From: a virus
Strand: one strand, 5' to 3'
DNA length: 37,430 nt
IMG/VR virus record: IMGVR_UViG_3300046516_000867
Coordinates: 1 to 37,430 of that record
The position numbers were made by a program, and so were the translations under genes. Shown piece by piece: positions 1 to 37,430 of this stretch; within the stretch, counting starts at the first letter, position 1; each line of letters begins with the position of its first letter. The notes below the pieces were generated by a model. That model was not told where the DNA came from. It saw nothing but the letters and a program-made list of their open reading frames with translations, and did not search any database.

Positions 1-180
1 AGGCTGGTGGGGTGTGGAAAGCATCCCACCGGTCTTCAGGTTAGCACAAACACAAATCCGCCGCCAACACGGCCATTCGACTTCGCGGCCGCCATCCGCG
101 ACGACCCGCGCGCCGTGCCGATGCCCGGCGTGCCGGTGCCGGAGTGGCTTAAGCTGCCCGGTGTGGACGAGACGACGTGA
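1..180 (+). CDS. 3' end of an unidentified gene entering from the left edge (partial)
   Basis: An open frame runs from the first base to a TGA at 178-180. Its last part reads FDFAAAIRDDPRAVPMPG followed by VPVPEWLKLPGVDETT, which looks like protein rather than noise because it is acidic/proline patterned and free of rare residues. No start codon with a ribosome binding site lies inside the window, although GTG at 7 is possible. It converges on the ribbon-helix-helix gene and overlaps it by 32 bases. If the two window ends join in a circular genome, the frame stays open back through the last 24 bases of the window to a GTG at 37407, just beyond the operator at 37390-37402. It would then be the gene divergent from the repressor. 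Function is unknown. Confidence 0.35.
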   Translation, partial: RLVGCGKHPTGLQVSTNTNPPPTRPFDFAAAIRDDPRAVPMPGVPVPEWLKLPGVDETT

Positions 181-352
181 CGGGCGCGCGCTTACGTCGC
201 GTCGGCGCCGATGCGGCGACCTTCTCCGCGATCAGAACCTCAAGCCATGAGGACATCGTACGGCGTTCCATGGCAGCGAGTTCCTCCGCCCGCTCCTTCA
301 ACTCGGGCTCGATTCGCACGGCGATCACTTCAGTCTTTACGCGCGGTTTCAT
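149..352 (-). CDS. Ribbon-helix-helix DNA-binding regulator, Arc/CopG-like, 67 aa
   Basis: This small basic protein has the ribbon-helix-helix layout. A short strand with alternating residues (VIAVRIEPELKERAEELA, about residues 9-26) is followed by a helix, a turn and a second helix (MERRTMSSWLEVLIAEKV). Such proteins dimerise through the strand and bind short repeated operators. The C-terminal 20 residues are basic and probably flexible. The gene points left, away from the early recombination operon. Its promoter overlaps an inverted repeat, so it may repress itself and the divergent operon. Start is the ATG at 350-352. The family is clear; the target is inferred. Confidence 0.8.
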   Translation of the reverse strand: MKPRVKTEVIAVRIEPELKERAEELAAMERRTMSSWLEVLIAEKVAASAPTRRKRAPVTSSRPHRAA

Positions 353-382
353 GCCGATTCCTGGTTTACAGAAGTTGACAAA

Positions 383-422
383 GGTTTGCTTTCGTGTTTA
401 CGTTTATACGCATTCGCAAACC
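383..422. repeat. Inverted repeat GGTTTGC / GCAAACC between divergent genes, candidate operator
   Basis: GGTTTGC at 383-389 is matched exactly by GCAAACC at 416-422 across a 26-base spacer. The repeat brackets the -10 box of the leftward promoter and lies between the ribbon-helix-helix gene and the Gp157-like gene. This is where an autoregulatory operator would be expected. A TTGACA at 375-380 could be the -35 box of a rightward promoter, but a good -10 at the right distance is not visible. Confidence 0.45.
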
Positions 423-431
423 AACGGTCAA
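403..431 (-). promoter_or_regulatory. Leftward sigma70-type promoter for the ribbon-helix-helix gene
   Basis: Read on the minus strand, TTGACC (426-431) is followed after exactly 17 bases by TATAAA (403-408). That is a near-consensus -35/-10 pair about 50 bases upstream of the gene's ATG. Its -35 box overlaps the ribosome binding site of the divergent Gp157-like gene. Confidence 0.65.
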
Positions 432-442
432 GGAGTCAACAC

Positions 443-979
443 ATGAACGAAATCCGCCCCCCCTCCGGCCTCCGCATCGAAGCGGTGATGAGCGCGTGGC
501 ACGCCGCTCGCGCCCGGCTGCTCGCCGAAGACCCCGACCTCGAACACGACGAGGCCGCGCTGATCGACCTGCTTGGCCCGGAACAGGCGAACGTCGAGGA
601 AGCGTTGTCGCGGCTGCTCCGCGCCGTGGTGCATGCCGAATCCATGGCCGAGGCTGCCGGCACGCGCGCCGACGCGCTGAAGGCCCGCGAGAAACGCTAC
701 GCCGCCCGCGCGCTCATGATGCGCGGCACGGCGATGGCCATGCTCGACGAAAACGGCATGCGGCGGTTCGAAATGGAGGATCTGACCGCGAGCGTGACGA
801 GCGGGCGGCTGAAGCCCGAGGTCGCCGAGCCCGACGCCATCCCCGACCTCTACGTGGTCACCGAGACCACCAGGAAACCGGACCTCCGCGCCATCCTCGC
901 GGTGCTCAAGAGCGGCGAGGCCGTGCCCGGCTGCGAACTCGTCTCCGGGTTGCCGTCTCTCACCATCAGGACACGCTGA
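443..979 (+). CDS. Gp157-family (Siphovirus Gp157-like) early protein, 178 aa
   Basis: The middle of the protein (AREKRYAARALMMRGTAMAM followed by LDENGMRRFEMEDLTASV) matches the Sipho_Gp157 family. These are helical phage early proteins associated with recombination and replication genes, first noted for a link to phage resistance in Streptococcus thermophilus; the exact activity is unknown. The N-terminal two thirds are predicted helical and Ala/Arg/Glu-rich. ATG 443 is chosen because AAGGAG lies at 430-435, 7 bases upstream; an in-frame upstream extension to 386 has no such site. The gene is first in a rightward operon and ends one base before the RecT start. Confidence 0.75.
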   Translation: MNEIRPPSGLRIEAVMSAWHAARARLLAEDPDLEHDEAALIDLLGPEQANVEEALSRLLRAVVHAESMAEAAGTRADALKAREKRYAARALMMRGTAMAMLDENGMRRFEMEDLTASVTSGRLKPEVAEPDAIPDLYVVTETTRKPDLRAILAVLKSGEAVPGCELVSGLPSLTIRTR

Positions 980-980
980 C

Positions 981-1886
981 ATGAACGCCATCGTCAAAAC
1001 CAACCCGGCCACCGCCGGGCTGCGCCCGCAGTCGTTCGCTGACCTCGTGCAGTTCGCCAACCTCGCGGCCAAGTCGAGCATGGTCCCGCCCGCCTACAAG
1101 GGGCAGCCCGAAAGCATCGTCCTCGCCGTCCAGATGGGCGACGAACTCGGCCTCGCGCCGATGCAGAGCCTGCAAAACATCTCGGTCATCAACGGCCGCC
1201 CCGCCGTCTGGGGCGACGCGGTGATCGGGCTCTGCCGCCAGTCCGCCATCTGCCGCGATATCGTGGAAACCGTGGCGGGCGAGGGCGATAAGCTGGTGGC
1301 CACCTGCACCGCGATCCGCGTCGGCGCCGAGCCGATCGTCCGCTCGTTCTCGGTCGAGGACGCCAAGAAAGCCGGGCTCTGGGGCAAGTCGGGGCCGTGG
1401 CAGCAGTATCCCAAGCGCATGTTGCAGATGCGAGCCCGCGGCTTCGCCGTCCGCGATGCTTTCCCGGACGTTTTGCGCGGCCTCATCACCGCCGAGGAAG
1501 CCGCCGACAGCCCCGCCCGCGACAGCTTCGCCGGCCCCACCATCGAGCACGCCGCACCCGCCGTCGATCCCACCGCCGGCCAGCAGCAGATGCAGGCCAT
1601 GGCCAAGGCGGCGGAGCCGAAGGCCGAGACGCCGAAGCGGCGGACCATCACCGAGTGGCTCGACGCGCTGGCCCTGGAACTGGCCTCGTGTGACGGGACC
1701 GAACTGGAGGAAATCCTGGCGCGCGATGAGGTCCAGCAGGCCCAGGACCGCTTCCGCAACGGCGCCAAAGACCGGCTCAACCACGTGATTCACGAAGCCC
1801 TGAAGCGCACCGCCGCGCCGGTCGAGGACGACGGGCTCTACGCCGACTCGGCCGCCGATCCGTTCCGCGAGATGGCGCCGACGTGA
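981..1886 (+). CDS. recT: RecT-type single-strand annealing protein
   Basis: Residues about 10-180 match the phage RecT family of single-strand annealing recombinases. A SFADLVQFANLAAKSSMVPP segment leads into a conserved block ELGLAPMQSLQNISVINGRP, then VWGDAVIGLC and a basic QYPKRMLQMRARGFAVRDAF segment. RecT proteins coat single-stranded DNA and anneal it to complementary strands during phage recombination and replication. The C-terminal 100 residues are variable and acidic, typical of the family. It sits between the Gp157-like and CoiA-like genes. No RecE-type exonuclease is obvious; the CoiA-like product downstream is the only candidate partner nuclease. Length of 301 residues is normal. 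Confidence 0.8.
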   Translation: MNAIVKTNPATAGLRPQSFADLVQFANLAAKSSMVPPAYKGQPESIVLAVQMGDELGLAPMQSLQNISVINGRPAVWGDAVIGLCRQSAICRDIVETVAGEGDKLVATCTAIRVGAEPIVRSFSVEDAKKAGLWGKSGPWQQYPKRMLQMRARGFAVRDAFPDVLRGLITAEEAADSPARDSFAGPTIEHAAPAVDPTAGQQQMQAMAKAAEPKAETPKRRTITEWLDALALELASCDGTELEEILARDEVQQAQDRFRNGAKDRLNHVIHEALKRTAAPVEDDGLYADSAADPFREMAPT

Positions 1887-1909
1887 ACACGCGGCGATAG
1901 GAGCGCGCC

Positions 1910-3085
1910 ATGGAAAGCGGCGCGCTCCCCGCGTTTCTGCCGACCGATGTGGCGCTGCCCTACGGGCTCGGGGCAGACGGCCGCCTGGTCGCGATCGGAG
2001 AGGTCGCTCGCGGCAAAGCGTGCGACTGTGTTTGCCCTGGCTGCCGCCGCCCGCTGGTGGCCAGGAAGGCGCTCAAGATCCGTCACCATTTCGCGCACGC
2101 CGCCAACGCGGTGTGTGCCGGCGGCTTCGAGAGCATGCTGCACCTGCTCGCCAAGGAACTGATCGAGAAACACCGCTCAATCGTGGTACCGGAGGCGGCG
2201 GTCAGTGTCGGCGAAACACACCGCCATATCAGCCCCGCCAGAACCCTCCCGCTGTCCAACATACGCCTGGAACAATGGATCGGCGGGCTGCGGCCCGACA
2301 TCGTCGCCGACTTCGATGGGCACGACCTGATCATAGAAATCGCCGTCACCCACAAGGCGGAGGAGACGAAACTCGAAGAATTGCGCCGCCGAGGGGCGCC
2401 GGCGATCGAAATAGACCTGAGCGCCTTCCACCATCGCGAAGTAACCGAACCCGAAATCTGGCACGCCATCCACTCCGGCGCGACTCGTTACTGGCTGTTC
2501 AACAGGCTGATGGAACTCGAACGCGCGGACGCGGCCAAAGCCGAGGATATCCGGCTGCGCCGCGAACTCACCCGCGAACTCGCGATGGCGAAAGAACACG
2601 CCACACTGGTCGAGGAATGGGCGAGATGGGAGGAAACCGAAGGGCTGCGCCTCCTTGAAGTAGCGCGGGCGAAAAAAGCGGCGGAAGACGCCAAAGACCG
2701 CGCGATAGGCAGAGCAAAAGAAATCGTCTTCCAGGTCGGGCTCAGTCATTTCCGGGACGAAAAGGTGGCGCGGGAATGGGTGGAGAGGTGTGCCGTTAAT
2801 TTTTCCGTCCTGGGGGGGTTTAGCGGGGCTACCCCGGATCTGAGCCGGTTCACGACATGGTGCGCGGGGCAAATCCGCGACGAGGAACAACGCCAGGTCG
2901 AACTGCGGGCCGCCGCCAAACTGGCGCGGGAGGCGCTGCTACGGGTCGCGATAATGAAATTCGGCGCCACCGATCTCGCCGACCTCTGGATGAACACGAC
3001 AAATCCGAAAATCGGCCGTCGCCGCCCGGCTGACGTGGTACTGGAGCCGAACGGCATCCAGCTTTGCAAGATGGCGCTGGGATGA
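1910..3085 (+). CDS. CoiA-like protein: zinc-finger plus PD-(D/E)XK nuclease domain, coiled-coil tail
   Basis: The N-terminus has a zinc knuckle CDCVCPGCRRPLVARKA followed by HHFAHA (about residues 38-64), as in competence protein CoiA. It is followed by a restriction-like core: GGLRPDIVADF then LIIEIAVTHKAEE (about residues 124-150), where RPD and the E-x-A-V-T-H-K pattern supply PD-(D/E)XK-type residues. Residues 200-275 form a charged coiled coil. The last 20 residues (RPADVVLEPNGIQLCKMALG) resemble a small conserved tail. AGGAG at 1899-1903 fixes ATG 1910. The context next to RecT suggests a recombination nuclease working with the annealing protein. That pairing is inference; the CoiA-like assignment is fairly sure. 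Confidence 0.7.
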   Translation: MESGALPAFLPTDVALPYGLGADGRLVAIGEVARGKACDCVCPGCRRPLVARKALKIRHHFAHAANAVCAGGFESMLHLLAKELIEKHRSIVVPEAAVSVGETHRHISPARTLPLSNIRLEQWIGGLRPDIVADFDGHDLIIEIAVTHKAEETKLEELRRRGAPAIEIDLSAFHHREVTEPEIWHAIHSGATRYWLFNRLMELERADAAKAEDIRLRRELTRELAMAKEHATLVEEWARWEETEGLRLLEVARAKKAAEDAKDRAIGRAKEIVFQVGLSHFRDEKVAREWVERCAVNFSVLGGFSGATPDLSRFTTWCAGQIRDEEQRQVELRAAAKLAREALLRVAIMKFGATDLADLWMNTTNPKIGRRRPADVVLEPNGIQLCKMALG

Positions 3086-3453
3086 GTGTCCATGACGGCG
3101 CGCCGAGCCTTGAGGCCGAACTCGGTCACGCCGTCGCTCGCGGCTGGCTCACCCTTACACTCGCCGATGCCGCCGTCCTCGCCCGCTATCCAACCGAAGC
3201 CGAAGCCGTATCGCACGCCAGCGAGGTCCGCCGCTCGGCCGCCGCGTGGCGCCATATCCGCGATGCCCTCGCGCTCCGAATCCACGAACTGACCGCGACC
3301 AACGCTCGCGCCCGCCTGCCGTGGAACGCGCTCATGGCACAGGCCCACGAGGTCAACCGCACGCAAACGCTGAACGAGGCGGAGGTCACCGCCATCGTCG
3401 AGGCCGCCGTTTACGACAGCCTGCCGGAGAGGAGGCGGAAACATGGCGCGTGA
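3082..3453 (+). CDS. Hypothetical early protein, 123 aa
   Basis: The ATG at 3082 overlaps the TGA of the CoiA-like gene as ATGA, so translation is probably coupled. An in-frame TTG at 3064 is less likely. The product is alanine-rich and mainly helical. It has an EAVSHASEVRRSAAAWRHIR stretch and ends in basic residues (ERRRKHGA). No known domain is recognised. The gene overlaps the following ATPase gene by 11 bases, which places it firmly in the replication and recombination operon. Confidence 0.65.
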   Translation: MSVHDGAPSLEAELGHAVARGWLTLTLADAAVLARYPTEAEAVSHASEVRRSAAAWRHIRDALALRIHELTATNARARLPWNALMAQAHEVNRTQTLNEAEVTAIVEAAVYDSLPERRRKHGA

Positions 3454-4567
3454 CGAGGACAAGACGCGGCGAGACAAAATCCGACTGGCATACGAGAGCG
3501 GAGGGACGAAGCCGGTGCTGGAGCAGCAAGCCGCCGTCAACCGCATCCTCACCGGCGCGGAGTTCATCGGCCGGCACGTCCCTCCCACCTGGCTGATCGA
3601 CGGCATCGTCCAGCGCGGACGCCTCTACGCCTGCACGTCCCTGACCGGACACGGTAAAACCGCCATCTGGCTGTTCAACGCCTGCATGATCCAGGCCGGC
3701 CGCATGATCGGCAACCTCGAGACGTTCCAGGGCAATGTCCTCATCCTCGCCGGCGAAAATCCCGCCGACCTCGAAGCCCGCATGATCGGCATGGCCAAAG
3801 CCTACGACATCCCGCACGAGCAACTGCCCTACGTCCTGCCCGGCGCGTTCCCGATGAACGAGGACGAAATCGAGACGCTGAAACAAGCCATCAAGGGCCT
3901 CGGCGTGGATCTGGCGCTCATCATCGGCGATACCGCGTCCTCATTCTTCCCCGGTGACGACGAAAACTCCAACGTTCAGTCCGGAGGCTACGCCAGAACG
4001 CTGCGAACCCTGCACGAGTGCCAGGGCAGCCCCGCCGTCGTCGCGCTCTCCCACCCGGTCAAGGGCGCCGCACGAGGCAACCTGCTGCCACGCGGCGGCG
4101 GTGCCTTCCTCAACGAACTCGACGGCAATCTCGCACTCTGGTCCGACGTGCAGGGCGAGGTCACCGAACTGCACTGGTGCGGCAAGATACGCGGGCCGGA
4201 TTTCTCCCCCCTCGGCTACCGTCTCCGCAAGGTCGAAACCGGCCTGATAGACGAGAACGACCGCCCGGAGATGACCATCATCGCCGAGCCGATGTCGGAC
4301 GAGGCACTCGCTGACCACGGCAAGCAGGCGCTGGCCAACGAAGATGTCGTGCTCCAGATGCTGCGGCTGCGACCCGACTGGTCATACGCCCAGATGTGCC
4401 GCCACGCGGGATGGATGGACGACAGCGATCAACCCATGAAAGCCCGCATCCAACGAGCCATCCGCGCCCTCGCCGACGACAAGATGATCCAACAGATCCG
4501 CAAGGGCGCACCATGGTCGCTGACCGAAAAAGGGGAAAAAGTCTATGACAAGAACAACCCAAAGTAG
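3443..4567 (+). CDS. RepA-like hexameric AAA/RecA-fold ATPase, probable replicative helicase
   Basis: The protein has a RecA-fold ATPase core with Walker A TSLTGHGKTAIWL (about residues 67-79) and Walker B LALIIGDTAS (about 154-163). A later AVVALSHPVKGA segment carries the sensor histidine of the AAA_25/RepA-like family, which includes the RSF1010 RepA helicase. The C-terminus (about 300-370) looks like a winged helix: YAQMCRHAGWMD, then RIQRAIRALADDKMIQQI. AGGAGG near 3430-3435 supports ATG 3443. The dense GATACGG array starts 12 bases after the stop, as expected for an ATPase encoded next to its origin. A role in loading or unwinding at that origin is inferred. Confidence 0.75.
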   Translation: MARDEDKTRRDKIRLAYESGGTKPVLEQQAAVNRILTGAEFIGRHVPPTWLIDGIVQRGRLYACTSLTGHGKTAIWLFNACMIQAGRMIGNLETFQGNVLILAGENPADLEARMIGMAKAYDIPHEQLPYVLPGAFPMNEDEIETLKQAIKGLGVDLALIIGDTASSFFPGDDENSNVQSGGYARTLRTLHECQGSPAVVALSHPVKGAARGNLLPRGGGAFLNELDGNLALWSDVQGEVTELHWCGKIRGPDFSPLGYRLRKVETGLIDENDRPEMTIIAEPMSDEALADHGKQALANEDVVLQMLRLRPDWSYAQMCRHAGWMDDSDQPMKARIQRAIRALADDKMIQQIRKGAPWSLTEKGEKVYDKNNPK

Positions 4568-4578
4568 AACGCATCATG

Positions 4579-4805
4579 CCGTATCATCGGATACGGCGAG
4601 TTCCCAGCCGTATCATCCATTGCTGATACGGACAGAACCGTATCTTGCTGATACGTTATGAATGATACGGCTGATACGATCTCCCGATTGATGAATAAAA
4701 ACATAAGCTTAAGCCGTATCGGAACCGGATACGGAGGGGGGGGTTTAACCCCTCCTCCATCCGTATCGTATCTTCCTTTTCCTATAGAGGGATACGGCGA
4801 TACGG
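4579..4805. repeat. Array of GATACGG heptamers in both orientations; candidate replication origin
   Basis: This non-coding stretch holds eleven exact heptamers. GATACGG starts at 4590, 4625, 4664, 4728, 4791 and 4799; its complement CCGTATC starts at 4579, 4608, 4638, 4714 and 4761. Six-base matches (GATACG or CGTATC) start at 4650, 4673 and 4767. Several form opposed pairs, for example GCCGTATC-ATCG-GATACGGC at 4578-4597. An AT-rich patch (4689-4713) splits the array, and a G/C-rich imperfect hairpin lies at 4727-4767. Density, opposed pairing, an AT-rich patch and the adjacent helicase-like gene are what an iteron origin shows. A regulatory array for the downstream genes is the alternative. 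Confidence 0.75.
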
Positions 4806-4827
4806 TTCGTTGGAGAAGTGCAACAGG

Positions 4828-5166
4828 ATGGACCAGAAAACCACCGCCCGCCGCCGCGCCCCGTTCATGACCCCCGAGGCGTGGGAGCGGTTCGAAGCGT
4901 TGTGGTGCCGCACGCCGCTCTCGGCCGACGCCATCCGCGAGCACATGCGCCGCGACCTGGGCATCGAACTCATCGACCCACAGGAAACCGCCGCCCGACG
5001 GGGCCTCGTCCGCCTCAACAGCGCCAACCCGCACGCCAGAGAGGAACGCCGGCAACTGGCCGCCCTCATGCGCTGGTATGCCCCGCCAGCGCGCCTGGAC
5101 GTGGTCAGGAAGCCCGCGCGCCGTTACCCCGTGCCAACGGGCGGGTTCAGGATCGGAACGCCATGA
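4828..5166 (+). CDS. Hypothetical protein with HTH-like N-terminus, 112 aa
   Basis: GGAGAAG at 4812-4818 lies 9 bases before ATG 4828, so that start is preferred over the in-frame TTG 4810. Residues about 14-50 (TPEAWERFEALWCRTPLSAD then AIREHMRRDLGI) have the character of a small helical DNA-binding segment, but no named family is recognised. The C-terminus is basic and proline-rich. It is the first gene after the heptamer array, and its upstream region contains the last two heptamers. It is therefore a candidate for control by, or binding to, that array. Confidence 0.6.
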   Translation: MDQKTTARRRAPFMTPEAWERFEALWCRTPLSADAIREHMRRDLGIELIDPQETAARRGLVRLNSANPHAREERRQLAALMRWYAPPARLDVVRKPARRYPVPTGGFRIGTP

Positions 5167-5390
5167 CCCGCGCCGAGCGCCGCGTGCTTGCCCTGCTCGC
5201 CGATGGCGAATGGCACCCAATGAGCGAAATACGGTCATCACACGCCGTGATCGAGCGGCTCTGGCGCGGGGGCCAGATCCAGGGCGCCATGGACGGCGTC
5301 GGCGCCTGGCCCGAGCACCGGCTCTGGCGACTGCGCCCCGCTACCCCGCCCGAGGCACCCGACCGTCAGGCACCGGAGGACAAAGCATGA
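5163..5390 (+). CDS. Small winged-helix-like protein, 75 aa
   Basis: ATG 5163 overlaps the previous TGA as ATGA. The sequence RAERRVLALLADGEWHPMSE then SHAVIERLWRGGQI resembles the start of a small winged-helix domain as found in phage DNA-binding proteins. The tail is rich in proline and arginine. It is coupled to both neighbours. Binding activity is inferred from the pattern only. Confidence 0.6.
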   Translation: MTRAERRVLALLADGEWHPMSEIRSSHAVIERLWRGGQIQGAMDGVGAWPEHRLWRLRPATPPEAPDRQAPEDKA

Positions 5391-5593
5391 CTGAAACCAC
5401 CGCCGGACAGTTCCGGCCACTCACCGAAGAGGAGCGCCGGCTCCGCGATCAGGCGGAATGGTGGCGCGCCATCAGGAAAAACCAACCGGCTACCGACCCG
5501 CCGCCCGATGGTGAGGAACGCGACCGTCAGGCACCGGAGGCGACGGGTTCGCGAGCCGGTGCGACGCGAGATCCTCCAGCCAGTCGAGGATGA
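5387..5593 (+). CDS. Hypothetical charged protein, 68 aa
   Basis: The ATG overlaps the preceding TGA as ATGA. The first 40 residues (FRPLTEEERRLRDQAEWWRA and following) are helical and highly charged; the rest is low complexity, rich in Pro, Asp, Arg and Gly. The 3' half overlaps the convergent helix-turn-helix gene by about 100 bases, so the C-terminus is constrained by the other strand. No family is recognised. The start is secure; whether the whole reading frame is functional is less so. Confidence 0.5.
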   Translation: MTETTAGQFRPLTEEERRLRDQAEWWRAIRKNQPATDPPPDGEERDRQAPEATGSRAGATRDPPASRG

Positions 5594-5801
5594 CCGCGGG
5601 AACCGGCTGCCGGCCCAGCGTCCAGTTCCGCGTCGTGGACGGCGACAGGCCGAGTTCAACGGCGAGCGTGCCCGCCGTCCAGCGGATCGCCCGCAAGGCG
5701 GCGCTCAGACGGGCGCTGGGGGGCAGGGGCGGAGCCTCGGCGGCCTGTGCGGGCCTCTCAGGCGCCGCCGCGACGGGGAGAGAAAGAGGGGCGAAGGTCA
5801 T
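5490..5801 (-). CDS. Helix-turn-helix (XRE/Cro-like) DNA-binding protein, 103 aa
   Basis: Residues about 34-76 form a helix-turn-helix: LSAALRAIRWTAGTLAVELG, then LSPSTTRNWTLGRQPVP, then VILDWLEDLA. This layout is common in small alphaproteobacterial phage regulators. The N-terminal 30 residues are Ala/Pro-rich and the C-terminus is probably disordered. ATG 5801 overlaps the upstream gene's TGA. It is the last gene of a three-gene leftward operon that runs head-on into the rightward early genes. Regulatory function is likely; the target is unknown. Confidence 0.7.
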   Translation of the reverse strand: MTFAPLSLPVAAAPERPAQAAEAPPLPPSARLSAALRAIRWTAGTLAVELGLSPSTTRNWTLGRQPVPAVILDWLEDLASHRLANPSPPVPDGRVPHHRAAGR

Positions 5802-6079
5802 GCCCGCGGCTCAATCGTGATGGTCCGCATCGGCACCGCGCCATGGGCCAGCAGAGCATCGACGGACCTCGGCAGGGCGTAAACCTCCGCGTCAGTCATC
5901 TCCGGCCATTCAGGCATCTGGTAGAGCGTGAACGTGCCGGAGCCAAAGCCGCGCAACTCGTGGCGTAACTCAGCGTCGTCGTGGGTCAGGCACTCGCCGG
6001 AATCAGAACCGAGCACCTTGCCTGTCTCGTCAACGACCGCGATACGGGTCAGTTCAGTGATCGTGAGAATGTTGGTCAT
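5798..6079 (-). CDS. Hypothetical protein, 93 aa
   Basis: The product begins MTNILTITELTRIAVVDETG and has a mixed strand/helix character with an acidic middle part. It matches no family known to me. A purine-rich AAGGA lies about 10 bases upstream of the ATG on the minus strand. The gene is translationally coupled to the helix-turn-helix gene by an ATGA overlap. A GC-rich hairpin (6112-6125) sits in its leader. Confidence 0.6.
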   Translation of the reverse strand: MTNILTITELTRIAVVDETGKVLGSDSGECLTHDDAELRHELRGFGSGTFTLYQMPEWPEMTDAEVYALPRSVDALLAHGAVPMRTITIEPRA

Positions 6080-6111
6080 GGTCGCTGTTCCTTCGTGCGT
6101 TCAGGGGAAGC

Positions 6112-6125
6112 GGGGCCGAGGCCCC
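6112..6125. repeat. GC-rich hairpin GGGGCC-GA-GGCCCC in a leftward leader
   Basis: A perfect 6-bp inverted repeat with a 2-base loop lies between two genes of the leftward operon. No T-tract follows on either strand, so it is not a standard terminator. It may influence translation or stability of the downstream 93-residue gene's transcript. Confidence 0.35.
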
Positions 6126-6131
6126 CGGGGG

Positions 6132-6359
6132 TCAGGCGCGGGGAAGCAGCGAGGCGAGCCACGCGCGGGGAGGTAGCGTCGCGGTGTCCACGATCACGCA
6201 GCCAGCCATCTCGAAATCCCACCGCGCCTTGCCGGCGGCGCGAAAAACCTCAAGAGCCAACTCTTTCTTCACTCCGCGAGCCTTGCGGTAAGCGGCGCTG
6301 GCGTTCATTTCGGCCAGTTCGAGGCGGGCGTATTCGGCGTGCCATTCGGTGTTCGTCAT
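6132..6359 (-). CDS. Hypothetical protein, 75 aa, first gene of the leftward operon
   Basis: The small product (MTNTEWHAEYARLELAEMNA start) is helical in its first half and ends in a short hydrophobic tract (FEMAGCVIVDTATLPPRAW). No family is recognised. It is the promoter-proximal gene, with the promoter 36-64 bases upstream. Its N-terminus shares MTN with the next gene, which is probably coincidental. Confidence 0.6.
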   Translation of the reverse strand: MTNTEWHAEYARLELAEMNASAAYRKARGVKKELALEVFRAAGKARWDFEMAGCVIVDTATLPPRAWLASLLPRA

Positions 6360-6394
6360 GTCGTGTGTTCCTGTTAGTCTGTGTTGATGACAGG

Positions 6395-6423
6395 GATATA
6401 CGATCTGACGTGAAGTTCGTCAA
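6395..6423 (-). promoter_or_regulatory. Leftward sigma70-type promoter with an internal inverted repeat
   Basis: On the minus strand TTGACG (6418-6423) is followed after 17 bases by TATATC (6395-6400), a strong match. An inverted repeat TGACG/CGTCA (6406-6410 and 6418-6422) lies on the -35 box and spacer, so a dimeric repressor could block it. CAATGGTTATTTG at 6421-6433 also resembles the CAATAGGTTATTG operator at the right end, with one base missing and one extra T. Confidence 0.65.
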
Positions 6424-6551
6424 TGGTTATTTGTGGGGTGGGGGAGATTATTTCCGGGCGGCGGTCGCCGAACGTCAGCCCGTAGGCGCCACGATAGGCG
6501 TTTGACTACGCGCCTGTTTCGTGTGCAGTGTCCAAAATATGGCGGGAATCC

Positions 6552-7124
6552 ATGCCTGACACGCTGCAAACCGGCGCTTTGCCGTGCGGACGCAATGAGG
6601 CGAGCGTGGGCATCGACGACGGAATCCGCTGGACCGTCGCCCAGACGCACCCCAAAGCCGAGCCGATCGCCAGCGTCGGCCTCCGCCTCGCGGGATACCG
6701 AACATACCTGCCGCGCTACGCCCGGCGTCGCGGCGGCAACGGACCGCGCCGCGCCGACATCGTCCATAGCCCGCTGTTCTCCGGCTACGTGTTCGTCGCC
6801 CTGGCTCCCGGCCAGGGGTGGGTCGCCGCTCGCTACACGCGAGGCGTGCATCGCCTGTGCATGGCCGGCGATCATCCTACCTACGTCGCCGCGGGCGCTG
6901 TAGAGGCGCTCCAGGCGGGTGACGCGGTTCGCCAGCACCTTCCCCCAGCCGACAGCGTGTGGCGCCCCGGCGCCCCGTGCAGGCTCAACGGCGGCTCACT
7001 CGCCGGCCTCGACGCCGTGGTCGCGACGATCGCGGGCGAGGTCGCCGTCGTGCATGTGCTAATGTTGGGAGAATTGCGCGCCGTCACCGTTGACGCGGCG
7101 TCATTGTGTGAGAGGCGTGATTAG
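6552..7124 (+). CDS. NusG/RfaH-like transcription factor at the head of the late operon
   Basis: Residues about 25-120 form an NGN domain: GIRWTVAQTHPKAEPIASVG, then GYRTYLPRYARRR, then SPLFSGYVFVAL. About 140-190 reads as a KOW domain (PGAPCRLNGGSLAGLDAVVA). This is the NusG/RfaH family, whose NGN binds the clamp helices of RNA polymerase and suppresses pausing. A roughly 26 kb same-strand block follows, so it is likely the late antiterminator, though repression of host transcription is possible. ATG 6552 is preceded by GGCGGGAA; GTG 6528 is an alternative. A stem AGGCG/CGCCT in the leader (about 6496-6515) could be a recognition or pause element. Confidence 0.75.
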   Translation: MPDTLQTGALPCGRNEASVGIDDGIRWTVAQTHPKAEPIASVGLRLAGYRTYLPRYARRRGGNGPRRADIVHSPLFSGYVFVALAPGQGWVAARYTRGVHRLCMAGDHPTYVAAGAVEALQAGDAVRQHLPPADSVWRPGAPCRLNGGSLAGLDAVVATIAGEVAVVHVLMLGELRAVTVDAASLCERRD

Positions 7125-7161
7125 TTCGTGAGATTTGTATCTCTACAGTAGACGGAACTAG

Positions 7162-7494
7162 ATGGCGAAAGGCCAGAAAACAGGCGGCAGAGTCGCCGGC
7201 GTCCCGAACAAATATAATGCTTCCATAAAGGAAATGATCGTTGGGGCGCTGTCTGATGTTGGCGGACGTAAATACCTTGCCGAGCGCGCTATCGACCAGC
7301 CGGTCGCGTTCATGGGGTTGATCGGTCGCGTGCTGCCGCTACAGGTGACCGGCGAGAACGGCGGCGCGTTGGTTGTAGACATACACTGGGCCGATGCGAC
7401 GCCGAAGCTAAACGGGCACGCCCACGACCCGCTCACGATCGAAGCCGACGAGGCCATGATCGTATCGTTCGAAACCAAAGATGGCACAACGTAA
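7162..7494 (+). CDS. terS: Terminase small subunit
   Basis: The protein starts with a basic, flexible GGRVAGVPNKYN, followed by a helical part (ASIKEMIVGALSDVGGRKYL) and FMGLIGRVLPLQV. This is the arrangement of many small terminase subunits that recognise phage DNA for packaging. Length (110 aa) is short but usual for this type. The stop lies 14 bases inside the large-subunit gene. Position directly upstream of TerL supports the call. Confidence 0.75.
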   Translation: MAKGQKTGGRVAGVPNKYNASIKEMIVGALSDVGGRKYLAERAIDQPVAFMGLIGRVLPLQVTGENGGALVVDIHWADATPKLNGHAHDPLTIEADEAMIVSFETKDGTT

Positions 7495-8809
7495 AACACT
7501 CGTGCTGCCGTTCGCGCCGCGTGATTGGCAACGACCTCTCATAGACGATGACGCGAAACGCATCGTCGCCGTCGTGCATCGCCGTGCCGGCAAGTCAACG
7601 GCGTTGATGTGGCGCGGACTTAAACGATGCCTCACTGAACGAAAGTCGAAACATCCGCGCGTCGTCCACATCCTGCCCTACGGTGTGCAGTGGCAACGAA
7701 CCGGGTTATGGGATGATCTGGTGCGGGCGGCTGAACAACTGCCCGACGCCATCGTGCGGCGGTCGGAGATGTCGATACGGCTTCCGAATGGCGGGGTTTA
7801 TCAATGCGGCGGCGCGGACAATCCCGATGTGTGGCGCGGCGGCGCGGCGGACGAGGTCATCATCGATGAGTTTGACGACACGCCGCAATCGATGGTTCCG
7901 TTGGTGATTGAGCCAATGCTCGCTGACCGAGACGGAACGCTGGTCCGCAGTGGAACGCCGAAAGGACGCGGGTTGCTTCAGGCGGCGTATGATCGCGCGA
8001 AGGTCACGGCGGGGTATTCTTCTTATTTGCTGGACTACAAAGCGACTGGTGCGCTGTCCGGAGAGGCGATTGAGCGTTTGCGCGCCGAAATGAGCGAGGA
8101 AGAGTTCGCGCAGGAGATGGAGTGTTCGTTCAACTCGCCGAACTCTGGGAGTTACTATGGTAAGTTGATGGATGAGGCGGAACGCGAGGGCCGTGTCTGT
8201 CTCGTGCCACATGATCCCGCGTTGAAAGTATGGACTTCGTTTGACCTCGGGATAGACGACTCGACGGCGATATGGTGTTGCCAGATCACCCGCGGCGGCG
8301 AGTGGCGGCTGATCGACTACATCGAGGACAGTGGCGCGGGGTTGGACCATTACGCGAGGCTATTGCAGGCCCGGCCTTACGTCTACGAGAAGCACCTGTT
8401 GCCGCACGACGCGGCGGTGCGCGAACTGGGTTCCGGCCGGTCCCGCACCGAGACGTTGCATGGCCTCGGCGTTCGCCCCACCCGCGGCGTCGGCGCGCAC
8501 AGCGTGGCCGATGGCATCAACGCCGTCCGCATGATCCTGCCGCGCGCCTGGTTCGACGCCGAGAAGTGCGCCAAGGGCATTCACGCGCTGCGGCACTACC
8601 GGCGGGAGTGGAACGAGGCGGCGCAGACGTGGCGCTCGGCGCCCGTTCATGATCACGCCAGCCACGGCGCGGACAGCATGCGCTACCTCGCCCTCGGTGT
8701 CCGCGAGGCCCGCCCCGAGAGCGTCGACAGCATCCTGACGCGCCCGCTGCGTGAGCCGGTCACGATGCACGAGGGCCTCGGCAACAACTCGGCGTGGATG
8801 GGCGTGTGA
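7481..8809 (+). CDS. terL: Terminase large subunit (packaging ATPase-nuclease)
   Basis: The ATPase half shows Walker A VVHRRAGKST (about residues 31-40) and Walker B EVIIDEFDD (about 125-133) with the catalytic Glu. A coupling motif LVRSGTPKG (about 152-160) follows. The nuclease half has the expected acidic sites: SFDLGIDDSTA (about 251), LPHDAAVREL (about 307) and HASHGADSMRYLAL (about 393-406). The enzyme pumps DNA into the prohead through the portal and cuts at headful or specific sites. Length is normal. The 5' two thirds use more T-ending codons than the very GC-rich 3' third. Confidence 0.9.
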   Translation: MAQRKTLVLPFAPRDWQRPLIDDDAKRIVAVVHRRAGKSTALMWRGLKRCLTERKSKHPRVVHILPYGVQWQRTGLWDDLVRAAEQLPDAIVRRSEMSIRLPNGGVYQCGGADNPDVWRGGAADEVIIDEFDDTPQSMVPLVIEPMLADRDGTLVRSGTPKGRGLLQAAYDRAKVTAGYSSYLLDYKATGALSGEAIERLRAEMSEEEFAQEMECSFNSPNSGSYYGKLMDEAEREGRVCLVPHDPALKVWTSFDLGIDDSTAIWCCQITRGGEWRLIDYIEDSGAGLDHYARLLQARPYVYEKHLLPHDAAVRELGSGRSRTETLHGLGVRPTRGVGAHSVADGINAVRMILPRAWFDAEKCAKGIHALRHYRREWNEAAQTWRSAPVHDHASHGADSMRYLALGVREARPESVDSILTRPLREPVTMHEGLGNNSAWMGV

Positions 8810-9024
8810 GCCAAATATTATTGGTCGACTCCGAGACGGGGGAGACGCGGGAAGCGACTCAGGCCGATATGAACTCCATCGGATACGGCGCCGCCCGGCT
8901 GCACCTCGATAACTGCGAGTTACGCAAGGAGGTCGCGAGGCTCCGTGAATACCTGCACGTCATCGAGGACGCGCCGACGCTTGAACTGGCCGTGAATCAG
9001 GCCGCGCTGGCGTTGTATATGTGA
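8806..9024 (+). CDS. Small coiled-coil protein, 72 aa
   Basis: GTG 8806 overlaps the terminase stop as GTGA; an in-frame ATG at 8794 is the other possible start. Residues 30-60 (CELRKEVARLREYLHVIEDA) form an amphipathic coiled coil. No domain is known. It is part of a run of seven small coupled genes that follow the terminase. Confidence 0.55.
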   Translation: MSQILLVDSETGETREATQADMNSIGYGAARLHLDNCELRKEVARLREYLHVIEDAPTLELAVNQAALALYM

Positions 9025-9113
9025 TGGCCTGCCTCAGTTCATTGAATCTCGATCTGTTGTCTGTCGTTCTGGGCTTCATGGCCGGGGCGATTTTCGCGGC
9101 ACTGTTCGCCTGA
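9024..9113 (+). CDS. Tiny single-pass membrane protein, 29 aa
   Basis: ATG 9024 shares its A with the preceding TGA (TGATG). The frame is only 29 codons. Residues 8-29 (NLDLLSVVLGFMAGAIFAAL) are a clean transmembrane segment with no charge apart from the first Asp. The TGA is followed directly by the ATG of the next gene (TGATG), so it is framed by coupled junctions on both sides. It may be a membrane partner of the next product, for example in lysis; that is inference. Confidence 0.55.
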   Translation: MACLSSLNLDLLSVVLGFMAGAIFAALFA

Positions 9114-9346
9114 TGTGTTTCAGCGCGGCCTGGTTCGTGTCGTTGCTGATCTGGCTCATCGTCATCGCCGCCGTCGTGGCGATCGTCCGCCTCATCCTGC
9201 CCACCGTCCTCGGCTGGCTCGGCGTCGCGGGCACGCTGGTCATGCAGGTGCTCAATATCGTTCTGATAGCGTTCGTGCTGATCGTTCTGATTTGGTTCTG
9301 TTGGGATCTGCTGACCTGTGCGGGCGGCATGCCGAGGGTGCGGTGA
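9113..9346 (+). CDS. Small membrane protein with two or three transmembrane helices, holin-like in size
   Basis: The 77-residue product is almost wholly hydrophobic. AAWFVSLLIWLIVIAAVVAI (about 5-24) and VLNIVLIAFVLIVLIWFCWD (about 46-65) are clear membrane segments, and a weaker one (PTVLGWLGVAGTLV) lies between them. The tail is short and basic (GGMPRVR). Size and topology fit a holin, and no other convincing holin was found, but there is no endolysin gene beside it. Coupled to the 29-residue gene upstream (TGATG) and to the next gene (GTGA). Confidence 0.55.
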   Translation: MCFSAAWFVSLLIWLIVIAAVVAIVRLILPTVLGWLGVAGTLVMQVLNIVLIAFVLIVLIWFCWDLLTCAGGMPRVR

Positions 9347-9510
9347 CTCCGAATCAAAAGGCGGTGGAGATGGCTAAAATGAAAGCCATCATCCAGAGAT
9401 CTCTCGCCGGCGAGAGTGTAAACGATCTCGCGGTTGAGTTCGGTATGAAAGCGCCCCTTGTGCGGAAGATGGTCGATGAGTGCCGCCGGGTGCTGATGGA
9501 ATGCGCTTGA
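9343..9510 (+). CDS. Small helix-turn-helix-like protein, 55 aa
   Basis: GTG 9343 overlaps the previous TGA as GTGA. Residues 16-45 (KAIIQRSLAGESVNDLAVEF then GMKAPLVRKMVDE) have the periodicity of a helix-turn-helix, similar to short sigma-region or Sak-type proteins. No basic C-terminus follows. The gene overlaps the next start by 10 bases. Confidence 0.5.
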   Translation: MTPNQKAVEMAKMKAIIQRSLAGESVNDLAVEFGMKAPLVRKMVDECRRVLMECA

Positions 9511-9668
9511 CGGCCGAGGATGCGGTGAGCGCGATTGTTAGCGCCGTTTCACGCGAACCTAACGCTCGTACAATCCTCGGATGCGTCCGCAAACAGACGT
9601 TTGATCGCGTTCCCGATGACATTCCGGGCGGAAATCCGTCGTATTCCATGCGATATCATGCGTTTTGA
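9501..9668 (+). CDS. Hypothetical protein, 55 aa
   Basis: ATG 9501 is preceded by CTGATGGA. The start overlaps the previous gene by 10 bases. The product (MRLTAEDAVSAIVSAVSREP start) has one N-terminal helix and a polar C-terminus ending PSYSMRYHAF. Codon use is less GC-rich than in the neighbours. No family is recognised. Confidence 0.45.
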   Translation: MRLTAEDAVSAIVSAVSREPNARTILGCVRKQTFDRVPDDIPGGNPSYSMRYHAF

Positions 9669-9671
9669 ACG

Positions 9672-9860
9672 ATGATCGACATCCGGCGCAATGGAGATGG
9701 CTCGCTTGATGAGATCGTGGCGCATGACGTGGCGATCCACCTGGAGCAGATGAGCCCCGGTCACTGGTGGATGAGCATCGATAACGCCGGGCGCCTGTAT
9801 CATCTCAACCTTACCGCGAGGCGCGCGAAGATCGCCGCGACGGTAGAGGCGATGGACTGA
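9672..9860 (+). CDS. Hypothetical protein, 62 aa
   Basis: The product (MIDIRRNGDGSLDEIVAHDV start) has alternating hydrophobic residues in HLEQMSPGHWWMSIDNAGRL, which suggests a compact beta-strand domain. It resembles small unnamed proteins often found beside terminase genes in alphaproteobacterial phages, but I cannot name a function. Spacing to both neighbours is a few bases. Confidence 0.55.
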   Translation: MIDIRRNGDGSLDEIVAHDVAIHLEQMSPGHWWMSIDNAGRLYHLNLTARRAKIAATVEAMD

Positions 9861-9861
9861 T

Positions 9862-10164
9862 GTGGCCGAAACGGTCGCCAGTTGGGTCCGTACCAACCTC
9901 GGCGTCGCGGTCGCCATCACGGCGGTCATGGGTACCATCCTCGGCGGCGTCGTCGCCGGCACGCTCTGGGTCGGCTCGATCGCGCATCTCGAAAAGCGGG
10001 TTGATGTCATCCGTGGCGACGTGACCGTGATGCAGGCGACGATGTTGGAGAACCGCAAAGTCGTTGCTGACGTGCGCCGCTCGCTGGAGGCCAGCGACGC
10101 CACCACGCGCGAGTCGATGGCGCGGCTAGAGGAACGGATCAAGGCACAAGAGAAGGCGAAGTAA
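9862..10164 (+). CDS. Single-pass membrane protein with coiled-coil tail, 100 aa
   Basis: The start is GTG 9862, two bases after the upstream stop. Residues 13-40 (NLGVAVAITAVMGTILGGVV followed by AGTLWVGS) form a membrane segment. The rest (residues 43-100) is a charged coiled coil (HLEKRVDVIRGDVTVMQATM, then RLEERIKAQEKAK). This resembles hemolysin XhlA-like and spanin-like phage proteins, which makes it a lysis candidate together with the holin-sized protein upstream. The assignment is tentative. Confidence 0.55.
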   Translation: MAETVASWVRTNLGVAVAITAVMGTILGGVVAGTLWVGSIAHLEKRVDVIRGDVTVMQATMLENRKVVADVRRSLEASDATTRESMARLEERIKAQEKAK

Positions 10165-10166
10165 TC

Positions 10167-10631
10167 ATGGCCCATACGCCCACGACGCACAAAGATGACG
10201 ACGACAAGGCGGCGCCGGCCAAACCGGCGACCAGAGCCGCCATGCCGCGCGACACCAGCGCCGACCAGACGCGCCTGCTGCTGCTGCTCGCCGGCGACTG
10301 GGTCAACAACGACCGCACGCACGCCCGCGAGATCGCGGTCCTGGTGACCTCGCTCACCGCGTCAGCAGGTCCGCCGGTCAATGTGGACGTGCCGCACGTC
10401 ACGCAGGCGGGTGCCACGCTCAACTGCACGATGGGCAACTGGAACGGCGAGCCGACCGAGTATGCCTACGCGTGGCAGGCCGATGGCGTGGCCAACGAGG
10501 CGACCGGGGCGACGTACGCCGTGAAGCCCGAGGACGCGGGCCACAGCCTGGCCTGTGTCGTCACCGCGACCAACGCCATGGGCAGCACGACGGCGCCGAT
10601 GTCCAACGCCGTGGCGATCCCGGCCGTCTGA
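10167..10631 (+). CDS. Ig-like-domain virion protein, 154 aa
   Basis: Residues about 70-154 are an immunoglobulin-like fold as found in phage surface proteins: VPHVTQAGATLNCTMGNW, then AYAWQADGVANEATGATYAV, then LACVVTATNAMGSTTAP. The first 65 residues are polar with a charged run (HKDDDDKAAPAKPA), possibly a linker to the particle. Ig-like phage domains commonly bind cell-surface sugars. It directly precedes the fibre gene, so it probably sits on the head or a fibre. Confidence 0.65.
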   Translation: MAHTPTTHKDDDDKAAPAKPATRAAMPRDTSADQTRLLLLLAGDWVNNDRTHAREIAVLVTSLTASAGPPVNVDVPHVTQAGATLNCTMGNWNGEPTEYAYAWQADGVANEATGATYAVKPEDAGHSLACVVTATNAMGSTTAPMSNAVAIPAV

Positions 10632-10635
10632 CACC

Positions 10636-12246
10636 GTGGCCGCGTCTGACCCGACGATGGGCGTGCCGACGCCGACAGGGGTGCTGCAAGGCGTCGCCGC
10701 GTTCTCGTGGGATGGCTCGGCGTGGCAACCCAGCGGGCGCGCGGGGCCGTCCGTGGCGACGCCAACGGGGGTCTTGCGAGGGGTCGCGGCGTTCAACGGC
10801 GGCCCGTCGTGGCAACCGTCAGGGCGCGCCGGTCCGGACGTGGCGACACCGACAGGTGTACTGGATGGTGTCGCGGTCTATACGTGGTCCGGATCTGCCT
10901 GGACGCCGCCGGGTGGCCAGACGACGCCATCGACGCCGACCGGGACGCTGCGTGGCGTCGCGGCGTTCAACTGGGATGGCGCCGCATGGCAACCGGCGGG
11001 TCAGGCCGGACCTGACGTGGCGACGCCGTATGGCGTGCTTCAGGGCGTGGCCATGTTCAACTGGTCTGGCACTGCCTGGGCGCCGGCGGGCGCGCCGTCG
11101 CTGTCGTTGGACTTCATGACGCCCGGCACGCTCGATCCGCGGATTACGTTCACCCGCGCGTCCACCGCGACATACACCGACGCGACCGGAACGATCCAGA
11201 CGGCGGCCACGAACGCGCCGAGGTGGGACTACGATCCGGTGACGCACCAATTGCGTGGGCTGCTGATCGAGGAAGCGCGGACGAATATCGCGTTGCAATC
11301 GGCGGTGGGATCTTCTCCGTGGACCGCGTGGGGATCGATAACGGCGCCGACCGAGACGCCGAACGCCGTCGCGGCTCCTGACGGCACGCTTACCGCTACA
11401 TCACTCGCGTTTCCGGCCGTGACCGCCGGAGCGACCAGCATCCTGTATCAGAATATAACCCCGACGGCGGCGCCGTATGCTTTTAGCGCGTGGCTGAGAG
11501 GCGCCGTCGGCGGTGAACGCGTGTGGCTCGCGGTGGCGAACGGCGCGATTTATTATAGCGCTCCCGCTGTTTTAACCAGCGCGTGGCGGCGGTTCGTTCT
11601 GATTACTCCAACCTTACCGGCGGCGAGCCTGCCATTTTATGTCGGGGTTGATTTACGGGATGCCACGCAGACGCCGACGTCCGCGCAAACCGTCTACGCC
11701 TGGGGCGGTCAGGTCGAGCAAGGCGCGTTCGCGACCAGCTACATTCCCACGGCGGCGGCGGCGGTGACGCGGGCGCAGGACAGTTGCGCGATACCGCCAG
11801 CGAACATGGCGCCGTGGTTCATATCGCCCGGCGGGTCTTGGTTCGCTGAGTTCGATTTCTTTAATCCGTCTCCCGGCAACTCTCGTATTGTCGGCCCAAC
11901 CAACGTGGCGGGCGGTATAACGCCGCTGTTTTTGACCGCCGCACCGGTTAACGGATCAGCGTATGATGGCGTGGGCGCCATCGCCTCGACCAATCCAACG
12001 ACGCCAAACAGCGTTGTTAAAATGGTTTCGACCTGGGCGGTCGGTCAGGCGAAGTTCGTCACCAACGCGGGCGCTGTCGCGTCCACCGCGTCGATGACGG
12101 CGGGTTATGCCGCGCTTGGTTCATCAGGAACCAGCTTCATGATGGTGTCTCCGACCTTGGCGGATAATACCAGTGGTCATCTGCGTCGCGTCAGCTACTG
12201 GCCGCGCGCATTGTCAGACGCCGAGATGCAACAGGTGACGACATGA
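10636..12246 (+). CDS. Tail fibre with five tandem Trp-rich repeats and a lectin-like C-terminal half, 536 aa
   Basis: GTG 10636 follows the previous stop by 4 bases; ATG 10657 is also possible. Residues 12-152 are five 23-30-residue repeats of the form TPTGVLxGVAAFxWxGxAW. From residue 153 a widely shared phage fibre module begins: SLDFMTPGTLDPRITFTRAS then ATYTDATGTIQTAATNAPRW then LLIEEARTN. It continues into a concanavalin/lectin-like beta-sandwich (residues about 220-370) and a second beta-rich domain. Probable role: recognition of surface polysaccharide. The ATGA junction couples it to the tailspike gene. Confidence 0.75.
   Translation: MAASDPTMGVPTPTGVLQGVAAFSWDGSAWQPSGRAGPSVATPTGVLRGVAAFNGGPSWQPSGRAGPDVATPTGVLDGVAVYTWSGSAWTPPGGQTTPSTPTGTLRGVAAFNWDGAAWQPAGQAGPDVATPYGVLQGVAMFNWSGTAWAPAGAPSLSLDFMTPGTLDPRITFTRASTATYTDATGTIQTAATNAPRWDYDPVTHQLRGLLIEEARTNIALQSAVGSSPWTAWGSITAPTETPNAVAAPDGTLTATSLAFPAVTAGATSILYQNITPTAAPYAFSAWLRGAVGGERVWLAVANGAIYYSAPAVLTSAWRRFVLITPTLPAASLPFYVGVDLRDATQTPTSAQTVYAWGGQVEQGAFATSYIPTAAAAVTRAQDSCAIPPANMAPWFISPGGSWFAEFDFFNPSPGNSRIVGPTNVAGGITPLFLTAAPVNGSAYDGVGAIASTNPTTPNSVVKMVSTWAVGQAKFVTNAGAVASTASMTAGYAALGSSGTSFMMVSPTLADNTSGHLRRVSYWPRALSDAEMQQVTT
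10669..11091 (+). repeat. Five tandem protein repeats in the fibre gene (about 87-90 bp each)
   Basis: Repeat units start at residues 12, 42, 71, 100 and 130 of the fibre. The constant residues are TP-x-G-x-L-x-G-V-A-x-(F/Y) and AW-x-P-x-G. Unit 2 has lost one residue, and the variable positions lie between strand-like segments. The DNA copies have diverged but are still recognisable, so the array can expand or contract by recombination. Confidence 0.8.
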
Positions 12247-13787
12247 ATGACCGGCCGAGTTACCCATGGTCCGAGGGTGACGCGCTGTTCGCGTCTGAAC
12301 TCAACGCGGCGATCGCCAACGCGGGCGGCGGTGACGGCGGCGGCGTCAGTATCCTGGATTTCGGCGCGAAGTGCGATGGCGTGGCCAACGATACCGTCGC
12401 TGTCAATACCGCTCTGACATCAGGTGCGAACCGGGTCACCATCCCCGCCGGTAAGTGTTGCTATTTGCCCAACGGCATCACGGTTCCCAGCGGTGTCGCG
12501 CTGGAAGGGTTGTCGTTCTTTTCGCAATCGCCCAGAAATGGCACGACACTATCGCCGCCCAGTTCCTCGATCCTGACCAACGCCAACATAAACTCCGTGA
12601 CGCTCGGTTCCGGCGCCAATCTTCAGGCGGTCGCTTTGCGAAACCTCGTGATCGTGACAAACGCCACGTCCGCGCCGACCTCCGGCGCCGGGGTTTATGT
12701 CAACACGGGCGCTCAGGTTCGTTGTGATAATGTATTGGTGTACAATGCTTATAACGGGTTCTATTGGAAGACGGCGGGCGCGAACGGCATCATTGGGTGG
12801 ATGGACGGTTGCCAGACCGATCAGATATCCGGGCATCACGTCGTGCAGGACACGTGGCCTGAATTGCGGCTGAACATGTGCCGGTTCACCGGCGCGTATG
12901 GCGCGCTGGCTTATGTTTATATGACGGGGGGAGCGGGCAGCGGGGACATCCTGCCGAATGGCCACTTCGCCACGAACTGCCAGTACAACGAAAACGGACC
13001 CGACGTTGGCGCGCTCGTGTTGGCCGGCGGCATGATGTCCGGATCGCTGGCGCAGGAGGTTCATTTCGTTAACTGCCACTCGGAGCATTCCAGCTACATC
13101 GTGCGAACAGACGCGACGGAACCGGGGTTACTGAGTTTTGTTTTCGTCGGCGGCACGCATTTTTACACCGCGGACTTTTTCAGACTTGATCCGGCGACCA
13201 CCTCGATCACTCAGTTTCGGATAGCCGCGTGTAATCTGGAAGGCCCGTCATTCACGATGGCGGCGCAATTCTTCGTCGATTGTCAGGTGGTCGGCACCTA
13301 TATCGGGAGCAATGTCGCGCTGAGCGGGGGCGGTACGCTCGCTTTCTCGGGTAACAGCGTCTTCGGGAACCTCGCGCTGTCAGGCAACTGGACCGCGCTT
13401 GTTGTGAATACCACGCTTCGAGGCTCGTTCTCCAATACCGCGACGGGGGCGGTCTCCGTCGCGATTCCCGGCAATTCCATCGTGTTGGGAGCGCCCGTGA
13501 GCGGAGCGGATTTTGGTTCGCATACCGCATCAGGCGTCACTGACCTGTCCAGGCATGTCCAACTCTACACTGGCTATGCCGGGATCAACGTCACCGCGTC
13601 AGCCATGAATTTCGTGATCGCTGGCGCGGCGCCGCTTTCGGTGATCGAGGGTAGCAATTCCGGACTGCTGGCCGCGCGTTTGGCGGGGTCTCTGAGTTAC
13701 GCGAACGACGCGGCGGCGGCGGCTGGCGGTATTCCGGTCGGCGTTCTTTATCGTAACGGCAGTGTCGTGCAAGTGAGGGTCGCATGA
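12243..13787 (+). CDS. Tailspike with pectate-lyase-type beta-helix, 514 aa
   Basis: After a short head-proximal part (PSYPWSEGDALFASELNAAI), the typical spike motif SILDFGAKCDGVANDTVAVN (about residues 36-55) marks the start of a right-handed parallel beta-helix. The rest is a long series of short strands rich in Gly, Asn and Thr, ending in a compact domain of about 90 residues. Such spikes are trimeric and usually cut or bind host O-antigen or capsule. Catalytic residues cannot be assigned by eye. The ATGA overlap couples it to the fibre gene. Confidence 0.8.
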   Translation: MNDRPSYPWSEGDALFASELNAAIANAGGGDGGGVSILDFGAKCDGVANDTVAVNTALTSGANRVTIPAGKCCYLPNGITVPSGVALEGLSFFSQSPRNGTTLSPPSSSILTNANINSVTLGSGANLQAVALRNLVIVTNATSAPTSGAGVYVNTGAQVRCDNVLVYNAYNGFYWKTAGANGIIGWMDGCQTDQISGHHVVQDTWPELRLNMCRFTGAYGALAYVYMTGGAGSGDILPNGHFATNCQYNENGPDVGALVLAGGMMSGSLAQEVHFVNCHSEHSSYIVRTDATEPGLLSFVFVGGTHFYTADFFRLDPATTSITQFRIAACNLEGPSFTMAAQFFVDCQVVGTYIGSNVALSGGGTLAFSGNSVFGNLALSGNWTALVVNTTLRGSFSNTATGAVSVAIPGNSIVLGAPVSGADFGSHTASGVTDLSRHVQLYTGYAGINVTASAMNFVIAGAAPLSVIEGSNSGLLAARLAGSLSYANDAAAAAGGIPVGVLYRNGSVVQVRVA

Positions 13788-13915
13788 CCTTCCCGGCACA
13801 CGACACACAGGATTGGCGCCGGCCACGACGCGGGGGCGAGGTGGTCCACCGGGACACCGCATTTGCCGCAGCGAAAAGACACGAGGCGCATGGGTTCGGC
13901 GGTTTGTTCTGTCAT
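13748..13915 (-). CDS. Possible antisense zinc-ribbon protein, 55 aa
   Basis: On the minus strand a 55-residue frame (MTEQTAEPMRLVSFRCGKCG start) carries two CxxC pairs about 20 residues apart (CGKC and CVVC), a typical zinc-ribbon spacing. It would be the only leftward gene inside the late block, and it covers the end of the tailspike gene and the short sense frame at 13784-13945. Both frames have similar third-position GC, so composition does not decide between them. Confidence 0.35.
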   Translation of the reverse strand: MTEQTAEPMRLVSFRCGKCGVPVDHLAPASWPAPILCVVCREGHATLTCTTLPLR

Positions 13916-13945
13916 GACGCCATGTTGGCACGGGTGACGCCGTAA
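13784..13945 (+). CDS. Possible short coupled gene between tailspike and portal, 53 aa
   Basis: ATG 13784 overlaps the tailspike TGA as ATGA, and its TAA shares an A with the portal ATG (TAATG). That is the coupling pattern used throughout this operon. The product (MTFPAHDTQDWRRPRRGGEV start) is polar and basic and has no recognised motif. It may serve mainly to pass ribosomes from the spike gene to the portal gene. The alternative is the antisense zinc-ribbon frame. Confidence 0.4.
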   Translation: MTFPAHDTQDWRRPRRGGEVVHRDTAFAAAKRHEAHGFGGLFCHDAMLARVTP

Positions 13946-16125
13946 TGCCACGCGCCACCAAAGGCGACGCCGAGATCATCCGCGAGGGCAAGGAGCGGTT
14001 TACCCGCTGTGAGGCGTGGGAACGGCAGTGGAGGGAACGAGCCCTATTTGACACGAAGTTCGCGAATGGAGACCACGCGAATATGTGGCAGTGGGATGCC
14101 AACGTTCGCACGGAGCGCGGTTCCCGGCCATCGCTGACCTACAACCAGGTCCGCCAGCACAATTTGCAGGTCATCAACGACGCGCGGCAGAACAAGGCCC
14201 AGATCAAAATTAGCCCGGTTGGCGGACGCGCCACATACGAGGCCGCCCAGGTGTTCTCCGGCATCATCCGGCGCATCGAATACACCAGCAAAGCGGTCGA
14301 TGCTTACTCGACGGCGACGTATCATCAGGTCGAGAGCGGCATGGGTTACGTCCGCGTCGAGACGGACTACGTTGACGATCAGTCGTTCGACCTGGATCTG
14401 TTCATTCGCCGCGTGCCCGATCCGCGCTGCGTCTACATGGACCCGGACTGTAAGTCCTATGACAAGTCTGATGCCGCGTTCGCGTTCGTGTTCGAGGACG
14501 TGCCGAGAGATCGTTACGAGGAAGAATACGGCGAGGAGGACAACACCGCGCCGGCCACGTTCGACAAAACCGATGGTTGGAACGACAAGGACCACGTGCG
14601 GGTCGCGGAATACTGGCGCCGGGGCGAGGCCAACCGCACGATTCACATGCTCGACAACGGCGCGGTCGTCGACGACGACGAAATCCCCGAGGAACTGCGC
14701 GACGAAATCAAGAAACGCGTCGTGAAATCGCGCGATGTGTCGGAGCCGGAAATCGAGTGGTTCAAGATCGCGGGCGACAAGATCGTCGATCGCAGGGATT
14801 GGCCGGGGAAGTACATTCCCATCGTGCCATTCATCGGCGAGGAAACCGTCATCGACGGCGTGATGGACCGCAAGGGCCACACCCGCAGCCAGATCGACGC
14901 CCAGCGCATCTACAACTATTGGGCGTCGGCGGCCGTCGAACAGGTCGCGCTACAGACCAAGACGCCCTACATCGCCCGCGCCGACGCGATCGAGGGGCGG
15001 ACGGAGCAGTGGGCCACCGCCAACGTCAAGAATTACTCGGTGCTGGTCTACAACGGCGTGGACGAGGCGGGGCAGCCGATCCCGCCGCCCGCGCGCGTCG
15101 AGCCGCCCACGATGGCCCAGGCTTACATCCAGGGCATGACCATCGCGCGGCAGGATCTGATGTCGGTGACCGGTCAGTATCAGGCCGAACTGGGGATGCC
15201 GAGCAACGAGCGGTCAGGTATAGCGATACAGCAACGACAAAGACAAGGTGACACCGCGACTTATCATTACATAGATAATCAAAGTAAAGCCATAAGACAA
15301 GTTGGACGAATACTTATAGACCTGATCCCGAAAATCTACGACGTGCGGCGCGTGGTGATGACGCTCGCCGAGGACGGGTCGGAGGCGAAGGTGGTCGTGG
15401 CGCCGGACGCTCCGGAAGCGCACCAGAACATGGGGCAGGGGCCGGGCGGACAGCCGGCGGCGCTGTCGAACGGACAGGCCCAGCAGCAGGCGGAAGACCC
15501 GGAGCAGCCCGATCCGACCGTGATATTTAATCCACAAATTGGAACCTACGACGTTGAAGCGGATGTAGGCCCCTCGTATGGGACACAAAGACAAGAGGCC
15601 GCTAATGCGTTCTCTCAAATAATGCAGCAAAATCCAGCAGCTTTTCAGGTTGTTGGGGACTTTTGGGCTGCCAATTCCGATTTTCCGGGGGCCGATGAGT
15701 TAGCGGATCGCCTGAAACGCGGTCTTCCCCCTCAATATAAATCCGGTCCAGATCCCCAGGTTCAAGCCGTCACTCAGCAAGCCCAACAAATGCAACAGCA
15801 AGCCCAGGGGTTACTGCAAAAGGCAGATGCCGAGATCGCGATGCTCAAGGCGCAACTGGTCCACGCGCAAGAGTCGGCGAAGGACAAGAGCGCGGAACTG
15901 GCGATACGTGATTATGAGGCCGAGACGAAACGCCTCGACGTGGTCGGCGGCATCGATCCCATCGCGCTTCAGGTGGTCGTTCGACAGCTTGTCTCCGACA
16001 TGCTCCAGACCGAGTTGCACCCCGTCCTGCAACAGCACGCGGCCCAGGAAGGCCAGCTACAGGCCATGGTCAATCCGATGCCGCCGCAGGCCGGGACCAA
16101 CGGAGCAGCCTCCGGTGGCTCGTAA
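13945..16125 (+). CDS. Portal protein, P22-like, 726 aa
   Basis: The product matches P22-type portals along its length. An N-terminal wing begins RCEAWERQWRERALFDTKFA. The clip and crown region includes PSLTYNQVRQHNLQVINDAR. The conserved block with ERSGIAIQQRQRQGDTATYH is about residues 421-440. Further on is a second conserved block, GTYDVEADVGPSYGTQRQEA. The tail is a Gln/Ala-rich helical barrel (QAVTQQAQQMQQQAQGLLQK) like the P22 barrel inside the capsid. Twelve copies form the DNA channel and the docking site for terminase and the gp4-like protein. Two internal stretches (15218-15330 and 15520-15800) use AT-ending codons unlike the rest. Confidence 0.9.
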   Translation: MPRATKGDAEIIREGKERFTRCEAWERQWRERALFDTKFANGDHANMWQWDANVRTERGSRPSLTYNQVRQHNLQVINDARQNKAQIKISPVGGRATYEAAQVFSGIIRRIEYTSKAVDAYSTATYHQVESGMGYVRVETDYVDDQSFDLDLFIRRVPDPRCVYMDPDCKSYDKSDAAFAFVFEDVPRDRYEEEYGEEDNTAPATFDKTDGWNDKDHVRVAEYWRRGEANRTIHMLDNGAVVDDDEIPEELRDEIKKRVVKSRDVSEPEIEWFKIAGDKIVDRRDWPGKYIPIVPFIGEETVIDGVMDRKGHTRSQIDAQRIYNYWASAAVEQVALQTKTPYIARADAIEGRTEQWATANVKNYSVLVYNGVDEAGQPIPPPARVEPPTMAQAYIQGMTIARQDLMSVTGQYQAELGMPSNERSGIAIQQRQRQGDTATYHYIDNQSKAIRQVGRILIDLIPKIYDVRRVVMTLAEDGSEAKVVVAPDAPEAHQNMGQGPGGQPAALSNGQAQQQAEDPEQPDPTVIFNPQIGTYDVEADVGPSYGTQRQEAANAFSQIMQQNPAAFQVVGDFWAANSDFPGADELADRLKRGLPPQYKSGPDPQVQAVTQQAQQMQQQAQGLLQKADAEIAMLKAQLVHAQESAKDKSAELAIRDYEAETKRLDVVGGIDPIALQVVVRQLVSDMLQTELHPVLQQHAAQEGQLQAMVNPMPPQAGTNGAASGGS

Positions 16126-17398
16126 CGCGCTCTCTTACGGTGACACGGACAGCGACAACCCGCTGGCCCGCGCCGCCGCCTACGCCGCTCCCTGGACCAC
16201 GGACGGGGCGGATACGAGCGTCGGCGTACCTTCGATCGGCGCCGGTGGGGACGCGGTCGGCCAGTGGATGGCGGCGCAACTCGCGAAGATGCAGGGCACC
16301 CGGCCCACGGCGCCGATCTGGAACCCCGATAATCCGGTGGGCACCGAGACGCTCCAGTCGATGGGAATGCCACAGCCAACGAACTACGCCGGCCCGGTCG
16401 GGCAGTATGTGAACCCGGTGACCGGGCAACTGACGACGCAGGGTCAGGCGCGGATGGCCGATAATCCGCTGCTCGGCTTCGACACCGGCGGCATCGGCGG
16501 CGTGCTCAAAGGGTTCCACGGCTCTCCGCACGCCTTCGACCGTTTCAGCAACGATGCCATCGGCAGCGGCGAGGGCGCGCAGGCTTACGGGTATGGGCAT
16601 TACCTCGCGGACAGCGAGGGCGTGGCGCGGAGTTACCGGGACGCGCTGACGCGAGACAGTGGCGCGGTCACGTATCAAACGCCGTATCGGGACAGCCGCC
16701 TGGACAATAGCTCAAAAACACATGAGCGGTTTTTAGCTGATAGGTTCAGATCAAACGGTGGCGATGTTGATGCGACAACCGCTCATCTGGAGCGAGATTT
16801 AGAAGCAAATCCTGGTGACGCCACCATAACAAAGGCGCTTGAACTGGCGAGGTTTCCTGATTCTGCCTTAACGCTAAAGGATGCGAACCCCGGCCACATG
16901 TACGAGGTCAACGTCAACGCCGAGCCGGAGCATTTTCTGGACTGGGATAAGCCGTTGAGCGAGCAGCATCCGGTGGTGCGGCAGGCGTTGAATGATATCG
17001 GTGTCGCGCCCCCTGGCGCTTCTTTCACGGTGCGTCCCGTCGAAGGCGGCCATGTCGTGGACTTTGTTGACGGGAACAACAAATTCACGACATCACGCGT
17101 TTATCAGTCGGCCGAGGACGCACAACGGCAGGCATCGATTACGATGAAGATGATGAACCGCGATCCAACTGGCGCTGAAATGGTGCGCCAGAATCAGGGA
17201 ATCGAGGCAAAGTTAGCTGAAGCAGGAATCCCCGGCATTCGCTACCTCGACGCGGGCAGCCGCCGCGCGGGCGAGGGAAGCCGTAACACGGTCGTGTTCG
17301 ACCCCTCCACGATGGACATCATCCGCCGCTACGGCCTCGCTGGCCTGATGGCGGGCGGCGGCGCGGCGGCGCTCGGCGGGCAGGGACAACAGCAATGA
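16115..17398 (+). CDS. ADP-ribosyltransferase-like virion-operon protein, 427 aa
   Basis: GTG 16115 has GGAG at 16102-16105 and overlaps the portal stop. Residues 1-125 are a low-complexity, possibly capsid-binding part. From residue 133 a recognised phage module starts: GFHGSPHAFDRF (H135, G136), GSGEGAQAYGYGHYLADS (Y158-D166), YEVNVNAEPEHFLDWD, and GIPGIRYLDAGSR with EGSRNTVVFD near the end. This order (H-G, then G-x-Y, then a strand with a C-terminal acidic region) fits the ADP-ribosyltransferase-like modules seen in phage polyproteins. It could enter the host with the DNA, as T4 Alt does. Activity is not proven; GHYLAD replaces the more usual GLYFAE. Confidence 0.6.
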   Translation: MARNALSYGDTDSDNPLARAAAYAAPWTTDGADTSVGVPSIGAGGDAVGQWMAAQLAKMQGTRPTAPIWNPDNPVGTETLQSMGMPQPTNYAGPVGQYVNPVTGQLTTQGQARMADNPLLGFDTGGIGGVLKGFHGSPHAFDRFSNDAIGSGEGAQAYGYGHYLADSEGVARSYRDALTRDSGAVTYQTPYRDSRLDNSSKTHERFLADRFRSNGGDVDATTAHLERDLEANPGDATITKALELARFPDSALTLKDANPGHMYEVNVNAEPEHFLDWDKPLSEQHPVVRQALNDIGVAPPGASFTVRPVEGGHVVDFVDGNNKFTTSRVYQSAEDAQRQASITMKMMNRDPTGAEMVRQNQGIEAKLAEAGIPGIRYLDAGSRRAGEGSRNTVVFDPSTMDIIRRYGLAGLMAGGGAAALGGQGQQQ

Positions 17399-17826
17399 GC
17401 GAGGACGCCGTCGCCTCCGTCCATGTCGCCGAGATCCAGCGCCTGCGCGCGATCATCGCCGAACTGGAAGCTGAGAACGAACGGCTGCGGATGATCGACG
17501 CGACGCCTGAGGGCTGGGGCGCTCTGTTCGACGCACAAGGCGCCGAACTTCAGAAAGCATACGACCGCGTCACCGCCCTGGAGATGAGCAACCAGGCGCT
17601 GGCGGCCGAGCAGTTTCTCGATGAGCTGCGCGACCGGCTTGAGAAAATGCACGACAACGCTCTCATCGCCAGCCGCGAGGCCGACCGGCACATCAGCCAG
17701 TCGCAAGCCCGCATCCTCGCCCTCGAGGCCGAGATCGCGGTGATGCGCGGCACGCTGGCCCGCCCCGACACCGCCGACGATGGGCCGGTCACGCTCATCG
17801 AAGGCACGCCGAACGCACCACGATGA
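17395..17826 (+). CDS. Coiled-coil virion-operon protein, 143 aa
   Basis: The product is mainly two coiled coils: IQRLRAIIAELEAENERLRM (about 14-33) and a longer one at about 60-125 (FLDELRDRLEKMHDNALIAS, then ARILALEAEIAVMRGT). It has no hydrophobic core domain. ATGA overlaps link it to both neighbours. It could be a head-assembly helper or internal protein; no specific family is recognised. Confidence 0.6.
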   Translation: MSEDAVASVHVAEIQRLRAIIAELEAENERLRMIDATPEGWGALFDAQGAELQKAYDRVTALEMSNQALAAEQFLDELRDRLEKMHDNALIASREADRHISQSQARILALEAEIAVMRGTLARPDTADDGPVTLIEGTPNAPR

Positions 17827-18311
17827 GCGACAACCCACTGATCGTTCCGACCGTGGCGAGCAACAACCCACTGGCGCAGGCGCCGCCGCCGCAAGCCGAT
17901 CCGATGGACTACTCCGACCGCTACAACACCCGCCTGTCGGCCGCCGACGAGCAGCGGTTCCAGCAATGGATGCGCCAGCAGTCCCAGGCCACCGGGCGCG
18001 ATATGAGCAACGACCTCTACGACTACGACCTGCGCGGTTTCTTCAAATCTGGCGGCAAGTTTGATGAGGAAAGCGGCCACGCCGGCGATACGTTCAAGAA
18101 GCCGAACCACCCGACGTTCAGCGACCAGTCCCAATATCACGGCGTAGACGGCTACAAGGGGGGTTCGTGGGGCGGCGGACAGAACGGTCAGCCGTGGACG
18201 TTCACGCCCTCCGCGACAAACCTTCAGATGATGCCGTTGCCCGATCTGCAACGATATTTCGCATCCCCGGCCGAAGCGGGCCGCAGCGTCCTCGTAATGC
18301 CGAACCAGTAA
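17823..18311 (+). CDS. Conserved phage protein of unknown function, 162 aa
   Basis: The central part is a motif seen in many podovirus genomes: DRYNTRLSAADEQRFQQWMR, then DLYDYDLRGFF, then KKPNHPTFSDQSQYHG. The N-terminal 30 residues are Pro/Asn-rich. The gene sits just before the scaffold, overlapping the coiled-coil gene by ATGA. Its role is unknown, though the location suggests it is packaged or assists head assembly. Confidence 0.65.
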   Translation: MSDNPLIVPTVASNNPLAQAPPPQADPMDYSDRYNTRLSAADEQRFQQWMRQQSQATGRDMSNDLYDYDLRGFFKSGGKFDEESGHAGDTFKKPNHPTFSDQSQYHGVDGYKGGSWGGGQNGQPWTFTPSATNLQMMPLPDLQRYFASPAEAGRSVLVMPNQ

Positions 18312-18326
18312 TCCAACAGGCTACCC

Positions 18327-19103
18327 ATGAGCGAAACAACAGACCAACCGCCCGTCGTTTCCGACCCCGGCGGCCTCCCGCAACCCGCCGTTCCCGATCC
18401 CCCGGCACAGGCCGACACCGGCAACGCGCCGGAGGGCGAGGCGCCGGAGCACAAGGAGCAGCCCGACCCGGAGGGCCGCCGCGTCGCCCAGGTTCGCGCC
18501 CGGTTGGCGGCGGCGGAGCGCCGCGAGGCCGAGCAACGGGCCGAGTTGGAGTTCTACCGGCGGCAGACGGCGGCGATCGACCCGGCGAACGAAACCCCGG
18601 AGCAGCGCGAGGCGCGCAGGGACGCGGAGGCCGAAGCGAGGGCCGAGACGCGATTGATGACAAGGCGTTTTCACGAGGACGGCGCGGCGCACTATGGCGA
18701 CTGGAAGCAACGCTGCGACGACCTCGTGGCGATGGGCGCCGATCCCGGCTTTGCCTCGCTGTTGGTCGAAATGCCCGGCGGCGAGGGTGTGCGGGTCGCG
18801 GCGGCGCTGGCGGCTGATCCCGACGCGGTCCAACGCATCGCCAACCTCCGCAACGAGCGGGCGCGGGCGGTGGCGCTGGGCAAGTACGCCGCCACGATCG
18901 AGGACGCGCCACAGGCCGCCCCCAGGGCCCCTGTGAACGGCAACGGCAACGGGGCGGCGCCCCCGGTCGTCACCCGCGCCCCGGCGCCGATCCGCCCGGT
19001 GACGGGACGTGTCAGCCCGACGTTCAACGAATATACGGCGACGGCGGCGGAACTGGCCGATCACTACATGCGCCAGAACCTGGAGCGGCAGCAGCGCCGC
19101 TAG
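18327..19103 (+). CDS. Capsid scaffolding protein, 258 aa
   Basis: Position directly before the coat gene, strong charge, absence of a compact hydrophobic core and a long helical middle (ARLAAAERREAEQRAELEFY) are all typical of scaffolds. The N-terminal 55 residues are Pro/Glu-rich and disordered. The C-terminal end (NEYTATAAELADHYMRQNLE then RQQRR) is an amphipathic basic helix like the coat-binding end of the P22 scaffold. It would guide coat assembly and leave the head before packaging ends. No protease gene is seen, as in P22, where the scaffold is released intact. Confidence 0.7.
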   Translation: MSETTDQPPVVSDPGGLPQPAVPDPPAQADTGNAPEGEAPEHKEQPDPEGRRVAQVRARLAAAERREAEQRAELEFYRRQTAAIDPANETPEQREARRDAEAEARAETRLMTRRFHEDGAAHYGDWKQRCDDLVAMGADPGFASLLVEMPGGEGVRVAAALAADPDAVQRIANLRNERARAVALGKYAATIEDAPQAAPRAPVNGNGNGAAPPVVTRAPAPIRPVTGRVSPTFNEYTATAAELADHYMRQNLERQQRR

Positions 19104-19111
19104 ACGTGCCT

Positions 19112-19188
19112 ACGGGCAGCGGGCCGTAACACCGCGCGACGTGCCGAACCGAACGGGTAGCGGGTCCGATAACACCGCGTGGCGTGCG
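19112..19188. repeat. Two imperfect direct repeats of about 34 bp before the coat gene
   Basis: ACGGGCAGCGGGCCG-TAACACCGCG at 19112-19136 is repeated with few changes as ACGGGTAGCGGGTCCGATAACACCGCG from 19153, and each copy is followed by a similar (G/T)GCGTGC-type end. The region is non-coding (19104-19289). It may be a duplicated regulatory or RNA element. Confidence 0.55.
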
Positions 19189-19237
19189 TATCCCGGCTGA
19201 TCGCGTGGCTTCTCTGTTGCGACAGCGGACTGAACCG

Positions 19238-19257
19238 GCGCCAGTAATCCCTGGCGC
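19238..19257 (+). terminator. Stem-loop GCGCCAG-TAATCC-CTGGCGC before the coat gene
   Basis: A perfect 7-bp stem with a 6-base loop is followed by TTTACTTC. It resembles a weak intrinsic terminator on the plus strand, 33 bases before the coat ATG. Since coat expression must be very high, the hairpin more likely acts as a 5' stabiliser after RNA processing, or as a terminator overridden by the NusG-like factor. Confidence 0.5.
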
Positions 19258-19289
19258 TTTACTTCAATCCGTAAAGCACAGAGGCAAAA

Positions 19290-20495
19290 ATGCCAGCTAC
19301 CAATACGCTTCTCACAATAAACATGATCACTGCCAAAGCATTGGCGATCCTGCACCAGAAGTGCAACTTCATCGGCGCGATCAACAGGCAATACGACGAT
19401 TCCTTCGCCAACTCCGGCGCCAAGATCGGTTCGACGCTGCGTATCCGCCTGCCGGTGCAATACACCGTCTCGACCACCCCGGCGCTGTCGCTTCAGAACA
19501 CGGTGGAGACGCAGGTCAGCCTGCCGATCACCAACCAGTATCACGTCGATTTCAGCTTCTCGTCGGCCGAACTGACGCTGTCCATTGACGACTTCAGTGC
19601 CCGTTACATCGAGCCCGCCATGGCCGTCCTCGCTGCCCAGATCGAGGCGACGTGCATCGGCATGATGTGGCCCACCGTCTACAACCAGGTTGGCACCAGC
19701 GGCGCGGCGCAGACGTTCAAGACCGTGTTGCAATCGCGCAAGCTGCTGCTCGACAACCTGACGCCGCAATCGAAACAATGGCAACTGCGGATCAACACCC
19801 AGGACAACGTCGATCTGGTGGACGCCCTCAAGGGTCTGTTCCAGCAGTCAACGCAGATCGCCCGTCAGTATACCGATGGCGTGATGGGTCTGGCGGCCGG
19901 CTTCGAGTGGGCGGAATCGACGCACTTCACCACCCAGACGCGCGGCGCCGAGAGCGCGACCTATACGACAGCCATCACCACGGGCCAGAATACCGGCGGC
20001 ACGCTGGCCGTCATCACCGGCACCGGGGCGGGCAACGCGGGCGATATCTTCACCATCGCGGGTGTGTTCCGCGTGCATCCCGAAACCAAGGTCAACAGTG
20101 GCGTGCTTCAGCAGTTCGTCCTGACCGCTAACTATGCCGGCGGCGGCGGCAATATGAGCATCGCGCCCGCCATCAACGCCGTGATCGGCAGCCCGCAGCA
20201 AAACGTGGTGGTGCCCAGCGCCAATGCGACGGCGGCGTTGACATTCCTTGGAACAGCCTCTACTGCAACTGGACTGTCGCTCGCGTTTCATCCAGACGCT
20301 TTTACTTTCGCGACTGCGGATTTAGTAATGCCCGGAGGCGTCGACATGGCTTCCAGAGTAGTGAAAGACGGAATTAGTATGCGAGCAGTTCGCCAATACT
20401 CGATTTCAGATGATACGATGCCGATACGAATTGACGTTTTGTGGGGCGCGGCGGCGCTACGGCCCCAACTCGCATGTCGCCTCGCTGCGAATTAG
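19290..20495 (+). CDS. Major capsid (coat) protein, P22 gp5-like, 401 aa
   Basis: The protein has the P22-coat family pattern. The N-terminal part contains MITAKALAILHQKCNFIGAI and a strand-rich stretch (GAKIGSTLRIRLPVQYTVST). An insertion/telokin-like region lies at about 215-330. The C-terminus is conserved: LAFHPDAFTFATADLVMPGG, then ISMRAVRQYSISDDTMPIRI and DVLWGAAALRPQL. It forms the HK97-fold icosahedral shell. The stretch 20240-20440, which encodes the conserved C-terminus, uses AT-ending codons unlike the rest. The non-coding leader contains two repeats and a stem-loop. Confidence 0.9.
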   Translation: MPATNTLLTINMITAKALAILHQKCNFIGAINRQYDDSFANSGAKIGSTLRIRLPVQYTVSTTPALSLQNTVETQVSLPITNQYHVDFSFSSAELTLSIDDFSARYIEPAMAVLAAQIEATCIGMMWPTVYNQVGTSGAAQTFKTVLQSRKLLLDNLTPQSKQWQLRINTQDNVDLVDALKGLFQQSTQIARQYTDGVMGLAAGFEWAESTHFTTQTRGAESATYTTAITTGQNTGGTLAVITGTGAGNAGDIFTIAGVFRVHPETKVNSGVLQQFVLTANYAGGGGNMSIAPAINAVIGSPQQNVVVPSANATAALTFLGTASTATGLSLAFHPDAFTFATADLVMPGGVDMASRVVKDGISMRAVRQYSISDDTMPIRIDVLWGAAALRPQLACRLAAN

Positions 20496-20503
20496 CAATG
20501 GAA

Positions 20504-20542
20504 CCCGCCATGTTTATCCCATGAACGGGTAGACATGGCGGG
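20504..20542. repeat. Long inverted repeat CCCGCCATGT / ACATGGCGGG after the coat gene
   Basis: The 10-bp arms match perfectly across a 19-base loop that itself contains CCC...GGG, giving a strong RNA hairpin 9 bases after the coat stop. No T-tract follows. It probably caps and protects the coat mRNA 3' end or modulates readthrough to the decoration-like gene. Confidence 0.6.
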
Positions 20543-20561
20543 ATATTGAACAGGAGCCACC

Positions 20562-20966
20562 ATGCCGACAAACGTCGTCTACCCCACGGGGCGCGCGATC
20601 AACTTCCAGACCGGCGTCGGGCTGCACGATCTCTCGGCGCTGGCTTCCGGAAACGGCTGGTCGGCGGCTTCCATCACCGCCCACGCCGGCGGCACCCAGG
20701 CACTGGCCACGCCTGTCCGCAGCGCGATTACCCTGATCGCGGTCAGCGCGTCGGCTGGCGACAGCGTGCAACTGCCGCCCGCTGTCGGGGGTCAGACGCT
20801 CTGGCTGATCAACGCCGGGGCGGCCAGCGCGCAGGTGTTCGCCAACCCCGGCGCCGATACCATCAACGGGGTGGCGAACGCCACGGGCGTCGCGCTGGCG
20901 AACGGCAAATCCACCACGCTCGTCTCACCGATTCCAGGCGCGTGGTTCTCGATTCTGTCCGCCTGA
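20562..20966 (+). CDS. Beta-rich protein, possible head decoration protein, 134 aa
   Basis: AGGAG at 20552-20556 precedes ATG 20562. Residues 50-134 alternate in a strand pattern (VRSAITLIAVSASAGDSVQL, then QTLWLINAGAASAQVFANPG) and end with ALANGKSTTLVSPIPGAWFS. This pattern occurs in small phage beta-sandwich structural proteins. The location between coat and gp4-like genes favours a capsid decoration or head-completion role. Function is inferred. Confidence 0.55.
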   Translation: MPTNVVYPTGRAINFQTGVGLHDLSALASGNGWSAASITAHAGGTQALATPVRSAITLIAVSASAGDSVQLPPAVGGQTLWLINAGAASAQVFANPGADTINGVANATGVALANGKSTTLVSPIPGAWFSILSA

Positions 20967-20985
20967 ACTCCAACGGGAGGCGCGC

Positions 20986-21759
20986 ATGTTTCTGCAAACC
21001 ACTGGGGATCTAATTACGTTTGTGTTACGAGCGAGTTCGATAAACGGTATTGGCCAGACCCCGATGCCGGAGGACAGCAACACGGGGTTGTCGTTCCTTC
21101 AGATGCTCATCGCGCAATGGCAGCGCAAGCGGTGGCTGGTCTGGGCTGAGCAGGAGGTCTCGGCCATCGCGACGGGAAACGACAGCTACACCATCGGACC
21201 GGGGCCGGGAACTGACTTCGTGACCCCGCGGCCGGACAAAATCCACGCCGCGTGGTGCCGACTGATGCCGTTCGGTGGCCCCAACGCGGTTGATCTATCG
21301 CTGGCGATCATCGAGGCATATGAGGACTGGGCCACGATCGCGATTAAAGACCTTAAGTCGATCCCCGCCGCCGTGTTCTATGATAGTTCGTTCCCGGTCG
21401 GGAAACTGACGTTCTGGCCGGTGCCGCCCGCTTCGATCTACGAGATGCACATCGTCGTGAAAGGGCAGCTACCCGCCTACACTACCCTCGTCGATCCGCT
21501 GGCGCTCCCGGATGAATACATCGAGGCGTTGGTCTGGAGCCTCTGCGTTCGCATGCAGATGGCCTACGGCCTCCCCTCGCGCCCGGATCACGTTCAGGCC
21601 ATGCGGCAGGCGGTGGACGTGGTCAAGATGGCCAACGCGCAAATCCCGCTGCTGTCGATGCCGGCGGCGCTGAGCGGGCACCGCGGCGACGTGAGCAGTT
21701 GGAGCGGCAAGGGGCTGTCGCAAGCGTGGACCGTGTCAGGGCCGAGTGTGCTGTCGTGA
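20986..21759 (+). CDS. Head-to-tail adaptor, P22 gp4-like, 257 aa
   Basis: The sequence follows the P22 tail accessory factor family. It begins DLITFVLRASSINGIGQTPM, has the conserved GLSFLQMLIAQWQRKRWLVW, and continues with ALPDEYIEALVWSLCVRMQM. The protein docks to the portal and stabilises packaged DNA. It is longer than P22 gp4 (166 aa), with an extended C-terminus. Its GTGA junction couples it to the gp10-like gene. The first 60 bases use AT-ending codons. Confidence 0.75.
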   Translation: MFLQTTGDLITFVLRASSINGIGQTPMPEDSNTGLSFLQMLIAQWQRKRWLVWAEQEVSAIATGNDSYTIGPGPGTDFVTPRPDKIHAAWCRLMPFGGPNAVDLSLAIIEAYEDWATIAIKDLKSIPAAVFYDSSFPVGKLTFWPVPPASIYEMHIVVKGQLPAYTTLVDPLALPDEYIEALVWSLCVRMQMAYGLPSRPDHVQAMRQAVDVVKMANAQIPLLSMPAALSGHRGDVSSWSGKGLSQAWTVSGPSVLS

Positions 21760-23756
21760 CGCGAGTAGCTCTGACAGGGGGTGCCTATCAATCTAGAAGC
21801 GTAATAAGCGCCGCACAGCGCTGTCTCAATTTATACGTCGAGCCGCTGCCAGAGGCCGAAGGCGAGCCGTCACAGGCCGCGCATTACCCCACGGCCGGCA
21901 CGCGGCTTCTGGGCTCGATCGGCCCAGGTCCCATCCGGGGCATCCGTCAGGCTGTCACCGGCGGCATCTTCGTCGTCTCCGGCTCCGGCGTTTACCTGGT
22001 GGACGCCACGACGTGGACCGGCACGCATCTCGGCGATATCACACCCGGCCTCACGACGCCCGTCTCGATGGTCGATAACGGTATCGACATGGTGATCGTG
22101 GACGGCTCGGCGAACGGTTGGCACGTCACGCTGACCGGGAACGTCTTCGGCCCGATCATCCAGCAGGGAACGCTGGTCGCATCCACCCAGAACGCGCCCA
22201 CCGAGCTGATCGAGCAGGACACGGCGCGATACGTACAGTTTACCCCATCTTTCGATGGCCGTATCACGACGGCCTCGCTGTCGATCGCGTCCGGCTATCT
22301 CGGCACCATGAAATGCTCCATATTCAACAGCGCGGCGGACGCGCCGACCGACGAGATCGGTTCCGCGCGGGACGCGTTAAACCCGTTCACCGGCGACAAT
22401 CCGTTTACCTTCGTCAACGCGGTTCCGGTCACGGCCGGGCAACAATACTGGATCGGCTTCGTCTCCGACACGACGGCGGGCATCTGGCAAATCGACGGCG
22501 ACAACATCGGCAACCGTTCCACCACGCCATTCGCCTCATTCCCGGTCAACAGCCCGGCCACGGTGGGCGCCACAGGCGTCGTCGTGTCAATGCGATTGGA
22601 ATCCGATCCCGGCGGCATCTTCGCCGGCGCCGATCGCGTGGACTTTCTGGATACGTACCTGTTGTTTAACAAACCGGGAACGCCGCAATTCTACGCGTCC
22701 GATAGCCTCTCGCTGACGTTCGATCCGTTGTGGTTCGGGAATAAAGAAGCCTATTCGGACATGTTACAAACTTTGGTGGTGGTCAAGCGCGATATCTGGC
22801 TGCTTGGCGGTTCAACGACCGAGATATGGGCCGATGTCGGGCCGCAATCCGCGCTCGTGTCGTGGCCCTTCCAATCGCAGCCCGACATCTTCATTGATCA
22901 CGGCATCGCGTCGAAATACTCGGCGGCGGAATATGACAACGGCCTTTTCTGGCTCAGTCACGACCGGCAGGGCCAGGGCATTGTCATCATGGGCGCGGGA
23001 TACCAGACGAAACGTATATCCACGTACGCCATCGAGGCCGAGATCGCGGGCTATACGACGATCGCCGACGCGATCGGCTTTTGCTACCAACTCGGCGGAC
23101 ATGCGTTCTACGTCCTCTCATTCCCCGCCGCCGACAAGACGTGGGCCTACGATATCACGACCGGAAGCTGGCACGAGTGGGTATGGATCGACGGCAATGG
23201 CGACGAACACCGGCACCGCGCCAATTGCTACTGGCCATGCGTGACCCCGGTGGGTTCCGTTCCGGTCATCGGCGACTGGCGGAACGGCGACCTTTACGCG
23301 CTTGACCTTGGTATCTATACCGACAACGGAACGACGATCAAGCGGGTACGCTCGTTCCCGCACGCGCTGGCTGATGGCAAACGGGTGTTCTATCGCCAGT
23401 TCCTCGCCGACATCGAGTGCGGGCAGGCCCGCGATACCGTCTGGGTCATCTCGCCGCCGGATAACCTGCCACGCGAAACCGGGGCGCTGTTCACGCGCGA
23501 GGATGGCGCCCCGATGATGCGCGAGGCGGGACGCTCGGACATGGACATGGTGAGCCTGCGCTGGTCGGACGATCGTGGCCACACCTACGGCAATCCCATC
23601 ATGCAATCCGCCGGTAGCGCCGGCGAATACCTCACCAGCCTGCAATTCCAGCGGCTCGGCATGGCGCGTGACCGCGTGTTTGAAATCTCGTGGTCCACGC
23701 CCGCGAAACGCGTTTTGCAAGGCGCATGGGTGGATGCCACTTCGGGGATGAGTTGA
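21756..23756 (+). CDS. Tail hub, P22 gp10-like, with an inserted beta domain, 666 aa
   Basis: GTG 21756 overlaps the upstream TGA as GTGA. The N-terminal TRVALTGGAYQSRSVISAAQ then RCLNLYVEPL is the conserved start of gp10-type packaged-DNA stabilising proteins, and the later IFIDHGIASKYSAAEYDNG-type region also fits. Between about residues 130 and 290 there is an additional beta-sandwich-like part (RYVQFTPSFDGRITTASLSI, then VTAGQQYWIGFVSD). It resembles jelly-roll carbohydrate-binding modules. P22 gp10 is shorter (472 aa), so the insert is extra. The protein plugs the portal and anchors the spikes or needle. Confidence 0.75.
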   Translation: MTRVALTGGAYQSRSVISAAQRCLNLYVEPLPEAEGEPSQAAHYPTAGTRLLGSIGPGPIRGIRQAVTGGIFVVSGSGVYLVDATTWTGTHLGDITPGLTTPVSMVDNGIDMVIVDGSANGWHVTLTGNVFGPIIQQGTLVASTQNAPTELIEQDTARYVQFTPSFDGRITTASLSIASGYLGTMKCSIFNSAADAPTDEIGSARDALNPFTGDNPFTFVNAVPVTAGQQYWIGFVSDTTAGIWQIDGDNIGNRSTTPFASFPVNSPATVGATGVVVSMRLESDPGGIFAGADRVDFLDTYLLFNKPGTPQFYASDSLSLTFDPLWFGNKEAYSDMLQTLVVVKRDIWLLGGSTTEIWADVGPQSALVSWPFQSQPDIFIDHGIASKYSAAEYDNGLFWLSHDRQGQGIVIMGAGYQTKRISTYAIEAEIAGYTTIADAIGFCYQLGGHAFYVLSFPAADKTWAYDITTGSWHEWVWIDGNGDEHRHRANCYWPCVTPVGSVPVIGDWRNGDLYALDLGIYTDNGTTIKRVRSFPHALADGKRVFYRQFLADIECGQARDTVWVISPPDNLPRETGALFTREDGAPMMREAGRSDMDMVSLRWSDDRGHTYGNPIMQSAGSAGEYLTSLQFQRLGMARDRVFEISWSTPAKRVLQGAWVDATSGMS

Positions 23757-25177
23757 TGTCGGGCAAGATTTCAGGCGATACCACCGTCCCCTACAAGGCC
23801 GGGCTGTTTGTCCCCGCCGTGGACATGACGCGGACCATCGGCGCGCAGAACGTCAAGCTGTTGGCGTCGTCGCTGGTGCCGGGGGCGGTCGTCACGCCGG
23901 AGCAGTACGGCGCCGTGGGCGATGGCGTGGCCGACGATACGATGTCCATCCAGCAGGCCATCGACGCGGCCTCGGCGGCTGGCGGGGGCACCGTCCAGCT
24001 TGCCGTCGCCAACTACAAAATCACCGGCACGCTGCGGATCGGCAACGGTAGTGCCTCCGCCGTCTCGACGCACGCGGGCGTGATCCTGGCGGGCGTCCCG
24101 GTTCCCTCCGGCGCGTTCTTTCCGGGTTACATCATCCCCGCGTCCTCGCGGATCACCTGGGCCGGCATCGCCGCCGAGATGATCATCATCCTCGGCCCGC
24201 TTCAGGGCTGGGGCGTACAGAACCTGGCACTCGACGGCGGCGGCCTCGCCACTGTCGGCATCCACGTCATTTCCGGACAGTTCGGCGATTGCTCGAACCT
24301 GCTGATCAGCGACTGCGTGGCCGAGGCCATCGGCTCCGATACCGTGCAGACATTCGCCGGCGCGGCCAATACCGACAGTCTGTATAATTCCTGGAAGAAT
24401 ATCTATATCTCGATGCCCTCCGTCTCCGGCGTGAAAGGCATCGTGCTGACCGGTGCCACCGGCACCGTAACGTCCGACACGGATTATAACCTGTTCGAGA
24501 ACATCATGATTGGCCTGCCGATCAGCGGCCTGGGCTATGGCATCTACTTGCAGAACGCGGACAGCAATCAGTTCAAGAACGTCTCCCTGGCGGGGGGCAC
24601 CGCCTCGGCGGTCGGCGTCGTGTTCGACTACTCCGCCAATACCGCCGCCGTGTTTCCTTGCGGCAACGCGTTTTTCGGCATCGATACCAACGGTACCACG
24701 CTGGGCGCGAACCAGTGGATCAATGTCGGCGCGCCGTCCATCAACGCGCGGCCCAACTTCCTGCGCGGGCTTTACCAGGCCAACAGCGCGACCAATCCGG
24801 TGCTGCGTAACATGCACCCCGATCTGCCGGTCCAGACCGGCGAGCAGGTGTTGCTGTTCTCGCAGAGCGCCTCGATCGGTGGTTCCTTGATCCATACGCC
24901 CTACGTCACCGGCATCTATCGTATCAGCCTCTATCTGGCGATCCAGTCCACCGGCAACCCGGTCACGCTGACCGCCGGCGTTGGCTGGAATGACGGCTCG
25001 GCGCGCTCGCTCTCGACGCAGCCGATTAATATGTCCACCGGCGCCAACAATCCGCAGGTGCTCACCGCCACCGTCATCGATCTGGCGAACGACTCTTTCA
25101 CCTGGTCAACCACGGTCTCGGGGGCGCCGGGTGCCGGGACTTACATGATCGCCATCGTGATCGAGAGGCTAAGCTGA
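23756..25177 (+). CDS. Second tailspike, pectate-lyase superfamily, 473 aa
   Basis: ATG 23756 shares its A with the upstream stop (TGATG). After a short N-terminal part, PEQYGAVGDGVADDTMSIQQ (about residues 48-67) is the hallmark entry into a pectate-lyase-type beta-helix. The following GGGTVQLAVANYKITGTLRI is the typical first rung. The C-terminal 130 residues form a separate beta-rich tip (LLFSQSASIGGSLIHTPYVT, then GTYMIAIVIERLS). It follows the gp10-like gene, where it would attach. Two spikes in one phage suggests two surface receptors. Confidence 0.8.
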   Translation: MSGKISGDTTVPYKAGLFVPAVDMTRTIGAQNVKLLASSLVPGAVVTPEQYGAVGDGVADDTMSIQQAIDAASAAGGGTVQLAVANYKITGTLRIGNGSASAVSTHAGVILAGVPVPSGAFFPGYIIPASSRITWAGIAAEMIIILGPLQGWGVQNLALDGGGLATVGIHVISGQFGDCSNLLISDCVAEAIGSDTVQTFAGAANTDSLYNSWKNIYISMPSVSGVKGIVLTGATGTVTSDTDYNLFENIMIGLPISGLGYGIYLQNADSNQFKNVSLAGGTASAVGVVFDYSANTAAVFPCGNAFFGIDTNGTTLGANQWINVGAPSINARPNFLRGLYQANSATNPVLRNMHPDLPVQTGEQVLLFSQSASIGGSLIHTPYVTGIYRISLYLAIQSTGNPVTLTAGVGWNDGSARSLSTQPINMSTGANNPQVLTATVIDLANDSFTWSTTVSGAPGAGTYMIAIVIERLS

Positions 25178-25950
25178 TGGCCGCCGTTCCGCTGCTGCCC
25201 AACCCGGTTCCGCAGTTCTGCGACGCCAACGGCGAGCCCTACGCGGGCGGGACGATCGCGACCTACATTCCGGACACAAGCACGCCCAAGGCAACGTGGT
25301 CGGACCCTGGTCAACTGGGTCAGAACACCAACCCGATCGTGCTGGACGCCGCCGGCCGGTGCGTCATGTACGGGGACGGCGCCTATCGGCTGATCTTGAA
25401 AGACGCGGCTGGTAATATCATCTGGGACCAGCCATCCGACACCATCATCTCGGCGGCCATGACTCCCGTTGTCGGCGCACCGACGATCGCCGACGCGGTC
25501 AATCTGTTGGGGCTCGGCGGCGGCTCCGTCTCGGCCGAGGCGGCGGCACGATCGACGGCGGACAGCGCCGAACAGGGGGCGCGCATCGCCGCCGACAACG
25601 CCATCACGTCAAACCTCAACGACGAGATCAACCGCGCCTCGGCGGCCGAAGGCAATTTGCAATCGCAGATTTCGGGATTGCCGTCGTTGCCCACGCAACC
25701 GCTTCCCCCCGGCTACTCGTTCCGCTTCGGCAATACAGTGTCGGACAGCGGCGGCCATTTCAGCGCGGTTTTCACGCCACCGTTCCCCGCCGCCGTCGAT
25801 ACGGTCATCACCACGACCGTGGTTAGCTGGTGGGCCGGGGTCACGACCCAATCGGCGGGCGGTTTCTCCGGGATCACCTCGTCGCCGCTGGCCGGCGGCA
25901 ACTGGAACAAAGGACCGCAAGCGGTCAGTTGGTTGGCATTGGGCCACTGA
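25177..25950 (+). CDS. Tail fibre with gp53-like tip, 257 aa
   Basis: The N-terminus has a widely shared particle-binding module (VPQFCDANGEPYAGGTIATY, then AGRCVMYGDGAYRLILKDAA). The middle part is a helical stalk (SAEAAARSTADSAEQGARIA). The C-terminus (SFRFGNTVSDSGGHFSAVFT, then WNKGPQAVSWLALGH) resembles the gp53-like fibre tip domain. It is coupled to the spike gene by TGATG. A trimeric host-recognition fibre is likely. Confidence 0.7.
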   Translation: MAAVPLLPNPVPQFCDANGEPYAGGTIATYIPDTSTPKATWSDPGQLGQNTNPIVLDAAGRCVMYGDGAYRLILKDAAGNIIWDQPSDTIISAAMTPVVGAPTIADAVNLLGLGGGSVSAEAAARSTADSAEQGARIAADNAITSNLNDEINRASAAEGNLQSQISGLPSLPTQPLPPGYSFRFGNTVSDSGGHFSAVFTPPFPAAVDTVITTTVVSWWAGVTTQSAGGFSGITSSPLAGGNWNKGPQAVSWLALGH

Positions 25951-25953
25951 GCC

Positions 25954-26478
25954 ATGTCCGGCGCGGGGAGCAAAATCGCGGCGGTCATACCGGCGCCCAA
26001 CGCACCGCTGGTGAACCCCGACGATGGGACGGTCTCGGTCGCGTGGCGGGCGTGGTTCCTGACATTGCAACGCCGAACCGGGGGTACCACGGGCACCTCT
26101 GTCACGGAGGTGGCTAACCTCGTCTCGGCCGGCGGCGCGGCCGGAGCGGCCGCCGATCAGGCGTTGCGGGACGCCCTCGCCGCCGAGACCGCCGCGCGCA
26201 TGGCGGAGGATAACGCTGAGCATGGGGCGCGGGTCAGCGGCGATCAATACCTGTTCGGCATCGTCCAGGGCATGGTCCCGATCGAGCAGCTTTGCCAGTA
26301 CTGGGCGCAATGCGATTTCAGTTTCCTGCCGACGGCCGACCCCGGCAACGGACAGCCATGGAACGATGGCGGACACATCGCCATCGGCTCGTCCGGCGCC
26401 ATGGCCGGTATCGGGTTGGAAGACGACAGCGGGACATGGCTACCCGAGGACGGCGCGGGGACGTGGCAATGGGGATAA
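25954..26478 (+). CDS. Fibre-associated protein, 174 aa
   Basis: The first 70 residues include NPDDGTVSVAWRAWFLTLQR, a motif common in small proteins beside phage fibres. Residues about 60-100 form a helical stalk (DALAAETAARMAEDNAEHGA) similar to the stalk of the upstream fibre. The end is rich in Gly, Trp and Asp (LEDDSGTWLPEDGAGTWQWG). It is probably a further structural fibre part. Confidence 0.55.
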   Translation: MSGAGSKIAAVIPAPNAPLVNPDDGTVSVAWRAWFLTLQRRTGGTTGTSVTEVANLVSAGGAAGAAADQALRDALAAETAARMAEDNAEHGARVSGDQYLFGIVQGMVPIEQLCQYWAQCDFSFLPTADPGNGQPWNDGGHIAIGSSGAMAGIGLEDDSGTWLPEDGAGTWQWG

Positions 26479-26481
26479 GCT

Positions 26482-26949
26482 TTGGCCAACACTAAGATTT
26501 CAGCCGGCGCCGATCCCGTCATCCTCGCCGCGACCGACCTCGTGCCGATGGCTCGTAGCGGCTCCACGACCGCCTACGCGGCGACAATGGCCGAGGTCGT
26601 CACATGGACCAACACGGGTCTGCCCTACGAGGTCGCGGTGGCCACCTCGCCCGGCATCGCCTCGGCCGGCACGGTGGCCAGCGTCAGCCGGGGTGACCAT
26701 GTGCATCCGTTCGATAATACCCGCGTAAGCAAGTCCGGGGACGCCATGACGGGGCTCCTGACCGGCACCGTGGCGCAATTCAACACTTACACGGTCACCG
26801 CCTCCGGCCCGACGTGGACGACCGGCACGGCGGCGCCGTCGAGCACGCAGCCGGTCGGCTCGCTCTACAGCCGGGTGGGCGGCGCGGTGGGTGCGACGCT
26901 CTACGTGAGCCGGGGCGGCGGGACGTGGGCGGCTGTCGCTGGTGTCTGA
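26482..26949 (+). CDS. Small fibre/tip protein with TTG start, 155 aa
   Basis: GGGGA at 26471-26475 precedes TTG 26482; no ATG fits. The sequence has fibre-like motifs: an ISAGADPVILAATDLVPMAR start, then SRGDHVHPFDNTRVSKSGDA (a tail-fibre repeat motif), then a MTGLLTGTVAQF strand. It ends in a beta-rich tail (YVSRGGGTWAAVAGV). It overlaps the next gene by 8 bases. Confidence 0.6.
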   Translation: MANTKISAGADPVILAATDLVPMARSGSTTAYAATMAEVVTWTNTGLPYEVAVATSPGIASAGTVASVSRGDHVHPFDNTRVSKSGDAMTGLLTGTVAQFNTYTVTASGPTWTTGTAAPSSTQPVGSLYSRVGGAVGATLYVSRGGGTWAAVAGV

Positions 26950-28024
26950 GGTGCCGCCGTTCGTCGTGTTCAGTATGCCCCGCGCCCGGTCGAAATGGCT
27001 CAGTCAGTTCTTGCGATACGGGCCATGGCAGGTGGGCCATGACGAGATCCGCCATTGCCGATCGTTGGATGACGTGACCTCGTGGCTCGCGCAGCCGTTC
27101 ACGGGCACCGTGGAAACCGCCGCAAGCAGCTTTTGGCGTCTGCTGCCGGAGGGCGTTCGCGTCGTCACCGTGCGCCGGCCGGTGGCCGATGTGGTCGCCT
27201 CGCTGCGGCGTGGTGGTCTCGCGTTCGATGATGCCGTGATGACGCGGGCGGTCGAGGCGATCGAGCGCAAGCTGGACCAGATCGAGCGGCGGCTGCCGGA
27301 CGTGCTGGCGGTCACGTTCGCGGATCTGGCGGCTGAGCCGTGGTGTGCGCGTGTCTTCGAGCATTGCCTGGGACTGCCGCACGACAGCGCCTGGTGGGCG
27401 GCGTGCGCCCGCGTCAACATTCAGATCAGCCTGCCGCACCTCATGCGCTACTACAGCGCCCACGCGGCGCAGATGGCTAAGCTGGTCGCCGTGGCGAAGC
27501 ACCGGACGATCGCGACAATGACGCGCGCGGCGGTGGAGCCGCCGGAGGGCGTGACGTTCCAACACGAGGATGCCCGTTCCTTCTACCGCGACGCTCAACA
27601 CCTGTTCGCCGAGCACCTGTTCCAGACCGGACAATCCCCGGATGCGTGCGACGACAAGAACTGGCCGCTGGTGTTCCAGATGGACGACTTGGGTCTGATC
27701 CAGACCATGACGGCGCGGAGCAATGGCCGGATATTCGGATATCTGCAAACGGTGATCGGCCCGACGTTCGATGCGCCTGGTGTCGTGCAGGCGTGGCACA
27801 CCATCTTCTTCGCCTCGCCCGACGTGCGCGGGTTGGGCATGAAACTACAACGCGCGGCGCTGGCGCGGCTGCGCGAGATGGGCGTGGATGAGGTCATCAT
27901 GCGCGCCGGGGTGCGCGGCTCCGGGCCGCGCCTGGGCACGTTCTACCGCCGTCTCGGCGCCGAAGACCTCGGGCAACTCTACAGAGTGGGAATAACGAGA
28001 TGGGATGGGCAGCGGCAGCCATAG
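26942..28024 (+). CDS. Sulfotransferase-like / GNAT acetyltransferase fusion in the virion operon, 360 aa
   Basis: Start is GTG 26942 (GTG 26951 is possible). Residues 7-21 (FVVFSMPRARSKWLS) have the 5' phosphosulfate loop pattern of sulfotransferases. Residues 72-90 (VRVVTVRRPVADVVASLRR) match the 3' phosphate site with its RRP-x-x-x-x-x-S pattern. From about 200 a GNAT fold follows, with the acetyl-CoA loop in SPDVRGLGMKLQRAALARLR and a final TFYRRLGAEDLGQLYRV strand-helix. The fusion lies between fibre genes and ejection genes and overlaps the gp7-like gene by 25 bases. It may modify phage fibres or host surface sugars. The partner molecules are unknown. Confidence 0.65.
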   Translation: MSEVPPFVVFSMPRARSKWLSQFLRYGPWQVGHDEIRHCRSLDDVTSWLAQPFTGTVETAASSFWRLLPEGVRVVTVRRPVADVVASLRRGGLAFDDAVMTRAVEAIERKLDQIERRLPDVLAVTFADLAAEPWCARVFEHCLGLPHDSAWWAACARVNIQISLPHLMRYYSAHAAQMAKLVAVAKHRTIATMTRAAVEPPEGVTFQHEDARSFYRDAQHLFAEHLFQTGQSPDACDDKNWPLVFQMDDLGLIQTMTARSNGRIFGYLQTVIGPTFDAPGVVQAWHTIFFASPDVRGLGMKLQRAALARLREMGVDEVIMRAGVRGSGPRLGTFYRRLGAEDLGQLYRVGITRWDGQRQP

Positions 28025-28758
28025 CGGGCAGCGCCGTAATTGGCGCCGGCACGAGCATATACGGTGCGAACAAGGCGGCGGCGGGGGCCGACAAATCGGC
28101 CAACCTTCAGAACGCGATGTATCAGCAGACGCGCGGCGATCTGCAACCGTATTTCGGCCCAGGTCAGACGGCGGTCGGCAACGCGCTGCAACTGGCCCAG
28201 AGCGGCCCCACGGGAGGCGGGCCGGATTACGTGGCGCAGGCGGCGGCGCACATCCCCGGTCAGATGACGCAGGCGGAACTGGAACAGACGCCCGGCTACC
28301 AGTTCACGCGGGATCAGGGCCTCAAAAGCGTTCAGTCGGCGGCGGCGGCGCGCGGGCTCGGCGTCTCCGGCGCGGCGCTGAACGGCGCGGCCACCTATGC
28401 CACGGGCCTCGCCGACAAGACGTATCTAGATCAGTTCAATGTCGCACAGCAACGGTTCGGCGATTACCTCAATCTCAATACGGGGCAGCAAGGAAACCTG
28501 ACGAACCAGTTCAACCGTTACAACTCCATCGCCACGCTCGGCGAGAACGCCGCCGCCGGGCTTGGCACGCAGGGCGTCTCGCTGGCCAATCAGGCGGGCG
28601 GCTACATCAACGCGTCCGGGCTTGATCAGGCGGCGGGGGTCAAGAACGCCACCAACGCGCTGTCGAGCGGGGTGAACAGCTACCTCGGGTACAACGCTTT
28701 GCAGAGCGCGCTGCACCCGACGATGGGCGGGTATATCGACACCACCAGCACTTTTTAG
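28000..28758 (+). CDS. DNA ejection protein, P22 gp7-like, 252 aa
   Basis: It begins MGWAAAAIAGSAVIGAGTSI, a hydrophobic glycine-rich start found in small ejection proteins, and continues with YGANKAAAGADKSANLQNAM. The middle part has LEQTPGYQFTRDQGLKSVQS and ARGLGVSGAALNGAATYATG, both recurrent in gp7-type proteins. It would leave the virion and help form a channel across the cell envelope. It is the first of three consecutive ejection genes, the same place as gene 7 in P22. Confidence 0.7.
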   Translation: MGWAAAAIAGSAVIGAGTSIYGANKAAAGADKSANLQNAMYQQTRGDLQPYFGPGQTAVGNALQLAQSGPTGGGPDYVAQAAAHIPGQMTQAELEQTPGYQFTRDQGLKSVQSAAAARGLGVSGAALNGAATYATGLADKTYLDQFNVAQQRFGDYLNLNTGQQGNLTNQFNRYNSIATLGENAAAGLGTQGVSLANQAGGYINASGLDQAAGVKNATNALSSGVNSYLGYNALQSALHPTMGGYIDTTSTF

Positions 28759-28769
28759 GATGACGCGTC

Positions 28770-30323
28770 ATGTCTGAAACCAACGCGCTGTTGCAGAAAC
28801 TGGGCGGAGTGCCGACGCTGACGGCGGGCGATCAGGTGCTTGTCAATCCGCTGGCCGCGACGATGGCCGGCAACCAGGCGGCGCAGAGCGTGTTCCAGAC
28901 GCGCGACTGGCAGGCGAAGCAGGCCGCCGGGCAGGCGTATCAACAGGCGATCGACCCGGAGACCGGGCGCTTCGATCCGCTGAAGTTCAACAACCTGCTG
29001 GCCGCTACCGGCGCGACCGGCGCCCTGGCGGCGAAAAGCGGCGTCGAGAGTTCGCAGGAATTGCAGGGTGCCCAACTCGCGCAAAACGCCAAGATGCAGT
29101 CGCTGCTCAATGACTCGGTCACAGCGGCGCTCGCCTCGCCTGACGCCAATCTGAAACAATCCGTGTTGGAACAGGCGCAACGGCTGCGCGCCGCCGGGTT
29201 CCCATCCGACCGTATTGACGGGTCACTGCTGCACCTGTCCTCCGACCCCGCGCAACTGCGGCAGCAACTGGAGACGGTGCGGGTGGGGACGCTGCCGCCA
29301 GACCAACGTCAACAGGTGATCTACGGCCAACCATTCAGGCAAACGGGGCCGAGTGGCGCGACCATCGGCGGCGTGCAAGATCCGCGAGGCGGAGGCGTGT
29401 CTGGCCCAGGCGGGCAACCGGGGTTGCCGCAGGGACAAGATCCGTCCGATCTCAACAGGATCGTCCAGATTGGCACCAATCCGGACGGCACCAAACGAAT
29501 GGGTACGCAGCGACAGGCGCAAAATATCGCATCTGGACGCGATGCCAATGATGATGGCCCGACGCCCGGCAGCCAACTCGGTACCGGTCGCCTCCCGGCT
29601 CCCCTGCTGAACCCCAACAAGGCCACCCCGCCACCAGGGACCCAGCCAGCCACCACGCCGACCGCGAAACCACCCGGCTTCAATGTTGGGCAACCGCCCG
29701 CGCAGGAGGCCGCGCAAACAGAAACCGGAGGGGCGAGCGCGAAGAAGTTCCAGGACATCGTGGCGCAAGGTGTCAATGCCCGATCCCAGGACGCGCTGCT
29801 CGCCAACCTCGCGGGGGAGGCGGCGAAGATCCGCACTGGGCCGGGTGCTGATTTCGTCAATGATCTGAAACGGACCATCCTCGGCGTCGGCGCGCAATTC
29901 GGCACGACGTTCGGCATCGACGCCGACAAGTTGAAAAGCATGGAGGACGTGATCAAGATCGGCAACCAACTCGCCAACGCGCAAGGCGCGGGCAGCGATG
30001 CCCGGTTGAAGGTCAACGAGGGGTCGAATCCGTCCTATCACAACACGCCGCTGGGCCTGGATTTCATCGTCAGGCAATTACGCGGGAACAATGACTACAC
30101 GCTGGCCAGACAGAAGCTGGCGGCGACTTACTCGGACAAATCCGACATTGAAGGATTTGAGAGCAAGGCGGGCGCCAACCTCGATCCCCGCGTGTTCCAG
30201 TATCAGCGTATGGCACCCGGAAAAATGCGAGAGGACTATTTTAACACCATAGCCCCCGCCGACCGGCCCGCGTTCAAGAAAGCGTATCAATGGGCGGAAC
30301 AGAACGGCGCGGTCGGTGGCTGA
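28770..30323 (+). CDS. Middle internal/ejection protein, 517 aa (gp20-position)
   Basis: The N-terminal 160 residues are helical and Gln/Ala-rich (GNQAAQSVFQTRDWQAKQAA). Residues about 190-320 are Pro/Gly-rich and probably disordered. The C-terminus has a conserved ejection-protein end: NYTLAR-like segment DYTLARQKLAATYSDKSDIE, then VFQYQRMAPGKMREDYFNTI. By order and composition it corresponds to P22 gp20, but clear sequence similarity cannot be claimed. It overlaps the transglycosylase gene by 8 bases. Confidence 0.6.
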   Translation: MSETNALLQKLGGVPTLTAGDQVLVNPLAATMAGNQAAQSVFQTRDWQAKQAAGQAYQQAIDPETGRFDPLKFNNLLAATGATGALAAKSGVESSQELQGAQLAQNAKMQSLLNDSVTAALASPDANLKQSVLEQAQRLRAAGFPSDRIDGSLLHLSSDPAQLRQQLETVRVGTLPPDQRQQVIYGQPFRQTGPSGATIGGVQDPRGGGVSGPGGQPGLPQGQDPSDLNRIVQIGTNPDGTKRMGTQRQAQNIASGRDANDDGPTPGSQLGTGRLPAPLLNPNKATPPPGTQPATTPTAKPPGFNVGQPPAQEAAQTETGGASAKKFQDIVAQGVNARSQDALLANLAGEAAKIRTGPGADFVNDLKRTILGVGAQFGTTFGIDADKLKSMEDVIKIGNQLANAQGAGSDARLKVNEGSNPSYHNTPLGLDFIVRQLRGNNDYTLARQKLAATYSDKSDIEGFESKAGANLDPRVFQYQRMAPGKMREDYFNTIAPADRPAFKKAYQWAEQNGAVGG

Positions 30324-32814
30324 CCTCTCTCAATACGATTCGGTTTTTAAGGCGGCTGGCGAAGAGTGGAACGTCGATCCGACGTTGCTCAAGGCTATCG
30401 CCACGCAAGAGAGTGGCGGCAGGACCGATGCCGTCAGCAAGGCCGGCGCGATGGGCCTGATGCAGATTATCCCCGAGACGCAGCGATATCTCGGGGTGAC
30501 AAATCCAAATGATCCGGTGCAATCGATCTATGGCGCCGCGAAATATGTCAACGAGGCATTGACCGCCGAAGGCACGCCTGAACGGGCGCTGCTCTATTAC
30601 CACGGCGGCCCGGACTGGCGAAACAAGTATGGCCCCGAGAGCGCGGCCTATGTGCCGGCGGTCACCGCGCATTACGTGAAACTGAACGCCGCTCCGCCAG
30701 CCAACCAGTCGTTGCCGGCTCCAACGACCCCGGCCCCGGTGGCGGATGAAGCCACTCCGGTGGCGCCTCCGAAGCCCGTGGGGGAGGACATCGACGCCCC
30801 CGTCCAGATACCCCCGCCGATGGTCGCGGCGGCTCCGGCACCCACCCAGGAGGCGGCGAAACCCATGGCGACGAAGCCAGCCGGCGATACGGAAAGCGAT
30901 GCCGAGTTCTTGGCCCGGACGGGTGGACATAGCGGCGGTGCCGAGTCGGACGAAGCTTTCCTGAAGCGCACCGGAGCCACGACGGGGGGCCCGCAAACGG
31001 CGGAGCCGGGAGCGCCGTGGGAATACGTGCCGCCCGAAGCCGGCGACCCCGACATGACGCCGCGCCCATCGGAAGTCCCGGCGACGGTGGCGCAGGCGCG
31101 AAACGCGCTGCAACCCGAACCGGGTTATGTGCGGGCGGGACCGTTGCCGTTCGCTCTGAAGGAGACCTCTCCGGGGTCAGGCGTGGCCGATCCTAATTCC
31201 GGATGGGCGGGCTTCAGGTGGGACCCAGGCTCGACTGTCTCGGCGCTTGGCGGCAACGCGCTGCTCGACCTGTTGGAGGGCACCGGACAAGCCACCAGCA
31301 TGGGGGGCGATGCCGCGCCATTGGCCGGCAAGGTCAGCCCAGAGGCGACGGCGTTCATGCTCGGCACGCGGATGGGGATGAAGCCCAGGAACGCGCTTGA
31401 ATCCGGCCCTCGGTATGGGCCATCAGATTCAGAAATATTGCGCGGGCGCGTCGAAGAGGCGTCGCGCGGCGGGGGATCACCGTCGTCCGGGTCGTCGCCG
31501 GGGATGGATGACGGGCCGACCCCAGGAGGAGCGCCTGGCGGTCCATCGCCGGGCATGGGCGGCCCTGGTGGCGGCGCGGCGGCCCCACGGTCAGCCGGCG
31601 CGGCGGCGACGCCCAGCGGCGATGCGACGCTTACGCCAGAACAGGCCGCCGAGTATGGCTCCGTGGCGGACAAGCAGTGGCTCTATAAAAGCAAGCCGCC
31701 GGGCGAGGCCGACAATACCGTTTACATTAAGGGCATCGACCCAACCATGGCGCAGCGGGAACAGACGATCCAGGCGGCGCGCGAAACCAAGGCCCAGCGC
31801 AACTTGTCGCCAGAGGCGGCGCAGAACGAAGCCGAACTACTCGACGATCACAACACCAAACGCAAGAATGAATATCAGGAGATCGCCGGGTCCGATGTCA
31901 CGCAAGGCAACGCGATACGGGCCGCCGAGGATAAGATCGATAGCGCGCTCGACGCGGCATACAGCAAAGGCGGGAAGGTAGACGGGCAACCGGTCGCGGA
32001 AGCGATACAGGCGGAACTCGACGCGCCAGGTGGCAAACTGCCGCCGGTTAAAGCCGTGATGAAAGAAATCAGCGATGCAATGCAAAAGTCAGACGGGAGC
32101 GGCCTGGAAACCGACCCGAGGCAGTGGCATGGCGTCAGGCGCGTCATAAACTTTTACCAGTCAAAACATGGGATCGCGGAGAAGCCGGCGTATGGCGCCC
32201 CCGACGTTCAGGCGGCGCTTATCCGCGTGAAGGACGCACTTGATGGCGCCGTCGAGCCAGCCGCGCCGGGTTTCCGAGAGGCAATCGCGGACTACGCGAC
32301 AGCGAAACAGGCCTTCGATGTAAACGAGGCGCTCCAGAAGGCGGAGCCCACGCTATACGACAGTCGTTTGCATATGAATTTCAGCAAGATGCACACTTTT
32401 ATGAATAAAGTCATCCAGTCGCGCGATCCAAGAGCGTCGCTCAATCCCTGGCAGTCGATGACAGAAGAGCAACTGAATCGATTGAAATCTCTGCACGACG
32501 ATTTAATGCGAGTGGCCACCGCTGATGATCTCGCCAAGGCACGCGGGTCGGATACGGTGCCAAACTTCCTGGACGCGGTAAAATCGGCCGCTCATGGAAT
32601 CCCTGGGACGATCGCCGCTGGCGTCGCCGGTCACATCTTTGGCGGGCCGGGCGGGGCGGTCGTCGGGCCAATCATAAAGGGGCAGGTCGAAAACATATTC
32701 ACGCGAGGCGCGGAACGGCGGGCGACGGAGAGAATGGGGAACCTGTTGCGACCTGATCCGACAAAGTATCCGACTCGTCCGAACCCGTTGCTGAATCCCG
32801 ACGCGCCGCCCTGA
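30316..32814 (+). CDS. Large ejection protein with N-terminal lytic transglycosylase domain, 832 aa
   Basis: Start is GTG 30316. Residues 7-115 are an SLT-type lytic transglycosylase, with catalytic E32 in AIATQESGG, then GAMGLMQIIPET (44-55), then AAKYVNEAL and YYHGGP. Residues about 120-460 are low complexity, rich in Pro, Ala and Gly. The C-terminal part is helical and ends with a glycine-rich membrane-like stretch (GTIAAGVAGHIFGGPGGAVV) and a basic tail. It would open the peptidoglycan during DNA entry; P22 gp16 and T7 gp16 are functional parallels. No other cell-wall enzyme was found in the window. Confidence 0.8.
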   Translation: MADLSQYDSVFKAAGEEWNVDPTLLKAIATQESGGRTDAVSKAGAMGLMQIIPETQRYLGVTNPNDPVQSIYGAAKYVNEALTAEGTPERALLYYHGGPDWRNKYGPESAAYVPAVTAHYVKLNAAPPANQSLPAPTTPAPVADEATPVAPPKPVGEDIDAPVQIPPPMVAAAPAPTQEAAKPMATKPAGDTESDAEFLARTGGHSGGAESDEAFLKRTGATTGGPQTAEPGAPWEYVPPEAGDPDMTPRPSEVPATVAQARNALQPEPGYVRAGPLPFALKETSPGSGVADPNSGWAGFRWDPGSTVSALGGNALLDLLEGTGQATSMGGDAAPLAGKVSPEATAFMLGTRMGMKPRNALESGPRYGPSDSEILRGRVEEASRGGGSPSSGSSPGMDDGPTPGGAPGGPSPGMGGPGGGAAAPRSAGAAATPSGDATLTPEQAAEYGSVADKQWLYKSKPPGEADNTVYIKGIDPTMAQREQTIQAARETKAQRNLSPEAAQNEAELLDDHNTKRKNEYQEIAGSDVTQGNAIRAAEDKIDSALDAAYSKGGKVDGQPVAEAIQAELDAPGGKLPPVKAVMKEISDAMQKSDGSGLETDPRQWHGVRRVINFYQSKHGIAEKPAYGAPDVQAALIRVKDALDGAVEPAAPGFREAIADYATAKQAFDVNEALQKAEPTLYDSRLHMNFSKMHTFMNKVIQSRDPRASLNPWQSMTEEQLNRLKSLHDDLMRVATADDLAKARGSDTVPNFLDAVKSAAHGIPGTIAAGVAGHIFGGPGGAVVGPIIKGQVENIFTRGAERRATERMGNLLRPDPTKYPTRPNPLLNPDAPP

Positions 32815-33243
32815 TCAGAAATACATCAGCGCGCAGAGCCCCAGCACGCCGCCGGTAAAATACGTGGCCGCCAACCAGGGCGGCCATTCGCGGGGCGGCG
32901 GTCGCGGTGGCGGGACGATAGGCTCCCACCATCGTGGGTCAGGCGGCCGGGTGTCCGGCTTCGCCCATGACGGCGCGTGTGCGTAGGGATCAGGCGTTGG
33001 CGGGGCCTTGGGCCTGGGCGGCGAAGGTGGTGGAGCAGGCGGCGGCTGCGGGGCCTCTTGCTCCGATTGCTCCCATGGCCGCGCCCATGACGGGGATGGC
33101 GACGTGAGCATCTGCTCCCACGTCAGCCCGTGCTTCTTGCGGAACGCCTCGGCCTGGAGCCCGGCGGCGGCGCGCTCACCAGCGTGGTCGGAGCCCAGCA
33201 TGCCGAGGATGGCGGCGAGGCGGCGGCGGTCGGTGCTGGTCAT
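32815..33243 (-). CDS. Proline-rich protein with C-terminal membrane anchor, 142 aa
   Basis: The N-terminal 45 residues contain a motif common in small phage proteins (RRRLAAILGMLGSDHAGERA then FRKKHGLTWEQML). Residues 55-120 are very proline-rich. The last 20 residues (WLAATYFTGGVLGLCALMYF) form a transmembrane segment, so this is a tail-anchored protein. Its stop abuts the stop of the transglycosylase gene on the other strand (shared TGATCA). Function is unknown. Confidence 0.65.
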   Translation of the reverse strand: MTSTDRRRLAAILGMLGSDHAGERAAAGLQAEAFRKKHGLTWEQMLTSPSPSWARPWEQSEQEAPQPPPAPPPSPPRPKAPPTPDPYAHAPSWAKPDTRPPDPRWWEPIVPPPRPPPREWPPWLAATYFTGGVLGLCALMYF

Positions 33244-33440
33244 GGCTTCCGCCTGTCGTTTTCGAGCTTCGTGATGCGCTGGCTCAACGTGAGGTTCTCG
33301 CTCAACCCGTAAAGCAGGTGTCCGCGCGTGTCGTCCGTATCGGCGCGGATGTGGCTTAGCCGATCAAGCACCCGCTCAAAGCCGTTGTTGATCTCCGTCA
33401 TCATGCGATCGAGATGCGCGCGTGTTTCTTCGTCCATCAC
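33240..33440 (-). CDS. Small coiled-coil protein, 66 aa
   Basis: AGGA lies a few bases before the ATG on the minus strand. The product is helical and charged, with a heptad pattern from RAHLDRMMTEINNGFERVLD to SQRITKLENDRR. It overlaps the proline-rich gene by ATGA. No family is recognised. Confidence 0.6.
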   Translation of the reverse strand: MMDEETRAHLDRMMTEINNGFERVLDRLSHIRADTDDTRGHLLYGLSENLTLSQRITKLENDRRKP

Positions 33441-33447
33441 AAAATCC

Positions 33448-33579
33448 TCAGTCCTTGGGCACGCGTTGTTGATCGATGATGCGCCGCAGTATCTCGCTGA
33501 TCGAGATGCCGAGGTTGTCCGCCTGCTGCCTCAACCATGAGTGTTGAACCGGCGGCAGACTAATTGTGATGCGCTCCAT
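33448..33579 (-). CDS. Ribbon-helix-helix protein, 43 aa
   Basis: This short frame encodes MERITISLPPVQHSWLRQQA then DNLGISISEILRRIIDQQ. The strand (RITISLPP), helix, turn and helix form a complete minimal ribbon-helix-helix domain. The start ATG at 33577-33579 has no ribosome binding site and lies only 9 bases after a -10 box, so the mRNA may be leaderless. It probably represses this leftward operon. Confidence 0.7.
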   Translation of the reverse strand: MERITISLPPVQHSWLRQQADNLGISISEILRRIIDQQRVPKD

Positions 33580-33587
33580 AAGCGTAT

Positions 33588-33616
33588 GGTATGCGTTGTG
33601 GCATCAAATGTGTCAA
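33588..33616 (-). promoter_or_regulatory. Leftward promoter TTGACA-17-CATACC before the ribbon-helix-helix gene
   Basis: The minus strand has a perfect -35 TTGACA (33611-33616) and, after 17 bases, CATACC (33588-33593), a moderate -10. The -35 box overlaps the stop codon of the upstream gene. Next to it is a tandem GTATGGTATG (33584-33593 on the plus strand), a possible ribbon-helix-helix binding site. Confidence 0.5.
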
Positions 33617-33864
33617 TCGTTTTGTTCGTCGGGGAACGGGTGCAGGCCAACGTCGCGGGCCCGCTCGATCCACCAATCGACCCCGGAGCGCGTCAGGATC
33701 TGGTCGATCTCGGCATACAGGCGCGTGACGCCTGGCGTGTGGCGATGCCAGTCATCGATCCACGCGCGCAGCCACACACGCAGGATGGCGATGTCGGCCG
33801 CCGTCAGGTGCTCGCCGCGCCGGTAGCGGCGGATGCTCGGCCGGGTCAGGTCGGATGCGCTCAT
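33613..33864 (-). CDS. Hypothetical protein, 83 aa
   Basis: The product begins MSASDLTRPSIRRYRRGEHL and is rich in Trp and Arg (LRVWLRAWIDDWHRHTPGVT). The middle part is helical, with ITRSGVDWW-like hydrophobic residues near the C-terminus. No family is recognised. ATG 33864 is chosen because the upstream gene stops 17 bases before it. Confidence 0.55.
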   Translation of the reverse strand: MSASDLTRPSIRRYRRGEHLTAADIAILRVWLRAWIDDWHRHTPGVTRLYAEIDQILTRSGVDWWIERARDVGLHPFPDEQND

Positions 33865-33880
33865 GTCTGCCCCTCGTCGC

Positions 33881-34201
33881 TCAATTCGGCCTCGTCTTGT
33901 GCAGATCGCCCCAGACCCGGTTCGTCGCGACGTTTTCCGCCTCGATCGCGCGCAGCGCCGGAAGCGCCTCGGCCAACGAAGCGAACGCCGTCCGACGCAA
34001 CTCATAGCGCCACGTCGCCCGCTGGGCGTCGCAGAGCGCGCACCAGGGGTTCAGGGTGCCGTCTCTGAGCAGTTCGATAACCTTCCGGCGCAGCGGCGTT
34101 CGGATCAACCGCGAGGCTTCATCTTCGTTCTCGGCTTCATCCGCCGTGGCGAGAATGCAGTGCCGATCAGGGCAAAGACACTGGCAAATCCAGACTGCCA
34201 T
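33881..34201 (-). CDS. Cys-rich hypothetical protein, 106 aa
   Basis: AGGAG (34208-34212, minus strand) lies 6 bases before the ATG, which fixes this start over longer frames. The first 15 residues hold four cysteines (WICQCLCPDRHC). A second pair (CALCDAQRATWRYELRRTAF) lies at about 57-76, so zinc binding is likely. It is the first gene of the leftward accessory operon. Function is unknown. Confidence 0.6.
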   Translation of the reverse strand: MAVWICQCLCPDRHCILATADEAENEDEASRLIRTPLRRKVIELLRDGTLNPWCALCDAQRATWRYELRRTAFASLAEALPALRAIEAENVATNRVWGDLHKTRPN

Positions 34202-34377
34202 CACCGCTCCTTTCCCTGAGCAATCTTCCTTGCTTCCCTTCGCTCTGTGGGCCGCCCAACGCCCGCCCTCGCCAGGCTCGTCACCGGCCGCTCTGGCGGA
34301 CGATGGTCCGGCCCCTATGAAGACAGAGAAAGGGGCGAATAAAACATCGAACAAAAACAATAGCTTCCAGAGGCATA
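34202..34377. other. Divergent intergenic region with AT-rich stretch
   Basis: No gene is supported here. An AT-rich stretch at 34338-34368 stands out from the GC-rich flanks and is probably the promoter zone for the leftward Cys-rich gene. An inverted repeat of about 5 bp (GGCCG/CGGCC) lies at about 34293-34318. No consensus -35/-10 pair could be fixed with confidence on either strand. Confidence 0.35.
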
Positions 34378-34424
34378 GGGGACATGAGCTATGTCCCCAA
34401 TAGAGGACATGAGCTATGTCCCCT
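34378..34424. repeat. Two copies of a 21-bp near-palindrome upstream of repL
   Basis: Copy 1 (34378-34398) is GGGGACAT-GAGCT-ATGTCCCC with perfect 8-bp arms. Copy 2 (34404-34424) has the same centre and one weaker arm end. The centres are 26 bp apart. Half-sites follow: GGGACATG at 34439-34446 and CATGTCC at 34469-34475. These are candidate binding sites for RepL or a repressor of it. Confidence 0.75.
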
Positions 34425-34433
34425 ATCTGTCCA

Positions 34434-34460
34434 TTGTTGGGACATGCGAATCGGTATAAG
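34434..34460 (+). promoter_or_regulatory. Candidate repL promoter with good -10 box
   Basis: TATAAG (34455-34460) is a near-consensus -10 box. TTGTTG (34434-34439) lies 15 bases upstream as a weak -35. A GGGACATG half-site (34439-34446) sits in the spacer, so occupancy of the palindrome sites could repress or help this promoter. Confidence 0.45.
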
Positions 34461-34491
34461 GGGATCGTCATGTCCATGGCAAGGCAGCAAA

Positions 34492-34956
34492 ATGACCTCA
34501 ATACGTGACACCGCGAACGCCCCCGCCGGCCCACGCTTCACCAAGGTCTATGACCAGGGGTTCGCTCGACTGAAAGAGTTGATCAGCCTGCGCGGCGGCG
34601 CGGCCACGGCGCGCGTCTGGGTGTTCCTCACCGAGCATTGCGGCCACGACAACGCGCTGTGCTGCACTATCGACGTGATCGCGGAGGAACTGGACCTGCA
34701 CCAGCGCACGATCCGGCGCGCGATCAAGTATCTGGCGGACAGTCAGGCGATCGTCATCGCCAAGGTCGGCACGGCGAACGTCTATATCCTGAACAGCGAC
34801 GAGGTCTGGAAGACCTACGAGGAACACAAGCGTTTCTGCGGGTTCCGCACCCGCACGCTGATCGGCTTCAAGGAAAACACCGGGCTCCGGAAGCGGCTGA
34901 CGCACATGCTGGGCGAGCCAAAGACGGGCGACCTGTTCGCGGACGCGGCCGAGTAA
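34492..34956 (+). CDS. repL: RepL-like plasmid/phage replication protein, 154 aa
   Basis: ATG 34492 has AAGG just upstream; the frame extends further left but runs over the palindromes. The protein is mostly a winged helix: FTKVYDQGFARLKELISLRG, then GGAATARVWVFLTEHC, then VIAEELDLHQRTIRRAIKYL and QAIVIAKVGTANVYILNSDE. This matches the RepL family, known from small Firmicutes plasmids and from phage P1, where RepL starts lytic replication from an origin inside its own gene. A GIY-YIG gene follows directly. The family call is likely; origin location is inferred. Confidence 0.65.
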   Translation: MTSIRDTANAPAGPRFTKVYDQGFARLKELISLRGGAATARVWVFLTEHCGHDNALCCTIDVIAEELDLHQRTIRRAIKYLADSQAIVIAKVGTANVYILNSDEVWKTYEEHKRFCGFRTRTLIGFKENTGLRKRLTHMLGEPKTGDLFADAAE

Positions 34957-35340
34957 ATGATCTACTTCGCGCAGGTCAAACGCTTTATGGCCGACAGGAG
35001 CGGCCTCGTTAAAATCGGCTGGTCCAAAAATCCAGAACGGCGGATTGCCAGCCTGAAGACCGCCATGTCGGACGATCTGGTGATTATCAGACTTCTCGCC
35101 GGACGGCGCAGTGACGAAAAACGCATTCATCGGGAAGTGTACCCGCTCCAGGTAAGGCGTGAATGGTTCCGGTATGAACCGGAACTGCTCTCCTATGACT
35201 TCGGGTTGCCGGATATTCCCACCCCGGAAGCGTGCCCGGTCGCCATGTTCGCGGAAGCGCAACCGGCCGTTACCAGGCTATGGAAAGAGCGACGTAAGGC
35301 CCAGGCGAGCGCACCCCGGCTCGTGGTCGCGGCCGAGTAG
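34957..35340 (+). CDS. GIY-YIG nuclease-like protein (MUG113/T5orf172 type), 127 aa
   Basis: ATG 34957 directly follows the repL TAA. The N-terminal 80 residues match the small GIY-YIG group: MIYFAQVKRFMADRSGLVKI, then GWSKNPERRIASLKTAMSD, then DEKRIHREVYPLQVRREWFR. The first strand holds the Y-F-A variant in place of GIY, a common change in this subgroup. The basic residues after GWSKNPERR and the Glu in the RREWF region fit the nuclease fold. It could nick DNA at the RepL origin or act as a homing-type nuclease. Activity is unproven. Confidence 0.65.
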   Translation: MIYFAQVKRFMADRSGLVKIGWSKNPERRIASLKTAMSDDLVIIRLLAGRRSDEKRIHREVYPLQVRREWFRYEPELLSYDFGLPDIPTPEACPVAMFAEAQPAVTRLWKERRKAQASAPRLVVAAE

Positions 35341-35341
35341 G

Positions 35342-35623
35342 TCATGGCTCACCAATGGCGGCGCGGTCGCGGATATTGCGCGGGCCACCATTGGCCTCCG
35401 CCGCCCACCGATCACCCTGCGCCTCAAGGGAATCGGCGGCCTCCAGGCGGCTGATGGACTGGGGCGGATCGTCCAGCGTCCGGCTCAACGGCACCGGCCC
35501 CCAGCCCTCGGCGTATTCCCGCCTAAGATCGGCGGCCAGCTTGCGGCACGCCCGCTCCATCGCCCGCGCGTCGAGCGAGTGGTACTGGGCGGCCCGGCCG
35601 TTACCGCCGTTGGTCCTGGGCAT
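35342..35623 (-). CDS. Hypothetical protein, 93 aa
   Basis: The product (MPRTNGGNGRAAQYHSLDAR start) is Ala/Arg-rich with one helical stretch (AMERACRKLAADLRREYAEG). ATG 35623 gives a 23-base overlap with the upstream gene. The stop is one base from the convergent GIY-YIG stop. No family is recognised. Confidence 0.5.
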   Translation of the reverse strand: MPRTNGGNGRAAQYHSLDARAMERACRKLAADLRREYAEGWGPVPLSRTLDDPPQSISRLEAADSLEAQGDRWAAEANGGPRNIRDRAAIGEP

Positions 35624-35873
35624 CGCCCGCCACGCCGGTCTCCAGGGCTTGCCGCGCGATCCGGCCAACGCCTTCGACGACATGGCGCATGGCGGCCGCC
35701 GAGAGCCGGTCCAGCGTCATGCCGTTGGCCGTCAACACCTCATGCGCCCGCTTGTAATAAGCCTTGTCCGGTTCCGGGAACACGGCGAGCGGATAGGCGG
35801 CGGCCCAGGACGCTATCTGGTGCAGCGCCTCTTCGTACAGGTCCACCTTGTCTTCGGGGGTCATGCCCTTCAC
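35601..35873 (-). CDS. Hypothetical helical protein, 90 aa
   Basis: GTG 35873 overlaps the upstream stop as GTGA; ATG 35864 is an alternative. The product is helical and acidic at the start (TPEDKVDLYEEALHQIASWA) and continues with AVFPEPDKAYYKRAHEVLTA. It matches no family known to me. Confidence 0.55.
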   Translation of the reverse strand: MKGMTPEDKVDLYEEALHQIASWAAAYPLAVFPEPDKAYYKRAHEVLTANGMTLDRLSAAAMRHVVEGVGRIARQALETGVAGDAQDQRR

Positions 35874-36076
35874 CCCACATGCCCCATCGGCAGCCGCTTG
35901 CGCGCCACCCACGCCGCCCGGCGCTCAGTGACGCGGGCGTCGTCCACGATCTCATCGGCCGCGCGCTCCAGCCGCCCCACGCGCCACGCGACGGCCCGCA
36001 GCCTGGTCGCGAGCGACGCGGACCACGGCGAGACCTCGTCGGCTATCCGCTCGATGTCCTCGGCGCTGGTCGTCAT
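35870..36076 (-). CDS. Small helical hypothetical protein, 68 aa
   Basis: ATG 36076 overlaps the upstream TGA as ATGA. The product (MTTSAEDIERIADEVSPWSA start) is an amphipathic helical protein with a heptad-like RVGRLERAADEIVDDARVTE segment. No domain is recognised. Confidence 0.55.
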   Translation of the reverse strand: MTTSAEDIERIADEVSPWSASLATRLRAVAWRVGRLERAADEIVDDARVTERRAAWVARKRLPMGHVG

Positions 36077-36264
36077 GCCAACCTCTTGAGCGGCACGCCA
36101 AGCCGCTCGCGTACCTCCGTGTGGTGCTCCGGCGCCAGGTGCCGCGTGATCCAGTTGCACGAGGCGCACAGGGGTGGGCCGTCCGGCGGGGACAACGCGC
36201 AGCCGATGACGTGATGCCCGCAGTCGGCGCAGACGAACTCAACGCAAGTTCCCGCGCCGCTCAC
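36073..36264 (-). CDS. Zinc-ribbon-like protein, 63 aa
   Basis: GTG 36264 overlaps the upstream stop as GTGA. Two CxxC pairs (VCADCGHH and LCASCNW) about 19 residues apart indicate a zinc-ribbon, followed by a short helix (PEHHTEVRERLGVPL). It belongs to a run of small proteins in this operon. Function is unknown. Confidence 0.6.
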   Translation of the reverse strand: MSGAGTCVEFVCADCGHHVIGCALSPPDGPPLCASCNWITRHLAPEHHTEVRERLGVPLKRLA

Positions 36265-36710
36265 GCCCGCCCCCGTAGGCGCTGGACCGCGGCCACGGCG
36301 GTGTAAAGCAGGCCGAATGGGATCTGGTGCTGCGTGGCCCGGCAATGGTCGGTCAGCGCCTCGATGGCGGCGAGGTCCGCCTCCGCCCGCAGGTGCGCGG
36401 CGCACGGCTCGCAAACATATTCGCCGTCGATGGCGGCTGTCGCCTCGCCGACGCAACCGGGCGTGTCGCAGCTTAGGTGTATGACACCATCTTCGCAGCC
36501 ATGTGCTTCGCATTTGACCAGGCGGCCGTCCGGGTCGTTGGCCCCGCGGCGTGATTCCCAGACAAAACCATCTTCGCACTCGCAGCGTAATTGTATCGGA
36601 ACCGTGACAAGACTCAACTTGCCAGATGGCGATCCATGCGTAGACTTACCTATGGTGTCGGGAAGCGTACTGACGCTGGAGAGTAGGGGAAAAGCGCGAT
36701 GCGATGACAT
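36261..36710 (-). CDS. Cys-rich protein with four cysteine clusters, 149 aa
   Basis: ATG 36710 has GAAGG just upstream on the minus strand. After an N-terminal 35-residue polar part, four cysteine groups follow: LRCECEDGFVWESRRG, KCEAHGCEDGVIHLSCDTPG, CVGEATAAIDGEYVCEPCAA. The pattern is like DnaJ-type or other multi-site zinc-binding proteins. The C-terminal 40 residues are helical. It is the first gene of the leftward operon controlled by the operator at 36741-36753. Confidence 0.6.
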   Translation of the reverse strand: MSSHRAFPLLSSVSTLPDTIGKSTHGSPSGKLSLVTVPIQLRCECEDGFVWESRRGANDPDGRLVKCEAHGCEDGVIHLSCDTPGCVGEATAAIDGEYVCEPCAAHLRAEADLAAIEALTDHCRATQHQIPFGLLYTAVAAVQRLRGRA

Positions 36711-36739
36711 GATGGCCTTCAGCCGTGTTGCTGTAGGCG

Positions 36740-36769
36740 ACAATAGGCTATTGCCTATCGTCTGGTCAA
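36740..36769 (-). promoter_or_regulatory. Leftward promoter with overlapping CAATA-N3-TATTG operator
   Basis: On the minus strand TTGACC (36764-36769) is followed after 18 bases by TATTGT (36740-36745). The palindrome CAATA-GGC-TATTG (36741-36753), embedded in ATAGGC-TATT-GCCTAT (36743-36758), covers the -10 box and part of the spacer. The same CAATAGGYTATTGCC word occurs at 37390-37404 in the repressor promoter. Confidence 0.65.
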
Positions 36770-36838
36770 GCGCCGGATAGGCCGTCGATCCGATAAAAAG
36801 ATGCGATCAGGGGAGCACGCATGGGACAAATCGAACCA

Positions 36839-37378
36839 CTACGCGGCCATCGCGCCCGAGTCTTCGCGGCGCGGGGCGGCTTTCCCGGCCAGGCCCACCG
36901 CCGCCAGAATCATTTTGTGGAGGAACGCCAGTTGTTTACCAGAGAGCTGGTCGAGCAGGTGGTTGATCTCTGCCTTGCTCGCGTTCTCCACCAGATTGTC
37001 GCATCGGGGATTGATCCAGCTATCGTCGCCGGCGGGCTTCTCGCGCGGGCGGACGACGGCTGCTGACACCATCCGCCGCCTGATCGGGCGGACGGTCTTG
37101 CGCGGCGGCTTCAGTATCTCGGCGTCGAGGTCGTAGGTTCTGACCAACAGGTCGAGGTCGTAGGTTCTGACCAACAGGTCGCGGTCGGGTTCGGTCAGGA
37201 ATTTCGGTTTCCCGCGCCTGATATACTGCTGGATGAAGGCGTGGTTGTGGCCGATTTTCTTGCTGGCCTCGGCCCAAATGCCAAGCGGTAGCGCGCCTTC
37301 CAGATACGCTCTGGCGGCGGCTGACTTCTGATCCTCGATCATTTTCCGTCTGGCGGTCGGCGTTGGCATCGACGCCAT
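36839..37378 (-). CDS. Repressor-like DNA-binding protein, 179 aa
   Basis: Residues about 15-60 hold a helix-turn-helix (DQKSAAARAYLEGALPLGIW, then IGHNHAFIQQYIRRGKPKFL) of the kind found at the start of phage CI/S24-type repressors in alphaproteobacteria. The peptidase half of such repressors is absent; the C-terminus is a basic and then helical tail (SKAEINHLLDQLSGKQLAFL). A 9-residue duplication (DLLVRTYDL repeated) follows the recognition region. ATG 37378 overlaps its -10 box, so ATG 37369 on a leaderless mRNA is possible. It probably binds the two CAATA-N3-TATTG sites, one in its own promoter. Confidence 0.65.
   Translation of the reverse strand: MASMPTPTARRKMIEDQKSAAARAYLEGALPLGIWAEASKKIGHNHAFIQQYIRRGKPKFLTEPDRDLLVRTYDLDLLVRTYDLDAEILKPPRKTVRPIRRRMVSAAVVRPREKPAGDDSWINPRCDNLVENASKAEINHLLDQLSGKQLAFLHKMILAAVGLAGKAAPRREDSGAMAA
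37124..37177. repeat. Exact 27-bp tandem duplication inside the repressor-like gene
   Basis: The 27-base unit at 37124-37150 is repeated without change at 37151-37177. It adds nine residues in frame (D-L-L-V-R-T-Y-D-L) to the repressor-like protein just after the DNA-binding part. Identity of the copies indicates a recent slip event. Confidence 0.9.
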
Positions 37379-37406
37379 CCTAGGCGAGTCAATAGGTTAT
37401 TGCCAA
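37377..37406 (-). promoter_or_regulatory. Repressor gene promoter with CAATA-N3-TATTG operator
   Basis: On the minus strand TTGGCA (37401-37406) is followed after 18 bases by TAGGAT (37377-37382). The palindrome CAATA-GGT-TATTG (37390-37402) lies in the spacer and touches the -35 box. A TAGGCGA flank precedes it, as at the other operator (36734-36740). The layout is that of an autoregulated repressor gene. Confidence 0.6.
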
Positions 37407-37430
37407 GTGGGAACCGTTCGTAGGCTACCC

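Follow-up and report, generated by a model that had tools for sequence, protein, structure and literature searches.

What could a protein that joins a sulfotransferase-like domain to a GNAT acyltransferase-type domain be doing in a virion operon? The question is raised by a gene encoding 360 aa at 26942..28024 (+ strand) of the window analysed here, which is an entire virus record of 37,430 bases. The gene is a single open frame with a GTG start (an alternative GTG start lies at 26951), and it overlaps the ORF upstream by 8 nt and the gene downstream by 25 nt. That downstream gene, a conserved partner, encodes a P22 gp7-like DNA-ejection protein (28000..28758, + strand; phrog_598, E 6.9e-24). 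Conserved on the upstream side is a P22 gp10-like gene for head closure (Hc3) and stabilisation of packaged DNA (21699..23756, + strand; phrog_578, E 3.3e-90). P22-type portal, major head, adaptor, head-closure and gp7-like ejection genes were all found in the window, and a tail-spike-like gene lies upstream of the fused gene. Between these last two is a gene (25177-25950) that matches phrog_26190, a family of unknown function also present upstream of many relatives. Elsewhere, two tail-protein-like genes (10555-13787) are located between the terminase and portal genes instead of following those for the head; these show a match to phrog_5939 and a weak match to a pre-neck appendage protein.

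To establish the family, searches were seeded with two loci whose products are 79 and 74% identical to the window protein. Iterated scans of viral contigs yielded 294 stretches with a relative of the N-terminal half and 182 with a relative of the C-terminal half, of which 80 of each were kept. Profile searches of the sequences collected from 182 loci then identified 169 fused ORFs, a count that includes overlapping loci of the same contig; with these excluded, there are 95 different fused proteins, a few of which are truncated at a contig edge. The initial annotation had described a single fused protein and named a frame error joining two genes as one of two outcomes that would refute it. Given the 95 different fusions, such an error is ruled out, and we conclude that the fusion is real, common and encoded in one frame. 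Conservation was assessed on 58 fused members sharing less than 88% identity (median pairwise identity 52%). Comparison with five relatives gave dN/dS values of 0.20-0.38 for the N-terminal half and 0.15-0.42 for the C-terminal half; hence, both halves are under purifying selection. A tblastn search of INPHARED with the window protein returned no match, and a genome scan produced zero matches with six query sequences and seven with 58. We found no description of the fusion in a literature search that covered publications mostly at the level of listings. The domain combination is new, while both of its component kinds are already known.

When the window protein is searched alone, the two halves are recognized weakly, by different PHROG families. 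Residues 207-348 match phrog_1249, annotated as acetyltransferase (3.2e-5), and residues 7-167 match phrog_38824 (3.5e-4) and phrog_10855, annotated as hydrolase (1.5e-3). Against Pfam, the same single sequence gives nothing above cut-off: there is no Sulfotransfer match, and Acetyltransf_1 scores 14.7 bits, short of its 20.7-bit cut-off. The three strings first quoted as cofactor loops are all present, namely PRARSKWL at residues 13-20, RRPVADVVASLRR at 78-90 and RGLGMK at 296-301, and each contains residues that are invariant in the 58 relatives. A chance match to the motifs is ruled out by this invariance.

The N-terminal domain (residues about 6-196; 26957..27529, + strand) is assigned by phrog_10855, Pfam and hhalign to a putative sulfotransferase-type P-loop fold. 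Invariant in 58/58 members are P13, R16, W19, H33, E58, T59, R79 and S87. The first three belong to the 5'-phosphosulfate-type loop P13-R-[SAC]-R16-[ST]-x-W19 (26978..26998, + strand), which follows a strand at residues 7-11 and in which the Gly of the canonical P[RK]SGT[TS] is Arg16 in all members. R79 and S87 define a 3'-phosphate-type motif, R79-P-x6-S87 or R-x7-S (27176..27202, + strand), whose spacing is that of the sulfotransferase 3'-phosphate site; the Magnetospirillum fulvum member retains this spacing as RRD...S. Family matches point the same way. All 27 members of alignment A3 match phrog_10855 (best 5.4e-12), and among the 58 members of alignment A6, ten match Sulfotransfer_3 (best 2.3e-5) and ten match Sulfotransfer_4 (best 5.6e-6) at E<=0.01. 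In addition, hhalign aligns 157 columns, or most of the N half, with a protein of the marine virus AG-345-F15 (95.3%, E 2.3e-8). That protein, encoded at L034:2911-3570 in this member of the Kyanoviridae, is unannotated, carries an EETR motif and reaches 27.4 bits for Sulfotransfer_3, for which the cut-off is 27. The N half is read as sulfotransferase-like, with a 5' loop that departs from the expected pattern at R16.

H33 and E58, both invariant, and the nearly invariant E35 are candidate catalytic residues of the N half. By eye, residues 13-37 align without gaps on the PRSGTT...CGEETR motif of tyrosylprotein sulfotransferase, which was confirmed in PDB chains of TPST1 and TPST2; in this alignment, E35 pairs with a Glu of GEETR. 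Given that the alignment was made by eye and that E35 is not strictly conserved (Q in 6/58, absent in the Magnetospirillum members), its possible equivalence to that Glu is a hint at most. Sequence searches of the PDB with the N half returned designed helical proteins and a DNA polymerase, with no relatives. Compared with the sulfotransferase superfamily (Sulfotransfer_3, PF13469; Sulfotransfer_4, PF17784), the N half shares the P-loop after strand 1, the 3'-phosphate motif R-x7-S, Pfam matches that are weak but recur, and the whole-domain hhalign alignment to a cut-off-passing phage member. It differs in its 5'-loop Arg in place of Gly, its short length (about 190 aa) and its GNAT partner. 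A Walker-type NTP hydrolase, as the label of phrog_10855 would imply, is disfavoured: GxxxxGK[ST] is absent and the R-x7-S motif is retained. Pseudomonas phage Ab18 gp36 exemplifies phrog_10855 and is of the same N-domain family, in which the N profile retrieved locus L032; unlike the fused protein, Ab18 gp36 is stand-alone, and its gene is placed between those for DNA ligase and exonuclease, apart from the ejection genes.

The C-terminal domain (residues about 203-352; 27548..27997, + strand) was delimited with Foldseek, VIA-align and phrog_1249. R259, G262, G299, R337 and G339 are invariant in 58/58 members, and 52/58 retain Y335, which stands where the general-acid Tyr usually lies. Its pyrophosphate loop, R296-G-L-G299-M-K301 (27827..27844, + strand), departs from the canonical acetyl-CoA pattern [RQ]xxGx[GA] at both ends: position 296 is R in 19/58, P in 29/58 and Q in 2/58, and position 301 is K/R in 56/58 in place of G/A. 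Matches to phrog_1249 were obtained for 20/27 members of alignment A3 (best 6.9e-8) and to Acetyltransf_1 for 6/58 members of alignment A6 (best 9e-5, E<=0.01). Among the named relatives is ORF54 of the podophage KZY1, a stand-alone GNAT of phrog_1249 (hhalign probability 96.9%, E 2e-10, against the C half).

The structural model is consistent with this division. The AlphaFold model (AF2, 27 sequences) has a mean pLDDT of 85.3 with a pTM of 0.56, and hence each domain appears well modelled while their mutual placement is uncertain. Against the PDB, Foldseek matched GNAT 2r7h (E 6.9e-8), with solved GNATs covering residues 202-354, and the best VIA-align match was 3lod (Z 15.4, rmsd 2.2, 131 aligned, residues 199-352). 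As modelled, the GNAT fold of residues about 203-352 is confirmed, even though the acetyl-CoA loop named in the initial annotation is non-canonical at P/R296 and K301. In the N half, the confident model has a strand/helix order of P-loop type. The PDB fold matches listed all belong to the GNAT half, and no sulfotransferase is among them because the GNAT half occupied the list. In BFVD, matches named 'Sulfotransferase family' rank 8 and 12 (TMt 0.76 and 0.50); these are phage proteins, for which the aligned range is not given. Two folds had been anticipated, and the GNAT fold stands; for the N half, a sulfotransferase-type fold is suggested by the confident model together with sequence and predicted viral structures, with no solved sulfotransferase among the matches listed.

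Gene order is the strongest clue to function. Of the fused loci, 91 different ones extend at least 700 nt downstream; in 76 of these, the next gene, no more than 1.5 kb away, is gp7-like. A head-closure gene is upstream in 81/99 loci with more than 2.5 kb upstream, the few N-only loci included. The genes of P22 run 10, 26, 14, 7, 20, 16, and the fused gene thus sits in the slot filled in P22 by gene 14; the corresponding place in T7 is that of gene 13, ahead of internal-core genes 14-16. By hhalign, however, the likeness to P22 gp14 (DUF2824) and T7 gp13 (PF11090), both encoded directly ahead of ejection or internal-core genes, is one of position alone, with probabilities of 0.6% and 0.3% for single query sequences. 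Homology of the C half to either protein is therefore unsupported, although the P22 gp14 relatives are too similar to one another for a useful profile, and a common fold may exist. The placement between fibre and ejection genes reported earlier thus stands on the ejection side, while the fibre-region neighbours vary among relatives.

This pattern bears on whether the protein modifies the cell surface, sulfating or acetylating host glycans so as, for example, to limit re-adsorption or sticking of released virions. Sulfotransferases and acetyltransferases both modify sugars in other organisms, and the tail-spike-like gene upstream in the window would fit such a role. Yet it is the tie to the ejection genes that is constant rather than the fibre region, inspection by eye revealed no evident signal peptide or membrane segment in the fused protein, and surface-conversion genes usually lie outside the assembly operon, as gtr does in P22. 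We consider surface modification improbable.

The fusion is also carried by the cultured genomes of Azospirillum rugosum, Magnetospirillum fulvum and M. molischianum, where its gene neighbourhood is similar to that in viral contig L166. In Azospirillum, the fused gene is preceded by a tail-tubular-B-like gene, in contrast to the P22-type loci; the fusion is thus present with two tail types. KZY1 ORF54 occupies the corresponding slot, directly after tubular tail B, but is without a sulfotransferase-like half. This agrees with the earlier remark that several podoviruses have acetyltransferases beside their internal-protein genes. PAE2_12 was considered as a further stand-alone GNAT and rejected, its family matches being marginal and its hhalign probability 0.1%.

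Because a gp7-like gene is next in 76/91 loci, in the slot of P22 gene 14, we tentatively favour a role on the ejection proteins, as a late-made transferase or an assembly factor that was once a transferase, without regarding this as the probable answer. The shared position of the Azospirillum gene and KZY1 ORF54 after a tail-tubular-B or -B-like gene counts for the same role. A single polypeptide with a PAPS-type sulfotransferase-like domain and a GNAT acyltransferase-type domain would be made late, as its gene position implies, from the virion operon in which it overlaps the first ejection-protein gene. Its predicted ligands are an acyl-CoA and PAPS (or PAP), and it may act on the neighbouring gp7/gp20/gp16-like ejection proteins inside the infected cell, which would thereby be modified or prepared for packaging. 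Two enzyme-derived folds would then fill the position held elsewhere by assembly factors, P22 gp14 among them. Against this, synteny ties the gene to the ejection genes without naming its substrate. A more specific version, in which a two-headed enzyme both sulfates and acetylates the ejection proteins in the infected cell and DNA delivery depends on this covalent modification, seems improbable; if true, it would include protein sulfation in a phage. Dozens of related viruses keep the fused gene beside those for the injected proteins, which suggests a hitherto unrecognised enzyme acting in virion assembly or delivery. In many podoviruses the ejection module is linked to two transferase-type domains conserved as a pair, and two matters would become testable: covalent modification of phage ejection proteins, and the role of the factor encoded directly before them (gp14 in P22, gp13 in T7).

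One phage GNAT, Rac of the phiKMV-like phages (Phikmvvirus), has a documented host target: it causes the alpha subunit of the host RNA polymerase to be cleaved. Its gene comes after that of the phage RNA polymerase and shares an overlap with the first structural gene (PMC7552054). The fused protein could likewise be a host-takeover enzyme, late-made or co-packaged and ejected, for which a slot beside the ejected proteins is well suited. Rac, however, is stand-alone and alters the host transcription machinery from a gene beside that of the phage RNA polymerase (PMC7552054), whereas the fused gene lies within the structural block, and presence of the fused protein in the virion is an assumption. 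This explanation strikes us as rather unlikely.

The motifs themselves pull in two directions. That cofactor-type residues are retained without exception points to catalysis, or at the least to ligand binding, while the 5'-loop Arg and the changes in the GNAT loop call for caution on catalysis. The latter features would suit a non-catalytic assembly chaperone, in which enzyme-descended folds now serve as binding or scaffold domains for the ejection proteins, as would the annotation of P22 gp14 and T7 gp13, from the corresponding place, as morphogenesis or probable scaffold proteins. A mere scaffold is nevertheless unlikely to have kept R79, S87, H33, E58 and G299 invariant across 58 diverse members. 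Moreover, loci L028 and L030 encode the N half alone, without any GNAT half, which favours separable functions. For these reasons, we hold a pure chaperone to be unlikely. The N-only genes of L028 and L030 still precede a gp7-like gene, which we count for the preferred role on the ejection proteins.

The architecture of the family is modular. In the N-domain tree, in which the bootstrap has not settled and the root is placed at the midpoint, the N-only rows of the fused family fall among fused rows, which suggests that their GNAT half was lost rather than gained late in the others. Another variant (L099:4995-5894), also ahead of a gp7-like gene, joins the N half to a non-GNAT C-terminal part of about 100 aa. 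At L270:7593-8997, from a MAG, the halves are two overlapping frames, the N half ending at 8549 and the GNAT ATG lying about 20 nt before that stop; the arrangement is either genuine, with two genes or a split one, or an artefact of a sequencing frameshift in the MAG. Finally, one phage carries a second GNAT gene after the fused gene, stand-alone and of the KZY1 type (L058:6595-7047; phrog_1249, 1.1e-12).
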